Source of the DNA: an uncultured Draconibacterium sp.
Lineage (GTDB): Bacteria > Bacteroidota > Bacteroidia > Bacteroidales > Prolixibacteraceae
Reading direction: 5' to 3'
Assembly: GCF_963675585.1 (NCBI RefSeq)
Contig: NZ_OY776414.1
Span: forward strand, 4,219,613-4,283,612
Length of the DNA: 64,000 nucleotides
Below the pieces are notes generated by a model. The model saw nothing but the letters and a program-made list of their open reading frames with translations, was not told the DNA's origin and made no database searches. Of the stretch, positions 1 to 64,000 are shown piece by piece. Position numbers and translations under genes: made by a program. How positions within the stretch are numbered: position 1 is the stretch's first letter; the number at the start of each line of letters is the position of its first letter.

Positions 1-466
1 ATCCGGTTTGAATGTCTTCCCACACCTCAATTGCCGCTGTTTTAAACTTTGTTTCCTGGGTGGCATTGTAGGCACGTAACATAGCCAGGGCGTTCCATTC
101 CATGTCGTCGTAATACACATTCAAAAAAGTGTTGCCATTGTGCGCCTTCACCCCATCGTACCATTCATTAATTGTTGTTAGATAAAGGTTATCGTGTGTT
201 CTTTCATAGGCATCAATTGTTACATCGAGGGCATGCGCCTGCGGCCAGTACTGGAAATTTTTTTCGCCCGTATTTGTAAAATTAAAACATTTGTCGGCTG
301 CATTCCAATAGGTAATTATCAGCTTTTCGCTGCTACTATCGGCAACTGCACTCCAGTCTATTGTATATTCTTCCTCTTCAACAATCGGATTGTCACCTTC
401 GCTACAAGCCTGAAAAAACAAAAGAGTTGCAGCCAGAAAAAAACAGTATTTTTTAATCATTTTCAT
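1..466 (-). CDS. GH76 alpha-1,6-mannanase lipoprotein, C-terminus cut by window edge
   Basis: Only the first 155 codons are inside the window; the gene runs off position 1. It starts with a lipoprotein signal peptide (Lys-rich start, hydrophobic core, FFQAC with Cys21), so the enzyme should be lipid-anchored in the envelope. After an acidic linker come the family 76 hallmarks: a YWPQAHALDV stretch, then YYDDMEWNALA with the Asp pair D120/D121 that serves as catalytic centre in bacterial endo-alpha-1,6-mannanases. Family knowledge: GH76 enzymes cut the alpha-1,6-mannan backbone of fungal mannan. It follows SusE by about 60 bases and is probably the last visible gene of the ECF-sigma/SusCDE module. 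Family assignment is firm; exact substrate is inferred. Confidence 0.88.
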   Translation of the reverse strand, partial: MKMIKKYCFFLAATLLFFQACSEGDNPIVEEEEYTIDWSAVADSSSEKLIITYWNAADKCFNFTNTGEKNFQYWPQAHALDVTIDAYERTHDNLYLTTINEWYDGVKAHNGNTFLNVYYDDMEWNALAMLRAYNATQETKFKTAAIEVWEDIQTG

Positions 467-473
467 ACGGTCT

Positions 474-503
474 AAAAAAGAGTTGAGGCAGGAAAATCCT
501 GCC
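474..503 (-). terminator. Stem-loop with T-run between susE and GH76
   Basis: GGCAGGA (487-493) pairs with TCCTGCC (497-503) around a three-base loop. Read on the minus strand it is followed after a short gap by six T (474-479). It may be a partial terminator that lowers GH76 expression relative to susCDE, or an mRNA stabiliser. The T-run is not directly adjacent to the stem, so strength is uncertain. Confidence 0.4.
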
Positions 504-524
504 CCAATTCATTTAAAAATCTAT

Positions 525-1664
525 CTATTGATCACCAACTTTAACTACATTGTGTGTATAAGGGCCTTCTGCCTGGAAGTATGCAAATACATCAACCAAA
601 GCCAAATCCATTATACCATCAAATTTCCACTTATCGTCCCACTGCGATTCAGGAACCTTTGTCATGTAGAAATACTCGTCGTTACCGGTAGGACGACCAT
701 CGGTTGAATTTAAGGTTCCCCACCATTCTACACTCTCGTTTCCTTCACTGTCCTTTATATCCATGGTAAACTTGTAACGCTCGTCGCGTCCCCAACCTTC
801 TTGTTTGAAAGTTATAGGTTGGCTACTTGCTTTAAAAACTCCATCACCAATGTAATCAAGTGAGAATATGTTCTCACCAAGTGGGCTAAAATACAAATGC
901 AAATCAAGAATTTCGGTAAATACAGTTGCACCGGTATTAAAGTCGATGTTGATTCGGTATACACCTGTTGTGGCAACCGTGCTGCTTGATTCTCCTTCTT
1001 TAATTACGTTGCTGTCAACATAAAACTGTCTTGGAGTTCCCGAAGTTGCATCGGTAAAATAGTAAGGCTCGCCTGCAAGCAGTTTGGTATAAATTTCAAA
1101 TTCGCCCGGTGCAATTGCTTTCATAACACTTCCATCAGCAATATTTGAACCACCTTCAGAACCGGCTCCTGTTACAAACACATCAACAGGAATGTCAGCA
1201 AAACCGGCCAAACGGGTAATTGTCATTGTTCTGGTTTCGGCACCTTTTAACTCGTTAACACCTTTCGACGAAAACACGGTCCAGATTAATTTACCTGTTT
1301 CAGCAGAACCAATACCTGCCATTGCACCAATTTTGTTCAATTGTTTGTGTGTTACGGTTGCATGATTATAACCCCCGTTGTTATCAGAAGCCATTTTATA
1401 AACTGGTGCTGAAAAATCGCCACCTTCAACATCGAAGGCTACTTCGTATAAAACCATACCACTGTCTTCAGCCTTTGCAGGCTCCCACTCGAAATAAACC
1501 GAAGCGGAGGCCGAGCTCTGAAGTATGATAGATTTTGCGTCGGCAGGTTCGTAAAGCATATTTACTGCTGTAACACGGGTATCTCTCAATTCTTCGTCAT
1601 CGCATGAACTGAATGCTAAAACAATTGAAAATAATATGGTGAATTTTATCAATAATGTTTTCAT
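525..1664 (-). CDS. SusE-type outer-membrane lipoprotein
   Basis: A 379-residue lipoprotein with signal peptide and lipobox ending at Cys21 (FSSC). The ATG at 1664 is preferred over the TTG two codons upstream. The N-terminal half resembles the SusE/SusF immunoglobulin-like domain (strand-rich, VYFEWEPA and LIWTVFSSKGVNE motifs). The C-terminal half carries two starch-binding-like modules, with aromatic patches such as WGRDERYKF and WWGTLNSTDGRP. Its role would be surface glycan binding that assists the SusC/SusD transporter. It lies 49 bases after susD and before GH76, the normal place for a SusE homologue. The bound sugar cannot be read from the sequence. Confidence 0.85.
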   Translation of the reverse strand: MKTLLIKFTILFSIVLAFSSCDDEELRDTRVTAVNMLYEPADAKSIILQSSASASVYFEWEPAKAEDSGMVLYEVAFDVEGGDFSAPVYKMASDNNGGYNHATVTHKQLNKIGAMAGIGSAETGKLIWTVFSSKGVNELKGAETRTMTITRLAGFADIPVDVFVTGAGSEGGSNIADGSVMKAIAPGEFEIYTKLLAGEPYYFTDATSGTPRQFYVDSNVIKEGESSSTVATTGVYRINIDFNTGATVFTEILDLHLYFSPLGENIFSLDYIGDGVFKASSQPITFKQEGWGRDERYKFTMDIKDSEGNESVEWWGTLNSTDGRPTGNDEYFYMTKVPESQWDDKWKFDGIMDLALVDVFAYFQAEGPYTHNVVKVGDQ

Positions 1665-1713
1665 AATCAATGTATTTTATATAAGTTTTTTTCTTTAAAG
1701 TTTATTTGAATTT

Positions 1714-3354
1714 TTAATAGCCGGTGTTTTGGCCAAGGTTTGGATTAATGTCTTTTTGTGATTGTGGTATCGCCCACAAATAATCTCTTTCGCCGTTGAA
1801 TTTGCGCTCGTCCAAACGAATGTACCCATTGTCGATAGCAGGGTCGCCGTATTGTGCACCATGCGGATATCCGTTTAGCACATCTTCAGCGGTTCTCCAG
1901 CGACGAATATCAAAAATGCGCAAGCCTTCCAACGCCAATTCCGAACGACGTTCTCTGCGAATGATGTTCCGAAGATCAGAATTGCTCCATTCTGAATTAT
2001 ACGCCAGTGCATTTGTATCGGTAAAACCGGCACGCTCGCGCAAGGGACGAATGGTGCTGTTCCAAACGCTTTCATTCATCTGATTCAGTTCATTTTTAGC
2101 CTCGGCGTACATTAACAGTACATCGGCGTAACGAATTAAAATAAGATTTAAGCCCGAAGAGAAACTAGCCAGCGATTGCGGATCGTAGTATTTACGCATG
2201 TAATAACCGGTAGCGGTTGAGTTTGTACCCTGCCCTTTGTATTCATCAACGGCAGCCGACTCGTCGGGAGCTGTGCCCGGTTTAATGTAAATTGTTTGGG
2301 TAGAACCATCGGGTTTTTTCCATTCAAACTCATGATAAACCACGGTTCCCGAAAGCCTTGGATCCCTGTTTTTGTATGGATCTGTTTCGGTGTAGCCTGA
2401 ATTTTCAGCGTCAATGGTTCTTCCGTTTAACATGATGTAATCATCAACCAGTTCCTGCGTAGGTGCCAAAGCATTTACCCTTGCTCCCACCGAAAGCGGT
2501 GCATAGTCGTAATATTCGCCCCAGGTTCTTAACGAAGGAACATATCCTAAATCAAGAATTACTTCATCGTTGTATTCGTTCTCGGGCAAGAATATTCCTT
2601 CGTACGATGGGAACAATTCATATTCGCCGTACGAAGTTGAGTTGATAAGTTTCTCGCAGTTTGCAATAACGTTATCCCAATCGTTGCTGTACAAATAAGT
2701 ACGTGCTTTTAAGGCAATTGCCGCACCCGAGGTGATTCGTCCTTTATCGTCATCGGCATATTCATCTTTTGTAGGAAGCATGGTAACAATTGCATCCAGC
2801 TCGCTGCGAATAAAGGCCAAAACATCGGCTTGTGGGGTGCGTGCAATTTCTTTTGATTCGGACAAAGTTAAATCCGTTTCAAACAAGGGCACATCGCCAA
2901 ACCACGTTGTTAATCGGAAAAACAAAAATGCCCTGATAAACCGTGCCTCAGCAGTCATTCTCATTTTCAGTGTTTCATCCATATCCGGAATTCGGTCAAC
3001 ATTCTCAAGAAAAGTATGGCAGGTTTTAATGCCTCCAAAGCAACTTTGCCATTCGCCTGAAAAACGTCCGTTTGAAGCATCGGCTTGTCCTGAAGAAATT
3101 GCTTTTTCGGAACTTGAACCACGACCTTCGTAGATATTATCGGACAAAGCTTCGTTACTAAAGAAGTTGCCGCTGTTAAGCATCTGACTGTAAGCCATAC
3201 TTAAAACCATGTTGGCTTTTTCGGGACTGGTCCAATAATTATCTTCTGTAAATTTGTTTGTTGGCGCCAGATCTAAGTCGTTACACGATGTAAACAAGAG
3301 TAAAAACAAACCTGTAACGAGCGCACTATATTTTAAGAATTTCTTTTTCATCAT
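1714..3354 (-). CDS. susD: SusD/RagB family glycan-binding lipoprotein (module 1)
   Basis: 546 residues, typical for SusD. The lipobox is LLLFTSC with Cys24. The mature N-terminus (DLDLAPTNKFTEDNYW) has the family's usual start, followed by the TPR-like helical repeats (FIRAFLFFRLTTWFGDVPLF). Near the C-terminus RRERRSELALEGLRIFDIRRW is the classic RagB/SusD signature. It sits on the outer face of the SusC pore and hands oligosaccharides to it. It starts 9 bases after susC stops, so the two are co-transcribed and translationally linked. Two adjacent ATG codons are possible starts (3354 or 3351). Confidence 0.95.
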   Translation of the reverse strand: MMKKKFLKYSALVTGLFLLLFTSCNDLDLAPTNKFTEDNYWTSPEKANMVLSMAYSQMLNSGNFFSNEALSDNIYEGRGSSSEKAISSGQADASNGRFSGEWQSCFGGIKTCHTFLENVDRIPDMDETLKMRMTAEARFIRAFLFFRLTTWFGDVPLFETDLTLSESKEIARTPQADVLAFIRSELDAIVTMLPTKDEYADDDKGRITSGAAIALKARTYLYSNDWDNVIANCEKLINSTSYGEYELFPSYEGIFLPENEYNDEVILDLGYVPSLRTWGEYYDYAPLSVGARVNALAPTQELVDDYIMLNGRTIDAENSGYTETDPYKNRDPRLSGTVVYHEFEWKKPDGSTQTIYIKPGTAPDESAAVDEYKGQGTNSTATGYYMRKYYDPQSLASFSSGLNLILIRYADVLLMYAEAKNELNQMNESVWNSTIRPLRERAGFTDTNALAYNSEWSNSDLRNIIRRERRSELALEGLRIFDIRRWRTAEDVLNGYPHGAQYGDPAIDNGYIRLDERKFNGERDYLWAIPQSQKDINPNLGQNTGY

Positions 3355-3363
3355 CTTCCTTTT

Positions 3364-6300
3364 TTAAAATTCTAATTCTATTCCAAATCCATAGTACCTA
3401 AGTGTTGGGTAGTTTCTACCACTGTTCGCTCCGGTACCGCCTGCACCGCCCATGTTATTGCCAAACTCTGTCGATTCAGGATCGATAAATGACACATTAG
3501 AGAGCGTTAGTAAGTTTTGCGCGTTTACGCTAAGTCGCAGTTTCTGAATGCCTGCTTTTGCTGTCAGTTCTTTTGGTAAAGTGTAACCCAACTGAATATT
3601 TTTTAAACGCAGGTAGGCTGCATTAAACAAATAGATGTCGGAACTTTTCTGGTAGTTGTTGGTGTTCGATGCCGAGCCTGGTGACGATAAACGCGGCCAC
3701 TCAGCATTGGGATTTACCGGAGTCCAGAAGTCGAGCTGGTGTGTATAAGTTACATACGAATAGTTGGAGTGAAAAGGCTCAACCAATTCTCCGCGTAAAA
3801 ACATATCACGTTTTCCAACTCCCTGTACCAAAGCACTGAAATCAAATCCTTTCCAGGTTAAATCGTAGGTAAAACCAATGGTATAACGTGGAAAAGCATT
3901 TCCTAAAACCTGACGGTCTTTGTCATCGATTACACCGTCGTTATTTGAATCCAGGTATTTTACATCGCCGGGCTGAACGGTTGCTCCAATTGGCAGAGCA
4001 CTGTTTTCAATCTCTTCGTAACTTTGAAACAAACCATCGGTTTTGTATCCAAAATAAGAACCAAGTGCTTCTCCTTCGCGGATAATTTTTTGCATCTGGT
4101 CGCTCGAGTTGATTTGTTCGTTTCCACCAAAATCGGTCACTTCGTTTTTCGAATCAGCCAAAACCAATTTAAAATCGTGACGTACTTTTCCGGTGGTTGC
4201 ATGGTATCCAATGGTTGCTTCCCATCCCTGATTTTTCATTTTACCGGCATTTTCTTTGGCAACCGCACCTCCAAATACCGTTGGAACAACTGGTGTAAGA
4301 AGAATATTTGAAGTAATCTTATTGAAATAATCCAAGGAAACATAAAGTTTGTTGTCCAAGAAGGTTCCGTCTAAACCAACGTTAAAGTTGGCCGATTCTT
4401 CCCAGCGCAGTTCGCTGTTACCAAAATCGAATCCGGTTCCCGAAACGGCATTGTTGTTAAAACCGTACGAGTTGGTATATACCGAGTAAGTAGTGAAATA
4501 AGAATAATCATCAACATTTTGGTTACCCAAAATACCATACGATCCCCGTAGTTTTAAATCACCTACTTTTTCTTTGTAAGTGGTCATAAAGTTTTCTTCC
4601 GACAAACGCCAGCCACCGGTTACCGATGGGAAAAATCCCCAACGAAAATCTTCGGCAAATTTTGATGAACCATCGTAACGGAAACTCACTTCACCGTAGT
4701 ATTTGTCTTTAAAACTGTAGCCTGCGCGACCAAACAACGAATAAATACTGCGCTCCTGCGTTTGTGCCGGTGTATTGTAACTGGTCGGATCAATTTCAGT
4801 TTCCGATTCGGGCAGACCTAAATCACGGTCGGTGTACCGCATCTTAATTTCGTTGGCCTTCCTGGTGTACGATTCATTCGATACGCCAATAAAACCATTT
4901 ACGTTATGGTCTTCGCTAAATGTACGTTTGTAGTCTAAAATGAACTGAGAATTCAGCACGTACTTTTTCTCGTTGTAATCTTCGGTGTTGCGTGTTTTAT
5001 TGGCATACGAACTTGGAATAGTTGCTGTTTCGCTGGCATAAAAAGGCACTTCCAATCCTCTTATGTACCTGTGGTTTGCACTCAAATCCAAACCAACCAA
5101 ACCTTTTACCGAAAAACCTTTTGCCAGTTCAAGCTCCATGTTTAAACTTCCCAAAAAGTTGTCGTTATCGTGTTTCTGAAAACCACCGGCTTCGAGTACT
5201 CCCAGCGGATTAAATTCCGAAAGCACATCGTTAATCAGGTAATTTCCGTTTTCGGCCTGCATTTTATAGTTGTAGTAATTCGGAATACGTCCGCCATCCA
5301 CAATTAAAGTTCCGGCACTTGAGTTCGGCGCATTTTGCAAACTTCGGTTGTACGCCATCAAGGCACTTAACTTTAGCTTTCCGTATTCGTTTACCAGGTT
5401 GGTTCTGAAGTTGTATCGTTCGGCACCGTAACCTCCCACAAAGTTACTTTCCTGGTCGTAATAACCGGCCGAAATCATGTAGGTAGAATTCTCGCTTCCG
5501 CCCGATACACTGGCACTGTAATTTTGTTGCAATGCACTTTGCAGAATGCCGTCCAAAAACCACTCTCCATCGCCATTTTCCTGTAAATCCCTAATTTCCG
5601 CAGGAGAATAAACCGGAGAAGAACCGCCATTGATCCAGGCCTGGTTTTTCAATATTGCATTTTCGTATCCTTTTACCGGCGAGTACAATACATTTGGATC
5701 TTGCATACCCGCCATCATATTAAAACGTACCACCGGACGACCTGATTTTGTACCTTTTTTGGTTGTAATCAGAATAACTCCGTTTGACGAGCGCGAACCG
5801 TAAATGGCAGCACTACCGGCATCTTTAAGTATCGATACATTTTCAATATCCGCAGGATTCAGTTCGTTTAAACTTTCCATTTCGGTAATTAATCCGTCGA
5901 TAACAAGCAAAGGATCGTTGTTATTCATGGTACTAATACCACGGATATTAATGTTCATGCTATTGTCGTTCGGATTCATGCTTCGTTGCTGAATGGTAAG
6001 GTTTGCCGAAGCTCCCTGTAAAGCCTGCGAAGCATTACTTACCGGTCGGTTTTCGATAATTCCAGAATTGATCTGATCAACAGCACCAATCAGATTCTTT
6101 TTCTGACGGGTACCATAACCAACCACAACAACCTCTTCAACCCCAATTACATCTTCCTGCAATACAATATCGATGTTGGTTCTTCCTCCAACAACAACAT
6201 CCTGAGAAATCATCCCTATAAATGAAAAACCAATTGTAGCATCTTCGGGTATGTCTTTCAGAATATAATTTCCATCAATATCGGAAATTGTACCACTGGT

Positions 6301-6771
6301 TGATCCTTTAATAAAAATGGTTACACCCGGTAAAGGCTGTCCATTCTTATCCGTAATTTTACCACGTACCGCATTTTGTTGCTGCGCCTTAAACGTTTCG
6401 TTTGCATCGCGTTTTAATATAATGACTGCGTTATCTATAATTTTATAGCTAACCTCATCAGTATTTAAAATTTGGTCTAAAACATCTTCAATCGATGCAT
6501 CATTTACCTTCAGGTTTACCTTTCGGGTAACATCGAAATCATCATTGCTAAAGAAAAAATTTAAATCGCTTTTCGATTTAATTTCATCCAGTACCTCCTG
6601 AATTGTAACATTCTTATACTTCAGGTCAAAGCGGCTTTCCTGCGAAAATGAATTCGCAGTAGCGGCAAAAATACCCAGCATAAAAAGAAAAGTTGTTAGT
6701 TTCATACGTAACAATAGTTTAGGTGAAAAATACCTTAACCTCCCTCTCGGGTTAAAATGATTTTTTTTCAT
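3364..6771 (-). CDS. susC: SusC/RagA TonB-dependent transporter with STN signalling domain (module 1)
   Basis: 1135 residues from the ATG at 6771; an upstream in-frame start at 6819 would overlap a leader hairpin and is rejected. Order of parts: long signal peptide, STN domain (about 45-125, FDLKYKNVTIQEVLDEI), carboxypeptidase-regulatory-like domain (about 137-215, GKITDKNGQPLPGVTI), plug domain (VVVGYGTRQKKNLIGAV), then the beta-barrel ending in an aromatic-rich C-terminus (GFGIELEF). The STN domain marks it as a transducer: substrate passage is signalled to the FecR anti-sigma encoded just upstream, releasing the ECF sigma. It imports the oligosaccharide bound by the adjacent SusD. Confidence 0.95.
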   Translation of the reverse strand: MKKNHFNPRGRLRYFSPKLLLRMKLTTFLFMLGIFAATANSFSQESRFDLKYKNVTIQEVLDEIKSKSDLNFFFSNDDFDVTRKVNLKVNDASIEDVLDQILNTDEVSYKIIDNAVIILKRDANETFKAQQQNAVRGKITDKNGQPLPGVTIFIKGSTSGTISDIDGNYILKDIPEDATIGFSFIGMISQDVVVGGRTNIDIVLQEDVIGVEEVVVVGYGTRQKKNLIGAVDQINSGIIENRPVSNASQALQGASANLTIQQRSMNPNDNSMNINIRGISTMNNNDPLLVIDGLITEMESLNELNPADIENVSILKDAGSAAIYGSRSSNGVILITTKKGTKSGRPVVRFNMMAGMQDPNVLYSPVKGYENAILKNQAWINGGSSPVYSPAEIRDLQENGDGEWFLDGILQSALQQNYSASVSGGSENSTYMISAGYYDQESNFVGGYGAERYNFRTNLVNEYGKLKLSALMAYNRSLQNAPNSSAGTLIVDGGRIPNYYNYKMQAENGNYLINDVLSEFNPLGVLEAGGFQKHDNDNFLGSLNMELELAKGFSVKGLVGLDLSANHRYIRGLEVPFYASETATIPSSYANKTRNTEDYNEKKYVLNSQFILDYKRTFSEDHNVNGFIGVSNESYTRKANEIKMRYTDRDLGLPESETEIDPTSYNTPAQTQERSIYSLFGRAGYSFKDKYYGEVSFRYDGSSKFAEDFRWGFFPSVTGGWRLSEENFMTTYKEKVGDLKLRGSYGILGNQNVDDYSYFTTYSVYTNSYGFNNNAVSGTGFDFGNSELRWEESANFNVGLDGTFLDNKLYVSLDYFNKITSNILLTPVVPTVFGGAVAKENAGKMKNQGWEATIGYHATTGKVRHDFKLVLADSKNEVTDFGGNEQINSSDQMQKIIREGEALGSYFGYKTDGLFQSYEEIENSALPIGATVQPGDVKYLDSNNDGVIDDKDRQVLGNAFPRYTIGFTYDLTWKGFDFSALVQGVGKRDMFLRGELVEPFHSNYSYVTYTHQLDFWTPVNPNAEWPRLSSPGSASNTNNYQKSSDIYLFNAAYLRLKNIQLGYTLPKELTAKAGIQKLRLSVNAQNLLTLSNVSFIDPESTEFGNNMGGAGGTGANSGRNYPTLRYYGFGIELEF

Positions 6772-6796
6772 AAATTTGTATTGAGTTTTATACTTT

Positions 6797-6867
6797 CTAA
6801 TACTCGTTGTGAAGGACAAGTATTAGGTTTAATTAATGACCGGAATTTGTTGCAAGCATATTCCGGT
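6797..6867 (-). promoter_or_regulatory. Two stem-loops in the fecR-susC leader
   Basis: Two perfect 8-bp stems lie between the fecR stop and the susC start. The first is ACCGGAAT/ATTCCGGT (6839-6846 with 6860-6867). The second is CTAATACT/AGTATTAG (6797-6804 with 6819-6826). On the minus strand neither is followed by a T-run, so they look like RNA-processing or stability elements rather than terminators. They could set the susC level apart from fecR. Regulation itself is inferred. Confidence 0.45.
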
Positions 6868-6871
6868 TTTT

Positions 6872-7834
6872 TTATTTTTTATCCACTATTTTTATTTGTT
6901 CGTTATTAAATTCAAAATCTACTTTATTTATCGCTTCTATGATTTTCAAGGTATAATCAAGCGTTTTATCGGTGTTGATAACACCTGTAAACCTGTACTT
7001 TTTAATGTGTTCCCCGGTAAATTGAAATTTAACTTCGTACCATCTTTCGAGCTGCAAAGTAAGTTCCAGTAAACTTTCGTTGTTGAAATAGATTTTTCCC
7101 CCTTTCCAGGCGGTGTAATCGGCAGTGTTTACCTCTTTTTTAACTATCCGGTTGCTGTTTTCGGTATACAAAATATGCTCTCCCGGATCAACAAGAATTG
7201 ATTTGCCTCCTGCCGAAAACTCAATCTTTCCTTCAACAAGCACTGTTTCAACCTTGGGTTCGTTCTGATACGCCTTTACATTAAATACTGTTCCCAGCAC
7301 TTTTATTTGCGATTTCCCGGCATTTACCACAAAAGGGCGTTCTTTATCTTTAGTTACGTCGAAGTAGGCTTCACCTTCGAGAAACACTTCGCGGGTAGCG
7401 GTATTAAAATTTTGAGTGTACTTTAGCGTCGATCCGGCATTTAACCAAATATTTGTTCCATCGAACAAGGTTACGTTCGAAATTTGCCCGTTGGGTGCAG
7501 TAATACTGGCAAACACGGGTACCGGCTCATTAAACGTTGTATACGTCCAAAAGGCCGAACCACCAACCAGTAACGAAACAACCACAATGGCAGCATATTT
7601 TAAAAATTCCTGCCAAAACCTTTGCGGAACAAGTTGTTTTTTTAGCTCTGCCCAGGCCTTGTCTTCAGCTTTTAAACGCCTGGCCTTGCTTACATTTCCC
7701 CTCAGCTCAAAAATGCTTTCAACCGCTTTTTTATCGCTCGCTTCATCCGAGCTCAGGTTTGTGTCAGCAGCATCACTTTCTCCATGGAGGTTCGATGCCC
7801 ATTCCTCCCATTTATTTTGGATGTTTTCTTTCAT
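6872..7834 (-). CDS. FecR-family anti-sigma factor (module 1)
   Basis: 320 residues. An N-terminal cytoplasmic part (about 1-75) is followed by one membrane segment (about 76-100, FLKYAAIVVVSLLVGGSAF). The periplasmic FecR domain carries the usual motifs (TLFDGTNIWLNAGSTLKY, REVFLEGEAYFDV, FNVKAY). A C-terminal DUF4974 domain of about 70 residues ends it. Its partner is the ECF sigma encoded 105 bases upstream; the signal comes from the STN domain of the SusC encoded next. Gene order sigma, fecR, susC, susD is the standard cell-surface signalling arrangement in Bacteroidota. Confidence 0.93.
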   Translation of the reverse strand: MKENIQNKWEEWASNLHGESDAADTNLSSDEASDKKAVESIFELRGNVSKARRLKAEDKAWAELKKQLVPQRFWQEFLKYAAIVVVSLLVGGSAFWTYTTFNEPVPVFASITAPNGQISNVTLFDGTNIWLNAGSTLKYTQNFNTATREVFLEGEAYFDVTKDKERPFVVNAGKSQIKVLGTVFNVKAYQNEPKVETVLVEGKIEFSAGGKSILVDPGEHILYTENSNRIVKKEVNTADYTAWKGGKIYFNNESLLELTLQLERWYEVKFQFTGEHIKKYRFTGVINTDKTLDYTLKIIEAINKVDFEFNNEQIKIVDKK

Positions 7835-7853
7835 TCTATTGTTTAGTCACAAA

Positions 7854-7869
7854 ACCCTCAAAAGAGGGT
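7854..7869 (-). promoter_or_regulatory. Short GC hairpin just upstream of fecR
   Basis: ACCCTC (7854-7859) pairs with GAGGGT (7864-7869) around an AAAA loop; on the minus strand the stem is followed by TTTTG. It sits about 20 bases before the fecR start and could act as a weak attenuator between sigma and anti-sigma genes. Confidence 0.35.
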
Positions 7870-7939
7870 GAAGTTATTTTCAACTTTTTTCAAAAAAAAA
7901 CTGAATACGTAATAAAATTTGATGTAATCAACTGTGAGA

Positions 7940-8506
7940 TTAGCGCAAAATTCGTTTTAAAGGATATACAAACAGAAGCAAAAAATACGACTTTAAGTGT
8001 TCTCTTAATTGTTTGTATGCGATACCCATTTGGGTTTTTATTGTGTTTTTTGAAAGCCCCAGCGATTCGGCTATCTGGTTGTAAGTGAGGTTATCAACGT
8101 AGGCCATTAAAAATATTCGTTTACACTGAGACGGCAATTTATCGATCGATTTTGAGACTAAAACGGCCAACTCTTCCTTCGAGAAATTTTCATCGGAATC
8201 GGAACTCAGAGTCATATCCAGTTCCTCATTAATAACTTCATGAAATTTTCTTTCACGATTTACAAAATTGATGCTCTTGTTTTTAACTGCCTGTAAAAAA
8301 TATTGCTTTAAACTTTGCCTGATCTCAAGTTGATTTCGTTTTTCCCACAAATACAGAAAAGTTTCCTGTACAACGTCCTCAGCTTCCTGCTGGTTTTTTA
8401 TGTAACGCAAGGCAACCAAACAAGCTGTGTGATAGTTTTCTTTGAAAAACATTTCAAAGGAGGATAAACTATTCAACTTTAAACTTGTCTGCTTTTGCTC
8501 TTTCAT
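7940..8506 (-). CDS. ECF RNA polymerase sigma-70 factor (module 1)
   Basis: 188 residues from the ATG at 8506. A longer frame to 8617 exists, but it would run through the terminator of the preceding gene. Region 2 is seen around residues 20-90 (FKENYHTACLVALRYI, AEDVVQETFLYLWEKR). Region 4 lies near the C-terminus (LPSQCKRIFLMAYVDNLTYNQIAESLGLSKNTIKTQM, given here as the helix-turn-helix with its lead-in, no other domains). Length and architecture fit the Bacteroidetes family-1 ECF sigmas. It should direct transcription of susCDE and GH76, and perhaps neighbouring enzyme genes, when FecR releases it. Confidence 0.93.
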   Translation of the reverse strand: MKEQKQTSLKLNSLSSFEMFFKENYHTACLVALRYIKNQQEAEDVVQETFLYLWEKRNQLEIRQSLKQYFLQAVKNKSINFVNRERKFHEVINEELDMTLSSDSDENFSKEELAVLVSKSIDKLPSQCKRIFLMAYVDNLTYNQIAESLGLSKNTIKTQMGIAYKQLREHLKSYFLLLFVYPLKRILR

Positions 8507-8573
8507 TAGATCGTGCTCAAAGCCAACAATGTTATTAAAATTAAACGATTTAAAAAACACTGCCCCATCAAAA

Positions 8574-8614
8574 TTAAAAAAGTCTGCCATCAGTTTTTTG
8601 CCGATGGCAGACTT
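8574..8614 (-). terminator. Rho-independent terminator after first GH92
   Basis: A perfect 12-bp stem, AAGTCTGCCATC (8580-8591) with GATGGCAGACTT (8603-8614), is followed on the minus strand by a T-run (8575-8580). It starts 12 bases after the GH92 stop and separates that gene from the sigma factor gene, which therefore needs its own promoter. A TAATTTTG box (8569-8576), matching TAnnTTTG, overlaps the T-run and is a possible -7 element for the sigma gene. Confidence 0.8.
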
Positions 8615-8625
8615 CAAAAGAGGCT

Positions 8626-10896
8626 CTAATCGTTTGAAAAAGAATACGGAAAGTCCGATTCTTTCGTACCCCGGTTTAAGTTGGGACTCTTTCCCATTTG
8701 CAGCTTTAACTCACCTCCTGCAACAATATCACTAAAATAGATAAAGTTTTTTGAATAGACTTCACCGTTCAATTTAGCCGACTGAATGTAAACATTTTCC
8801 GGGTTGTTATTTTCAGCCCGGATCACAAACTTCTTTCCGTCTTCCAAAGTAATGGTTACTTTTTCGAAAACCGGACTTCCCAAAACATATTCTGTAGTAC
8901 CCGGACAAACACTGTAAAATCCCATCGCACTTAACACATACCACGACGAAGTTTGTCCCTGATCCTCATCGCCGGGGTAACCATTTTCGGTGGCGTTATA
9001 CAATTTGCTCATTACCGTTCGTACCCATTTCTGCGCCTTCCAGGGTTGCCCGGCATAATTGTACAAATATACCATGTGTTGAATGGGCTGATTTCCGTGT
9101 GCGTATTGACCCATGTTTGCCATTTGCATTTCTGTCATTTCGTGTATTTTTCCTCCGTAAGTCCCCACATTTACAGTATTCGGAACCGAAAAAACTGAAT
9201 CTAACTTTGTTACAAATTGCTCGTTCCCTCCCAATAAATCTACAAGTCCCATCACATCGTGAAAAACAGACCAGAGGTAATGCCAGGCATTTCCTTCGGT
9301 GAATGGTCCTCCCCATTCGTAAGGATCAAAATTTGCTTTCCAGTCTCCGGATTCATCGCGGCCGCACATAAATCCAACCGAAGGATCGAACACATTTTTG
9401 TAGTTCAAAATTTGCCGTGAAAAGATGTTTGCATAAAACGTATTACCCGTCATTTGCGCCAAAGCGGTTCCACAAAAATCATCGTAGGCATATTCGAGCG
9501 TTTTTGCCGTTGCTTCACGGTATTTTGGATACGGCACATAACCAAGTGTATAATATTCTTTCCAGCCGTGACGTCCGTTTGCCGGTCCCCACGGCCCTTT
9601 GTTGGTAGCTTCGTGATAGTAGGCCTCCAGTGCTTTCTTCGGATCAAAAGTATGAATTCCCTTTGCCCAGGCATCGGCAAACAACGAAATAGCATGATTT
9701 CCAATCATACTGCCGGCTTCGCCCGGAAACGACCAGGAAGGCAACCAGCCACATTGATCGTAAGCATCGAGCAAACCTGCTACATACCTGCCGTGCATGG
9801 TAGGATACATTAGTGCATTTAGTGGAAATTGTGCACGAAAAGTATCCCAAAAACCTGTGTCGGTGTAAATATATCCCGAGTGAATTTGTCCATCGTAAGG
9901 ACTAAAATAATACGGTTTACCGTCCTTGTCCAATTCAAAAAAAGCACGCGAAAACAAACTTGCACGAAAATAGCACGAATAAAAAGTAGCCTTCTCCGCT
10001 TCTGTTCCACCTTCCACTAAAATGCGGTTTAGGTGTTTGTTCCAAATCTCCCCCGCTGCATTTTTTGTTTCTTCCAGCGTTTTAAAATTACCAAGTTCCC
10101 GTTCCAGGTTAAGGTCTGCCTGCTCCGGACTAATGTAAGATGATGCAACCTTGGCTTGCACTTTTACTCCGTCATCAAAACGAAACCATGCACCAACTCC
10201 TTTGCCTTCTCTTTGAGTTTCGCCAGCCCATTTGTTCGTATTTTGATTTTCCCAGGTACCAAATTCACGAATGGGAGTATCAAACTGAATAACAAAGTAG
10301 TTTTTAAAATTATCAGTTAATCCACGACCATTGTGCACATACCCAACAACCCGGTTTTTCTCCGGTTCTATTTTCACCTGGCTCATTCCGGTATATCCAT
10401 CCAAAACAAGATACGATCCCCCTTTTTTGGGATAGGAAAAGCGTAAATGCACACCGCGTTCGGTGGGCGACATTTCGGCTGTAATCCGGTTATCAAGTTC
10501 TACCTTGTAGTAATTTGGTTTGGCAATTTCGTTATCGTGACTAAAAGCAGCAGCCCTTTTAAATTGATCGAGCGCCAATTCGCCGCTAACCGGCATCAAT
10601 GAAAACACACAGTAATCATTGGTCCACGAACTGCATTGATGTGCCTGTTGAAATCCACGGATGGAGTCTTTCTGGTATTGGTATTTCCAGCCGTCGCCAT
10701 TAACTCCGGTTTGGGGTGTCCAGGTATGCATTGCAAACGGCAAGGCCGTTGTTGGGTAGGTATTTCCGCGGGTTAATTCAAAGCTTGAATTCGTTCCCTG
10801 CAATGTATTCACATATTTTACAAGGTCGGCAGGGCCTTTGGCGAATGAATGAAGGGAAAATACCAGTAATATTATAAGTATCAGGTTGGTTTTCAT
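8626..10896 (-). CDS. GH92 exo-alpha-mannosidase
   Basis: 756 residues with an N-terminal signal peptide (MKTNLILIILLVFSLHSFA). Family 92 landmarks run throughout: GNTYPTTALPFAMHTWTPQ near the N-terminus, FTEGNAWHYLW with the likely general acid E534, GNQPIQHMVYLYNYAGQPW, and GDEDQGQTSSWY near the C-terminus. GH92 enzymes are calcium-dependent inverting alpha-mannosidases that trim side chains of mannans and N-glycans. It is about 43% or so similar by eye to the next GH92 gene. The motif HQCSSWTNDYC is altered from the HQPSPWINDYG seen in that paralogue, which may mean a different linkage preference. Confidence 0.93.
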   Translation of the reverse strand: MKTNLILIILLVFSLHSFAKGPADLVKYVNTLQGTNSSFELTRGNTYPTTALPFAMHTWTPQTGVNGDGWKYQYQKDSIRGFQQAHQCSSWTNDYCVFSLMPVSGELALDQFKRAAAFSHDNEIAKPNYYKVELDNRITAEMSPTERGVHLRFSYPKKGGSYLVLDGYTGMSQVKIEPEKNRVVGYVHNGRGLTDNFKNYFVIQFDTPIREFGTWENQNTNKWAGETQREGKGVGAWFRFDDGVKVQAKVASSYISPEQADLNLERELGNFKTLEETKNAAGEIWNKHLNRILVEGGTEAEKATFYSCYFRASLFSRAFFELDKDGKPYYFSPYDGQIHSGYIYTDTGFWDTFRAQFPLNALMYPTMHGRYVAGLLDAYDQCGWLPSWSFPGEAGSMIGNHAISLFADAWAKGIHTFDPKKALEAYYHEATNKGPWGPANGRHGWKEYYTLGYVPYPKYREATAKTLEYAYDDFCGTALAQMTGNTFYANIFSRQILNYKNVFDPSVGFMCGRDESGDWKANFDPYEWGGPFTEGNAWHYLWSVFHDVMGLVDLLGGNEQFVTKLDSVFSVPNTVNVGTYGGKIHEMTEMQMANMGQYAHGNQPIQHMVYLYNYAGQPWKAQKWVRTVMSKLYNATENGYPGDEDQGQTSSWYVLSAMGFYSVCPGTTEYVLGSPVFEKVTITLEDGKKFVIRAENNNPENVYIQSAKLNGEVYSKNFIYFSDIVAGGELKLQMGKSPNLNRGTKESDFPYSFSND

Positions 10897-10935
10897 GGAA
10901 TAGGTTTAATTTAAAAAGTACGAATTAGATTCCGT

Positions 10936-10974
10936 AAAAAAATATCGGGGGAGCGCTTTAAACACTCCCCCGAT
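10936..10974 (-). terminator. Strong rho-independent terminator between the two GH92 genes
   Basis: ATCGGGGGAG (10944-10953) pairs with CTCCCCCGAT (10965-10974) around an 11-base loop. On the minus strand it is followed by seven T (10936-10942). It lies 13 bases after the stop of the upstream GH92 gene, so the downstream GH92 gene is a separate unit or is expressed by read-through. Confidence 0.88.
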
Positions 10975-10986
10975 AAACTTGTAAAC

Positions 10987-13269
10987 TTATTTTTCGGTTG
11001 AAAATGAATACGGAAAATCCGATTCGTTTGTACCTCGTTTTTTATTTGGCTGGTCACCCATTTCAAAATTAATGCTTGCTCCTTTTTGCAAGTCATCGTA
11101 TTTAAAATAGTTTTTACCATACGCTTTGCCATTAAAATCGATGTTTTGAATGTAGCGGTTATCTGCGCTGTTTTTGGGTGCGTTAATTTCAATGGTTTTG
11201 CCATTTTCAAGACTTACGGTAATTTTTTTGAACAATGGAGCTCCCAACACATATTCGTCAACAGCCGGAGTAACCGGATAAAATCCCATCGAGCTAAATA
11301 CATACCATGCCGAAGTTTGACCATTGTCTTCGTCGCCACAATAACCATCGGCTTGCGGAGTGTACAAACGGTTCATAACTTCGCGCACCCATTTCTGAGT
11401 TTTCCAGGGTTCGCCGGCATAGTTGTACAAATAAATCATGTGCTGAATGGGCTGGTTGCCGTGCGCATAGTTTCCCATATTCATAATCTGCATTTCACGA
11501 ATTTCGTGAATGGTTCCGCCGTAATAACTGTCGTCGAAAATTGGAGGAACCACAAACACTGAATCCAGCATACTTACAAATTCCTTTTTGCCACCCATTA
11601 ATCCGATTAAACCTTCAATGTCGTGAAAAACCGACCAGGTGTAGTGCCAGCTGTTTCCTTCTGTAAATGCGTCGCCCCATTTAAACGGGCTAAATGGTGC
11701 CTGAAAATTACCATCTTCGTTTTTGCCACGCATTAAACTGCTTTCATTGTCGAATACATTTTTATAGTTCTGACTGCGCTCCGCAAAAATTTCAATCTCT
11801 TTCTCTGGTTTTCCAAGCTCTTTTCCAAGTTTGTAAATACAAAAATCGGCAAAAGCATATTCCAGTGTTCGGGCTACGTTTTCGTTAATACCAACGTTGT
11901 ATGGCACATATCCTAACTTGTTGTAATAGTCAACACCATAACGACCCACCGAACTCATCGGCCCTTCGTTTTCCGTGTTTTTAATCAATGCATCCCAAAG
12001 TGTTTCAATGTCGTAACCGCGGCCTCCTTTTAAGTAGGCATCTGCAATTAAAGTTGCCGAGTTTGAGCCAATCATACAATCGCGGTGGCCCGGACTTGCC
12101 CACTCGGGTAAAAAGCCACTTTCTTTGTATGCGTTTGCCAAACCTTCCTGAATTTTTTCGTTTAACGAAGGATACATCAGGTTAAAGAATGGGAACACCG
12201 CACGGAAAGTATCCCAGAAACCATTGTCGGTAAACATATAACCCGGAAGCACTTTGCCGTTGTACGGACTGTAATGAACCACATCGCCGTTTGCATCGAA
12301 CTCGTAAAATTTACGCGGGAAAAGCAATACACGGTACAAACACGAGTAGAATGTTTTTATCTGGTCGTCGGTACCGCCTTCTACGGCGATTCTCGAAAGT
12401 TCTTTGTTCCAGATTGCCTCGCCTTTGGCTTTTACTTCATCAAACGTATCGTTACCCAATTCTTTCATGTTTCGTTCGGCCTGCTCGTAACTGATGAATG
12501 ATGAAGCCACGCGTGCATGAATTTTTTCTCCTTTGCGGGTTTTAAACTGAATGGCAGCACCAACATGGTCGTCTTGTAATTCGCTCACATTTTCAAGCAC
12601 TGCATCTTTGCTCCATACTTTTGCTTCAACAAACGGTTTATCGAAAACCACCACAAAATAATTTTTGAAATTGTCGGGAACACCGCCACTGTTGCGGGTT
12701 GTGTAACCAATAATTTTATTTTCGCCTGGAATAATTTTTACGTACGAACCACGGTCAAATGCGTCAATTAAAACGCGCGACTCATTGTTTTCGGGGAAGG
12801 TAAAACGAAACATGGCAGCACGCTCGGTTGGCGTAATTTCGGTTACCACATCGTAATCGGCCAAATATACACTGTAGTAATGTGGTTTTGCTGTTTCGGC
12901 TTTGTGCGAAAACCAGCTGGCTCTTTTATTTCCTTCAATTTTTAATTCGCCGGTTAAAGGGAAAAGCGAAAACTGACCGTAATCGTTTATCCACGGACTT
13001 GGCTGGTGGGTTTGTTTAAAACCCTGAATTTTATCGGCATCGTAACCGTACACCCAACCGTTGCCCATTTCGTTGGTTTGGGGAGTCCAGAAATTCATCC
13101 CCCATGGCAATGCAATGGCTGGATATGTATTCCCATTTGAAAGTTTAAACTCTGAATCTGTTCCCATTAATGTATTCACATAATCCACGGGTTGCATGTT
13201 TTGAGCCTGTACCAACGATACAAAAAGGCTAAAAAACAGTACCATCGAAATAAATCTTACTTTTCTCAT
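10987..13269 (-). CDS. GH92 exo-alpha-mannosidase, second copy
   Basis: 760 residues from the ATG at 13269; the frame extends upstream to 13317 but that would cover a promoter-like box. A signal peptide (MRKVRFISMVLFFSLFVSLVQAQ) exports it. Motifs: GNTYPAIALPWGMNFWTPQ, HQPSPWINDYGQFSLFP, FTEGNSWHYTW with likely acid E537, GNQPIQHMIYLYNYAGEPW and GDEDNGQTSAWY. It has every conserved GH92 block and should be active. Together with GH76 and the other GH92 it forms the alpha-mannan part of this region. Both copies carry GNQP where many GH92 enzymes have GNEP. Confidence 0.93.
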   Translation of the reverse strand: MRKVRFISMVLFFSLFVSLVQAQNMQPVDYVNTLMGTDSEFKLSNGNTYPAIALPWGMNFWTPQTNEMGNGWVYGYDADKIQGFKQTHQPSPWINDYGQFSLFPLTGELKIEGNKRASWFSHKAETAKPHYYSVYLADYDVVTEITPTERAAMFRFTFPENNESRVLIDAFDRGSYVKIIPGENKIIGYTTRNSGGVPDNFKNYFVVVFDKPFVEAKVWSKDAVLENVSELQDDHVGAAIQFKTRKGEKIHARVASSFISYEQAERNMKELGNDTFDEVKAKGEAIWNKELSRIAVEGGTDDQIKTFYSCLYRVLLFPRKFYEFDANGDVVHYSPYNGKVLPGYMFTDNGFWDTFRAVFPFFNLMYPSLNEKIQEGLANAYKESGFLPEWASPGHRDCMIGSNSATLIADAYLKGGRGYDIETLWDALIKNTENEGPMSSVGRYGVDYYNKLGYVPYNVGINENVARTLEYAFADFCIYKLGKELGKPEKEIEIFAERSQNYKNVFDNESSLMRGKNEDGNFQAPFSPFKWGDAFTEGNSWHYTWSVFHDIEGLIGLMGGKKEFVSMLDSVFVVPPIFDDSYYGGTIHEIREMQIMNMGNYAHGNQPIQHMIYLYNYAGEPWKTQKWVREVMNRLYTPQADGYCGDEDNGQTSAWYVFSSMGFYPVTPAVDEYVLGAPLFKKITVSLENGKTIEINAPKNSADNRYIQNIDFNGKAYGKNYFKYDDLQKGASINFEMGDQPNKKRGTNESDFPYSFSTEK

Positions 13270-13303
13270 AACTTTTAGTGATTTTAAAAAAGGGAAATCC
13301 CCG

Positions 13304-13338
13304 CAAATATAATTCACGGAGATTTCTTTCCTTACAAA
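13304..13338 (-). promoter_or_regulatory. Bacteroidota-type promoter for second GH92
   Basis: On the minus strand TATATTTG (13304-13311) matches the -7 consensus TAnnTTTG exactly. A TTTG (-33 like, 13335-13338) lies 23 bases further upstream, slightly longer than usual. It gives a leader of about 30 bases before the ATG at 13269 and argues for a GH92 transcript separate from the GH2 operon. Confidence 0.5.
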
Positions 13339-13362
13339 AAAACTATTAAATAAATCTAAACT

Positions 13363-15174
13363 CTACTCATTTAAAGCGTTCACAATCTTCTGATTCATTT
13401 TACGAAGGCGGTCTTCTTCCAGTTTTATCACCTTTCTGTCGTAGGTCATCAAACCATTTATTTCGCCTTCAACATCAGTAGTCTGTGTGTAAACACCGGC
13501 TGAAAATCCGGCTTTTATCATTTTATAAAGCTCCTCGCCATACTTCACATATTCGTCGGTAACTTCTTTCGAATTCTTAAACTGAACATAGCCCCAGTTG
13601 CGGTCGGTGGCCCAAAGGTGTCCTTGAAGCGCCAAACCAATTCCGCCGTATTCGCCCAAAACAGTTGCGCGCTGTGCATCGTACAAATACATTCCCGGTC
13701 CAGGATAATTGTGCAAATCGAGCATATCGCCGGTGGTGTAGAAATTACCGCCACTGGCAGGGTTTACCAAACGACTTGGGTCGTAAGCTTTTGTCCACTC
13801 TGCAATTTCTTCGGTTTTAAACTGTCCCCAGGCTTCGTTAAACGGTACCCAGCAAACAATCGATGGATTTGAATACAGGTAATCCATAATTCCTTTCCAC
13901 TCGGCGCGGTAATTGGCTTCCGATTCGGCACTTCTAATCAACTCGGTTCCTGTAAAATACTCGTGGTTTTGCCAACGTGGCGAACGGTCACCGCTTGGCA
14001 TGTCCTGCCAAACCAGCATTCCCATTTTATCGCAATGTGTGTACCAGCGTGCCGGCTCCACTTTTACGTGTTTGCGAATCATGTTAAATCCGAAATCTTT
14101 GGTTTTCTGAATGTCGTATTTTAAAGCTTCATCGCTTGGCGCAGTGTACAATCCATCGGGCCACCAGCCCTGATCGAGCGGGCCAAACTGAAACTGGTCC
14201 TTGTTGTTCAACTGCAGACGAACAATGCCGTTTTCGTCTCTTTTTGTTGAAATTTTACGCATGGCAAAATAGCTGTCTACCGCATCAACTACTTTCCCGT
14301 TACTCATCAGTTTAATTTTCAGATCGTACAAAAACGGATTTTCGGTGTCCCATAATTTTGCTTCCGGAACAGGAATTTCAAGTGCCTGGCAAGTAGATGC
14401 TTTTGCACTTGCAACCTGCTTGTTACCATCCATTACAAGCACTTCGTACACATCGGCGTAAGCCGTATTTTTTGTGATCAACTCAACCGTAACGCGCTGA
14501 TTGTCGATGTCGGGAGTAGTGCGAACGGTTTCGATGTATTTTTCGGCAACCGGCTCCAACCAAACGGTTTGCCAGATACCGCTAACAGGAGTGTACCAGA
14601 TTCCTTCGGGCTTACTCACCTGTTTTCCGCGTGGCTGATATCCTTTATCCGACGGGTCCCAAACTTTTACTACCACTTCCTGCTCGCCCGATTTATTCAA
14701 AAAGGGAGTTACATTAAACGAAAATGGCGTATATCCGCCTTTGTGCGTTCCCACTTTTATTCCGTTAATCCAGATGTCTGATTTCCAGTCTACAGCTCCA
14801 AAGTGCAGCAAAATGGTTTTGCCTTTCCAGGTTGAAGGAACAGTAAACGAACGTTTGTACCACAATTCATTTTCGGCACCAAGTGTTTTCTGCACTCCCG
14901 AAAGACTTGATTCAACAGCAAAAGGAACTAAAATTTCACCATCGAAGTTTTCAGGTTGTGCTGCTCCGGTTTTGGTAATGGCATACTCCCAAAGTCCGTT
15001 CATGTTTTGCCAGTCGCCACGTTCCATAATTGGACGAGGGTATTCGGGAAGAACATTGTTTGCATCTATTTTTTCGGCCCAGGCCGTTTTAATTTTTTCG
15101 CCTGCCGGCTTCCACTGTGCAAAAGCAGTTATACACAGCAATCCTAAAACAAGGAATGTTAAAGTCCTTTTCAT
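13363..15174 (-). CDS. GH2 family glycosidase (beta-galactosidase/glucuronidase-like)
   Basis: 603 residues with a cleavable signal peptide ending near AFA-Q. Domain order: N-terminal jelly-roll (about 45-190, GLWEYAITK, LHFGAVDWKSDIWINGIKVGTH), an immunoglobulin-like domain, then a TIM barrel. The catalytic acid/base is E447 in FNEAWG and the nucleophile is E508 in GEYGG. The protein is short for GH2, lacking the C-terminal domains of LacZ. Activity could be beta-galactosidase, beta-glucuronidase or alpha-L-arabinopyranosidase, which the family does not settle. It follows the GH127 gene by 42 bases with no terminator between, so it is likely in the same operon. Confidence 0.88.
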   Translation of the reverse strand: MKRTLTFLVLGLLCITAFAQWKPAGEKIKTAWAEKIDANNVLPEYPRPIMERGDWQNMNGLWEYAITKTGAAQPENFDGEILVPFAVESSLSGVQKTLGAENELWYKRSFTVPSTWKGKTILLHFGAVDWKSDIWINGIKVGTHKGGYTPFSFNVTPFLNKSGEQEVVVKVWDPSDKGYQPRGKQVSKPEGIWYTPVSGIWQTVWLEPVAEKYIETVRTTPDIDNQRVTVELITKNTAYADVYEVLVMDGNKQVASAKASTCQALEIPVPEAKLWDTENPFLYDLKIKLMSNGKVVDAVDSYFAMRKISTKRDENGIVRLQLNNKDQFQFGPLDQGWWPDGLYTAPSDEALKYDIQKTKDFGFNMIRKHVKVEPARWYTHCDKMGMLVWQDMPSGDRSPRWQNHEYFTGTELIRSAESEANYRAEWKGIMDYLYSNPSIVCWVPFNEAWGQFKTEEIAEWTKAYDPSRLVNPASGGNFYTTGDMLDLHNYPGPGMYLYDAQRATVLGEYGGIGLALQGHLWATDRNWGYVQFKNSKEVTDEYVKYGEELYKMIKAGFSAGVYTQTTDVEGEINGLMTYDRKVIKLEEDRLRKMNQKIVNALNE

Positions 15175-15216
15175 TACTTTTCTATTTTATTTAGTTGATT
15201 GATTATTTCTATTTCT

Positions 15217-17223
15217 TTACTGATTATATACCGGAAATTGTGAGATCCTTAAAGTTGTGCAACCATAAGGAATCAACTGAATTTCCTCTTCTGTTTTTTC
15301 CACCAAACGATATGGCCACGCAGGTGAAGGTGTTTTTCCAGCCATGTTTCTTTCCTCTTTCCAAAGGGGCAAACGACGGGCTTTTGTTGTAAGCGTAATC
15401 GGAGCATTTTCCAGGTTCCACGGATTGGCTTCCACTTTATCGGCTACTTCAATTTTAAAATCTGAATTACGAACCGTTTGTTCCCAAATGGCATAATTCC
15501 AGGGCGATTTTGGAAGAACTTCCCAAAAAGTATCGTCGTAATTTTCCTTTGTTACTTCGCGCCACTCTTCTTTAATTTTTAAGGCATACACCAGCGGCCC
15601 GCGCTCAATTCCCAGCGACATTTCGTGCCAGTACGAAAACCTGAAATCCATGCTCAGATTCAATTCCACTTTATCACCCGATTTCCATTTACGGTTTAAA
15701 ACCACAATGCCATTTTCAGGCACTACTTCCTGAACCGTTCCGTTAACGGCTATTTTTGCCGATTTGCACCATTCAGGAATTCGCAAATGAAACGGAAAGT
15801 TTACTTCTGTGGCCGTTTCAATTTTAAAGTTGATATTTTCTTTGAATGGATAATCAGTTGTTTCGGTAATTGTAACCTGCTGCCCGCCGGCTACTTTTGC
15901 AGTAACTTTAGTGGGTCCGTAAACGAGTGCTGCAATGCCGTTGTCGGCAGTTGCATACCAGGTGTTTTGTACAAATTTTGGCCAGCCCTGGTGCATATTT
16001 GTTAAACAGCAAGGGTAACCTGTAGTTGTTCCAAATACGTTTCTTCCTTCACGATCGTTAAAGAAATTACGTTCATCGTCGCTAACTTTTATCTGATTTG
16101 CCTGCTGAAAATACTGTTTGCGCATGTAATCGTCGGTGCTTTGCGTTGGCAACACGTTGTAAGCGATTTTCTCCAGGTAATCGGCGTAATACACATCGCC
16201 GGTAATTGGGATACTGTTTTCGAAACAAAACATCATTTCTACAGCCGAACACAACTCGGAGCCCTGCGTTGGATCGTTCCCGTGCAAACGTTCGTCGCCG
16301 CCGTACATTCCGTTTACAAATCCATGGCAATCTTTTAACGCCAAAAGACCTTTTTTTACCGACTCCAGGTATTTTTCTTCAGGATGTTGCTGGTAATAAA
16401 TAATGGGCTCCTTTAATCCCTGCGCCACATTTACACAATGCAATTCGGGCAGCGGATTTAGCGTACGAATTACATTTCCCGAATAAACACCGGTCCAGTC
16501 ATAGGTTTGCTGATGAATAATTTCGGCCAGATCGAGCAAATATTTTTCTTTGGTGATGTTGTACAACCAGTAAACAACCGCCAGGTTATCGCCACCGCGA
16601 CGGTTTGCCCAAAATGTTACATAGCCAAGTTCGTTTACAGGTAACATTTTTAACTGGTACCTGAAATACTTATCCATTAAAGTGAGTACTCTTTCGTCTT
16701 GCGTGGCCATGTAATATTGCTGCAATACTTTCAACATCACCATTTTTGGCCACCAGTCGTTTCGCATTCCCTGCTGTGTTCCCGGAATTTCTTCGTAATT
16801 TTCCGGCAATGGGCGCGGACCAAAATAACCGTCTTCCTGCTGGTTATTAATGCTCCATTCAATCCATTTTTGAGCTTTGGCTTTAAGGGCATCATCATTT
16901 AAAAGATAAGCCAACGGCACTAAACCGTCGAGCCAGTAAGGGCCACGTTCCCAGCCATCGCCGGTTCCGCCCAGCCAGCCATTGTTATCGCCACAAACCA
17001 ATTCGTAAACACTGTCCAGCGTTCCGGTTAAACCCTCTGCCTGAATTTTAAGCATTTCGTGCAAAAATCCTTCGGCCTGAATAGCACCAATGGGTAAAGC
17101 GGTGTATGGTTGTGCGCTTAATGGAGCCTGGTTGGTTATGTAGTATTGATTTCTTTTTTCTTTTCCGAACGAAACAAAAAAGAGCAAAATAAATGCAAAC
17201 GTAAGGATACAAATATGTTTCAT
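15217..17223 (-). CDS. GH127-like (DUF1680) beta-L-arabinofuranosidase, divergent form
   Basis: 668 residues with a signal peptide (LTFAFILLFFVSFG). It has the (alpha/alpha)6-barrel features of DUF1680: WLGGTGDGWERGPYWLDGL, and the pattern ELC (E323, C325) and CC (C405, C406). These match the Glu/Cys set that binds zinc in the beta-L-arabinofuranosidase HypBA1, whose nucleophile is a Cys. It differs in length and N-terminus from the other GH127-type protein encoded at 20634-22490 and may belong to a related family such as GH146. Position between GH43 and GH2 supports a role in arabinofuranose or similar furanose release. Confidence 0.8.
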   Translation of the reverse strand: MKHICILTFAFILLFFVSFGKEKRNQYYITNQAPLSAQPYTALPIGAIQAEGFLHEMLKIQAEGLTGTLDSVYELVCGDNNGWLGGTGDGWERGPYWLDGLVPLAYLLNDDALKAKAQKWIEWSINNQQEDGYFGPRPLPENYEEIPGTQQGMRNDWWPKMVMLKVLQQYYMATQDERVLTLMDKYFRYQLKMLPVNELGYVTFWANRRGGDNLAVVYWLYNITKEKYLLDLAEIIHQQTYDWTGVYSGNVIRTLNPLPELHCVNVAQGLKEPIIYYQQHPEEKYLESVKKGLLALKDCHGFVNGMYGGDERLHGNDPTQGSELCSAVEMMFCFENSIPITGDVYYADYLEKIAYNVLPTQSTDDYMRKQYFQQANQIKVSDDERNFFNDREGRNVFGTTTGYPCCLTNMHQGWPKFVQNTWYATADNGIAALVYGPTKVTAKVAGGQQVTITETTDYPFKENINFKIETATEVNFPFHLRIPEWCKSAKIAVNGTVQEVVPENGIVVLNRKWKSGDKVELNLSMDFRFSYWHEMSLGIERGPLVYALKIKEEWREVTKENYDDTFWEVLPKSPWNYAIWEQTVRNSDFKIEVADKVEANPWNLENAPITLTTKARRLPLWKEERNMAGKTPSPAWPYRLVEKTEEEIQLIPYGCTTLRISQFPVYNQ

Positions 17224-17251
17224 TGGTTTAAGTTATTGTACGTTCCGAATT

Positions 17252-18244
17252 CTATTTTACAGTTTTCGCTTTTACTCCTTCGAAAGTAATTTTTACCGGT
17301 TTTATCGTCCCGTCATCGTCGAAGTACATTCGATCGATACAGGTTTCGCGGTGATTACCATCGGTTTCTCCTAAAGGTCTACGATGATATACGATATAAT
17401 ACTCATCGCTACCCGGAATATTTATTACAGAATGATGCCCAGCACCAGTTGCCACATTCGGATCCTGTTTAAGAATTTTCCCGATACGTTTGAAAGGGCC
17501 AAACGGCGAATCGGCGATGGCGTAAGCCACACTGTAATCAGGACCGGTCCAGCCGCCTTCGCTCCACATAAAATAATATTTACCGTTGCGGATAAACATA
17601 AACGGCCCTTCAACATAACCTTCGGGTGTAATTTCCTTAAATACAGTACCGTCTTCAAAAGGCACAAATCCGGTAAAATCATCTTTTAACTTTACAATGT
17701 TACAATGTCTCCACCCTCCGTAAATCATATAATACTGTCCGTCTTTGTCATGAAAAACAAACTGATCTATGGGTTGCGCACCGTTGTGAAATTTGTCGAG
17801 AAGCGGTTTTCCCAGGTAATCGCGGTACGGGCCGCCGGGCTTGTCTGAAATACCGATTCCAATTCCACCTTCTTCATCGTCGCTTTGAATATCGTTGGCA
17901 GCAAAAAACAAAAAGTAATTCTCGCCCTTTTTGATAATTGCCGGTGCCCACATTGCTTTGTTGGCCCATTTTACTTCGTCAGTATCAATTATCGAAGCAT
18001 GTTTTTTCCAGGTCACCAAATCTTTTGAAGAAAAGGCATCCATAAAAATCTGTTCTTCGTATGGAGCTGAATAGGTTGGGAAAATCCAGTATTCATCGTC
18101 AAAAACAATCCCTTCGGGATCGGCATACCAACCTTCAAAAACAGGATTGTGGTTGTTGCCTGTGCGTTTTTGAGCAAAACTGTTCGAAAACAAACACACG
18201 AAAACGAGTGCCAGCGTTAGTGTTGTAATTTTTTTGATCGTCAT
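17252..18244 (-). CDS. GH43 family glycosidase
   Basis: 330 residues, secreted (signal peptide ending SFA-Q). It is a single five-bladed propeller with the three GH43 carboxylates: base D42 in YADPEG, a middle Asp in PIDQFVF and the acid Glu in VEGPFMF. No accessory domain is present. Family activities include alpha-L-arabinofuranosidase, beta-xylosidase, endo-arabinanase and beta-galactofuranosidase, and the sequence alone does not choose. The gene lies 19 bases downstream of another GH43 gene and 28 bases upstream of the GH127-like gene, so it is firmly inside an operon. Confidence 0.9.
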   Translation of the reverse strand: MTIKKITTLTLALVFVCLFSNSFAQKRTGNNHNPVFEGWYADPEGIVFDDEYWIFPTYSAPYEEQIFMDAFSSKDLVTWKKHASIIDTDEVKWANKAMWAPAIIKKGENYFLFFAANDIQSDDEEGGIGIGISDKPGGPYRDYLGKPLLDKFHNGAQPIDQFVFHDKDGQYYMIYGGWRHCNIVKLKDDFTGFVPFEDGTVFKEITPEGYVEGPFMFIRNGKYYFMWSEGGWTGPDYSVAYAIADSPFGPFKRIGKILKQDPNVATGAGHHSVINIPGSDEYYIVYHRRPLGETDGNHRETCIDRMYFDDDGTIKPVKITFEGVKAKTVK

Positions 18245-18263
18245 ATTTTTTAGGTTTAATGTT

Positions 18264-19835
18264 TTAGTAGTTGTAGTTTATTTTTAGCTCTGAATAACGA
18301 AACGAATGATCTTCTTTCCCCTGAACAATAAAGCCAACACGTGGCGAATAGCCCCACTGAGCAATGTAAGTTCCGTCAACCTGGTAGTCGTTTCCTGCTT
18401 TTACCGGAATCCAGTCTTCGCCATTTTCCGACCAGAAAAACTGGAAATAACGCCCGGCAACAGCTTCGTATTTTAAAAATACCGATCCTGCCTTGTTGAT
18501 TTGTTCCTCGGCCAAAATTTGTTTTTCACCGTTCTTTAATTGACAAAGCACAAGTTTTGATTCATTTACAGCTAAAGTCAGGAAATTTGTTTCGTTGCTG
18601 TAAATACCAATACCGCTCCATTCATCGCCCGGAATCACTTCTGCCGACAAATCATAATTTCCGGTATTTGGTCGCAGGCCCAGAAAACTAACTCCATTTC
18701 GTTTTGGATTTATGGTTAGTTCGCCATTGGCCACTTTTATTTTTGGTTCCTGATAATTGATGTCCCAGGCCCAGAAAAACAGATTTTTATCGGTGGAAAA
18801 GTCATCTTCGAAAACCGAATCTATTTTTTGTGTGGTATTTGGAAAAGGCACCGGAGCACTAACCGAAGCTGTACCATTTTTAAAATACGGCCAGCCGGTT
18901 TCCTCGTTCCAGAACATTTCGTCGATCATCCCTTGCCGCCCAATGTATTCAAAATCGGTAGCATTGTAAGAATGATACATGTAAAAATAGCGTTTGTCGA
19001 CAGTGCTAACCAGCGTTCCGTGACCGGTACAACGCCACACTTCACCACCCTGCAGAATAGGTTCCGGATATTGCTCCCAGCCCGTTCTTAAATTTTTAGA
19101 CCGGGAAACTCTAACGCGGTAATCACAACGATTGTCGCAACAACCTCCAACCGAATAAAACATATAGTAATATCCATTGCGTTTTATCAAACACTGCCCT
19201 TCGTCGCCGGCACCGTGCCAGCCTTTTTCAAAATCGGTAAGCGTAAAATGTTCGCCAATCAAATGCATTCCGTCGTCACTCAGTTCCGAAGCCAGAATTT
19301 CTATGTCGCGGCCCTGTGTTAAACCATAAGCTTTCCAGGTAATGTAGAGTTTTTTATCGTCATCCTGAAAAACAAAGGCATCAATGGCCTCTTCGCCCCA
19401 TTCGATAATAATTCCGTGATCGGTAAACCCTTTGCGAATGTCTTTTGTAGTTGCCACACCTATGCAGGCAATTCGGTTGTCTTTTCGTTTGGTGGTGTAA
19501 TACACGAAAAATGTTCCGTCTTTGAAATACAGCTCGGGTGCCCAAAAATCATCCGACGACCATGCCGGCGGAATGTTAAAAACCGATCCTATTCTTTCCC
19601 AGTTGATGAGGTCTTTTGATTCGTAAATTGGATAATTGGGCGCAAAATCGCAACTGGTGCCGGCCGCATAATAGGTATCGCCCACCCTGATTATCGACGG
19701 ATCGGGGAAATCGCCCCGAATGACCGGATTTGTGTATGTACTAACGGCCTCCTTTTTTGTTTGAGGAGCACACGAAACAAGTGCAATCCCTGCCACAAAG
19801 ACCAAAGCAAAAATCTGCAGGGCAAAACGTTTCAT
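18264..19835 (-). CDS. GH43 glycosidase lipoprotein with C-terminal beta-sandwich
   Basis: 523 residues from the ATG at 19835, chosen because it gives a clean lipoprotein signal (Cys22 in LVSC); the frame stays open to 19913. The catalytic propeller begins TNPVIRGDFPDPS with base D45, followed by AIDAFVFQDDD and a GDEGQCLIK acid region. From about residue 345 a concanavalin-like domain follows (VFEDDFSTDKNLFFWAWD), as in the GH43/beta-xylosidase C-terminal type. Likely outer-surface or periplasm-facing exo-enzyme. Between it and the upstream unknown gene there are 83 bases. Confidence 0.88.
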   Translation of the reverse strand: MKRFALQIFALVFVAGIALVSCAPQTKKEAVSTYTNPVIRGDFPDPSIIRVGDTYYAAGTSCDFAPNYPIYESKDLINWERIGSVFNIPPAWSSDDFWAPELYFKDGTFFVYYTTKRKDNRIACIGVATTKDIRKGFTDHGIIIEWGEEAIDAFVFQDDDKKLYITWKAYGLTQGRDIEILASELSDDGMHLIGEHFTLTDFEKGWHGAGDEGQCLIKRNGYYYMFYSVGGCCDNRCDYRVRVSRSKNLRTGWEQYPEPILQGGEVWRCTGHGTLVSTVDKRYFYMYHSYNATDFEYIGRQGMIDEMFWNEETGWPYFKNGTASVSAPVPFPNTTQKIDSVFEDDFSTDKNLFFWAWDINYQEPKIKVANGELTINPKRNGVSFLGLRPNTGNYDLSAEVIPGDEWSGIGIYSNETNFLTLAVNESKLVLCQLKNGEKQILAEEQINKAGSVFLKYEAVAGRYFQFFWSENGEDWIPVKAGNDYQVDGTYIAQWGYSPRVGFIVQGKEDHSFRYSELKINYNY

Positions 19836-19918
19836 CTTTCCGACAAATTCGCCTGCTTTAACAAATGTGTTAAACACAGCAACCTGAGCCAAATAATATG
19901 AAGGTATTTTCATAATTT

Positions 19919-20569
19919 CTAATTTCCGTTTTTGAAATGTTGAATAACTTGAACCACATCCTGAATTTGTTGCATATCAATTTTTTCAGCTTTTATGTAT
20001 TTCGTTAATTCTTTGACATCAAAATCATATGCTTTCCCGATTTGTTTTGCCGAAATCAAAGCTTTGAAACTGTTACCTGTTTTCGCATAAAACAAATTAT
20101 CCGGCGTCAATTCAAATTCCTCATCAATCGTCAAATCCTTTGCTTGCGCTTCGGCCCCATGTGGCAACCGCGACACAGTGCTAACTGCAGCGTTACTCGA
20201 CACCCCGCCATAAGGCATACCTTTTCCTTTCGACATCAATTGGTTTCGGTTTCGGCGGTACATTACAAAACCAGCTGTATCTATTTTTTCAAGAAAAACA
20301 TCGCCTTCCAGCCATTCAAAAGTTTTGCCTTGTATCATAATCTTTGCCACGTTTTGGGGCGTTGCCACTGCCATAAATTCTCCGTTGTTATTAAAAATCA
20401 TTTCTTCTTCATATGTATCGTAATTTAACGGAGCCAAAGCTGCAGTACCATCTTTAAAGAATACTTTCCCCTGCACAAAATCAGGAAATATCATTCTGTT
20501 TTTATAATCGGATTGACCAAATACGACAAAATGCATCAGAAACATACTTGCAAAAATTGTGGTTTTCAT
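19919..20569 (-). CDS. Secreted protein of unknown function, 216 aa
   Basis: I do not recognise a named family. It has a short signal peptide (MKTTIFASMFLMHFVVFGQ). The first mature half is beta-rich (GKVFFKDGTAALAPLNYDTYEEEMIF, then IMIQGKTFEWLEGDVFLE). The C-terminal helical tail (about 175-216) contains KELTKYIKAEKIDMQQIQDV. No catalytic motif, lipobox or membrane segment is evident. It sits inside a run of glycosidase genes, 64 bases after GH127 and before GH43, with no visible terminator, so it is co-transcribed with them. It could be a secreted binding or stress protein inserted into the operon; function is open. Confidence 0.8.
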   Translation of the reverse strand: MKTTIFASMFLMHFVVFGQSDYKNRMIFPDFVQGKVFFKDGTAALAPLNYDTYEEEMIFNNNGEFMAVATPQNVAKIMIQGKTFEWLEGDVFLEKIDTAGFVMYRRNRNQLMSKGKGMPYGGVSSNAAVSTVSRLPHGAEAQAKDLTIDEEFELTPDNLFYAKTGNSFKALISAKQIGKAYDFDVKELTKYIKAEKIDMQQIQDVVQVIQHFKNGN

Positions 20570-20633
20570 GGGTACATGATTTAGGATGTTATGATTGTAT
20601 TCCTTTTCTTATTTCCATTGAATTCCGATCGTA

Positions 20634-22490
20634 TTATTCGTTGTAATTTACCCAGACTTTCATCTTTCCGGGTTCGCGGTTATTCCATGAGAAATAAGGC
20701 GAGAAGATCAATTTTTCTGTTCCGCTAGTGCTTTCAATCTGAGTCATTCCTTTTAATTTTCCGGAGGCCTTTTTTGTTTTGAAAGTGGAATCAGAATTGA
20801 TGGCAACAGCATCAAAATCGATGTTTTTCTGATCGGTTTGTTCAAGACAAAAAACAACCGGGCCGCGTTGAACAGCTCTCTTTCCAGTATTTTCAGTAAC
20901 TTTTGGATGCGCTGCAACAACTTCAACCGGCATATCAAGATTCAGGGAAATTTTGTCTCCCTTTTTCCATTTACGATTTACGGCTACATAACCTTTGTCG
21001 GATTGTTTGGCCGTCATTTCACTGCCATTTACAGAAAGACCGAAGGTTTTACACCAACCCGGAATTCTCATATTCACTGCAAATTCGGCAGGAGTTTCAG
21101 GATCGATATTCAGCACAATTTCTCCGTCCCAGGGATATGCTGTTTTTTGGCTTACTTCCAGTTTTGTTGCTCCCACTTCAATTTCTGCGGTGTTACCGAT
21201 GTACAGGTTTACAAACAGTTCGTTTTCTCCCGCCAGGTAAATGTAATTGCCAACCGATGGTACAAAACGCGAGATATTACTTGGGCAACAAGCACAGCCA
21301 AACCAACGCTGACGATGGTGGTCGCCATCCGATTCAAGCGGATTGACGTAATAAAATAAATCGCCATCCAACGAAACACCGGACAAAACACCATTGTACA
21401 TGGCACGCTCCATCACATCAACGTATTTTGCATCATTCGAGAACAGATTCATCCGGTTGTTCCAAAGTACCATACCAATTGATGCACAGGTTTCGCAATA
21501 CGCTGTTTTGTTTGGCAGATCGTAATCTTCCGAAAATCCTTCGTTCGATCCCGAACTACCGATTCCTCCGGTAATGTACATGTTTCGGTTCACCACATCG
21601 TCCCAAACGCGTTCGAGAGCAGCTACATAACCCGGCAAATCCTTTTCAGCGGCAACATCTGCCATTCCGGTAAACAAGTACATGGCACGCACCGCGTGTC
21701 CTTTTATTTCCGATATTTCAGAAACCGGCACATCGTCCTGGCAATACGCAGCACCCCAGTGTTGTTTGTCCCAAATTTCGCCACGGCCATGTCCGTGACC
21801 GCGTTCTTCCAGAATCCAGTAACTTAAATCGAGGTAGTTTTTATTGCCGGTTTCGTGGTATAATTTTACCAGCGCCAGCTCAATTTCTTCGTGACCGGCC
21901 ACCCAGTGTTTTTTACCGGGGCCAAATTCAGTTCCAAGGTAATCGGCAAACTTTACAGCCACATCCAAAAACGATGTTTTACCTGTTGCTTTATGATGTG
22001 CCACTGCCGCTTCAATCATGTGTCCGCCACAATACATCTCGTGTTTTTCCATGTCGGTCCATCGTTCTGTTGGATGATTCAGCGTATAAAATGTATTCAA
22101 ATAACCATCGGGTTGTTGAGCTTTGGCAATTAAACCGATCCACTTGTCGAGCAAATCCTCGTTCTTTTTATTCGGATTATTTATGAGCGAATACGCAATT
22201 CCTTCCATGGCTTTGTACACGTCCGAATCGTCAAAATAAATTCCTTCGTGTTTGCCTTCCATTACGCCGGCCGCCTTTGCAAAATTGTTAATGCGCTCGG
22301 TTGAATCCTGCGTTTGTGTAATACACGTCTCCAAAGTAGTGTGCGCGTGCGCTTCCAAACGTGGAGCCCAAAAGTTGTCGTTAATTTTTACCTTGTTAAA
22401 AGGTACAGGTTTTACTGTATATTTTTGTGCCTGCAGGGCATAAGTCCCCGCAATAAAAACCAATATAAGTAGTAGCGTACGAAATTTCAT
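20634..22490 (-). CDS. GH127 (DUF1680) beta-L-arabinofuranosidase
   Basis: 618 residues with a signal peptide (FRTLLLILVFIAGTYALQAQ). It is a classic DUF1680 protein: VKINDNFWAPRLEAH at the start, then the E333-x-C335 pair (CETCASIG) and C401-C402 (GCACCPSN). These correspond to E338, C340, C417 and C418 of HypBA1, which hold zinc and provide the Cys nucleophile. A C-terminal beta-sandwich follows. The expected reaction is release of terminal beta-L-arabinofuranose, as from extensin-type arabinan. It is 6 bases from the epimerase gene, so the two are tightly coupled. A beta-galactofuranoside-like substrate cannot be excluded. Confidence 0.9.
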   Translation of the reverse strand: MKFRTLLLILVFIAGTYALQAQKYTVKPVPFNKVKINDNFWAPRLEAHAHTTLETCITQTQDSTERINNFAKAAGVMEGKHEGIYFDDSDVYKAMEGIAYSLINNPNKKNEDLLDKWIGLIAKAQQPDGYLNTFYTLNHPTERWTDMEKHEMYCGGHMIEAAVAHHKATGKTSFLDVAVKFADYLGTEFGPGKKHWVAGHEEIELALVKLYHETGNKNYLDLSYWILEERGHGHGRGEIWDKQHWGAAYCQDDVPVSEISEIKGHAVRAMYLFTGMADVAAEKDLPGYVAALERVWDDVVNRNMYITGGIGSSGSNEGFSEDYDLPNKTAYCETCASIGMVLWNNRMNLFSNDAKYVDVMERAMYNGVLSGVSLDGDLFYYVNPLESDGDHHRQRWFGCACCPSNISRFVPSVGNYIYLAGENELFVNLYIGNTAEIEVGATKLEVSQKTAYPWDGEIVLNIDPETPAEFAVNMRIPGWCKTFGLSVNGSEMTAKQSDKGYVAVNRKWKKGDKISLNLDMPVEVVAAHPKVTENTGKRAVQRGPVVFCLEQTDQKNIDFDAVAINSDSTFKTKKASGKLKGMTQIESTSGTEKLIFSPYFSWNNREPGKMKVWVNYNE

Positions 22491-22496
22491 AATCGC

Positions 22497-23648
22497 TTAT
22501 TTTTGAGTGCTGAATTTGTAAATCGACATTGTTTTGTACTCCTGACCCGGATTTAAAATAATGCCGGGGAACTGTGGCTGATTCGGAGAATCGGGCAGGT
22601 GTTGTGTTTCCAGCGCAAATGATTCGCGGAAATCGAATGTTTCTCCGTATTTGCCTGTATCCGATCCGTCCATAAAATTGCCACCGTAAAACTGAAGCGC
22701 AGGTTCCTCGGTAAAAACTTCCATTTTTCGTCCGCTAACTGGTTCTACAACGGTTGCTGCCAGTGTCATTTCGTCTGCCTTTTCTTTGTTCAACACAAAA
22801 TCATGATCGTAGCCCAGGCCATTTATTAATTGCTGGTTTTCTTTTTCATAAACTAAATCTTTGCCAATGGCTTTTGCTGTTCTGAAGTCGAAAGGAGTTC
22901 CATCAACCGGAACATTTTCGCCCAGTGGAATTAAGGTAGAATCAACAGCAGTAAGTAAGTCGGCATTTATGGTGAGCAGGTGCTCGTTTATGCTTCCTTT
23001 TTCTGCTCCGCGCAGGTTAAAAAATGCGTGGTTGGTCAGATTTACAGGCGTACTTTTATCGGTAGTTGCCAAATAATTGATTAGCAATTCGTTTTTTGAA
23101 TTCAATGTATATTTTACTTCAACACTTAAATTTCCGGGATAACCCATTTCTCCGTCCTTCGACAAATAACTTAAAACAATTGAGGTATCGTTTGCCGATT
23201 TTACGTCCCAAACCTGGTTGTGAAAACCTTTGGGACCACCATGTAAATGATTGGGATCGTTGTTAATTGGAAGTGTATATTCAACGCCATCAAGCGTAAA
23301 TTTACCTTTGGCAATGCGGTTTCCAACACGGCCAATTAATGCACCATGAAAAACTTCGTTGGCACTTAAATAATCACCGATGCTTTTAAAACCCAAAACA
23401 ACATCGCCAGGTTTTCCATTTTTATCGGGTGCGAGCAAACTTACTATGCGGCCTCCGTAATTTGTAATTGCCGTTGTAATATCGCCGTTTTGCAACACAT
23501 ACAAATTTGTTGCTTTTCCATTAACAGTAGATTGAAAATCTTCCGCTTTTAAGTTGCCACAAGTAAGTGGTTCAGCCGGTTTTTGACTACACGAGAAAAT
23601 TAAAAAACTAAAAGATATCAGTAAAATAGAAAGTTTTATACGTTTCAT
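22497..23648 (-). CDS. galM: Aldose 1-epimerase lipoprotein (mutarotase)
   Basis: 383 residues with lipobox FSCSQ, so it is exported and anchored, unlike cytoplasmic GalM. Mutarotase landmarks: LYVLQNGDITTAITNYGGRIVSL at the start, GRVGNRIAKGKF, the active-site His in NNDPNHLHGGPKGFH, NLTNHAFFNL and the C-terminal Glu region (SFALETQHLPDSPNQ). It interconverts alpha and beta anomers of free aldoses, probably sugars released by the neighbouring glycosidases before uptake. It lies between GH43 (25 bases) and GH127 (6 bases) in one operon. Confidence 0.92.
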   Translation of the reverse strand: MKRIKLSILLISFSFLIFSCSQKPAEPLTCGNLKAEDFQSTVNGKATNLYVLQNGDITTAITNYGGRIVSLLAPDKNGKPGDVVLGFKSIGDYLSANEVFHGALIGRVGNRIAKGKFTLDGVEYTLPINNDPNHLHGGPKGFHNQVWDVKSANDTSIVLSYLSKDGEMGYPGNLSVEVKYTLNSKNELLINYLATTDKSTPVNLTNHAFFNLRGAEKGSINEHLLTINADLLTAVDSTLIPLGENVPVDGTPFDFRTAKAIGKDLVYEKENQQLINGLGYDHDFVLNKEKADEMTLAATVVEPVSGRKMEVFTEEPALQFYGGNFMDGSDTGKYGETFDFRESFALETQHLPDSPNQPQFPGIILNPGQEYKTMSIYKFSTQK

Positions 23649-23672
23649 TATTTCAGTTTAATTGGTTTAAAT

Positions 23673-24761
23673 TTAATTCTTTGTTGTTGGTCCGTAAACC
23701 ACTAGTTTTCCATCCTTGGTTACCTCCATTTTATCTATAAAAACGACCCGCTGATCGCCACTCTCCAGCGTTCGTCCATGATATACGCAAAGTCTGTTTT
23801 TGCCATCAGGAGACATGGTAACCGAGTTATGACCGGTTCCGGTAACTGTACCGCCTTGCTCGCTATTTTTTTGTAATACCGGATTATTAGCTGCCTTTTG
23901 AAAAGGGCCGAGCGGCGATGTGGATGTGGCATAACCCACCGCATAGTTTTTCCCGCCAAAAAAGTTAGCAGAATACATGATGTAATACAAATCGTTGTTT
24001 TTAAAAATATAAGAGCCTTCCGTCCAGCGACGGTTTACTTCACCCGAAGTAACTGAGCGACTTTCCCATTCTGCTTGTTTATCATCCATTGTTAGTGGCG
24101 GCCGAAGAAGCAAGTCTGGCTCACCTATAATCCCTGAAAAATCTGCCGCCATTTCAACACCGTACACCCAGCTTTCTTCAATTTCTTCAAATAATCCTTC
24201 TGCACGCGCCCAGGTGGAAACTTCACTTTCTACCGGATTTTTGTAACAGCAGCGCGAATAGTAGAGGTAAACTTTATCATTTTCAAATAAAAGGTTTCCA
24301 TCAATTACCGGATACCTGGGATCAAATATAGGGCGGTCGTACAAATCGTTATACATACCTGTAGGTGAGTCGGAAACAGCTACTCCAATGCGGAAATTTT
24401 CCAATTCGCCGGTTGGGTTTACGCGCCAGTCGGCACTAAATAATAAATAAAATTTTCCTTTGTATTCGTAAAGCTCCGGTGCCCAGAAATTAGCGATACC
24501 CCACGATTCTTTTGTATTTCCCTGATAGATTCGACCTTCGTCTTTCCAGTTTATTAAATCGGTAGATGAGTACATTTTAAAACCATCAGTTACACCTCCG
24601 GTTCCAACCATGTAGTATATTCCATCCGAAGCTTTTAAGATATACGGGTCACCAAACTCTACCGGTAATGGATTTTCAATTTTTAATCCTTCACTTTTAG
24701 GCTGACAAGCACCCAAAAACACAATCAGAAATCCCAAAAAGAGGTTTACTTTCAGTTTCAT
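23673..24761 (-). CDS. GH43 family glycosidase lipoprotein
   Basis: 362 residues, lipobox FLGAC with Cys19. The propeller begins VEFGDPYIL (base D38); the middle Asp is in PVIDGNLLF and the acid Glu in RWTEGSYIF. The general look is that of arabinosidase-like single-domain GH43 members. It is the first gene after the terminator at 24847-24882 and would therefore head the operon galM, GH127, unknown, GH43, GH43, GH127-like, GH2. I found no convincing TAnnTTTG promoter; the nearest is TAACTTTA upstream of the start. Confidence 0.88.
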   Translation of the reverse strand: MKLKVNLFLGFLIVFLGACQPKSEGLKIENPLPVEFGDPYILKASDGIYYMVGTGGVTDGFKMYSSTDLINWKDEGRIYQGNTKESWGIANFWAPELYEYKGKFYLLFSADWRVNPTGELENFRIGVAVSDSPTGMYNDLYDRPIFDPRYPVIDGNLLFENDKVYLYYSRCCYKNPVESEVSTWARAEGLFEEIEESWVYGVEMAADFSGIIGEPDLLLRPPLTMDDKQAEWESRSVTSGEVNRRWTEGSYIFKNNDLYYIMYSANFFGGKNYAVGYATSTSPLGPFQKAANNPVLQKNSEQGGTVTGTGHNSVTMSPDGKNRLCVYHGRTLESGDQRVVFIDKMEVTKDGKLVVYGPTTKN

Positions 24762-24846
24762 TTTAGTTGGTATAAATTATTCTGTTAAAGTTAAGCTTTT
24801 ATCAGGCAAGCTTCCTCCTGTTTTTGTTCCATTTAACTGGTTTTGA

Positions 24847-24882
24847 AAAACTGATGCGAGTGTTTTTGCTCACACCAGTTTT
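24847..24882 (-). terminator. Terminator after the GH5-like gene
   Basis: A 14-bp stem (24847-24860 with 24869-24882) begins with AAAACTG and ends with CAGTTTT; a few G-T pairs occur. Read on the minus strand it ends in five T. It lies about 140 bases after the GH5-like stop. The rest of the 262-base gap (24762-25023) holds no other recognisable element. Confidence 0.6.
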
Positions 24883-25023
24883 CTTTTTATTTATATATAA
24901 TTCGTATCGGATTGAGCTCTATTTTATATTGGCACAAAAACCAACAAAAAGGGTGAAAAGAGAAGCTGTTTATTCACAATTTCTTCTCCCCGATGCTTTT
25001 CCGAAGAATCTTTTATGCCGAAA

Positions 25024-26121
25024 CTACTCGCCCAGCGTTAAACTTTTAATTAAGTCCACTTCTTCCTGTTTGTAAGGAGTTCCGTCATTTCTGAAGATCT
25101 CGTGAAACCAAAGTGGTGGCTCCGATCCATCGGCGATTGGCTCGTCCCAGGCGTATTTTGTATTCGATTTTCCATCAACCAAACCCCAGTTAATAGCACC
25201 TACATTTTCCTTTTTCAGAATAGGCATAATGTTCGTAAATAAACTGTTGTTGCGGCGTGCCATGTATTCGGTGCAAACCATCGGAAGTTCGTACTTTTTC
25301 AACGAATCAATTGCTGCCTGATGTGGCGCAGGTCCTTCATAGTTGTGGTAGGTTACAATATCTGAGTTTTTTAACTGAAATGTATTCAGGTCTGTTAAAC
25401 TTGCATTCCAAACACCGGCCGACATTGGCTGGCTTGGCCGAACTTCCCAACCCCAGTCGAACACTTTTTTCAGCAAACGCATTGATTTGTTCCCGTAACC
25501 CGAATTACCCGGTTCGTTGTACAAATCCCACAATACAATTCGTTCGTCGTCTTTAAATGTTGTTAGAATGTCTTTCACATACACTTCAAGCGTATCAACC
25601 AAATACGGATCGCTGTAAAACAATTCACCCGGATCGCGCACCCAGCCCGAGTTATGAACACCCGGTTTTGGATCGGGTTGTTTTCCGGCCTCGTAAGTTG
25701 GATTCCAACAATCATCAAAAATCACAAAAATTGTTTTTATACCGTGCGAATCGGCAATGGTCAGATACTGATCCATGCGGTTTTTAAATCCGTCTTTATC
25801 CACCTGCCATGCTACATGGTGCAGGTATACGCGCATACAATTCATGCCAATACCTTCGGCCCAGCCCAATTCGCGATCGATGGTTTCCGGATCGAAAGAT
25901 TCAGCCTGCCAGGTTTCCAGCTGGTTAATGGCCGTGCTCGGATTAAAATTACATCCGCGCAACCATCCATTTTCAGCTCCCCAGGCGTTGGCCTGTTCCT
26001 GTGTCCATTTTGTAGCAGCCTTTTCGCTAACTACTGTTTGTTCATCCTTCGTTTCTTTTTTCGACTGGCAGGCTACTCCAAATACAAGCAATGCCACCAA
26101 CAAATAGATACTTTGTTTCAT
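25024..26121 (-). CDS. GH5-like (clan A) glycosidase lipoprotein
   Basis: 365 residues, lipobox GVACQ. The mature part starts with a WTQEQANAWGAENGWLRGCNFNP segment, then a TIM barrel. The strand-4 acid/base is E203 in YNEPGN and the strand-7 nucleophile is E285 in CTEYMAR, preceded by N202 as in clan GH-A. Similar Bacteroidota proteins are often annotated as 1,4-beta-xylanase, but I cannot confirm the substrate from sequence. The gene follows a GH43 gene by 9 bases and closes that transcription unit. Confidence 0.8.
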   Translation of the reverse strand: MKQSIYLLVALLVFGVACQSKKETKDEQTVVSEKAATKWTQEQANAWGAENGWLRGCNFNPSTAINQLETWQAESFDPETIDRELGWAEGIGMNCMRVYLHHVAWQVDKDGFKNRMDQYLTIADSHGIKTIFVIFDDCWNPTYEAGKQPDPKPGVHNSGWVRDPGELFYSDPYLVDTLEVYVKDILTTFKDDERIVLWDLYNEPGNSGYGNKSMRLLKKVFDWGWEVRPSQPMSAGVWNASLTDLNTFQLKNSDIVTYHNYEGPAPHQAAIDSLKKYELPMVCTEYMARRNNSLFTNIMPILKKENVGAINWGLVDGKSNTKYAWDEPIADGSEPPLWFHEIFRNDGTPYKQEEVDLIKSLTLGE

Positions 26122-26130
26122 TTCTAATTT

Positions 26131-27204
26131 TTATTGATTTGTTTGATTTTCTTCTATTTCTACTTCACCCGAAGGCCTGTCCAGTGCTTTCCCGGCAGGA
26201 ATTGCCCGTCCAAAATCAGGCGTTCCATCCGGATTCCATCCAAAAGGCTGCATTCTAACGTTGCGATCCCAACCCGGCTCGGTTGTTTTTTTCGAGTGAT
26301 AAATAATCCAGTCTTCGGTATTATCGGGCGATTTTACAAACGAGCAGTGCCCCACTCCAAAAACGGTTGAATTACCCTCAAACACGGGGCCTTTTTTTGT
26401 CCAGCTGGCCGGATTTAAAGGATCGGCATCCGGGCTGTTTAATTGCAACATTCCCTGGCGATATTCTTTTAACCACGATTCGCGGCAGGAATAAACCACA
26501 AAAACATCATCACCGTTTTGCAAAACTTCAGGTCCTTCGTTCAAATCAAGCGGGCCACCGGTTTCCCAGCTTTGCTCAGGCGATGAAAGCAACACACGGG
26601 TTCCTTTCAAAGTATACGGATTTTCCATTTCCTGAATGTATAAATGCTGCGATGTGGCATCGGTATCTTTTTGTTCGATCCACCCCGACCAAACAGCGTA
26701 CAATTTTCCCTTGAGCTGAAATACGGTCATATCGATGGCCCAGATATTTTTTGAAAGGTCATCCGGAAAATCACCTGTATTCAGAATTCCCATGTCTTCA
26801 TAGTCGCTAAAAACACCATCTGATTTTGAACGTAAAACGCCTGTTCGCTGATGAATAAAAGGAGGACCCGACACACCGGCGGCATAATAAACGTACCAGT
26901 GTCCGTCTATAAAATGAATTTCGGGCGCCCATACACAGGCACGGTTCCAACCGCTTTCCGGTGCACGCCAAATCTGTTTTAACTCGCCTTTTTGGGTCAT
27001 GAATTTAGAGCGAGAAAGGGCAATGCCGTTGTTGGCCGAATAACAATAAACGTATTCGTTGTTGTGTTTTACAAGCCACGGATCGGCTCCATCCCACACC
27101 GGATTTTGAAAAGTTGTTTTCACTGTATCTTCCGGCAAAGCCTCTGATTTGCTGCATCCCGAAAGGGAAAGTATTGCGAGTAGTGTTAATAGTGTTTTTA
27201 GCAT
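26131..27204 (-). CDS. GH43 family glycosidase lipoprotein
   Basis: 357 residues with lipobox LSGCS (Cys17). Carboxylates: base D41 in DGADPW, middle Asp in AIDMTVF and acid Glu in LNEGPEVL. The sequence around VWAPEIHFIDGHWYVYYAA is the normal GH43 blade-two motif. It resembles exo-alpha-L-arabinofuranosidase members of the family by general pattern, without proof. The C-terminus ends in a Glu/Asn-rich tail (VEIEENQTNQ). It is separated from the upstream GH43 gene by a repeat-filled gap of 165 bases. Confidence 0.88.
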   Translation of the reverse strand: MLKTLLTLLAILSLSGCSKSEALPEDTVKTTFQNPVWDGADPWLVKHNNEYVYCYSANNGIALSRSKFMTQKGELKQIWRAPESGWNRACVWAPEIHFIDGHWYVYYAAGVSGPPFIHQRTGVLRSKSDGVFSDYEDMGILNTGDFPDDLSKNIWAIDMTVFQLKGKLYAVWSGWIEQKDTDATSQHLYIQEMENPYTLKGTRVLLSSPEQSWETGGPLDLNEGPEVLQNGDDVFVVYSCRESWLKEYRQGMLQLNSPDADPLNPASWTKKGPVFEGNSTVFGVGHCSFVKSPDNTEDWIIYHSKKTTEPGWDRNVRMQPFGWNPDGTPDFGRAIPAGKALDRPSGEVEIEENQTNQ

Positions 27205-27228
27205 TCTGTATTATTTTTTCCCTTTTAC

Positions 27229-27353
27229 ACCGTGCTTCAGCCCGGTGATAAAATAATTGAATTTCAATCAGCTTTAGCCTCTAATTGTCTTTAAGAATAA
27301 CAGCTAAAGCCTTTTTCTCCTCATAATCCTTATCGCCAAGCTAAAGCATGGCG
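27229..27353. repeat. REPIN-like paired palindromic repeat
   Basis: Two hairpins of the same design lie in inverted order at the ends. Left is ACCGtGC-ttca-GCcCGGT (27229-27246). Right is CGCCAaGC-taaa-GCaTGGCG (27334-27353), whose reverse complement has the same GC-TTTA/TTCA-GC core. Each is followed inward by GATAA, an AT-rich stretch and then a GCTTTAGC box (27271-27278 and its complement GCTAAAGC at 27303-27310). The whole 125-base unit is thus an imperfect inverted repeat, as in REPINs mobilised by RAYT (TnpA_REP) transposases. No transposase gene is in the window. Confidence 0.6.
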
Positions 27354-27369
27354 TAACACTTACATTTTT

Positions 27370-28326
27370 TTACTTCAAAACGGGTGTTATAAAATCATCG
27401 TCAATTGTCATTATTTCTTTTCCATCTTCCATTTCGAAACCAACCGTTCCAATGTGCATACAACGCGGATGAATTTCGGAATTACTTTGATGGGCGTGAA
27501 AAACAATTCTTAGCTGGCCATCCTTGTCTTTAAACATGGCACTGTGCCCCACTCCAACAAGTCCGGCCGGTTTCTGCAGAATTGGATTTCCCTCAAATTT
27601 CTCCCAGGGTCCCATTATATTTTTCGCGCTTGCAAAACCTACTCCGTAAAGCGGGCTTTTAAAATGATTCGCTGAATAACTCATGTAATAAACTCCGTTT
27701 TGCTTTACAATAAAAGAACCTTCGTTTACCCTTGCCCATTCTTCTTCCCAGGCCTGAGAAACATGAATACAAGGCCGAAGTGTTTCCATTTTTAAAGTCA
27801 TCAAATCGTTTTCCAGTTCAGCTATCCAAATGTTATTGCCATCGGTAAAGCGTACAAATGTGAGGTAAGGCGTTCCGTCATCGTCAATAAAAAGCGAATT
27901 GTCGATACACTTTTCATCCTGAATCATAGCCTGCTTTTTGTTCTGAACAAAGGGCCCCAAAGGACTATCGGAAGTAGCCACACAAATGTGCTCGTTGGCC
28001 GAATAATACATGTAAAATTTATCATTTACGCGATACACTTCCGGGGCCCAAAACCATTGGTCTGCCCACACGTCGTTTTTATGCAATGCATATCCGTTAT
28101 GCGCTCCAACCGGACCTTCCCACGTTTGTAAATCATCAGAAGTATATACCTCTATTCCATCACTCCCGTGCGTTCCGTAGGCGTAATACTGTCCCTCGGA
28201 ATAAAGAATAAACGGATCACCAAGCGGTACTTTCTGACTTCCGCTTTGCTGAGCAGAAACCATAAATCCAAATATCGAAAGGAGGAAAATTCCGAACACT
28301 TTATATCTTGTATTATCTCTCTTCAT
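27370..28326 (-). CDS. GH43 family glycosidase
   Basis: 318 residues with a cleaved signal peptide (LLSIFGFMVSAQQ). Base D37 lies in VPLGDPFIL, the middle Asp in KCIDNSLFIDDDG and the acid Glu in VNEGSFIV. The catalytic propeller makes up the whole protein. The gene is 33 bases after the DUF4965 protein gene, so these two are co-transcribed. Downstream the REPIN-like element interrupts the path to the next GH43 gene. Substrate may be any arabinofuranoside, xyloside or galactofuranoside. Confidence 0.88.
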   Translation of the reverse strand: MKRDNTRYKVFGIFLLSIFGFMVSAQQSGSQKVPLGDPFILYSEGQYYAYGTHGSDGIEVYTSDDLQTWEGPVGAHNGYALHKNDVWADQWFWAPEVYRVNDKFYMYYSANEHICVATSDSPLGPFVQNKKQAMIQDEKCIDNSLFIDDDGTPYLTFVRFTDGNNIWIAELENDLMTLKMETLRPCIHVSQAWEEEWARVNEGSFIVKQNGVYYMSYSANHFKSPLYGVGFASAKNIMGPWEKFEGNPILQKPAGLVGVGHSAMFKDKDGQLRIVFHAHQSNSEIHPRCMHIGTVGFEMEDGKEIMTIDDDFITPVLK

Positions 28327-28359
28327 ACAGCAGTTTTGCCAATCGATTGTTACGAAAAT

Positions 28360-30864
28360 TTATTTTTCCAGAAGTTTGATAAAATAGCCACCAACTACCG
28401 AACGTGCCTGAAAACCAACCTGAGTTGCATCGGGTGTTTCGTACCAGTCGGTCATTGGAACGCGATCAGGAGTTTCGGTAACAAACTTATGTACCGGATC
28501 AATAAACTTCTGGAAAGTAGCTTTATCGTCGGCCAAAGTTGCAGTCCAAACAATCCAGTCCGACTTGGTATACGTGCGGCGGTTGTCCAATGGCAATCCG
28601 TAAGTATTTTGTTTGGTCAGGTAATAAGCGATTTCTTTCTGCGCCACCTCTTTCGGGAAAATTCCCAGGTTTAAAAGCTTATCCCAAACCAGGTTGTACT
28701 TTTGGCTCCAGGTTCCGGGCTGATCAAAAGTCAAGCGGTAATGATCGCCGTCATCGGCCATTTTCATCCACTCCTGAGCCATTTTTTTCGCTTCTGCAGT
28801 GTATTTTTCAGCCACATCCGTTTTTCCCAACATTGCGGCCAGGCGCCCATAACTGGCAATTCCCATAATCGCTTTTGCCGAAAGGTTTATGTTGTGTGCA
28901 AAGTGACCGGCAAAATCGTCGGTACAAAGTTGGTTTTCGGGATCAAGGCCGTTCTCCATCAGGTAGTTCGACCAGGTAGTTAATACGTCCCAGTGTTTGG
29001 CTGCATAATCAGCATTTCCCTCCATTGCGGCAATGGCAGCCGTTAATATTACCATGTTTCCGCATTCTTCAACCGGCATATCGCCACCATACGTTTGCCC
29101 GTTGGCTTTTGGGTAAGTACCCACATCGTGCGCAGCAAAAGGTTTGGCCCATTTACCACTTTCAGAATAATAGAAAATTGGATTTAGCATGCCCTTTAAC
29201 AAATCGGGATTGTATTTTAAATACATCGGTGCCGACGGATAGGTAACATCAACCGTACCAATCGATCCGTTGCTGAAATTCTCTTTTGAAAGAAACAAAA
29301 TGTTTCCCTGTTTATCTTTTACAAGCTTGTGTGCCGCAACCGACTGTCGGAAAGCCAACACACACAAATCGGCATAATTTTTACCTCCGGCTTCCATTGT
29401 CTCATCCCACAGGTTTTTGTCGAATTCGGCACATTTATTCATGATGGAAGTGTACTCCGAAACTGCCATTTTTAAAGCATCATCAATGTTCAGGGTACCA
29501 TCCTGTGTCCACCATGCTTTTAAATTGTCGCCAAAATACTGAATGGATTCAATATCATCATAAGCCAACATAAGGTAGTTGTTTACCGGTTTAGAAGACA
29601 CCGAACCAACATTATCAATAGTTACCATAACCGGCATTGCCTGTGTCATTACTGCCTTACTTTCGTTTTCTCCTGCCGGAATACTTCCCTCTTTCAGAAA
29701 ATTTTCCTTGGCTTTAAAATAATCGCCAATGGCCATTATTGTTTGGTCAGCTTCTTTGGCAGCCAGGTAAACATATCCCCAGTCAATTCGAATATTGTCT
29801 CCCTTTTTCTCCAAAACAGCTTGTTCGGTTGTTCCGGCTTTTAAATAGTTGATACCATTTTTTGTGCCTTTTGAAATTTCCACTTCCTGAAAAGTTTCGT
29901 TTACAGCCCACTCGGGTGTGGCTTCAAAATAAATTTGTACCTCATGGCTGTTGCCGTCGTTTGCATGCACATCGTAGTTGATGTAATTAACGGGGCGCGA
30001 TAACAAATCCAAATCGTTGGGTAGCAAAGGCGAAATAAATTGCAGATTTAAATCAACCGGGCCACACTGGAAACTGTAATGTGTTTGCGTTGCCGAAAGT
30101 GAAACACTTTTTTGAACTACTGTATTTGCAAATACTTCTTTGCGGTCGTTTTCCCTGAAAATACCAAAATCGACATAAGCCAGACCTCCCCGATCGAGGC
30201 AATGAGCAGCAATTACGTTTGTCCCTTTTTTGTTGAATAATTCTTCGTCAACTTTAAGAACAACCATACTTCGTGCACTTGCACCGGTATCAACCAGCTT
30301 TTTACCATTCAGGTAAAGCACAAAATCGTCGTCGTGAGAATACACAATGTACAGTTGATTTCCTGCACTCAATTCGGGCAAAACAAACTCACGTCGCACC
30401 CAAATTTCTTTTGTATCCCAAACAGTACCGGCATCTTCCATTCCTTCAGTACCAAAACCGGCTTTACCCGATTTCCATGATTTATCGTTAAAATCTACTT
30501 TTTCCCATCCTGTTTTTGGTTCAGAAAAAGTATAAGATCCTTCCCATTTTTCTTGTTTTGCCATTGGCACCAAAGGTTGAAGCGGAATATCTTCTTTTCC
30601 TAAAAAACGATAAACCTTCCCATCAACACGAATTGCTCCAATAAGCGATTGAGTTTTTCCGGTCCAGTGTTTCACAGGCACATCAAACAGCTGATCGGCC
30701 ATTGACCAGGCAGATGTATATGGATCGATTGTGATAAGTGGATATGCAGGTGCTTTAATTTCTGTGGTTGGCGACTTTCTCACCATTTCCTGATTTGGAC
30801 TGCACGAAACAGCCAGCCCGGCTAAAATAATCAGTACTACTTGTTTAAAACTCAATCTTCGCAT
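28360..30864 (-). CDS. Glutaminase-A-like lipoprotein (DUF4964/DUF5127/DUF4965/DUF1793)
   Basis: 834 residues, lipobox GLAVSCS. The N-terminus holds DUF4964 (ITIDPYTSAWS, HWTGKTQSLIGAIRVDG), into which a jelly-roll of about 150 residues is inserted (WEKVDFNDKSWKSGKAGFGTEG, LYIVYSHDDDFVLYLNGKK), like a carbohydrate-binding or GH2 N-domain. DUF5127 and an (alpha/alpha)6-barrel (DUF4965/DUF1793) follow. The fungal relative is glutaminase A, but the fold and this setting point to a glycan-related enzyme. A paralogue is encoded at 33019-35520, and the C-terminal halves are almost identical. Catalytic residues are not known to me. Confidence 0.85.
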   Translation of the reverse strand: MRRLSFKQVVLIILAGLAVSCSPNQEMVRKSPTTEIKAPAYPLITIDPYTSAWSMADQLFDVPVKHWTGKTQSLIGAIRVDGKVYRFLGKEDIPLQPLVPMAKQEKWEGSYTFSEPKTGWEKVDFNDKSWKSGKAGFGTEGMEDAGTVWDTKEIWVRREFVLPELSAGNQLYIVYSHDDDFVLYLNGKKLVDTGASARSMVVLKVDEELFNKKGTNVIAAHCLDRGGLAYVDFGIFRENDRKEVFANTVVQKSVSLSATQTHYSFQCGPVDLNLQFISPLLPNDLDLLSRPVNYINYDVHANDGNSHEVQIYFEATPEWAVNETFQEVEISKGTKNGINYLKAGTTEQAVLEKKGDNIRIDWGYVYLAAKEADQTIMAIGDYFKAKENFLKEGSIPAGENESKAVMTQAMPVMVTIDNVGSVSSKPVNNYLMLAYDDIESIQYFGDNLKAWWTQDGTLNIDDALKMAVSEYTSIMNKCAEFDKNLWDETMEAGGKNYADLCVLAFRQSVAAHKLVKDKQGNILFLSKENFSNGSIGTVDVTYPSAPMYLKYNPDLLKGMLNPIFYYSESGKWAKPFAAHDVGTYPKANGQTYGGDMPVEECGNMVILTAAIAAMEGNADYAAKHWDVLTTWSNYLMENGLDPENQLCTDDFAGHFAHNINLSAKAIMGIASYGRLAAMLGKTDVAEKYTAEAKKMAQEWMKMADDGDHYRLTFDQPGTWSQKYNLVWDKLLNLGIFPKEVAQKEIAYYLTKQNTYGLPLDNRRTYTKSDWIVWTATLADDKATFQKFIDPVHKFVTETPDRVPMTDWYETPDATQVGFQARSVVGGYFIKLLEK

Positions 30865-30892
30865 TCAATTTTCTTTTATAGGTTTTAAAATG

Positions 30893-30914
30893 TTTTCGTG
30901 CCCCGACACGAAAA
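30893..30914 (-). terminator. Small hairpin after a gene relic
   Basis: TTTTCGTG (30893-30900) pairs with CACGAAAA (30907-30914) around a six-base loop. On the minus strand it directly follows the stop codon of the sulfatase-like relic and ends in TTTT-type pairing with no further T-run. It looks like the old terminator of the lost gene. Confidence 0.4.
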
Positions 30915-30986
30915 TTAGTTGTTGGATTCGGTTTTAATGCCTACTTGTTCAGCCCATTCTTTCCAGGCTTTATTCAGTATCTCTAT
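30915..30986 (-). pseudogene. Relic of a sulfatase C-terminus
   Basis: Minus-strand reading from 30986 to the stop at 30915-30917 gives IEILNKAWKEWAEQVGIKTESNN. The motif WKEWAEQVGI is like the last residues of Bacteroidota arylsulfatases (W-x-x-WA-x-x-VGV-x-P). A stop codon lies just upstream, at 30987-30989, and no ATG precedes it, so about 95% of the gene is missing. The assignment rests on a short stretch and is tentative. Confidence 0.4.
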
Positions 30987-31223
30987 TTAACATTGTTTAA
31001 AACGGTATGCAAGTAATGCATCGCGTGACACATTTCACTGCTTGTTACTTACATGATGCTTTTTATACCAAAAACCCTGTATTTACAGGCAAAAAATATT
31101 ACTTATCTACTTCTGCCCAAAAAAACTGACTTTTAATCAGAGTACGAAATGCAGAATTCATAACTGCTTTCTGCGGCATTGAGTGATTTAATTCCAAACC
31201 GTTGAAGCAAATTCCAATTGAAA
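30987..31223. other. Non-coding gap upstream of the relic
   Basis: Together with the relic and hairpin this makes a 359-base stretch without an intact gene. It contains a weak 5-bp hairpin (CCTGT/ACAGG near 31076-31088). I see no frame with coding character, no tRNA and no convincing promoter. Confidence 0.5.
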
Positions 31224-32804
31224 CTACTCGAATCCGTGGTATAGATACACTGCTCCATAAGTCCAGTTGGGGCCTTTTAATTCCGGATAATTAAATCGGT
31301 CCATCATTAAAGCAAGGTAGCGAAATGGGTAGCCTTCGGGCAACTGAACCACATTGGGCCACACTCGTGTTCCCGATGTTTCATCCCAGGGTGGTAAATC
31401 CATGTTTAGAGTGCCTGATTCTATTAAATCGGGATACGAATAGATGTAAATTTTACGATCCTGACTCCCCGAAAAACAATAGCGTTTGTCGCCAATTTTC
31501 TGAATGGAAGTCCCGGTTGAATTGTATTTTACTGGGCCGGCAATTCGTTGGTAATTCTTGTCCCATTCATCCGACTCGAGCAGAATGGCTTTATACCCGT
31601 TGTTGTTCTCGCAGGTGAGCATTCTCCATTTCTGAGCTTCTGTGTCAAACAAAATATGCGGATCTTCAATATCGCCAACCATTCCAAACGGAGAAGCATG
31701 CATTACCGAAAAACCAAAACGAGGATCATTTTTGCTCTCAATGGCAAGCAACTGCTTTTTTTCGTTTGGGTTTGCATAGGCACTAAATCCGGTGGTTAAT
31801 CCCCTCCAAGTGTTCGCGTTCCGATCGTAAAATATATGCGAAGCTATTTCATTTCGAAGTAAACCATCCTCGCGATCAAACAAAATAACTCCCTCGAAAC
31901 GAAGATCAAAAACGGTAGGATTTAAACTAAAAACTCCCTGAATATGCTGGGGCAAAGCGCGTCCCCTGATACTCATGGTGTACCACAAGCGTCCCTGATC
32001 AAAAATTGGTTCGCCATCTTCGTAGGTAATTGCACGAATGTCGGCCAGCCCCATTCCGGAGCTTAACGCCGACTCGACTCTATTAATAGAAAGTCCTCCT
32101 TCAGCAATACCCAGGTACAAATTTGACTGAAATGACTGCATGTATTTCTTTTGGCGCAAATCAACGAACTGAGCAAAATCAGATTGTGCAATGGCCACAG
32201 GCAAACCATTGTTTTGCATAAATAAGTTAAAACCGCTTCCCAGCATTTGCAGTATGATTTTTCCTTCGATGTTATTCAAATCCTTGTTATTAGTAAGAAT
32301 CGACTCGCTTACAAGCTCTTTGGAATCCTTAATATACTTTTGCCTCACATCCAGAATTTGTTTTTCGTTATACTGAAGAGTGACAAAATACTGTTCCGTT
32401 TTTGTTGGATCGGAAAATTCGAAACCAATTTCGCCCTGTCCTTCACACGATGCCAGATCGATGGTATACGTAGCAAAGGGATTGAATCCTCCAAACCAAA
32501 CCGCCAGCTTTGATTCTTCGTCTGAACTAAACTGCAACTGTTTATTCTCAAGTCGTATATCAGCCTGAACATCTGAATAACAAGTGCTTGGATACATGGC
32601 TGACATTCCTATAATTTCTGAGGGATACAAACCCGCCAGAGGTATTTTCTGACTTTCATCGAAAATGAACCTGCGAACTCCCTGCCTTACAAATTTAATC
32701 TGGTCGGGCGACAGGTTTGTTTGTGCTTCTGAATGTCCGTTGAAAAACATAACAGCACAAAATAGAAGCAAAATCCGAATGTGTGATCCAATTATTGTTT
32801 TCAT
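31224..32804 (-). CDS. Secreted propeller-like protein, possible unassigned glycosidase
   Basis: 526 residues with a signal peptide (LLLFCAVMFFNGHSEAQ). The first 200 residues look like a beta-sandwich with a lectin-like feel (KLAVWFGGFNPFATYTIDLASCEGQGEIGFEF). The rest has repeated blades with Asp and aromatic motifs: GLADIRAITYEDGEPIF, RLWYTMSIRGR, EGVILFDREDGLLRNE, IEDPHILFD and DRFNYPELKGPNW. This layout resembles five-bladed GH43/GH32/GH117 propellers, but no family motif is complete. It lies between the two DUF4965 paralogues, and a terminator separates it from the upstream one. I treat it as a candidate carbohydrate-active protein of unknown family. Confidence 0.75.
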   Translation of the reverse strand: MKTIIGSHIRILLLFCAVMFFNGHSEAQTNLSPDQIKFVRQGVRRFIFDESQKIPLAGLYPSEIIGMSAMYPSTCYSDVQADIRLENKQLQFSSDEESKLAVWFGGFNPFATYTIDLASCEGQGEIGFEFSDPTKTEQYFVTLQYNEKQILDVRQKYIKDSKELVSESILTNNKDLNNIEGKIILQMLGSGFNLFMQNNGLPVAIAQSDFAQFVDLRQKKYMQSFQSNLYLGIAEGGLSINRVESALSSGMGLADIRAITYEDGEPIFDQGRLWYTMSIRGRALPQHIQGVFSLNPTVFDLRFEGVILFDREDGLLRNEIASHIFYDRNANTWRGLTTGFSAYANPNEKKQLLAIESKNDPRFGFSVMHASPFGMVGDIEDPHILFDTEAQKWRMLTCENNNGYKAILLESDEWDKNYQRIAGPVKYNSTGTSIQKIGDKRYCFSGSQDRKIYIYSYPDLIESGTLNMDLPPWDETSGTRVWPNVVQLPEGYPFRYLALMMDRFNYPELKGPNWTYGAVYLYHGFE

Positions 32805-32936
32805 CTGGTATTTCTTTCAAGTACTCATTGCGTTTCAAAATTCCTTCGTGTTGACACTTTAAACTTGTTCTAATTTACATGGAATTTATAAGATCTGAAA
32901 CCAATTCCCCTTTTAGGTTTTTGCTAAAGATTAGCT

Positions 32937-32991
32937 AAAAAAAACAGCAGGAAAACTATTTTGATTTATTATCTCCATGTCTTCCTGCTGT
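32937..32991 (-). terminator. Rho-independent terminator after the second DUF4965 gene
   Basis: ACAGCAGGAA (32944-32953) pairs perfectly with TTCCTGCTGT (32982-32991) across a 28-base loop. On the minus strand it is followed by eight T (32937-32944, overlapping the stem end). It lies 27 bases after the stop at 33019, so the downstream propeller-like gene is a separate unit. Confidence 0.85.
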
Positions 32992-33018
32992 ATATTTTAT
33001 TTGGCTATTATGAAACTT

Positions 33019-35520
33019 TTACTTTTCCAGTAACTTTATAAAGTACCCACCAACAACCGAACGTGCCTGAAATCCAACCTGAGTTGCATCAGTGGTTTGA
33101 TACCAGTCGGACATGGGAACGCGGTCGGGAGTTTCGCTAACAAACTTATGTACAGGGTCGATAAACTTTTCGAAGGTAGCTTTGTCGTCGGCCAGCGTTG
33201 CAGTCCAAACAATCCAGTCTGATTTGGTGTACTCTTTGCGGTTGTCCAGTGGCAAACCGTAGGTATTTTGTTTGGTTAGGTAATAAGCCACTTCTTTTTG
33301 TGCCACATCGGCAGGGAAGATTTCCAGCCCAAGTAGTTTATCCCAAACCAGGTTGTACTTTTGGCTCCAGGTGCCCGGTTTATCAAAGGTTAAACGATAA
33401 TGATCGCTGTCGTCGGCCATTTTTATCCACTCCTGCGCCATGTATTTTGCCTTTGTGGTATATTCCTCAGCAACCTTTGTTTTTCCCAACATTTCTGCCA
33501 GCTTTCCGTATCCGGCAATTCCCATTATCGCTTTTACCGAAAGGTTGGTGTTGTGTGCAAAGTGTCCTGCAAAATCGTCGGTGCACAACTGGTTTTCAGG
33601 ATCGAGACCATTTTCCATCAGGTAATTGGCCCAAACCGTTAATACATCCCAGTGCTGCTCGGCGTAATCAGCATTTCCTTCTGCATCTGCAATTGCTGTG
33701 GTTAAAATCAGCATATTCCCGCATTCTTCAACCGGCATGTCGCCACCATAGGTTTGACCGTTGGCCCTTGGATAAGTTCCCACGTCGTGCGCTGCAAATG
33801 GTTTTTTCCATTTTCCGCTTTCCGAATAATAGAAAATCGGATTCAACATTCCCTTTAACAAATCGGGATTGTATTTCAAATACAAAGGAGCAGAAGGATA
33901 AGTAACATCAACCGTTCCGATAGAACCATTGCTAAAATTTTCTTTTGAAAGAAACAGAATATTTCCCTGCGTATCTTTTACCAATTTATGGGCGGCAATA
34001 CTCTGGCGGAATGCTAAAACACACAGGTCGGCATACTTTTTACCACCGGCCTGTACAGTTTCGTCCCACAATTTTTTATCAAATGAATTGCACTGATTCA
34101 GAATTTCGGGATATTCCACAACTGCTTTATGCAAAACATTTTCGATGCTTACCTGTCCGTTTTTTGTCCACCAGCCTTTTAAATTCTGCTCAAAATACTG
34201 AATGGACTCAATGTCGTCGTAAGCGATCATTACATAGCCTTTTTTTGCCGTGCTTGTAATTTCACCCAGTTGATCGACAAAACTCATTACCGGCATTGTT
34301 TTCGACATTTGCGAAACATACTCGTCAACACCTGCCGATATATTTCCTTCTGCGGCAAATTGTAATTTTGTGCTGTTGTAACCGCCAATTTCAACCGACG
34401 ATTCAGGCGTGCCGTTTGCGGCTAAATAAAAGTACCCCCAATCAATCCGAACATTATCGCCTTTCTTTTGAAGTATGGGCTGCTCGGTTGTTCCTGCTTT
34501 TACGTAATTAATTCCATTGGTTTTACCTTTGTTTACCGTTACTTCCTGGCTAAAATCGTTTACTGCCCACTCGGGTGTAGCTTCAAAATATATCTGTACA
34601 TCGTGTTTTTTCTTGTCGTTTGCCACAACTTTATAATTGATGTAATTAACTGGTCGCGACAACAAATCAAGGTTTTCGGGTAACAACGGCGATACAAATT
34701 CGATTTGCAGATCAACCGGGCCGCACATAAAATTGTATTGTGTTTGAGTAGCGCTTAGTGCCACTTTTGTTTGCACTGCCATTTGGTCGAAAACTTCGGT
34801 TTGTTCATTGTCCTGAATAATGCCAAAATCGACATAACCTCCGCCAATGCGATTATTACAATGTGCTGCAATTACATTTTTTTGGCCCGGGCGTAATAAA
34901 TTGCGATCTATTTTTAACTCCACATTGTTGTGCCACTCGTATTCAGTTTTTACCAGTTGTACACCATTTAGGTACAATTCGAAAATATCGTCGTGCGAGT
35001 AAATCAGCGAAATGTCGCCTTCATCCAGTAGTTCGGGCAAGGTAAATTCGCGGCGAACCCAAATGTCTTCAGTATCCCAAAGTGTATTGCAAACGGGCAT
35101 TCCTTCGGTACCAAAAGCTCCCCGGCCCACATTCCACGAGTCGGCATTGTAATCAATTTGTTCCCATCCTTTTGATGGTTTCTCATTTACATAATTTCCT
35201 TCCCAGGGGCCGCCACCTGCCATTTGCAACAAATAGGTTTTTGGTATCACTTCTTTGCCCAAAAAGCGGTATACCGTTCCGTCCACTCGTAAGGCACCAA
35301 TTATTGGATGCGCTCTACCTGTCCAATGAGTTACGGGAGCATCGAATAATTGATCGGTACAAGACCATGCGCTGGTGTATGGATCGATTGTAATTAACGG
35401 ATAAGCGGGTGCACGTAGTTCGCTTTTAGTATCCGGTGTTAAAGGTTCTTTGGTTGTTTCTGTGCATGAAAATGCCATACATACTGCCAATAGCAGAATG
35501 GTAAAATAATTTTTAATCAT
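33019..35520 (-). CDS. Glutaminase-A-like lipoprotein, paralogue
   Basis: 833 residues from the ATG at 35520, which gives a proper lipoprotein signal (MAFSCTE); the frame extends to 35553. Same four-part layout as the protein at 28360-30864: DUF4964 (ITIDPYTSAWS) with an inserted jelly-roll (WVRREFTLPELLDEG), DUF5127, then the DUF4965/DUF1793 barrel. From about residue 515 to the end the two proteins are nearly the same, while the jelly-roll regions differ widely. The gene sits directly after the SusCD/DUF3823 module and is flanked by terminators on both sides, so it is transcribed alone or by read-through. Catalytic role unknown. Confidence 0.85.
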   Translation of the reverse strand: MIKNYFTILLLAVCMAFSCTETTKEPLTPDTKSELRAPAYPLITIDPYTSAWSCTDQLFDAPVTHWTGRAHPIIGALRVDGTVYRFLGKEVIPKTYLLQMAGGGPWEGNYVNEKPSKGWEQIDYNADSWNVGRGAFGTEGMPVCNTLWDTEDIWVRREFTLPELLDEGDISLIYSHDDIFELYLNGVQLVKTEYEWHNNVELKIDRNLLRPGQKNVIAAHCNNRIGGGYVDFGIIQDNEQTEVFDQMAVQTKVALSATQTQYNFMCGPVDLQIEFVSPLLPENLDLLSRPVNYINYKVVANDKKKHDVQIYFEATPEWAVNDFSQEVTVNKGKTNGINYVKAGTTEQPILQKKGDNVRIDWGYFYLAANGTPESSVEIGGYNSTKLQFAAEGNISAGVDEYVSQMSKTMPVMSFVDQLGEITSTAKKGYVMIAYDDIESIQYFEQNLKGWWTKNGQVSIENVLHKAVVEYPEILNQCNSFDKKLWDETVQAGGKKYADLCVLAFRQSIAAHKLVKDTQGNILFLSKENFSNGSIGTVDVTYPSAPLYLKYNPDLLKGMLNPIFYYSESGKWKKPFAAHDVGTYPRANGQTYGGDMPVEECGNMLILTTAIADAEGNADYAEQHWDVLTVWANYLMENGLDPENQLCTDDFAGHFAHNTNLSVKAIMGIAGYGKLAEMLGKTKVAEEYTTKAKYMAQEWIKMADDSDHYRLTFDKPGTWSQKYNLVWDKLLGLEIFPADVAQKEVAYYLTKQNTYGLPLDNRKEYTKSDWIVWTATLADDKATFEKFIDPVHKFVSETPDRVPMSDWYQTTDATQVGFQARSVVGGYFIKLLEK

Positions 35521-35562
35521 GGTTTTTGAATTAAGGTTCAGGTTAAAGTACACATCAGAATG

Positions 35563-35611
35563 AAAAAAAAAGGGCTACCCGCAATTATATATACCTATCC
35601 GGGGTAGCCCT
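35563..35611 (-). terminator. Terminator of the module 2 operon
   Basis: AGGGCTACCC (35571-35580) pairs with GGGTAGCCCT (35602-35611) over a 21-base loop, followed on the minus strand by nine T (35563-35571). It begins 27 bases after the DUF3823 gene stop and should end the susC-susD-DUF3823 transcript. Confidence 0.88.
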
Positions 35612-35637
35612 CAATCTATTCAAATCCTAAAAAAACA

Positions 35638-36348
35638 TTATAAATCTATCTTTTGAACAGGGCTGAAAATCATATCTTCAACTCCCTGAATTTTAATTCC
35701 TACACGACCATAAACATAGCCTTGAGCCGGTACCAGCTCAGGAACGGTTAAAGTCATACTTATCGATGCAGGATTGGTAATGTCGCCACCACCTATTTCG
35801 GCACTTGCCACGTTAGATGATGAACGGAAATCAACAAACTGCGTTTTATTGATGTAGAAGTTTACACGTTCGATGTTTTTTGCTCCGGCATCTGTGATAA
35901 TTTTCTCGGCCTGAAATGTGGCAGTAGCAGTACTTCCGCTGGCAGAAAACTGTGCATTACGAATCATAAAGTAGGGTTCCACTTCAATATCCATTGTTTT
36001 GTTTCCATTCAGATTTACGTAAATGGTATCCGATCCCGATTCAGCATTGAGTTTTGTTCTCCATGGTCCCTGATTCGAAGGAATTACCAATTTGTACTGA
36101 GCATCGAAAAGCAACGAAGAATACGATCCGTCTTGCGCTACCTCAACATTTATTGGGTAACTTTTTTGCCATCCCGGTTCCCACAACTGAAAAGAAACAT
36201 CTTTTGAGCTTACATTAATGGCTTCGCCGTTGTAAACAATATTTCCCTCAAGAAATGAGCCCGGTTCATCGTAGTTGTCGTAATCGCATGAAGCAAATAA
36301 TCCTGCCATTGCTACGACTAATATTATCAGTTTAAATTTTGTCTTCAT
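35638..36348 (-). CDS. DUF3823 SusE-position lipoprotein
   Basis: 236 residues, lipobox GLFASCD. The DUF3823 domain occupies most of the mature part (GNIVYNGEAINV, SFQLWEPGWQKSYPINVEVAQDGSY), a carboxypeptidase-regulatory-like fold. A C-terminal beta-sandwich follows (about 125-236, IERVNFYINKTQFVD). Such lipoproteins commonly take the SusE place behind SusD and probably help bind glycan on the surface. The gap to susD is 2 bases, so translation is coupled. Ligand unknown. Confidence 0.88.
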   Translation of the reverse strand: MKTKFKLIILVVAMAGLFASCDYDNYDEPGSFLEGNIVYNGEAINVSSKDVSFQLWEPGWQKSYPINVEVAQDGSYSSLLFDAQYKLVIPSNQGPWRTKLNAESGSDTIYVNLNGNKTMDIEVEPYFMIRNAQFSASGSTATATFQAEKIITDAGAKNIERVNFYINKTQFVDFRSSSNVASAEIGGGDITNPASISMTLTVPELVPAQGYVYGRVGIKIQGVEDMIFSPVQKIDL

Positions 36349-36350
36349 TT

Positions 36351-38243
36351 TTAGTTTTGATTAGGATTCTTAATAATAAGATTGTTGTTGTTCACCGTTT
36401 CATCGTTAATCTCCGAATAGTAATTTCCTAAACGGAAGCGGTCGGCATTTGTCACCACTCTTGGCAATACTTCTTTAAAAATGTATTTACCATGATTTGG
36501 ACTTTCGGGCGCATAGTATTTGTATGGCCACAATGCAAATACACGATTACTTACCTCATCGGCTTTCTCCGGATTGTTTGTTAAATCAACTGATTCACCA
36601 TTCCAAACGATGTGCGCCAAACGCCAGCGTTTCATGTCCCAAAGAATGTGACCTTCGAAAGCCAACTCTACTTTACGTTCGTGAACAATACGATCGAATG
36701 ACATATCGGCCGAAGTTAAATCGGTAGTAAAACCGGCACGACGACGAACCACATTCAAATAATCGGCAGCTTTTGTAGTGTTACCCAATTCGAAAGCAGC
36801 TTCGGCAGCATTTAAATACACTTCGGCCAAACGGTAACGTACCCACCACACTTCGCTGTTTAAACCACGCTGACCTGAACCGGTTGCTGTGTCCATAAAT
36901 TTGCGGCAGTAAAAACCGGTTTGAGCTGAAAACTCCAGTTCATCAATTGGGCCATCGTAACCCACAACAGGAATCTCAGGATCGGCTTCGGTTGGGAAAT
37001 GTTTACGCTGACCATAAGTAGAACCGGTTGTAATGTTGCCTTCGGCATCGATGTAACCAGCCCAGATATCCAGCTCTTTTCCTTTAAATTTCGAACCGGG
37101 AATAATGATAGTTCCTTCCAAACGTGCATCACGACCGGCAAATATATCTTTTGGACTATCGTAATAAACATAGTCGCCTTCGGTAGTGTTGGTTTCAAAG
37201 GTTGAAAAGCTATTGTCTAAAAGTTCGAACGACTGAACCAGGTTTAATGAAGGATTTAAACGTCCTCCTTCTAAATCTTCGGCACTCGACCAGGGCTGAT
37301 TTTGAACGGTAAACGGCTGTACTTTTCCACTTTGTAATTTGTAATCTTTTACAAAAATAACTTCGGTGTTTCCGCTTTTGTCTAAAAACAGGTTGGTAAA
37401 GTTTTCAGCCAGATTTTCCTTTTTGTTGTACAAAGCATACGTTCCGCTGTTGATTAACTCTTCGGCAGCACTTAAAGCTTTTGTATAATATGCGTTTGCC
37501 ATACTTGCCGGAATTCCAACTTCGCCACCCGGTAACGAAACGTTAGGAGTTGTAGCACCATATTTTGCAATAGAACCGGCATAAATAGCTGCACGTGCCT
37601 GCATGGCCAAAACCAAACCTTTTGTTGCACGTCCTTTTACGTTTACATCGTTTGGAAGATCGTTTTTAATGGCTTCCAACTCGTTGATTACAAAATCATA
37701 TATTTCTGATTCTTTTGAACGAGGATATTCCAAATAAGAAGGATCGCCGCTAAAATCGTAAGTTAATGGCTCAAGAATAAGTGGAACTCCCCCCATACGT
37801 TTTACCATTTCGAAATAAATACTGGCACGAATGAAACGTCCTTCAGCAATAAAACGCGCTTTATCAGCAGCCTGCAAATCATCGGTTAATTCCGAATCGG
37901 CTTTCTGGATAAAAAGATTCACCTCGCGCATTAATTTATAGTAGTCTTTCCAATTGATTGACCATTCGCCATAACCCCAGTCGGAGTTTTTATGACGCCA
38001 GTAATCGCCAAAAGCCGAACCAAAACCTTCATCAAAGTCGGCATAATTCCACCAATTGCTAATGGTTTGAAATTCAGGAATTCGATCGTACAAATCGGCA
38101 ACCACAGATAAAATCAAACTGTTATCGCTCCAAATCTGGTCGTCAATTAAAATATTGGTTGGCTCCCTGTCAAGGAAATCGGCGTCGTTACACCCCCAAC
38201 TCAGGGAAAATAATATTATGAAGATATATACAAATTTTTTCAT
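36351..38243 (-). CDS. susD: SusD/RagB family lipoprotein (module 2)
   Basis: 630 residues, longer than the module 1 homologue, with lipobox SWGCND. Motifs: DADFLDREPTNILIDDQIW at the mature start, RFIRASIYFEMVKRMGGVPLI (first TPR pair), and near the C-terminus VHERKVELAFEGHILWDMKRW, the RagB/SusD hallmark. It follows susC by 19 bases and precedes DUF3823 by 2. Low similarity to the module 1 SusD suggests that the two modules bind different glycans. Confidence 0.95.
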   Translation of the reverse strand: MKKFVYIFIILFSLSWGCNDADFLDREPTNILIDDQIWSDNSLILSVVADLYDRIPEFQTISNWWNYADFDEGFGSAFGDYWRHKNSDWGYGEWSINWKDYYKLMREVNLFIQKADSELTDDLQAADKARFIAEGRFIRASIYFEMVKRMGGVPLILEPLTYDFSGDPSYLEYPRSKESEIYDFVINELEAIKNDLPNDVNVKGRATKGLVLAMQARAAIYAGSIAKYGATTPNVSLPGGEVGIPASMANAYYTKALSAAEELINSGTYALYNKKENLAENFTNLFLDKSGNTEVIFVKDYKLQSGKVQPFTVQNQPWSSAEDLEGGRLNPSLNLVQSFELLDNSFSTFETNTTEGDYVYYDSPKDIFAGRDARLEGTIIIPGSKFKGKELDIWAGYIDAEGNITTGSTYGQRKHFPTEADPEIPVVGYDGPIDELEFSAQTGFYCRKFMDTATGSGQRGLNSEVWWVRYRLAEVYLNAAEAAFELGNTTKAADYLNVVRRRAGFTTDLTSADMSFDRIVHERKVELAFEGHILWDMKRWRLAHIVWNGESVDLTNNPEKADEVSNRVFALWPYKYYAPESPNHGKYIFKEVLPRVVTNADRFRLGNYYSEINDETVNNNNLIIKNPNQN

Positions 38244-38262
38244 CTTTTTAAAGTTTTAAAGG

Positions 38263-41200
38263 TTAGAAAGAAAGGTTTACACCAATATTCACCATACTGT
38301 TTTGTGGATATTGCAAACCGTTTTGATCCATAATTTCAGGTTCAACACCTAAACTCTTTAAGTTGTCGAAAGAAAATAAGTTATATGTATTTAAATACAC
38401 ACGGCATCTTTGCATTCCAACTTTTGCAATCAAATCAGTTGGTAAAGTGTATCCAACTTCAAAAGTTCTCATTCGTAAGTATCTAACATTTGTTAGCCAG
38501 AATGTTGAGTTCTTATTGTAGTTATTGTGCCATCCGGTGTTGTAACGCAATGCAGGATATTTTCCGGCAACCCATTCGCTGTTTAAATCAAACGGATCAA
38601 CACGGTGCCATCTGTCATCGTAGAATTGTTTTAACAGGTTACCAGTGTTCTGATATGGCCAACGCATTTCCCAACCCTGGTTGTACGAATACATTGATCC
38701 ACCCGAGAAATCGGCCTTTAAATCAAATCCTTTGTACTCAGCAGAAATGTTAATACCGAAGTTTAAGATCGGGTTTTTATCGCGTGCATAACCAATCGGA
38801 CGTTCATCCAAACCATTAATTACTCCATCGCCGTTTACATCTTTGTAAATTAAATCACCCGGAATCATGTCTTTGTTGCTATTCCCGTCGTTATTCACTT
38901 CCCAGCTGTTAATCTGGTCGAAAGATTCAAACTGACCAACTACTTCGTATCCCCAGAAAGTACCATCCCAACGTTCTTCTCTTGAGTTGCGGTAGTGATC
39001 CCACGAGTTACCCCATGTTGGTTTGTACGATTCGATAAATTTATTTCGTGCATACGAAATGTTACCGCCAATCGAATAATTAAAATCGCCAATGTTATCG
39101 ATGTAGTTAATGGCAGTTTCGGCTCCCATAGTAGCATCGCTGTTTACGTTTTCATCGGGTAAATCGTAACCCAGTTCGCTTGGTACCAATACATCGTATT
39201 TGCGTCCGCGAAGACCTTCGCGTTTACGATGGAAGTAATCAACCGAACCGCTAAGTTTTCCGCCCAACAATGAATAGTCGGCACCAATATCGGTGATTGC
39301 TGCAGTAAACCAGCTGATTGATGTAACAGGTACACCACGGTCGCGTGATCCTTTTACAATCTGACCATCCATAATTACGGTTGAAGAAGCATAGTTGTAA
39401 CCTTCGCGGTAATCGAAAGCACCAATTCCTACGTTGTCGTCTCCCAGCTCACCATACGAAGCACGAAGTTTTAAATCGAAACTGCTTTCGCCGATTATAG
39501 CTTTGGCAAAGTTTTCTTCAGTAATTCTCCAACCCACCGATCCCGATGGGAAGAAACCCCAACGTCTGTCGTCGGCAAATTTCCACGAACCGTCCTGACG
39601 ACCGGCTAAATCAAGATAATATTTGTTGGCGTAGTTGTAGCTAAATCGACCGATGTAACCAATACGAGCCTGCTCGTCATCTCTGTCGTTGTATGTATCC
39701 ATATCGGCAAATTGCAGTAATGGAAGTGCATTGGTTTTTGGCACCGAGTGCACCCAAACTTCCAGTTCGCGACGTTCGATACGTTCGTTTACAACCGTTG
39801 CAGAAATGTTGTGATCGCCAAATTGTTTGTCGTAGTTTAACTGCAACTGACTCACGTTTTCAAAATATTTACGGGTACGACGCTCTCTCCATGGATTCAG
39901 GTTGGCAAATGTAACTTTGTATTCATCCGTTTCGGGGAAATACGAATACGCATCGTAGGTATATTCGTGACCGTCGTAAACCTGATCGGCCATGTAATAC
40001 GAGTAAGTTCCTTTAAAGGTTAATCCATCAACCGGAATATCATATTCTCCCGTAAAATTCATTTGAAGAACACGCCAGTCGTCTTGTACATAACCCGAGT
40101 TTTCCATGGTTAATAAACCCCAGTTCTCGGCCATGTGACCAATGTTGTTGATGTACTCCGGATTATCGTTTGCATAAGGACGTTCGTATGGACGGTTGCG
40201 GAACAAGGCAAAACGAGGAGCCCAATAATCATCACCACCGGGAACACCTGGGTTTTCGCGTGTTTCAAGACGTCCGTTAATCGAAGTACTTATTTTAAAA
40301 CGTTTTGTAATTTGCGCATCTAAATTCGATTGAAAATTGGTACGGCCAAATGTAAACTCACGGCCTAAAACCGAATTTTGATCTAAACGGGTCAGCGACA
40401 CGTAGTAATTAATTTTGTCGGAACCACCCGAAGTACTAATGTTTACTGATGACTGAGGAGAATTTGGCTGGATGATAAAATCGTACCAGTCGAAATTTTG
40501 GTAACCTCTTTCGGTACCTGCCTGCCATTTGTCCAATTCGGACTGAGTCATGTTTGTGCTTCCGCCAAGGTTCATATCGGCATAAGCTTTACCCAGCTGC
40601 CATTCGTATGCATTTACTGTTTTGGGGAAACGCGACCAGTTTTGCCAGCCCATGTAAGCATCAACATTGATCGTGTTTTTGGTGTCTTTCTTTCCACGTT
40701 TTGTGGTAACAACCACAACTCCGTTTGCTGCACGTACACCATAAATAGCTGCCGATGCATCTTTCAAAACAGAAATACTTGCAATGTCGTTTGGCGACAG
40801 GTTATTAAACTGTCCTGCATCTTTTTGAATTCCGTCGATTACGTACAAAGGATCACCCATGTTACGAATCTGAATACTTGCACCGGAACCGGGACGTCCG
40901 TCGGGCATCCTGAAAGAAACACCTGCCAATTTACCTGCCAACGCACCACTAACTGTTGATGCATGCACACGTTCCATATCTTCCGAAGAAATATTTGAAA
41001 TAGCTCCGGTTAGCGATTCTTTCTTTTTGGTACCATAACCAATGGCAATTACTTCTTCCAAACCAATTGAAGAATCGCTCATGGTTACATCGATAACATC
41101 AGAATCAGCAACTACAATTTCCCTGGTTTCCATACCCACAAACGAGAAAACAAGCACATCGCCTGCTTTAACACTGCTAAGCGAGTATTTTCCGTTTGCG

Positions 41201-41697
41201 TCGGTTACAGTACCGTTTGTAGTACCTTTTACCATTACAGTAAGTCCGGGTAATACACCGCCTGTGCGGTCAACTACTTTACCCGATACACCTTCTTTCT
41301 GATCGGCAACAAAAACGGTTTGTCCTCTTTTTTCCGATCTTTCAATTAAAATAAGGTTGTTGTTTACTTCGGTAAACGAATAAGGTAACTCACTAAATGC
41401 TTCATTCAGAATGTCGCCAATAGTTTTATCCTTTACGTTAACCGATACTTTTCTTGATACATCAACGTCGTCGTTGTTGTAAAAGAAACGATAATTACTG
41501 TTGTCTTCAATTTTTGTAAAAAGTTCCTGCAGTGTTGAATTGACCACTTTTACATCCATTTTGGTTGACTGTGACCACACTGTTGCGGAGGTGTTAAGGG
41601 TTAGAGCCAAAATTAGAAACCACGTTAGCTTCATAATTAACAATACTTTTTGGTTCCTCCCCAAAAATCCGGGCAGGAGTTTTCGATTTAATTTCAT
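38263..41697 (-). CDS. susC: SusC/RagA TonB-dependent transporter with STN domain (module 2)
   Basis: 1144 residues. Long signal region (MKLNRKLLPGFLGRNQKVLL then hydrophobic core to WSQ). The STN domain spans about 45-120 (MDVKVVNSTLQELFTKI, FYNNDDVDVSRKVSVNVK), then the regulatory-like domain (VSGKVVDRTGGVLPGLTV), plug (EEVIAIGYGTKKKESLTGAI) and barrel ending VNIGVNLSF. The STN domain pairs it with the FecR gene upstream for ECF-sigma signalling. It should import the substrate of the module 2 SusD. A terminator-like hairpin precedes it. Confidence 0.95.
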   Translation of the reverse strand: MKLNRKLLPGFLGRNQKVLLIMKLTWFLILALTLNTSATVWSQSTKMDVKVVNSTLQELFTKIEDNSNYRFFYNNDDVDVSRKVSVNVKDKTIGDILNEAFSELPYSFTEVNNNLILIERSEKRGQTVFVADQKEGVSGKVVDRTGGVLPGLTVMVKGTTNGTVTDANGKYSLSSVKAGDVLVFSFVGMETREIVVADSDVIDVTMSDSSIGLEEVIAIGYGTKKKESLTGAISNISSEDMERVHASTVSGALAGKLAGVSFRMPDGRPGSGASIQIRNMGDPLYVIDGIQKDAGQFNNLSPNDIASISVLKDASAAIYGVRAANGVVVVTTKRGKKDTKNTINVDAYMGWQNWSRFPKTVNAYEWQLGKAYADMNLGGSTNMTQSELDKWQAGTERGYQNFDWYDFIIQPNSPQSSVNISTSGGSDKINYYVSLTRLDQNSVLGREFTFGRTNFQSNLDAQITKRFKISTSINGRLETRENPGVPGGDDYWAPRFALFRNRPYERPYANDNPEYINNIGHMAENWGLLTMENSGYVQDDWRVLQMNFTGEYDIPVDGLTFKGTYSYYMADQVYDGHEYTYDAYSYFPETDEYKVTFANLNPWRERRTRKYFENVSQLQLNYDKQFGDHNISATVVNERIERRELEVWVHSVPKTNALPLLQFADMDTYNDRDDEQARIGYIGRFSYNYANKYYLDLAGRQDGSWKFADDRRWGFFPSGSVGWRITEENFAKAIIGESSFDLKLRASYGELGDDNVGIGAFDYREGYNYASSTVIMDGQIVKGSRDRGVPVTSISWFTAAITDIGADYSLLGGKLSGSVDYFHRKREGLRGRKYDVLVPSELGYDLPDENVNSDATMGAETAINYIDNIGDFNYSIGGNISYARNKFIESYKPTWGNSWDHYRNSREERWDGTFWGYEVVGQFESFDQINSWEVNNDGNSNKDMIPGDLIYKDVNGDGVINGLDERPIGYARDKNPILNFGINISAEYKGFDLKADFSGGSMYSYNQGWEMRWPYQNTGNLLKQFYDDRWHRVDPFDLNSEWVAGKYPALRYNTGWHNNYNKNSTFWLTNVRYLRMRTFEVGYTLPTDLIAKVGMQRCRVYLNTYNLFSFDNLKSLGVEPEIMDQNGLQYPQNSMVNIGVNLSF

Positions 41698-41740
41698 AAA
41701 TTTGAATGCTTTAAAAAAGTTAAACTTCGGTTTAATTTAA

Positions 41741-41769
41741 AAAGGGGAAGTGTTCCAGACTTCTCCTTT
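41741..41769 (-). promoter_or_regulatory. Attenuator-like hairpin between fecR and susC (module 2)
   Basis: AAAGGGGAAGT (41741-41751) pairs with ACTTCTCCTTT (41759-41769), with one mismatch, around a 7-base loop; on the minus strand it is followed by TTTTT. It lies 44 bases before susC and would terminate part of the sigma/fecR transcript. The rest of the 210-base gap shows no TAnnTTTG box. Confidence 0.5.
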
Positions 41770-41907
41770 TTTTCATAAAAAATTGTGCTATTTCATACTA
41801 TTAATATTGTTTATTTTTATTTGTATAGTATGTAACTCGCATTGTTTTATTATTCTCCGGGGAGAAATTGTTTTACATGCTCGTTTCATACAATTTGTCC
41901 TCTCAAT

Positions 41908-42909
41908 TTATTTTTTGTTGGTTGTGAAAAATGTAATCTTATTTCCCTCTAATTCGTAATCAACCGAGCGTGCAAGCTTGAAATACGACATTACTTCCAA
42001 AATACTTTCGCGTTCGAGTGTTCCTGTATATTTTCGTTTTTTCACAGCTTCGTCAGCCAAAACGATATCAACATCAAACCACCTTTCAAGTTTAAACTCA
42101 AGGTCACCAAGCGATTCATTACGAAAAACCAAACGTCCGTCTTTCCATTCTGTTTCGGGAGAAAGATCGGCCAGTTCGTACAGTGCCATTTTTTTCGAAT
42201 CGACACTGTACACCAGCTTTTGACCGGGTTTTATAACTGTTTCCTGGTGCTGGCTCGAAATTTTAACGCTCCCTTCAACCAGGGTCGTCGACACTGTTTT
42301 TTCGTCGGAATAAGCTTTCATGTTAAATTCAGTTCCTAACACTTCAACGTCAATCTCGTTGGTTTTAATCCGAAAAGGATTCTCGGCATCTTTTGTCACC
42401 GAAAAATAGGCTTCTCCATCAAGAAATACCTGACGTACTCCTTTTTTAAAGTTGTTGTTAAACCGTAAGGTACTTCCCGAATTTAAACAAACTAACGTGC
42501 TGTCGGGTAAAACCAAATTCGACTTGTCGCCCAAAGCACAGGTTATTGTTGTGTACGAATCCTGAACCGCTGCATTTTTATTTCCCAAAAAATACATAAA
42601 CGGAAGTGCCACAAGCAAAACTGCAATAGCTGCATATTTAAGCAAATTGGGCACATTTAACTTACGAACCTTATTTTTTTCGGAGGCTTTTATTTTTTGC
42701 GAGAAACTGGCAATGGCCTTGTCGAGTTGATAGTTATCGGCATTGTTTTTTACGCCACTGCTTAACCAGATGTCCTTTAATTCGTTAAAGAACAACTTGT
42801 TGTCTGCAGACTGGTTCAGCCAATCTCTAATGTATTTCTTTTCATTAGGATCGGCTTCACCTGTGAACAATCGGATTATTAGTAAATGTATTTTATCTTC
42901 TGAATTCAT
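41908..42909 (-). CDS. FecR-family anti-sigma factor (module 2)
   Basis: 333 residues. N-terminal cytoplasmic domain (IIRLFTGEADPNEKKYIRDW), one membrane segment at about 85-105 (LLKYAAIAVLLVALPFMYFL), periplasmic FecR domain (NLVLPDSTLVCLNSGSTLRF, RQVFLDGEAYFSV, EFNMKAYSDE) and C-terminal DUF4974 (about 260-333). It inhibits the ECF sigma encoded 124 bases upstream until the STN domain of SusC signals. It resembles the module 1 FecR in layout but differs enough in sequence to be specific for its own partners. Confidence 0.93.
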   Translation of the reverse strand: MNSEDKIHLLIIRLFTGEADPNEKKYIRDWLNQSADNKLFFNELKDIWLSSGVKNNADNYQLDKAIASFSQKIKASEKNKVRKLNVPNLLKYAAIAVLLVALPFMYFLGNKNAAVQDSYTTITCALGDKSNLVLPDSTLVCLNSGSTLRFNNNFKKGVRQVFLDGEAYFSVTKDAENPFRIKTNEIDVEVLGTEFNMKAYSDEKTVSTTLVEGSVKISSQHQETVIKPGQKLVYSVDSKKMALYELADLSPETEWKDGRLVFRNESLGDLEFKLERWFDVDIVLADEAVKKRKYTGTLERESILEVMSYFKLARSVDYELEGNKITFFTTNKK

Positions 42910-43033
42910 TTTATATTCGAATCTATAGTTAAGATGCAGAAACTTAAAAAACCCTGTATGTTTGAATGATTTTTTTTAACCCGACCTACACAACACCCTA
43001 TTAAATGCTAAATACCAAACACTTAGGTGCGAT

Positions 43034-43627
43034 TTATTTTAATAAAATAAACAGTAAAAAGGTGGGTAAATAGTCTTTTAGCTGGTTGCGAAGTGTAAAC
43101 ATGGCTTTGGAAAGATGCATTTCAACTGTTTTAATTGAAATTCCCATTTCTTCGGCTACTTCTTTATTTTTTTTGCCTTCAAAACGTTTCAGGCGAAAAG
43201 CGATTTGCTGCTGCTTTGGAAGCTGACTAACCACTTCTTCGATCCGCTCAGTCATATCATCCAGTAAAATGCTGGCCTCTTTCTCCTCTTCGGGCGAGGT
43301 GGCAAAACCAATATTTTCAAAATCGGTATCGCTAAAATATGCTTCTATATTTTCTTCCTTTTTTAGCTTGCGCAAATAGTAAAGTGAATTGTTACAAACG
43401 GCCTGAAAAAGATATGATTTTACCGAAGTGGTAATACGTAACGTTTTGCGGTTTTCCCAAATTTTGAAAAATACCTCGGATACAATTTCTTCGGCTACAT
43501 CTTTTCGTCCAACATACTTTCGGGAATAAGCACACAGAGAGACATAATACTCGCGAAAGAGCAAAATGTATGTTTCTTCATTACCGTTTTGAAGACCTGC
43601 GATTATATTTAATTCCTCAGTTCTCAT
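43034..43627 (-). CDS. ECF RNA polymerase sigma-70 factor (module 2)
   Basis: 197 residues. Region 2 at about 20-90 (FREYYVSLCAYSRKYVGR, AEEIVSEVFFKIWENRK) and region 4 at about 130-180 (LPKQQQIAFRLKRFEGKK, then AEEMGISIKTVEMHLSKA as the DNA-reading helix-turn-helix). It ends in a hydrophobic tail (LPTFLLFILLK) often seen in this ECF group. It heads module 2 and is divergent from the outer-membrane protein gene at 43976. Confidence 0.94.
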   Translation of the reverse strand: MRTEELNIIAGLQNGNEETYILLFREYYVSLCAYSRKYVGRKDVAEEIVSEVFFKIWENRKTLRITTSVKSYLFQAVCNNSLYYLRKLKKEENIEAYFSDTDFENIGFATSPEEEKEASILLDDMTERIEEVVSQLPKQQQIAFRLKRFEGKKNKEVAEEMGISIKTVEMHLSKAMFTLRNQLKDYLPTFLLFILLK

Positions 43628-43642
43628 TTAGTTAGCTGGCTA

Positions 43643-43650
43643 CAAAAGTA
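43643..43650 (-). promoter_or_regulatory. -7 box of the module 2 sigma gene
   Basis: TACTTTTG on the minus strand matches the Bacteroidota -7 consensus TAnnTTTG, 16 bases before the start codon. Transcription would begin only about 9 bases before the ATG. No matching TTTG was found at the -33 distance. Confidence 0.4.
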
Positions 43651-43975
43651 GAAATTAAACGGAATTATTTGAATGGTGCATTTTTTTGCCCAAATAATGC
43701 GTTAAGTCAATAGAATTTAAACGACTCAATTTCTATTTGTTACAATCCATACACACTGCAATTAAATTCGCAAATCGTTTCCTTCCACTGTCCGGCACTA
43801 AACATAACTCAATACCGCTAAAAAAAGACATGTTAAACCTTTTAAGCGAACAAGCGTATATCATTGTAAACTTTAAAATACAGAAGAGGAAACGCACACA
43901 ATCCGCACAACACAGGAAGCATGATTGATAATTGAGATAGATGCTTTTTACTATTTAACTTAAAATTCAATTATC
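43651..43975. other. Divergent intergenic region
   Basis: This is most of a 348-base gap between the sigma gene and the outer-membrane protein gene. Short frames in it have no coding character. It must hold the promoter for the plus-strand gene, but no clear TAnnTTTG box is visible there. AT-rich, no repeats seen. Confidence 0.5.
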
Positions 43976-44602
43976 ATGAAAAAGATTGTACTTGTTCTAA
44001 TTTGTGTCTGGCTAATCCAGCCCGGCTTTTCACAGCAAAACAAAAATTCTTATTTCGATCAGGTGGGTGTAATGATTGCCCCCGGATTTTCAACTGTAAT
44101 GGGCGGCGATAGCTGGTCGGGGACATTTGGATTTCAGCTGGGCATTGAGTCCCGGATTTACAAAATGAATGAAAATTCATCCGTATACGGTGGTGTACTA
44201 TTCTCGCTTCAGGGAGCTTCGTACGAAGAAATTTTTTCCGATTATGTGAGTGAAAAATACGCAGGAAAAGTTACCCTGGGGTACATTAGCATTCCAATCT
44301 TGTACAATTACTTAAGCGACAATGGTTTTTATGCCGAGGCCGGTATTCAACCCGGTTTTTTAATTAGTGCCAATGATAAATTAGATGGTGGAGAAAGTTA
44401 TGACTACAAAGATGCCATTAACTCATTTGATTTGGCCATTCCGGTAGGTGCCGGTTTTTGGATAAACGAAAAACTAAGTGTTGGTGCCAGGGCTGTTTTT
44501 GGTTTAACGAATATAAACAGCTCGGAAAGCTACGATAGCGACCAAACCGACCGCAACTTTCTTTTGTTAGGTGTGGTACGTTATAATTTTAAAAAGGAAT
44601 AA
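43976..44602 (+). CDS. Outer-membrane beta-barrel protein (PorT-like)
   Basis: 208 residues with a signal peptide (IVLVLICVWLIQPGFSQ). Alternating hydrophobic strands separated by short turns fill the protein: GVMIAPGFSTVMGG, FGFQLGIESRIYKM, GYISIPILYNYLSD, FYAEAGIQPGFLIS, and a final strand ending VVRYNFKKE with an aromatic near the C-terminus. This is the pattern of the small outer-membrane beta-barrel family (8 strands) found throughout Bacteroidota. It is the only plus-strand gene in the Bacteroidota part and stands alone between terminators. Its job is unknown. Confidence 0.85.
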   Translation: MKKIVLVLICVWLIQPGFSQQNKNSYFDQVGVMIAPGFSTVMGGDSWSGTFGFQLGIESRIYKMNENSSVYGGVLFSLQGASYEEIFSDYVSEKYAGKVTLGYISIPILYNYLSDNGFYAEAGIQPGFLISANDKLDGGESYDYKDAINSFDLAIPVGAGFWINEKLSVGARAVFGLTNINSSESYDSDQTDRNFLLLGVVRYNFKKE

Positions 44603-44618
44603 CAGTTTTTAGCCCATA

Positions 44619-44654
44619 AAAAAGCCGGCTTTGCATCTCCAAAACCGGCTTTTT
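44619..44654. terminator. Bidirectional terminator between convergent genes
   Basis: AAAAAGCCGG (44619-44628) pairs with CCGGCTTTTT (44645-44654) over a 16-base loop. The flanking A- and T-runs let it work for the plus-strand barrel gene and for efp on the minus strand. Confidence 0.88.
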
Positions 44655-44672
44655 CTATTGTGTAATTACCTG

Positions 44673-45242
44673 TTACTGTTTTACACGTTCGCTGTATGAA
44701 CGGTCGCTGGTGCTAACCTTAATCACATCGCCTTCGTTAATAAACATCGGAACCATTACTTCGGCCCCTGTTTCAACGGTTGCAGGTTTTAGTGCTGTTG
44801 AACTTGCAGTATTTCCTTTTTCGCCTTCGATAGTTGATGTAACTGTTAATTCCACTTTTTCCGGCATTTCTGCTGTTAACGGAATTTCTTCTTCGGCATG
44901 AAACTGAATTTCAATTAACTGTCCTTCTTTCATAAGGTCGTTGTTTTCAACCATATCTTCAGGAATCGAAACCTGTTCGTAAGTTTCGGTATTCATTACG
45001 TTCAATCCCATATCATCGCGGTACAGGAATTGGTACGGACGACGCTCAACGCGTACTTCATCTACTTTTACACCCGAGTTAAAGGTGTTTTCGATGATGC
45101 GTCCTGTTTTAACATTTTTAAGTTTTGTGCGAACAAAAGCCGGACCTTTACCGGGTTTAACATGAAGGAAACTTTTTATAGTGTAAATATCTCCCTTGAA
45201 CATGAAGCACATCCCATTTTTGAAGTCTGATGTAGAAGCCAT
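44673..45242 (-). CDS. efp: Elongation factor P
   Basis: 189 residues, the normal length. Three beta-domains: KOW-like N-domain (1-65), central OB (66-130) and C-terminal OB (131-189, ending in [18 protein letters not shown]). The ribosome-facing loop reads [10 protein letters not shown] with K32 at the tip, the residue that in other bacteria is beta-lysylated. EF-P rescues ribosomes stalled at polyproline. It has its own promoter and is a single-gene unit ended by the bidirectional terminator. Confidence 0.97.
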
Positions 45243-45267
45243 AATCTAATTTTTACTTTAAACGCTG

Positions 45268-45297
45268 CAAAAATAATTAAATCCGTTAAAAATCAAG
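45268..45297 (-). promoter_or_regulatory. Promoter of efp
   Basis: On the minus strand TATTTTTG (45268-45275) fits TAnnTTTG; CTTG (45294-45297) lies 18 bases upstream as a -33-like element. The predicted transcript starts about 20 bases before the ATG. Confidence 0.5.
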
Positions 45298-45335
45298 CAT
45301 TTCAAAATTCTTTTGCATAAATGTGTACCAGGTAG

Positions 45336-46070
45336 TTACATGCTCTTTTGTTCTACACCGTCGATTTTATAACTTTTAATTACCGCTTTTAGTGCTCCTA
45401 CCCGCATTTCAAACTCAACATACACCGGAATTTTTTCTTCTTTCGAGATATAGAATTTAATGCCGTCGGAGCGCTCCAGCACCCTACCTTTTCGTACTGT
45501 TGGAGTTAACACATAACAATTTACTGTGCCAATGTCGGTTTTAATTGTTTCTTCGCGCAGGTAAGTAATCGAAACATCCGAAATTTTATCGGCGTTTATG
45601 GTCGGGTAAACGACTCCATCGCCTGAACTCAGATTTTCGAACGGATTGTTGTGTATAAAATAAAAGAACACCGATATTATATCAACCAGATTATGTGGCA
45701 CTTCGCGCCAGCCGCTGCGTTGACTGTTAATGGAATCAACATCGTGATAAAACAATGTTTCGTTGTAACGTCGGTAGCTTCCTTCCTTTACATTTCGTAT
45801 TGTTTTTACAGGAAGATGTGTTTCGGCGTCAACTGTGGTTTCATAAATATCGTAAACTCCGTAAAGCGTGTTTGCCAAACCGGTAGTTTTCCCAACAACA
45901 TGGTAATGAATGGCGGGTCTGCCGTTAAAGGTTGTGTCGCTGATAAACATTTCAGCCTCGCCTCCTTTTACAAACCCAAATTTTAAATTGAATTTAATTT
46001 GTACCTCTTTTGTAAAAGCACTATTCACTCCCAGAAACAAAAGGAGAATTATGAGAAGGAATCGATTCAT
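45336..46070 (-). CDS. DUF3108 domain-containing periplasmic protein
   Basis: 244 residues with a signal peptide (LLIILLLFLGVNSAFTK). The DUF3108 beta-barrel-like fold is seen in IKFNLKFGFVKGGEAEMFI, the HYHVVGKTTGLANTLYGVYDIYET stretch (shown as its two ends), DIISVFFYFIHNN and GIKFYISKEEKIPVYVEFEMRVG. Family function is not established. Its ATG overlaps the stop of tsaB in ATGA, so it is translated as the second gene of that pair. There is no glycan link. Confidence 0.88.
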   Translation of the reverse strand: MNRFLLIILLLFLGVNSAFTKEVQIKFNLKFGFVKGGEAEMFISDTTFNGRPAIHYHVVGKTTGLANTLYGVYDIYETTVDAETHLPVKTIRNVKEGSYRRYNETLFYHDVDSINSQRSGWREVPHNLVDIISVFFYFIHNNPFENLSSGDGVVYPTINADKISDVSITYLREETIKTDIGTVNCYVLTPTVRKGRVLERSDGIKFYISKEEKIPVYVEFEMRVGALKAVIKSYKIDGVEQKSM

Positions 46071-46780
46071 TTTAGAACTTTATTTTTTGGAATGGTTGCT
46101 ACAAAATCTTTTAAATAAAAAGGCTCGAAATAAGCAACGTCTTCAAATTCGTTTTTGTTGTACTTCATTTCCGATAGATTTTGCATAAACCGTGCCGAGG
46201 TTTGCGAAGGACCTGCAAACAGAGCATTTTTGTGTGTAATTTTCTCTTTGCACTTTTCGGCACCGTTTCCAAAAAACAGTATTTTTTTATCTTTTAGAAA
46301 GTCTGCAAACGAGTTTTCATCAATAATTTCGGCAGTTACCGGTAGAATCTGTTTTCCATTTTCTGCGAATAAAGCAGTATAAACTTCCATCCGGCGTGCA
46401 TCAATCATAGGGCAAAAAAGCAGCTCCTCTTCCGTTGTGTTTGAATAAAATTCGTTTGAATGTGCTGCGGTGTAACTCCCCATTAATTCAATCGACCCAA
46501 TGCCAATTAATGGAATATTCAGCCCGTAACACAAACCTTTCGCCACCGAAACACCAATTCGCAGGCCGGTATACGACCCCGGCCCTTTACTAACTGCAAC
46601 TGCATTAAGCTTGCTTATTTCAAAATTGTTTTCCTTAAAAAGGTCTTGTATAAAAACGGTTAATAATTCCGAATGTCTTAATCCGTCGTTACTTTCTTTC
46701 TGAAAAAGTGTTTTACCGTTTTCGGCTATCGTTACCGAACATACTTCGGTCGAAGTTTCTATGTTTAAAATTATTGCCAT
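46067..46780 (-). CDS. tsaB: tRNA threonylcarbamoyladenosine biosynthesis protein TsaB
   Basis: 237 residues from the ATG at 46780. The earlier in-frame ATG at 46807 would overlap the promoter box. The ASKHA-fold N-domain starts ILNIETSTEVCSVTI. SKGPGSYTGLRIGVSVAKGL is the TsaB signature and LLFCPMIDARRMEVYTALF follows. TsaB is the scaffold for TsaD and TsaE that makes t6A37 in ANN-decoding tRNAs. The C-domain is complete. It overlaps the DUF3108 gene by 4 bases. Confidence 0.95.
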   Translation of the reverse strand: MAIILNIETSTEVCSVTIAENGKTLFQKESNDGLRHSELLTVFIQDLFKENNFEISKLNAVAVSKGPGSYTGLRIGVSVAKGLCYGLNIPLIGIGSIELMGSYTAAHSNEFYSNTTEEELLFCPMIDARRMEVYTALFAENGKQILPVTAEIIDENSFADFLKDKKILFFGNGAEKCKEKITHKNALFAGPSQTSARFMQNLSEMKYNKNEFEDVAYFEPFYLKDFVATIPKNKVLK

Positions 46781-46804
46781 CTGACTACTATTAACAAACG
46801 GGTA

Positions 46805-46812
46805 CAAAAATA
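46805..46812 (-). promoter_or_regulatory. -7 box of tsaB
   Basis: TATTTTTG on the minus strand is a full TAnnTTTG match, about 25 bases before the ATG at 46780. It supports the shorter tsaB start. No -33 match is clear. Confidence 0.4.
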
Positions 46813-46890
46813 GTTAAATGAAAGTTTCCGATTTACATTAATTCGCGTTTTAATCGCTTTTCTGTTTTATGCCTGGCTTTTGTTGAAGTT

Positions 46891-48456
46891 TTACCGATTC
46901 ATAAATTCAATTTGTTTCCATTCAAAATCAATTGAATCGTTTTTTTGCGGAATACCCGGTGTACTCCTGCCTTCGTTAATGTACTTTATCAGCAGAGATC
47001 GTAATTCTTCAAGCTTTGGTGCATTTGTTGCCTGCAAATTTTCGGTTTCGCCCGGATCAGTTTTAAGATTATAGAGTTGATATTTTGGCAATGAATCGAT
47101 TACCGCTTTATTTCCCGGCCGGGGAAAACTCCAACCTCCGGAGCCGGGACACAGAATGAGTTTCCAATCTCCTTTTCTGATTGCAAAACTTCCGTTAACG
47201 GAATGATGTACAGTTCCCTCTCGCAAAGGCTTATTTCGTTTTACATCTTCAAATACCGGAACCAGGCTAAAACTATCTTCACCTTCGTTGTCTGACAAAG
47301 AGTAGCCAACTATTTCGGCACAAGTGGCCATAAAATCAGTTAAACAAATGGTTTCGTCCGATACTCTTCCTTTTTCAATCTTTGCGGGCCATTTTGCAAT
47401 AAAAGGAACTCTGTGGCCTCCTTCGTAAATATCGGCTTTATAACCCCTGAATATCGAACTGGGATAATGTCCTTTTTCCTCCAATTCATCCGTTTTTGCC
47501 GCTGGAGCACAACCATTGTCGCTTGTAAAAATGATAAGGGTATTGTTTTCAATGCCTGCATCTTTTACCGCTTTTTCAAGTTCTCCCATATAGTTGTCAA
47601 TCATCATTACAAAATCACCATAGGGATTTAATCCACTTTTATCCTGCCACTCTGCTGTCGGAAGAATTGGGGTATGTGGTGATGGCAATGCCAGATACAA
47701 GAAGAAGGGGCTATCCTCTTTTGATCTTTCGTTAATGAATTGAATGGATCTTCTGAAAAAATTGGGTGTTACATCGTCGTGTACAAAATCGTCAGATGTT
47801 GGTCCTTTTCTCCACCACGAATATTTACCGGTGTTTTCCGACATCGAATCCGGGACCTGCGTAACCATTTCATTTTCAACATAAACGTACGGAGCCATGT
47901 CTAAAGAAGCCGGATGTCCGTAAGCGTAATCGAAGCCTAAGGTATTTGGCGAATTTTTAACGGGCTTCGAGAAATCAATGTTATCAAAATCGTTCGCATC
48001 CCATCCTTCTCCTTTATCCTGCTCCGGGCTTTTTAATGCCCAGTCCCAACCCAAATGCCATTTCCCGATAAAAGCAGTGTGATATCCATGCGCATGTAAC
48101 AAAGACGCAACTGTAGTTCGGGAATTTGGGATTAATGCTTTTGATTTTCCTGTTAACACTCCTTCTTTGAGCCTGGTCCTCCAGTTGTACCTTCCGGTAA
48201 GTAATCCGTACCGGGTAGGTGTACAAACCGAAGACGATGTGTGTGCGTCGATAAACATGATGCCTTCAGCCGCCATCTTGTCTATATTCGGCGTTTTTAT
48301 TTTGCTTTGTTCATTAAAAGCCCCAATATCGCCGTAACCTAAATCGTCGGCCAAAACATAAATGATATTGGGATTTTTTGGTCCTTCTTTTTCAGCGGTA
48401 CATGCAACTCCAAAAACCAGCACACTGAATGCAATGAGTATGTAAATCCGTTTCAT
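46891..48456 (-). CDS. Family S1 sulfatase lipoprotein
   Basis: 521 residues from the ATG at 48456, which gives lipobox FGVACT; the frame extends to 48522. N-terminal metal site IIYVLADDLGYGD, then the sulfatase motif CTPTRYGLLTGRY with C78 as the residue converted to formylglycine, and the second motif GKWHLG. Later SDNGCAP supplies more metal ligands. Cys-type sulfatases need an anaerobic or FGE maturase, which is not in the window. Many Bacteroidota use them on sulfated marine or host glycans. It sits 84 bases behind the broken esterase gene; the pair may have acted together. Confidence 0.93.
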   Translation of the reverse strand: MKRIYILIAFSVLVFGVACTAEKEGPKNPNIIYVLADDLGYGDIGAFNEQSKIKTPNIDKMAAEGIMFIDAHTSSSVCTPTRYGLLTGRYNWRTRLKEGVLTGKSKALIPNSRTTVASLLHAHGYHTAFIGKWHLGWDWALKSPEQDKGEGWDANDFDNIDFSKPVKNSPNTLGFDYAYGHPASLDMAPYVYVENEMVTQVPDSMSENTGKYSWWRKGPTSDDFVHDDVTPNFFRRSIQFINERSKEDSPFFLYLALPSPHTPILPTAEWQDKSGLNPYGDFVMMIDNYMGELEKAVKDAGIENNTLIIFTSDNGCAPAAKTDELEEKGHYPSSIFRGYKADIYEGGHRVPFIAKWPAKIEKGRVSDETICLTDFMATCAEIVGYSLSDNEGEDSFSLVPVFEDVKRNKPLREGTVHHSVNGSFAIRKGDWKLILCPGSGGWSFPRPGNKAVIDSLPKYQLYNLKTDPGETENLQATNAPKLEELRSLLIKYINEGRSTPGIPQKNDSIDFEWKQIEFMNR

Positions 48457-48540
48457 AAGTGGTTCTGTTTTAATTGCATGCCAGGTTTTACAAGCATCTG
48501 CAATCAGCTTGAAAACCATCATGCATAATTTTGGTATTTG

Positions 48541-49569
48541 TTATTCGTTAAATTCTAAATAGAAATCGAAAAAAGGCAACATTTGGTTGGGGATACGCCC
48601 GTCTTTGGTATAAATATTATTTACATGCGTACCAATGTATTCCTCTGCAAAATGTGTTATTCCAACATTTTCCAGTCGCTGGCTAAACATTTTACATTGT
48701 ATGGTAAACCTGTCGCCCGCATTTCTTCCCCAGTCGAATTTTATGGCTTTTAGTTTTTCCAGATTATCCTCGATCATGTACACTGGCATATTTTTATACC
48801 ATTTTTCCAAAACATCTGTATTTACTTCCATTTCTTCGTTCTTATACTCAAAAGGTACATCGCAGTAAAAAGGAGGATTATCCGGGTTGGGCGACCACGA
48901 TTTTCCAAATGCCACAATCACCTTTCCAAAATATGTTTTGTTTAGTTCTTCCTGCGTTTTTACGGAAGCAAATTCTTTATACGTGTCGCTGTTTGGTCCA
49001 TATTCCCGAACAATTGCCAAAGCTCCCGGACTAAGCGCATATACACTGCTAAATATTTCGGGATGATGCATGGCAATTTTCAGCGCCCCGGTACCTCCCA
49101 TACTGTGCCCGGTAATTCCACGACTTTCTTTTTTTGCGATGGTGCGGAAATTGTTGTCCATGTATTCCACCAGGTCGTAAGCAGTAAAATCTTCCCAGTT
49201 TCCGAATACCCCCGAGTTGCTGTAAAAACTCCCGTCGTAGGTTGTTTTCTGGTCGGATACAACCAAAATAAAAGGCCGAATTTTGTGTGTTGCAATGGCA
49301 AAATCAAATAGATCTGCCATGTGGTTTATCAGGGTATTATCGTTCATAAAACCATGCAGAAATTAAATAACCGGATAACGCTGATCGGTATCGTTGTAGC
49401 CCGGTGGCAAATAAACCGATACTGCCCGATTCGGATCTTCGCCAAATTTATTCTCTAAATTTTTTGAATAAAGTTTGTTGGTCACCACCTCTCCTTTCTC
49501 CTGAGAAACTGCCGACGTGATAAAAATAAAAACAAAGACAAACGGGAGTAATTGTTTAAGTTTAGTCAT
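48541..49569 (-). pseudogene. Esterase (alpha/beta hydrolase, esterase D type) broken by one in-frame stop
   Basis: From ATG 49569 the frame reads a signal peptide (LLPFVFVFIFITSAVSQ) and YLPPGYNDTDQRYPVI, then TAA at 49363-49365 (codon 69). It continues in the same frame with FLHGFMNDNTL up to the stop at 48541. Homologues read YPVxYxLHG here, so the TAA stands where a Tyr codon (TAT or TAC) is expected. The rest is intact, with the nucleophile elbow GHSMGG (S156, counting the stop as one residue) and a C-terminal His region. The protein resembles feruloyl or acetyl-xylan esterases. It may be a recent null mutation, a sequencing error or a heterogeneous site. Confidence 0.8.
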
Positions 49570-49625
49570 AGTTAGTAGTTTAAATGTAAAATTTCAGGTT
49601 ATTTCAAACCGAAATCCCGGTTCTG

Positions 49626-51278
49626 CTATATCGCGCTTTTAAATATACCATTCAAAACAACACCATCCAATTTCATTTTTTGTGCCGATTTTAAAGCATC
49701 CTCTTCGGTATGTACAATCGGCTCTCCACCAGCATTAAACGATGTATTTATTAAGGCTTTTATTCCTAATTCTTCGTCGAGATACGTTAACAAATCAAAC
49801 ACAAAGGGATTCTCATCACGATTAAACAGGGTTTGAAAACGAGCTGTTCCGTCGGCATGAATGGCACCTGCCAATTCGTTTTGTTTTTCGGCAAGAACGG
49901 CAAAATCGAGCAACATATACTTCGAAAGAGGATGTATTTTATCGAGCCCGGTAAAATATTTTGTGTTTTTTTCGAGGGCGATTGGAGCCAGCGGACGATA
50001 CCATTCGCGGCCCTTTTTTTCCATGCTTAGTGTTTTCGACAAGGCTTTTGATCCTGCGTAAGCCAGAATACTGCGGTTGCCAAGTGCCCGCGGCCCTGCC
50101 TCCCCAAATCCATTACAAACACCAATTATTTTATTCCGAACAAGCTGTTCAGCCACTTCTTTTATCGTATCTTTTTTGTGTTTCGACTCATACTCATCAA
50201 TTCCCCAATTGTTTAAATAGGCGAAGTGTTTTTCAATTTTGCCGTGTTTTTTCCATTCGGCAAAAGCAGCTGCTCCCAATGCCAATCCGGAGTCTTCGGT
50301 GCAGGGCGGAATAAAAACCTGATCGAAAATACCACTGTTTATAATCTGTGTATTTGCTACAATATTTAGTGCCGAACCACCGGTGTAATACAAGTTTTTA
50401 GTGCCGGTTTTGTGCTGTAACTCTTTTAATTTATTCAGAATTTTATTTACAAATAGCTGCTGCAGGGTGGCAGCCACATTTTGAATAAACGGATCTTTTT
50501 GGTTGAATGATTTTAATTCGATGCCAAAGTCCTGTTTCGCTGTTTGAAAAAACACAGATGTTTTTCCCCAAATATCCTGAAAAAAGTGGTTTTTAACCAA
50601 CCAGTCTTCCAATTCGGGTTTGTACACACCCAAACCTGCAAAACCCATAAATTTACCGGGAACAGCATTTTGGTCTGACAATTTCGCACCAATAATGGCA
50701 AACACCAGTGCATTTGCATTGTATAAAGTCGAATAGGCTTTTAAGTCCCAGTTGTACTCCACCCAATCCAGTTTCCCGCTTAAAAAAGTACAAGCCGAAA
50801 AATTGCTTAAACTGGCGCCACCGTCGAAGTGTACCAGCAAACTGTTTTCTTTAAAGTTGCCAAAAAAGGGCAGGCACGAGAATATATGAGCCAGCTCATG
50901 ATTGAGCACCGAGGCCTCTTTTTCACTACCAAACCACCAACATTTTCCGGGTTCCAAATCGTTGGCCAAAGCATTGTTTAGTGGCGCTTCAAATCGCACT
51001 TCTCCATTTTGTAAAAGAAAAGTCCTTCCCACTACATTGTCGACAAATACCAGGTCGAAATTGATTCCGAGCCGCTTTTTTTCTTTCAGAATTTCTTTTA
51101 AATGAATGTGCAGCGAGTTGTCGCGTTTGCGGCGCGAAATACGTTCCTGCTGCAAAAAATTTACCACCCTGCCATTTTGCATTACAGCCAAATTATGGTC
51201 GTGAACATAAAATGGATGTTCGTAATCGAAACGATCCTGAATACCATAAATCGCCAGGGTTGGTTTGTTTTTATCCAT
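49626..51278 (-). CDS. Carbamoyltransferase (NodU/CmcH/TobZ family)
   Basis: 550 residues from ATG 51278, starting MDKNKPTLAIYGIQD; an upstream in-frame ATG at 51305 is less likely. The N-terminal Kae1-like part includes the metal/His motif (VLNHELAHIFS, HFDGGASLSNF) and YYTGGSALNIVAN. The C-terminal YrdC-like domain contains GEAGPRALGNRSILA and ALINTSFNAGGEPIVHT. The family adds carbamoyl groups, via carbamoyl-adenylate, to hydroxyls of sugars or secondary metabolites. Its start overlaps the end of the DUF6427 gene by 8 bases, so the two are coupled. The acceptor is unknown; a surface glycan is plausible. Confidence 0.9.
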   Translation of the reverse strand: MDKNKPTLAIYGIQDRFDYEHPFYVHDHNLAVMQNGRVVNFLQQERISRRKRDNSLHIHLKEILKEKKRLGINFDLVFVDNVVGRTFLLQNGEVRFEAPLNNALANDLEPGKCWWFGSEKEASVLNHELAHIFSCLPFFGNFKENSLLVHFDGGASLSNFSACTFLSGKLDWVEYNWDLKAYSTLYNANALVFAIIGAKLSDQNAVPGKFMGFAGLGVYKPELEDWLVKNHFFQDIWGKTSVFFQTAKQDFGIELKSFNQKDPFIQNVAATLQQLFVNKILNKLKELQHKTGTKNLYYTGGSALNIVANTQIINSGIFDQVFIPPCTEDSGLALGAAAFAEWKKHGKIEKHFAYLNNWGIDEYESKHKKDTIKEVAEQLVRNKIIGVCNGFGEAGPRALGNRSILAYAGSKALSKTLSMEKKGREWYRPLAPIALEKNTKYFTGLDKIHPLSKYMLLDFAVLAEKQNELAGAIHADGTARFQTLFNRDENPFVFDLLTYLDEELGIKALINTSFNAGGEPIVHTEEDALKSAQKMKLDGVVLNGIFKSAI

Positions 51279-52272
51279 TAAAAATGAATTCGGCAAATTG
51301 TACAAGTATCACACTTAACAGTAAGAGGGCAAACAAAAATTCGCCCCAGAATTTTTTCTTGGTAAACACAAAAAAATTCGCGATTAGAAACGTTACCGGA
51401 ATGGCTGTAATAACCAGCATTTCTTGGGAAGCCGCATGTATAAAAATATAACTGATCAACGAAAAAATAAACACCCAAAAGAAAACGGTGAAATATTTTC
51501 GCGAGCTAATTTTCTTTTTATCGTATTGTTTTAAAATGTCTAAACTGCCAATAATCGTGAATAAAATTAAGACTGCCAGATAGCCTTGCAATACGTAATT
51601 GTTTCGAAAATGATCGACCGGAGTTGTGATATTGCTTTTATACACCTCGTAAATTTCCTGAACATTGTTGCTTAATACCGCATAGGACAAAGCAAAAACA
51701 AAGGGCAGTAAAAAACCAAGAAATAGTATAACAAACTCGCGCCATTTTTTTTCGCGGCTTAAAACGGCAATACTGATTAAAAATGCAGGAAATAAGATGA
51801 TGAGATTAAAACAAAAAAGCGAAGCTACCCCGGTTAAAAATCCAACATCGAAAACAACGGAATAAGGGCGCGATTTTTCGAACATGCCAAACAAACGATT
51901 GATGGCAAACAACACAAAAATGGCCCCAAAATACATCGGATGAAGCGTGTGTATATTTACAAAACCACCCAGAATAATAACAAAAAGAATGGACGGTAAT
52001 TTGCTGCGAATGCGAATAAACGAATAGCGGTCGTTAACCAATTGCATAAGAAAACCAAGGCCAACAACCAGTAACATACTTACGGCAACGTGCACAAACG
52101 GGTGGTTGCCAATTAATCGTAACAGGGGAGAAAAGAGGAGGTTTTGGCTTTCGCAAACCGAATAATTATAAACAGTGGGATGCAACAAATTTTTCATCCA
52201 GAAAACAAGTGCTGCCACCGGAATCAGAAATAAGTTTACACCACTGTTTGTTTTTATTCTTTTTAATATCAT
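51271..52272 (-). CDS. DUF6427-type polytopic membrane protein
   Basis: 333 residues with about nine hydrophobic segments, for example LFLIPVAALVFWM, VAVSMLLVVGLGFLM, SILFVIILGGFVNI, ALSYAVLSNN and EFLFALLLLSVILVQFAEFIF. There is no signal peptide or catalytic motif. Such proteins occur next to purD in many Bacteroidota. The gap to purD is 21 bases and the overlap with the carbamoyltransferase gene is 8, suggesting one operon. Family name is from pattern memory and should be taken with care. Confidence 0.75.
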   Translation of the reverse strand: MILKRIKTNSGVNLFLIPVAALVFWMKNLLHPTVYNYSVCESQNLLFSPLLRLIGNHPFVHVAVSMLLVVGLGFLMQLVNDRYSFIRIRSKLPSILFVIILGGFVNIHTLHPMYFGAIFVLFAINRLFGMFEKSRPYSVVFDVGFLTGVASLFCFNLIILFPAFLISIAVLSREKKWREFVILFLGFLLPFVFALSYAVLSNNVQEIYEVYKSNITTPVDHFRNNYVLQGYLAVLILFTIIGSLDILKQYDKKKISSRKYFTVFFWVFIFSLISYIFIHAASQEMLVITAIPVTFLIANFFVFTKKKFWGEFLFALLLLSVILVQFAEFIFNG

Positions 52273-52293
52273 CTCTTTCCAAGAGAGTTCATT

Positions 52294-53562
52294 CTATAAA
52301 TCGAATCCTAAATCTTTTCTGAAATATTTTCCTTCAAAATCAATTAACTCAGCATTTTTAAACGAAGTTGCCAAAGCATCTTTCATTGAAGAGCCATAAG
52401 AACTAACAGCAATTACACGGCCTCCGTCAGTTACAACATCGCCGCCTGCTGATTTGGTTCCGGCATGAAAAACGATACTGTCGCTTACTTTTGCGGTACC
52501 GCTAATTACTTTTCCCTTTTCGTAATCTCCCGGATAACCACCCGACACCAACATTACAGTCACTGCTGTTCTTTCGTCGAATTCAACCGATGTTTCGGCC
52601 AACGTACCCGTTGCAGCACCAACCAGCAAATCCACAAAATCAGATTTTACCCGCAGCATTACTGCTTCCGTTTCCGGATCGCCCATGCGTACATTGTATT
52701 CAATTACGTAAGGATTATTGTTCACGTTTATCAGCCCAAAAAAGATAAAACCATTGTACTCGATTCCGTCTTTCTGTAAACCTGCCACAGTAGGTTTTAC
52801 AATTTGCTCTTCCACTTTTGCCATCCATTCTTTGTTGGCAAACGGAACAGGAGAAATTGCACCCATTCCACCGGTATTTAATCCGGTGTCGCCTTCACCA
52901 ATTCGTTTGTAATCTTTGGCTTCGGGTAATATTTTATAGTCTTTTCCATCGGTTATGGCAAATACCGATACTTCAACACCACTTAAAAATTCTTCGATAA
53001 CCACTTTACTGCTGGCGGCTCCAAATTGTCCGGCCAACATTTCTTTGAGCGAATTTTCAGCCTCCTCAATCGAATCGATAATCAGCACTCCCTTTCCGGC
53101 AGCCAATCCATCGGCTTTTAGTACATAAGGAGCGGTCATGGTTTTCAGAAATTCAACTCCTTCTGCAATATTTTCAGAACTAACGGTTAAATATTTGGCC
53201 GTTGGAATGTTGTGACGAAGCATAAAATCTTTCGAGAAGTCTTTACTTCCTTCTAACGCTGCACCCGCCTTTTTGGGGCCAACAACTTTAACAGAAGCTA
53301 ATTCCGCGTCGGCGGCAAAAAAATCGTGCAAGCCTTCTACCAGCGGAACCTCCGGGCCGATCAACATCAAGTCGATATTGTTCTCTAAAACCAGTGTTTT
53401 TATTTTTTGAAAATCAGATACTCCTGCTTCCAGATTTGTTCCCAAGGCTGCTGTTCCCGCATTTCCGGGAGCAAAAAACAGCTTCTCTACTTTTTCGCTT
53501 TGTTTAATTTTCCAGCCCAGCGCGTGTTCTCTTCCGCCTGATCCAACTATTAAAATATTCAT
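52294..53562 (-). CDS. purD: Phosphoribosylamine-glycine ligase (GAR synthetase)
   Basis: 422 residues, full length. The N-domain starts [18 protein letters not shown], then [13 protein letters not shown]. The ATP-grasp part includes [25 protein letters not shown] and [13 protein letters not shown], and the metal site reads [15 protein letters not shown]. It catalyses ATP-dependent joining of 5-phosphoribosylamine and glycine, the second step of purine synthesis. It lies 29 bases behind the DUF2723 gene. Nothing is odd about it. Confidence 0.98.
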
Positions 53563-53591
53563 ATGATTAAAATTCTATATTTTCAAAACTA

Positions 53592-54900
53592 TTACGAATT
53601 GGCACTGCTATACACCTCGAAATGAGCCTGCAAGCTTTCGCCAAGTTTTTTTGCCAATTCAGCCTGTCCGGCAGTTCTGGCAATGCGTTCCATATTTTGC
53701 ATGTAGAACAGATCTCGTTGAATTTCTTCACTTATTCCACTGCTAAACCTGAATTTTCTGTCGAGCGAGAAATAGAAGTTCAGTTCGTCGTTAAAGTTAT
53801 CAAATGCCTGTTCAATCATTGCAACTCCCTTTTCTGTTGCCCCGGCTTTTAAATAACTGTCGGCCAAATTCATTGCAAAATATTCGTACGGAACCAGTTC
53901 GTGAGGAATAAGCTCGTTGCAACGATCGATTACAGCGATTGCCGAGTCTTTTTTTCCTTCAGCGATTAAGGCAGTAGCCAAACGATTAAAACTGTTTCTG
54001 ATGTTGGTCATCATCCGGGTATTGGTTTCGTCCAGATACACATCCGGATTATTCATTCCTCCCCATTTGAATTTATTCATCAGGTTATCGTACATCAATT
54101 TAGTTTCAACCCTGCCAAACTGCAATTGCTGCGGCGAACTTTGTGATTTAATGGGCACCAAACGATACGCAAAACCTTCTACCTGGAAATAATCCTCCAG
54201 ATTCAGATATTTGCTTCGGCCAACCGTAATCGCCCAGTAAATGGGGCGTTCCCAGTTGTTTGTTGCCAGCAGGTCGAGTATCATCATTTCGTCTTTCGAC
54301 AACATATTTTTGTCCGCAACATCAATCACAATTTCATCAACAATTTTATCATAGTCTTCCGGAGCAACCACTTTATTTCGAATAACTGCTTCCTTATCAA
54401 CCTTAAATTTGATTGTTTTTTTAGGAATATAAGCCGCATTATCGGCCTGAGTTAATTTAGTTGCAGGATTGTCATTGGCAATAAAATCGACCGCCTCTTT
54501 TAATCCCACATAATCGCGTTTGATTCTTGGATTGTCAACAATATAAACCGCATCGCGGGTTCCCAAACGATACTGTTCAGATCTTAAAGTAAACGGCAGT
54601 GGCTCCGATTCGTATGCTTTTCGTCGCATTTGATCGATGTACCAGTCGGTTTGTAAATAACTCAGGTTACAAACGCGCATATCAGTTCTTACTCCTTCTA
54701 CTTCCTGGTTGTACCACAGCGGGAAGGTATCGTTGTCGCCATTGGTAAAAATAACACCATTGGGTTTGCAGGTTTCCAGGTAATTTGCTCCAAAATCGCG
54801 GGCAGTATAACGTCCCGAACGATCGTGGTCGTCCCAGTTTTCAGCCGCCATAATTCCGGGAACCAAAATCAAAACGATTACACCGGTAACTCCGGCGGCA
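53592..54900 (-). CDS. DUF2723 membrane protein, C-terminal half only
   Basis: About 436 residues remain. The fragment begins in a membrane segment (GVTGVIVLILVPGIMAAENWDD, of which the last part is the conserved ENWDDHDRSGRYTARDFGANY motif). It then has NGDNDTFPLWYNQEVEGVRTD and a TPR-like helical C-terminus (about 330-436). In complete homologues several hundred residues with many membrane spans precede this, so the N-terminal half is missing. The frame continues to 55070, but codons beyond about 54,900 are Ser/Thr/Arg-rich out-of-frame reading of the PHP-like gene. The break is the contig junction. Confidence 0.85.
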
Positions 54901-54920
54901 ATGGTTTCCGGGATGAGTAC
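54880..54920. other. Probable chimeric contig junction
   Basis: To the left, DUF2723 coding sequence is intact up to about 54,900. To the right, a plus-strand gene begins without its natural upstream region. Composition, codon choice and ribosome-binding sites change here all at once. No repeat, tRNA, integrase or insertion sequence marks the point. The exact base cannot be fixed without homologues. Confidence 0.8.
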
Positions 54921-56067
54921 TCTGCGTTGGTATGCCCTGGGCACGGTGGATTTTGATGTTTTGGACGGCGTAGATGAGACACTAGAATCTGCCGATCTAG
55001 CAGGTGTTCGCGCGGTAGCCGGTATGGAGACACGGACCTTTGTTCCCGAGTTTGCTGACGATGAGATCAATTCTCCGGGCGAGCCCGGTGTGTGCTATCA
55101 CGTAGGGCTGGGTTTTTGCTCTCGGCAGGTGCCCCCAAAGGCCGGTAGGGTGCTCGCTCAGATGCGTGCTGGCGCAGAGCAGCGAAATCGCGCAATGTTT
55201 GAGCGTATTATGCCTGCGCTTGCCCCATTGACACTCGATTACGATCGGGACGTTCAATCGCTCACGCCAGCGGGTAATGCCACTGAGCGCCATATTCTTG
55301 TGGCCCTCGATGCTGCTGCGCGCGAACTCTATCCCGATCGTTGTGATCTGCTGGCTTTTTGGACCGCAAAGTTGGGTCTGAGCCCGGAAAAGGTAGAAGC
55401 GGGCATTGGCTTGGAGCCGGGGCCTAGCGACCTGGTTCGTTCGCGCTTGATGAAGCGGGGTGGCGTTGGCTATGTGCAGCCTGGTCCCGACACATTCCCC
55501 ATGTTTGCGGATGTGGCTCAGGCTATTATAGCCGCTGGGGCCATTCCCACCCTCGCCTGGCTGGATGGTTCTACATCTGGTGAGCAGCGCCTGCCCGAGA
55601 TGCTGGAACTGATGGTTGCACGGGGTGTCGGAGCATTTAACATCATTCCAGATCGAAACTGGAACTTCGCCGATGCGGCATTGCGTAAAACCCGTGTGGC
55701 CGCGCTTTACGAGGCGGTTGAACTGGCTCGTGAGTTCTCGTTGCCTGTGGTAGTTGGCACAGAGCTAAACAAACCAGGCCAGCGCATCCTCGATGATTTC
55801 AATGCAGAACCGTTGGTGCCGCTTCATGACGAGTTCACCAGAGGGACGGATTTTTGCTATGGCCACACTGTTATGGAGAGAGCTTGGGGAATAGGCTATC
55901 AAAGTGACTGGGCTGCGCGCTATCTTGGTTCGCGCCAGGAACGCAACGCTTTTTATATCGAGGCTGGGAGACTGATTCCTCCAGGCGCCGAAACACTGGC
56001 ACGACTTCGAGCCGTATCTGTCCCCGAGTTGCCGGATCGGGTTTTGGGAGTTCTTGCCCAATTGTAG
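54901..56067 (+). CDS. PHP-like metal-dependent phosphoesterase-type protein, probably lacking its N-terminus
   Basis: 388 residues can be read from the ATG at 54901; another ATG at 54913 begins MSTLRWYALGTVDFD. I see a PHP-like pattern: AGVRAVAGMETRTFVPEF (like vipGvE), CYHVGLGF, IIAAGAIPTLAWLDG (like the AGGxxvlAHP strand) and FSLPVVVGTELNKPG near the end. The usual first HxH motif of PHP proteins is not present, which fits loss at the junction. GC-rich codon use sets it apart from everything to its left. It ends 4 bases before a bidirectional terminator. The substrate is unknown. Confidence 0.6.
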   Translation: MVSGMSTLRWYALGTVDFDVLDGVDETLESADLAGVRAVAGMETRTFVPEFADDEINSPGEPGVCYHVGLGFCSRQVPPKAGRVLAQMRAGAEQRNRAMFERIMPALAPLTLDYDRDVQSLTPAGNATERHILVALDAAARELYPDRCDLLAFWTAKLGLSPEKVEAGIGLEPGPSDLVRSRLMKRGGVGYVQPGPDTFPMFADVAQAIIAAGAIPTLAWLDGSTSGEQRLPEMLELMVARGVGAFNIIPDRNWNFADAALRKTRVAALYEAVELAREFSLPVVVGTELNKPGQRILDDFNAEPLVPLHDEFTRGTDFCYGHTVMERAWGIGYQSDWAARYLGSRQERNAFYIEAGRLIPPGAETLARLRAVSVPELPDRVLGVLAQL

Positions 56068-56070
56068 AAA

Positions 56071-56098
56071 AAAGGCCCGACAAAAAGTCGGGCCTTTT
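56071..56098. terminator. Bidirectional terminator between convergent genes
   Basis: AAAGGCCCGAC (56071-56081) pairs with GTCGGGCCTTT (56087-56097) around AAAAA, an 11-bp perfect stem with A-run before and T-run after. It serves the PHP-like gene on the plus strand and the minus-strand gene that stops at 56107. Confidence 0.92.
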
Positions 56099-56106
56099 AC
56101 TATGTA

Positions 56107-56757
56107 CTACTGTTGACGCAGGTTTACATTTTCATAGCAGCCTGCCTGTGCGTGGAATACCTGGTTTTCGTTGCCGGTCAGTGGCATTTCTTCACCGCCG
56201 ATGACGAGTTTGGCGATCTGAATGTCAGTGTTGTTCTCGACATAGAATTCATACCAGCCTTGGGCATTTGTTGTGGCGGGTACGTCATAGTACCAATCAT
56301 CGATGGTGATATAAACGCTAGCTCCTGCAACTACGTTGTTCTCACGGTCAAAGACCTGCCCCTTGACGGTTCCTTGGCTAGAACCGTGTTCAATGCAACC
56401 GTTGTACTCGACAACATAGTAACCCTCGAGTGGATCAGGGGTGGGTGTGTTGGTTGGCAAGGGAGCCAGTGTAGATACCTGGGTTGGGACAACATAAGGC
56501 GTCAGGGTGGGCACAAGTGTTGCTGTGGCGACAAGGCCGTTCTGAGTTGGCTGTGGCGTGAGTGTTGGGATGAGTGTATTAGTTAGCGTTGTTTCGGCAC
56601 CAGCCACGCCTGTCGCTGTTGCAGTTGTGGCGCGTGTGCCCAATATGGCGTCAAGGGCCCCCTCACGATAGATGAGGTAGCCTAGTGTTACTACGACCAT
56701 GATGACAATGATCAGAGCGGCGAGAGCAAGATAGAAGGCAGTTTTCTGTTGCGACAT
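56107..56757 (-). CDS. Membrane-anchored protein with Thr/Pro stalk and carboxypeptidase-regulatory-like domain
   Basis: 216 residues. An N-terminal membrane anchor (about 7-29, YLALAALIIVIMVVVTLGYL) is followed by a low-complexity stalk rich in Thr and Pro (about 42-108, with repeated TPTLTP-like blocks). A C-terminal Ig-like/regulatory domain (about 125-216, VKGQVFDRENNVVAGASVYI, GWYEFYVENN) has two Cys (CIEHG and CYEN) that could pair. It is preceded by a GGAGAG ribosome site. Such stalked anchored proteins are common in Chloroflexota. It is likely displayed outside the membrane; ligand unknown. Confidence 0.75.
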   Translation of the reverse strand: MSQQKTAFYLALAALIIVIMVVVTLGYLIYREGALDAILGTRATTATATGVAGAETTLTNTLIPTLTPQPTQNGLVATATLVPTLTPYVVPTQVSTLAPLPTNTPTPDPLEGYYVVEYNGCIEHGSSQGTVKGQVFDRENNVVAGASVYITIDDWYYDVPATTNAQGWYEFYVENNTDIQIAKLVIGGEEMPLTGNENQVFHAQAGCYENVNLRQQ

Positions 56758-56847
56758 GTAACTCTCCAGATATCCAGATCAGACGGCGCGAAACAATGAG
56801 CCGCCCGTTGCGTATAGATAGTACGCATATACAGCCAGGAGGTAGCG

Positions 56848-57417
56848 ATGGCTGATGTCCTCAAGATGTTCCAGGATCAGGCGCAGAAAATGATCGAGCA
56901 GATCAATGACAAAGGTGGCTTGCGCGGCATGATAGATGGACTGCGCAATCGCATTGAAGAAGCAGACCGCAAGCGCGATGTGAATCGTGTCAGGGTGGAG
57001 CTAGAACGGCTTGATACCCAATATGCCGATCTGACGCGAGCGATAGGTCTCGAAGCGGTTTCACTTTATGAGCGCAATATGCTCAAGACGCCAGAACTCG
57101 AGCCTTTGTGCCAGCATGTTTCAGATATACACAAAATGTTGGAATCGAAAAAGCAAGAGCTCGCCCAACTAGAGGCAGAGGCTGCTGCGGAACAGGCCGC
57201 GCGAGCTGCGCAGGCTCAAGCCCAGACTCGGTGCAGTGTTTGCGGCAACCCTCTCCCCGAAACAGGCGCCTTTTGTGCGAGTTGCGGAGCCCCAATCCAT
57301 GGCCGCACCACACCTTCGCCAGCAGGGCCTTCTCATTGCCCAGTGTGCAATGCGGAAATCCGCCTGGGCGCCAAGTTCTGTGGACGCTGTGGAGCTGATG
57401 TATCCACCAGCAACTAG
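56848..57417 (+). CDS. Coiled-coil protein with two C-terminal zinc ribbons
   Basis: 189 residues, preceded by AGGAGG seven bases before the ATG. Residues 1-125 are helical with heptads and a run of Ala/Gln/Glu (LAQLEAEAAAEQAARAAQAQ), a coiled coil. Then come two CxxC...CxxC ribbons: CSVCGNP with CASCGAP, and CPVCNAE with CGRCGAD. Double zinc ribbons of this type appear in many membrane-linked regulatory or scaffold proteins. The gene lies divergent from the stalked membrane protein, 90 bases apart. Function not assigned. Confidence 0.8.
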   Translation: MADVLKMFQDQAQKMIEQINDKGGLRGMIDGLRNRIEEADRKRDVNRVRVELERLDTQYADLTRAIGLEAVSLYERNMLKTPELEPLCQHVSDIHKMLESKKQELAQLEAEAAAEQAARAAQAQAQTRCSVCGNPLPETGAFCASCGAPIHGRTTPSPAGPSHCPVCNAEIRLGAKFCGRCGADVSTSN

Positions 57418-57471
57418 CCTCCTCATTCTATCCACAGCCTTTGACATTGCAACTGGATGCATAATTTACCG

Positions 57472-57500
57472 TTGACCGGCGTTCTACCAGTTGCTAGAAT
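57472..57500 (+). promoter_or_regulatory. Sigma70-type promoter for the kinase pair
   Basis: TTGACC (57472-57477), a 17-base spacer, then TAGAAT (57495-57500). The ribosome site AGGAGGAG (57527-57534) and ATG at 57536 follow. A second -35-like TTGACA at 57441 lacks a well-spaced -10. This promoter type also differs from those of the left part. Confidence 0.6.
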
Positions 57501-57535
57501 GGGTTGGATGCTGCGGATGAATGTTAGGAGGAGAT

Positions 57536-58297
57536 ATGGCTTGGCTTCCCGATGGAACACCGCTGAAAGGCAAGCTCTTTATCGTTGAGGGCATTGATGG
57601 TTCTGGCAAAAGTACGCAGCTCGACCTGGTTTACAAATGGTTGCGTACAGAAGGATATGTCGTTTCATTTAGCGAATGGAACTCTTCTCCTGTCGTCCGG
57701 CAGACGACAAAACGTGGCAAGAAAAAGCAGATGTTGACGCCAACCACGTTCAGCATCATTCATGCGGTGGACCTTTCTGACCGCGTGCAGCAGCAAATGA
57801 TTCCTGCACTCAAGGCTGGAGCCGTTGTATTGGCTGATCGGTATATCTATACGGCGTTTGCTCGCGATGGTGCCAGAGGGGTTGATCCTAGCTGGGTCCG
57901 CGATATGTATGCCTTTGCCATCCGCCCCACGATGGCCTTTTATTTTCGCGTAACCCTGGAAGAATCACTCAAGCGCATTATTACAGGGCGCCCCTCGCTC
58001 AAATACTATGAAGCAGGGATGGATTTGGGACTTTCGGATGACCCTTATGAGAGCTATCGGCTCTTTCAGGGGCGCATTCTTGAAGAATATGACAGTATGA
58101 TTAACGAATTCGGGCTTACTGTCATCGATGCCACGCTTCCCATTGTCGATCAACAGGAAACGCTGCGCTCTTATATCCGCCCCCATCTCAAGGATGTGCT
58201 CAAAACCTCTCCCAGCCCTTGGGACGGTGTTCTTGCCCAAGAAGGTTTGTCGGGGATTTATCTGGACGAGATAAACCGGGGAGGGCCGCAGGAATGA
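57536..58297 (+). CDS. Thymidylate-kinase-like P-loop kinase, first of a tandem pair
   Basis: 253 residues from ATG 57536, chosen for AGGAGG just upstream. Walker A is GIDGSGKST with K25, and a TMPK-like DRY motif reads LADRYIYTAFARDGARG. Where thymidylate kinases have REPGGT it has SEWNSSPV, so the base-binding side differs. A C-terminal extension of about 35 residues (HPxxxx region to PQE) goes beyond the usual TMPK length of about 210. It phosphorylates a nucleotide or related small substrate; dTMP is not proven. Its stop overlaps the start of the next kinase gene by 4 bases. Confidence 0.85.
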   Translation: MAWLPDGTPLKGKLFIVEGIDGSGKSTQLDLVYKWLRTEGYVVSFSEWNSSPVVRQTTKRGKKKQMLTPTTFSIIHAVDLSDRVQQQMIPALKAGAVVLADRYIYTAFARDGARGVDPSWVRDMYAFAIRPTMAFYFRVTLEESLKRIITGRPSLKYYEAGMDLGLSDDPYESYRLFQGRILEEYDSMINEFGLTVIDATLPIVDQQETLRSYIRPHLKDVLKTSPSPWDGVLAQEGLSGIYLDEINRGGPQE

Positions 58298-59001
58298 CTC
58301 TGGCACATTTCTATGGCAAAGGATTGCCCGGATATGAGGGTGTGATGCTGCCTGGCAAGCTGTTGGTGCTGGAAGGGCCAGATGGCGTAGGTCGTTCAAC
58401 GCAGATCGCTCTGCTTCGCGAGTGGCTGGAAGCAAAGGGTTTTGCGGTATCTTATTCAGGACTCAAGCGCTCCGAACTGGCTAGCAAAGGGATTGCCTCA
58501 GCCAAACAGGGGCATACGCTTGATGAGCGTACTATGAACTTGTTTTATGTTGCTGATCTTGCCGACCGTTTGGAGCGAGAGATTATTCCGGCGCTGAAAG
58601 CCGGTTTTGTTGTGGTTACCGATCGGTACATGTACTCGCTCATCGCTCGTTCGGTTGTGCGCGGTGTGAATGCCGAATATATCCGGGCTGTGTTGGGCTT
58701 TTGTCTAATCCCCGATGCTGTGTTCTATCTCAAAACTAATCTTGACCATCTGATTCCGCGAGTTTTGCGCAAAGGCGGTTTTGATTATTGGGAAGCAGGC
58801 GTCGATTTTCAACATAAATCTGATTACTATGATTGTTATTGCCAGTACCAATCACAGATGCTGGCCGAGTTCGATCGGCTTGGTAAGGAATATGCTTTCA
58901 GGAATATTGATGCAACGCGCTCTATTGATGCCGTATTCACTGAACTGAAAGATGAAATTGGTCAGATCGTTCTAGAGCTCAAACCCTCGAACAGCATCTA
59001 G
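58294..59001 (+). CDS. Thymidylate-kinase-like protein with altered Walker A
   Basis: 235 residues from the ATG that overlaps the previous stop (ATGA). The P-loop is GPDGVGRST, with Arg34 in the place of the catalytic Lys. The DRY motif is kept (VVTDRYMYSLIARSVVRG). The REPGGT motif is replaced by GLKRSEL. It aligns with the first kinase across its length but lacks the C-terminal extension. Loss of the Lys usually weakens or abolishes phosphotransfer, so this could be a regulatory or pseudo-kinase partner forming a heterodimer. A terminator follows 29 bases later. Confidence 0.83.
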   Translation: MTLAHFYGKGLPGYEGVMLPGKLLVLEGPDGVGRSTQIALLREWLEAKGFAVSYSGLKRSELASKGIASAKQGHTLDERTMNLFYVADLADRLEREIIPALKAGFVVVTDRYMYSLIARSVVRGVNAEYIRAVLGFCLIPDAVFYLKTNLDHLIPRVLRKGGFDYWEAGVDFQHKSDYYDCYCQYQSQMLAEFDRLGKEYAFRNIDATRSIDAVFTELKDEIGQIVLELKPSNSI

Positions 59002-59030
59002 TTCTTCAATGGAACCCTGTTTTCAGATAG

Positions 59031-59062
59031 AAGGTCAGTACTGTATGTGTGCTGGCCTTTTT
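59031..59062 (+). terminator. Rho-independent terminator after the kinase pair
   Basis: AAGGTCAG (59031-59038) pairs with CTGGCCTT (59052-59059), including one G-T pair, followed by TTTTT. It ends the two-gene kinase transcript just before the FGGY-like gene's ribosome site. Confidence 0.65.
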
Positions 59063-59084
59063 GTCATACACCGGAGGCTTGGTT

Positions 59085-60551
59085 ATGGCACTGTTGGGCA
59101 TCTCGATAAGTGGGACTTTGTGCAGCGCTGATATCTATAGCGAAGACGGCCGGTTACTATCCAGAAAAAGGGCGGCATTCCCGGTCGAAAGATATCAGGA
59201 TGTACAGGCAGCACTGCCCGCCAGAATCTGGGAAGCGTTTTGCACGGCTATCAAGGGCGCTGTCTCTGAAACAGATCAGGCAAATCTATCAGCCCTTTGC
59301 ATTACGGGCGGTGGCGATGGTCTTGTAGCCCTTGATCGTGCCTCAGTGCCGCTTGGCCCCTGTGTCTTTCGCACTGCGTCGGCTATGCACTGCGCCTCTT
59401 CTGAGTTGCCCCCAGATATTTTTTTCGAGATGACGGGGCGGTTCGCCACGGATCTGACTGGGCTGGATACACTCTCTTGGTATAACCAGAAATACCGCGG
59501 ATTCTTTGGGCAGTTGTGGCGTTATGTGCCAGTGGAGACCTGGCTTCAAGTCAAACTCGGTGGTCAGGCTATCGTCGATGCCTCACTCGGTTCTAGGGCC
59601 TTGTGTCTGGATATTCGCGATAACACTTGGTCTCGGCAGCTATTGGATCCCTGTGGCATTCGAGAGGCGCATTTGCCGCCTATTGTGCAATCAGCTAGTT
59701 TGGCCGGACGGCTCTCTGCAGATGCCGCTTCTGAACTGGGTTTGGATTCTCACGTCCAGCTGGTAGTTGGTGGTTGGGATCGAGCGTGTGAGGCTCTGGG
59801 GGCTGGCGTATTGGAGCCGGCCAAAAGTGCGCTCTATTGCATGCAATCGTCCTTTGATTTGATCCCCTCTTTTGCGGCTATCTCGCTTACCGCGCTTTTG
59901 CTCAAAAACGGCATCAGTATGACGCCGCATGTACAGAACGAAGCCTTGTTGGGCGTTTGGCAAGTGCGAGAAGGAGGGGCCATGCTACGCTGGTTCCGCG
60001 ACCAGATCGCTAGGCAGGAGACGGCCGAGGCCCGCAGCCGTGGCTACAATGTTTATGAGAGGTTGTTGGCAGAAATGCCGGATTATCCTACCGAGCTGCT
60101 GTATCGGCCTCCTGCGCAAGATCGTTCAACCTCTGTACTGGAGGGTCTCAAGTCCGATACATCGCGGAGTGAACTATTACGCGGGTTGGTGGAGGGTATA
60201 ACTGAAGAAATGACCGAGGGGCTTGAACGTTTTGGGCATGTAGGTATTCCCGTGGAGACGCTGCATACGACGGGAATAGGCGCTTACTCCGATGTGCTTT
60301 TGCAGCTTACAGCCGATATTTCTGGGTGTGAGATCCTCAAAATGGAACAGCCCAACGCCGACACACTCGGCGCAGCCCTGATTGCCGCATGTGGCGCTGG
60401 GGTTTATGAGAGCCTGGAAGAAGCTGTGGCCAATGCCGTGCGGGTGGCCGCTCGTTACGAACCACGGCCAGCATTGCACGAGGTTTATGTCGCGAGGCGC
60501 GAATCCCGTCGGGGAAATCGGCCTCGCGGTGAGATGCTTCAAGAGATCTAG
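59085..60551 (+). CDS. FGGY-family carbohydrate kinase-like protein, divergent
   Basis: 488 residues from ATG 59085, with GGAGG eight bases upstream; a longer frame from 59049 is less likely. The FGGY/ASKHA layout is visible: ALLGISISGTLCSAD at the start, CITGGGDGLVALDR, VGGWDRACEALGAG with the catalytic-type Asp, and GIGAYSDVLLQLTAD in the C-domain. The first phosphate-loop Asp of the GxDxGT motif is Ser, and the PxxWxDxR segment reads GPCVFRTAS. It resembles xylulokinase but may have lost or altered substrate binding. Its stop shares the palindrome CTAG with the convergent peptidase gene. Confidence 0.78.
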   Translation: MALLGISISGTLCSADIYSEDGRLLSRKRAAFPVERYQDVQAALPARIWEAFCTAIKGAVSETDQANLSALCITGGGDGLVALDRASVPLGPCVFRTASAMHCASSELPPDIFFEMTGRFATDLTGLDTLSWYNQKYRGFFGQLWRYVPVETWLQVKLGGQAIVDASLGSRALCLDIRDNTWSRQLLDPCGIREAHLPPIVQSASLAGRLSADAASELGLDSHVQLVVGGWDRACEALGAGVLEPAKSALYCMQSSFDLIPSFAAISLTALLLKNGISMTPHVQNEALLGVWQVREGGAMLRWFRDQIARQETAEARSRGYNVYERLLAEMPDYPTELLYRPPAQDRSTSVLEGLKSDTSRSELLRGLVEGITEEMTEGLERFGHVGIPVETLHTTGIGAYSDVLLQLTADISGCEILKMEQPNADTLGAALIAACGAGVYESLEEAVANAVRVAARYEPRPALHEVYVARRESRRGNRPRGEMLQEI

Positions 60552-62614
60552 TGTCCAGCTGCAAGCTCGGTGATCTGCCGCAGTTGCCTTGTGAGAGCTG
60601 CAAATGCTGCGGTATAGGTTTCTTCCCATGTTTGAAGCGATTTGTCATCCCCCGTTTCAAGCTCGTATCGCAACCCGGGCAGTAGCCAGGCTTCATACCC
60701 GCTATCAGGGTCTTCACAAACATAAAGCGAACGGGCCCAAGCGCTGTGTTGCAGGCCTTCTGAGCGGGTCAGGTTGCGCTCCAGTGTAAGCAACTGCTCG
60801 TTGATCTGCCCTTTGATGTCCTCAGATAGCGCAGTTGCAGCATCCTCGGCCAGAGCGGTTTCCATGGCGTAGGCAGCCCCCGCCAGCTCTTGGATGGCGG
60901 CGCGTAGTGGACTGGCGTCGAGCTTGCGACCGAGTTCTTGGGCGCGCTGAACCAAAGTCCCCAGGTGTCTGCTGAGATCAGCACCGTAACGCGAAACATC
61001 CAGGGGCAGTAGGTCAGCATCGGCCAGCCTGGTAGCAATGATGCCGTTCCAAACAGCTACAGCCGGCCCGAACTTGAACTCGGTGTCACCAAAACGCTCG
61101 TACCAGGCCATATCGTCATAATTTGTGTGGTAAAGAGGCATCGGATTGGACATGAATACTTGGGCTGCCGGAATGCCCAGATGGCTGTAGAACCCCACGT
61201 GATCCGAACCGCCGCCCAGATCGCCCATACGTGGTTCGCCGCCCGTCTTGGATTGTTCTTGCCACACCTCCAGCAGGCTCTTCTTAGTGCCGGGGTAGGC
61301 TGTATCGGCGGCGGCTTCGAGCAGCAGTTTTTTAAGCGAAGGAGCCGATTCGGCGGCGACGTTGGGACCGGTAACAGCCATGTCGGCGTTGAGATAGGCG
61401 ATGGCCGAGGTCGCCAGCTTGCTTTCAAACTGTTCAACCCACTCTGTCGAGCCAATAATGCCGTATTCTTCGGCGTCCCAATGGGCAATGGCCAATGAAC
61501 GACGCGGGCGCCAACCCTCGGTTAGCATCTGCCCCAAGGCATCAGCCAATACCAACAGCATAGCGTTGCCGCTGTTAGGGTCGGATGCGCCAAAGTTCCA
61601 GGCATCATAATGGCAACCGAGGTATAGCGTCTGCTCGGGGAATTCAGAGCCCTGGATGACACCGACAACGTTCGTTGCTCGCTTGATGCCGAGTGGCTGA
61701 TCCACGCGAACGCGAACCTGAAGCAATTCGTCGCCCTGTAGGCGGTAGGCAAAAGGCAATCCGCCTTGCCAACCCTCGGGTACGCCCTGACCGGTCATTC
61801 TTTTAAGGATTTCTTGCGCCGAGCCGTAGGGCAGGGGTGCGACTGGGATATTCAGTAGGCCGTCGACATCTGCAGGATCAAGGCGTTCAACGAGCTCATC
61901 CGAATCCAAGGGCAGGGCAGGGCCATTGGGCGTGAGCGGGTCGCCAGAGTAGCCCAGGGTCAACAGAGAACCGCGCTGCACGCAGCTATCATTGATAGCC
62001 GGCCCTTCGGGATAAGGCAATGCCTTGACATAACCAGAATCCGCAGGATCCGAGTAGATGATCAAACCGAGAGCGCCCCGTTCTTGGGCATATTTGGCTT
62101 TATAGCCGCGGAAATTGCCGCCAAAACGGGCAATAACGATCTTGCCAGCCACGGAGATGCCCAACGCATCAAGTTGCTCGTAATCTTCCTTGCGAGCGTA
62201 ATTGGCATAGACGACGGTACCGGTAACGTCACCCGATCCTGAATAGGCGTTCCATCCTGGCCCGAGGTCCGCATGGGCTGAATAAGGATCCTCAGCCAGA
62301 ATATCTTCTTGGTTGTTGAGCGCCATGCGTTTGGGCTGCACCAGATCGACACGCACTGAACAATCTGGCGAGGGCATGAGCACATCGTAGGGATATTCAG
62401 TCACTTGCAGACCGGCCGCTTTCATGCTCGTGGTGAGGTATTCGCGTACTCGGTCATTAGCAGGGGTGCCAGCGGGGTGGGGCTCCTGAGCGAGTGCTTG
62501 AAGGTGCTTTTTAAAGCCTGCTGCTGTACACAACTCGCAGAGGCGGGCTTCAAACTGGTATTGCGCCTGGCTGCGGGTAGTAGAGAATCCTCGAATTGCC
62601 TTGGTGTCAGTCAT
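60548..62614 (-). CDS. M28 peptidase of glutamate-carboxypeptidase-II (PSMA) type
   Basis: 688 residues from ATG 62614 (ribosome site GGAGG six bases upstream); the longer frame to 62749 would cross a tRNA and is rejected. A PA-like domain (about 145-270, GTVVYANYARKEDYEQLDALG) is inserted before the catalytic M28 core. Zinc ligands and base: H335 in GCHYDAW, D345 in SDPNSG, E382/E383 in WDAEEYG, a later Asp and the His in LYHTNYDDM. A C-terminal helical dimerisation-like domain follows. Human GCPII has the same order. No signal peptide is evident, so it may be cytoplasmic. Substrate is probably a peptide with an acidic C-terminus, unproven. Confidence 0.9.
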   Translation of the reverse strand: MTDTKAIRGFSTTRSQAQYQFEARLCELCTAAGFKKHLQALAQEPHPAGTPANDRVREYLTTSMKAAGLQVTEYPYDVLMPSPDCSVRVDLVQPKRMALNNQEDILAEDPYSAHADLGPGWNAYSGSGDVTGTVVYANYARKEDYEQLDALGISVAGKIVIARFGGNFRGYKAKYAQERGALGLIIYSDPADSGYVKALPYPEGPAINDSCVQRGSLLTLGYSGDPLTPNGPALPLDSDELVERLDPADVDGLLNIPVAPLPYGSAQEILKRMTGQGVPEGWQGGLPFAYRLQGDELLQVRVRVDQPLGIKRATNVVGVIQGSEFPEQTLYLGCHYDAWNFGASDPNSGNAMLLVLADALGQMLTEGWRPRRSLAIAHWDAEEYGIIGSTEWVEQFESKLATSAIAYLNADMAVTGPNVAAESAPSLKKLLLEAAADTAYPGTKKSLLEVWQEQSKTGGEPRMGDLGGGSDHVGFYSHLGIPAAQVFMSNPMPLYHTNYDDMAWYERFGDTEFKFGPAVAVWNGIIATRLADADLLPLDVSRYGADLSRHLGTLVQRAQELGRKLDASPLRAAIQELAGAAYAMETALAEDAATALSEDIKGQINEQLLTLERNLTRSEGLQHSAWARSLYVCEDPDSGYEAWLLPGLRYELETGDDKSLQTWEETYTAAFAALTRQLRQITELAAGH

Positions 62615-62719
62615 TGCGGGCCTCCGTGTTGATGCAATAACATTCGCTTCTCTGGCATACCTGTGATAAAGTGCGCCCACGTAAAAACAGACCCGCAGCA
62701 TTGCTGGCTGCGGGTAAGG

Positions 62720-62792
62720 TGCCCCAGGAGGGAGTCGAACCCCCGGCACAAGGTTTAGGAAACCTCTGCTCTATCCTCTGAGCTACTGGGGC
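62720..62792 (-). tRNA. tRNA-Arg (anticodon CCT)
   Basis: Minus strand: acceptor GCCCCAG/CTGGGGC closes perfectly, D-stem GCTC/GAGC, anticodon stem GAGGT/ACCTT with loop TTCCTAA giving anticodon CCT, T-arm with TTCGACT loop, discriminator A. No CCA is encoded. 73 bases. It reads AGG codons. It lies between the peptidase start and the glycosidase gene. Confidence 0.95.
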
Positions 62793-62833
62793 GCGAGCAG
62801 GAGTATACCATAGACACAGGAGAGCGACAAGAA

Positions 62834-63958
62834 TTGTCACCCCGACGCGTATGTAATCTGGTTCTGCGTGCTTTCATTCTGTTTGCACTGGTCTATGTGA
62901 CTAGTGCGCCTGTTCAGCGTCTGGTTACCGTTGGGGAGCAGCAGCAGGTTGAGACAAATAATCCGGTGGTTGGTGTGCATACGCGCCTGACCGATGAAGT
63001 GGAAGAATGGAAGATTCAGCAGACGCTGGTGATGGTGCGCGAGATGGGCGCCAGCTGGATTGTCGAGTATTTCCCCTGGGCCTATTACGAGCCAGAAAAG
63101 GGTGTTTACGATTTTGGCCACGCCGATATGGTGATAGAACATGCTCTGGCACAGGGTCTGAAGGTCATCGCCCGGGTGGATTATGTACCTGACTGGGCTC
63201 GTCCCGAGGATACAACGGCGCGCTATCTCGATGAAGACCATTATCAGGATTACGCCGATTTCATCTATGCTTTTTGTGAGCACTTTGAGGGGCAGCTAGA
63301 TTCCATCATCATTTGGAACGAACCTAACCTGGCCTTTGAATGGGGTTATCGTATGCCCGATCCTGAGAGCTATGTTGAGCTGCTCAAGGTAGCCTACGAG
63401 GCAGCCAAAGCAGCGGATCCTGATATTCGTGTGTTGGGTGCTGGATTGGCTCCTACGTTGGCTCCTGAAGGCAGCGAGTGGGGTATGGATGATCTACTCT
63501 ACCTGGAGCGCATGTACCAGGCGGGCGCTGCTGATTATATGGATGGTTTGGCTGTCCATGCTTACGGAATGACGGCTTCTGCCGATGATCCTGCGGATCC
63601 GCAGGCCATCAATTTCAGACGAACCGAACTTGTTCACGAGATCATGGTGACCTATGGAGACGGTGACAAGCCCTGCATCATCACCGAGGGCGGTTGGAAC
63701 GACCATCCTCGGTGGACCAAGTCGGTTAGCCCGTATCTGCGCATTCAGCACACCATCGATGCCTATGATCTGGCCATGAACGAATGGGACTGGTGCGAGG
63801 CGGTTTGTTTGTGGGTTTTCCGATTCCCCTGGCCTCAAAATACCTACCAGGACTATTTCGCCTTTGTCTCGACGGATTTTATTCCCAAACCCATCTATAC
63901 CGAGATACAACACTATGCCCACGATGAGCCCTATGATTATCTGGAGAATACGCCATGA
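62834..63958 (+). CDS. Membrane-anchored clan A glycosidase (GH39/GH5-like)
   Basis: 374 residues. The start is a TTG at 62834 with AGGAGAG about ten bases upstream. An N-terminal hydrophobic segment (about 9-25, LRAFILFALVYVTSAPV) anchors or exports it. The TIM barrel carries E163 in WNEPNLAFEWG (acid/base) and E285 in IITEGGWN (nucleophile). WIVEYFPWAYYEPEKG and VYDFGHAD are typical of GH39-like and beta-xylosidase-like sequences, but the family is not settled. It overlaps the next gene by four bases, so it is the first of an operon. Confidence 0.8.
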   Translation: MSPRRVCNLVLRAFILFALVYVTSAPVQRLVTVGEQQQVETNNPVVGVHTRLTDEVEEWKIQQTLVMVREMGASWIVEYFPWAYYEPEKGVYDFGHADMVIEHALAQGLKVIARVDYVPDWARPEDTTARYLDEDHYQDYADFIYAFCEHFEGQLDSIIIWNEPNLAFEWGYRMPDPESYVELLKVAYEAAKAADPDIRVLGAGLAPTLAPEGSEWGMDDLLYLERMYQAGAADYMDGLAVHAYGMTASADDPADPQAINFRRTELVHEIMVTYGDGDKPCIITEGGWNDHPRWTKSVSPYLRIQHTIDAYDLAMNEWDWCEAVCLWVFRFPWPQNTYQDYFAFVSTDFIPKPIYTEIQHYAHDEPYDYLENTP

Positions 63959-64000
63959 TGCACCATTACCATAGGCTGAAAGACTTGCCCGTGTGGGGGC
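63955..64000 (+). CDS. Start of a following gene, cut by window edge
   Basis: ATG at 63955 overlaps the glycosidase stop in ATGA; a second ATG follows at once. Only 15 codons are visible (MMHHYHRLKDLPVWG), too few for any assignment. Coupling by the overlap is the only evidence that it is coding. Confidence 0.45.
   Translation, partial: MMHHYHRLKDLPVWG

Follow-up and report, generated by a model that had tools for sequence, protein, structure and literature searches.

In long-read metagenomics, chimeric reads that join distinct genomes are described as a source of error (PMC12424758). One of the two genes at the joint considered here belongs to the TMEM260-like family PF11028, whose intact member in the closest relative of this genome (G007) carries the family domain at residues 35-210. 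Here we describe a joint between two genomes, almost certainly artificial, in the window (i.e., the whole stretch of 64,000 nucleotides that was analysed), which forms one end of contig C4 in this assembly (G000; contigs C1-C4). The features on which the argument rests are as follows.

53592..54914, minus strand: 3' portion of the gene for a TMEM260-like membrane protein (PF11028, formerly DUF2723), keeping residues 590-1029 of 1029; the joint cuts its upstream side
54914..54915, no strand: joint between two genomes, most likely artificial, placed by the Markov boundary and the end of homology to G007, without a repeat
54915..64000, no strand: foreign tail of 9,086 bp running to the end of contig C4, GC 0.54, delimited by composition, the contig end and comparison with relatives
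54916..56067, plus strand: PHP-like protein gene, 5' end cut, matching L029 at 47% over query residues 13-363
56107..63958, no single strand: seven further tail genes (Pfam and NCBIfam), namely a carboxypeptidase-regulatory-like, a double zinc ribbon, two dTMP-kinase-like, an FGGY kinase, an M28 peptidase and a glycosyl-hydrolase-like gene
62718..62792, minus strand: tRNA-Arg(CCT) in the tail (ARAGORN; Rfam tRNA match L003:7820-7892)

Results

The preliminary description of this DNA had placed a joint between positions 54,880 and 54,920, and an abrupt change was confirmed inside that interval. A third-order Markov model set the boundary after base 54,913, protein homology to G007 stopped at 54,914, and DNA homology to the same relative stopped at 54,915, its last 315 bases being gap-free at 85% identity. 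A cruder change point based on GC only fell at 54,796 (support interval 54,673-54,891), with a GC of 0.41 to its left and 0.54 to its right. GC3 also changed across the joint (0.36-0.44 in four genes on the left; 0.49-0.60 in eight genes on the right). When compared to the centroid of 24 sampled chunks of the same genome, equal in size to the tail, the tail displayed a tetranucleotide L1 distance of 0.539 (own-genome chunks: 0.121 ± 0.025, mean ± sd; maximum 0.182; n = 24), and its composition showed no drift towards that of the host. Repeat, 12-mer, Pfam and NCBIfam searches bore out the earlier statement that no repeat or mobile element marks the point: there was no direct repeat of at least 14 bases in 54,400-55,400, where one weak inverted pair (73% complementary) lay entirely within the tail; no 12-mer of 54,885-54,944 recurred in the window; and there was no run of N at the joint. 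The two genes that meet there are unrelated, lie in opposite orientation and are broken at one point. An abrupt compositional change at a single point, as is found in a chimeric contig, is seen here, together with a cut in both flanking genes without shared sequence, the right-hand gene being judged from one relative, L029.

On the left side, the claim that a DUF2723 gene is cut held. In a tblastn search, the G007 protein matched 440 aa in the window with 85.5% identity, up to position 54,914; of its 1029 aa only residues 590-1029 remain, and the first 589, which include the PF11028 domain, are missing. The intact protein measures 1025-1027 aa in G003, G006, G008, and G012. All 30 relatives searched had a match to the DUF2723-type protein. 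Among the 18 from the same genus, the open frame that holds the best match reached 1028 aa or more in 15; the frames in the other three measured 913 (G014), 865 (G018), and 754 aa (G015), in assemblies of 420-590 contigs. The lost N-terminal half was not found elsewhere in this assembly, where its sole match was a paralogue at 61% identity (C1:378,706-380,454). Plasmid-borne homologues of the cut protein (36-45% identity) all occurred in Parabacteroides, Phocaeicola, Bacteroides, Prevotella, and Hymenobacter (5 of 5), all genera of the Bacteroidota, which supports a Bacteroidota origin of the left side.

The right-hand gene had been thought to begin at the joint, and this part of the preliminary description did not stand, as that gene is also cut there. 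The sole relative found for the PHP-like protein was L029, from a Candidatus Hydrogenedentota MAG (47% identity over residues 13-363), recovered in a scan of genome contigs that reaches close relatives only. The L029 frame runs on upstream through the stretch HCHSFFSFNG, which is absent from the tail and which we assume to be the metal-binding motif of PHP proteins; the PHP match of the L029 protein spans this stretch and is weak (E 0.0015, short of the curated threshold). Two ATGs, at 54,901 and 54,913, fall on the Bacteroidota-type side or across its edge. In a phylum sample of 296 genomes, none of the other 295 matched the PHP-like protein. This assembly itself carries a distant homologue of it, L053 (C1:143,115-143,864; 27% identity), at a locus with a GC of 0.395.

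The right edge of the window is the end of contig C4 (4,283,612 bp), and the foreign part is a dead-end tail with a single visible junction to the host chromosome; since the contig ends inside foreign DNA, a second junction may lie beyond view. The tail is present at only one place in this assembly, is approximately 94% coding, and holds eight open frames. The only tRNA of the window lies inside it, 7.8 kb from the joint. Searched against Pfam and NCBIfam, the eight tail proteins gave metabolic or unknown families and no mobility gene, and the marks of a horizontally acquired island (an integrase, a transposase, attachment repeats, or a tRNA target at the joint) were not found. The same join in related genomes, which the preliminary description had named as evidence that would speak against a misassembly, was not seen either, as a DNA search (E <= 0.001; at most 9 candidates scored per genome) detected tail DNA in 0 of 30 relatives.

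The tail derives from another organism, presumably one in the same sample. We assign it to no phylum: the Chloroflexota-like label given in the preliminary description found no confirmation, and the one relative recovered from genome contigs, at 47% identity, belongs to Candidatus Hydrogenedentota. No relative of the PHP-like or the M28 protein was found in viral contigs, no match to tail DNA in phage records (near mode), and no match to the PHP-like protein on plasmids. Plasmid searches with one dTMP-kinase-like protein returned 26 records (24-27% identity in the eight listed); the M28 peptidase retrieved 4, with Gemmatirosa highest at 38%. In both cases the records were distant and came from mixed organisms. 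The M28 peptidase had no match in the L029 genome in a search run without a positive control. We also considered C2 as a counterpart of the tail, given its similar size (9,145 bp); it has no blastn match to the window and a GC of 0.404, and we regard the likeness in size as a coincidence.

The two adjacent dTMP-kinase-like genes (57521-59001) gave clear matches to PF02223 and scored 78.2 and 76.8 bits against TIGR00041, whose cut-off is 83.25. They are the only PF02223 matches in this assembly. Dependence of the host on them was considered as a sign that the tail belongs to this genome and was rejected, as a strong resident match is usually missing in the genus: among the same-genus relatives, a weak match was seen in 8 of 18 (E <= 0.001, best 4.8e-8) and none in 10 of 18. 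The dTMP kinase of the host genus itself may be divergent.

Gene order in relatives leads from the cut gene to a different contig. After the DUF2723-type gene, G007 carries in succession genes for a laccase (PF02578), Crp, a ferredoxin, Hcp (PF03063), and an aldolase-like protein (FBA; named by eye from sequence), and this arrangement, as far as Hcp, was also seen in G003, G006, G008, and G012 (5 of 5 relatives examined). In this assembly, Hcp and FBA lie within the last 7.3 kb of C1, with the start of Hcp 157 bases from the contig end. When a 4,601-base query from G007 was aligned to this assembly, bases 1-117 matched C4 up to the joint and bases 4533-4599 matched C1 within its last 189 bases; between these ends, only the DUF2723 paralogue matched. 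The unaligned interval measures 4.4 kb in G007, and approximately 4.3 kb is missing from this assembly. Because the gene order in the five relatives examined leads there, the end of C1 is on synteny the true neighbour of the end of C4, with the tail occupying the gap; a true continuation at another contig end, as expected of a chimeric contig, is indicated by synteny in the five relatives examined out of 18 from the same genus. Upstream of the Hcp start, C1 ends in 123 bases that found no alignment in G007, perhaps because they are intergenic sequence that has diverged. The laccase family had no match in this assembly. Of the genomes drawn for comparison, 11 of 12 from the same genus had one, the twelfth being G011, whose completeness is 73%, as did 2 of 8 from the same order but outside the genus.

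Elsewhere in the assembly, SSU rRNA genes lie beside N stretches near contig ends (L005 at the start of C1; L031 at the end of C3). These rRNA-adjoining ends of C1 and C3 are ordinary assembly break points, unlike the repeat-free joint on C4.

Discussion

The misassembly first proposed for this contig is supported by the position of the tail at a contig end, the two cut genes, the synteny with C1, and the absence of the tail from 30 relatives. We hold it nearly certain that the joint is an artefact of sequencing or assembly, counting a chimeric read and a graph error alike, and that it would accordingly not exist in the living chromosome. Of these two causes, we regard a chimeric read as the probable one. 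The assembly appears to have been made from long reads and from a metagenome, since it consists of only four contigs (4.28, 1.12, and 0.62 Mb and 9 kb). As we picture it, the contig would be genuine Bacteroidota-type chromosome up to base 54,914 of the window, and true coverage would have run out locally near the gap, a shortage of reads suggested by the joint on C4 being free of repeats. One or a few chimeric long reads could then have been taken by the assembler to extend the contig end, and such a read would have become the contig tip, giving the 9,086-base tail from another organism. An error in the assembly graph (a wrong path taken at a shared k-mer, or a join made in scaffolding) would have the same outcome, a dead-end foreign tail. 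This variety of artefact seems unlikely to us: comparing k-mers within the window gave no recurring 12-mer around the joint, and neither a direct repeat of the length searched for nor a run of N was present there.

A real horizontal transfer would mean that at least 9.1 kb of foreign DNA took the place of approximately 4.3 kb of chromosome through illegitimate recombination, removing over half of the DUF2723 gene together with the laccase, Crp, and ferredoxin genes. What speaks for it, and against an artefact, is that the interval is absent from the assembly, as a real replacement would also leave it, and that the sequence of the tail is clean, its frames being intact; if the tail came from one read, that read must have been accurate or polished. 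The loss of the laccase is possible in principle, since the family is not universal in the order (missing from 6 of 8 order-level genomes drawn). Against such a transfer stand the cut in the incoming PHP-like gene, the lack of a mobility family or repeat, the composition without drift towards the host, and the absence of tail DNA from every relative searched. Moreover, no second junction is in view, and the end of the contig would have to fall by chance within the insert, where for a real insert one would expect an assembly that runs on into C1. We therefore consider replacement by illegitimate recombination highly improbable, and give as little credence to its form as a recent, unameliorated exchange across phyla without any mobile element.

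Read as an artefact, the joint matters only as quality control: an assembly rated 100% complete with 0.91% contamination carries 9.1 kb from another organism at one contig end, and approximately 4.3 kb of conserved genes are missing beside it. Gene catalogues that draw on this assembly would attribute to the genus dTMP-kinase-like, FGGY kinase, and M28 peptidase genes that are foreign to it, and would treat this DUF2723 gene and the gene for the laccase as having been lost.

When compared to the TMEM260-like family PF11028, the copy in the window is without the domain that its intact counterpart carries near the N-terminus and starts only at residue 590. In the study of chimeric-read misassembly (PMC12424758), the assembler spots chimeric reads by the read depth at the joint, whereas the joint described here was judged from the assembled sequence; the two cases are alike in that segments of distinct genomes are stitched together at one point.
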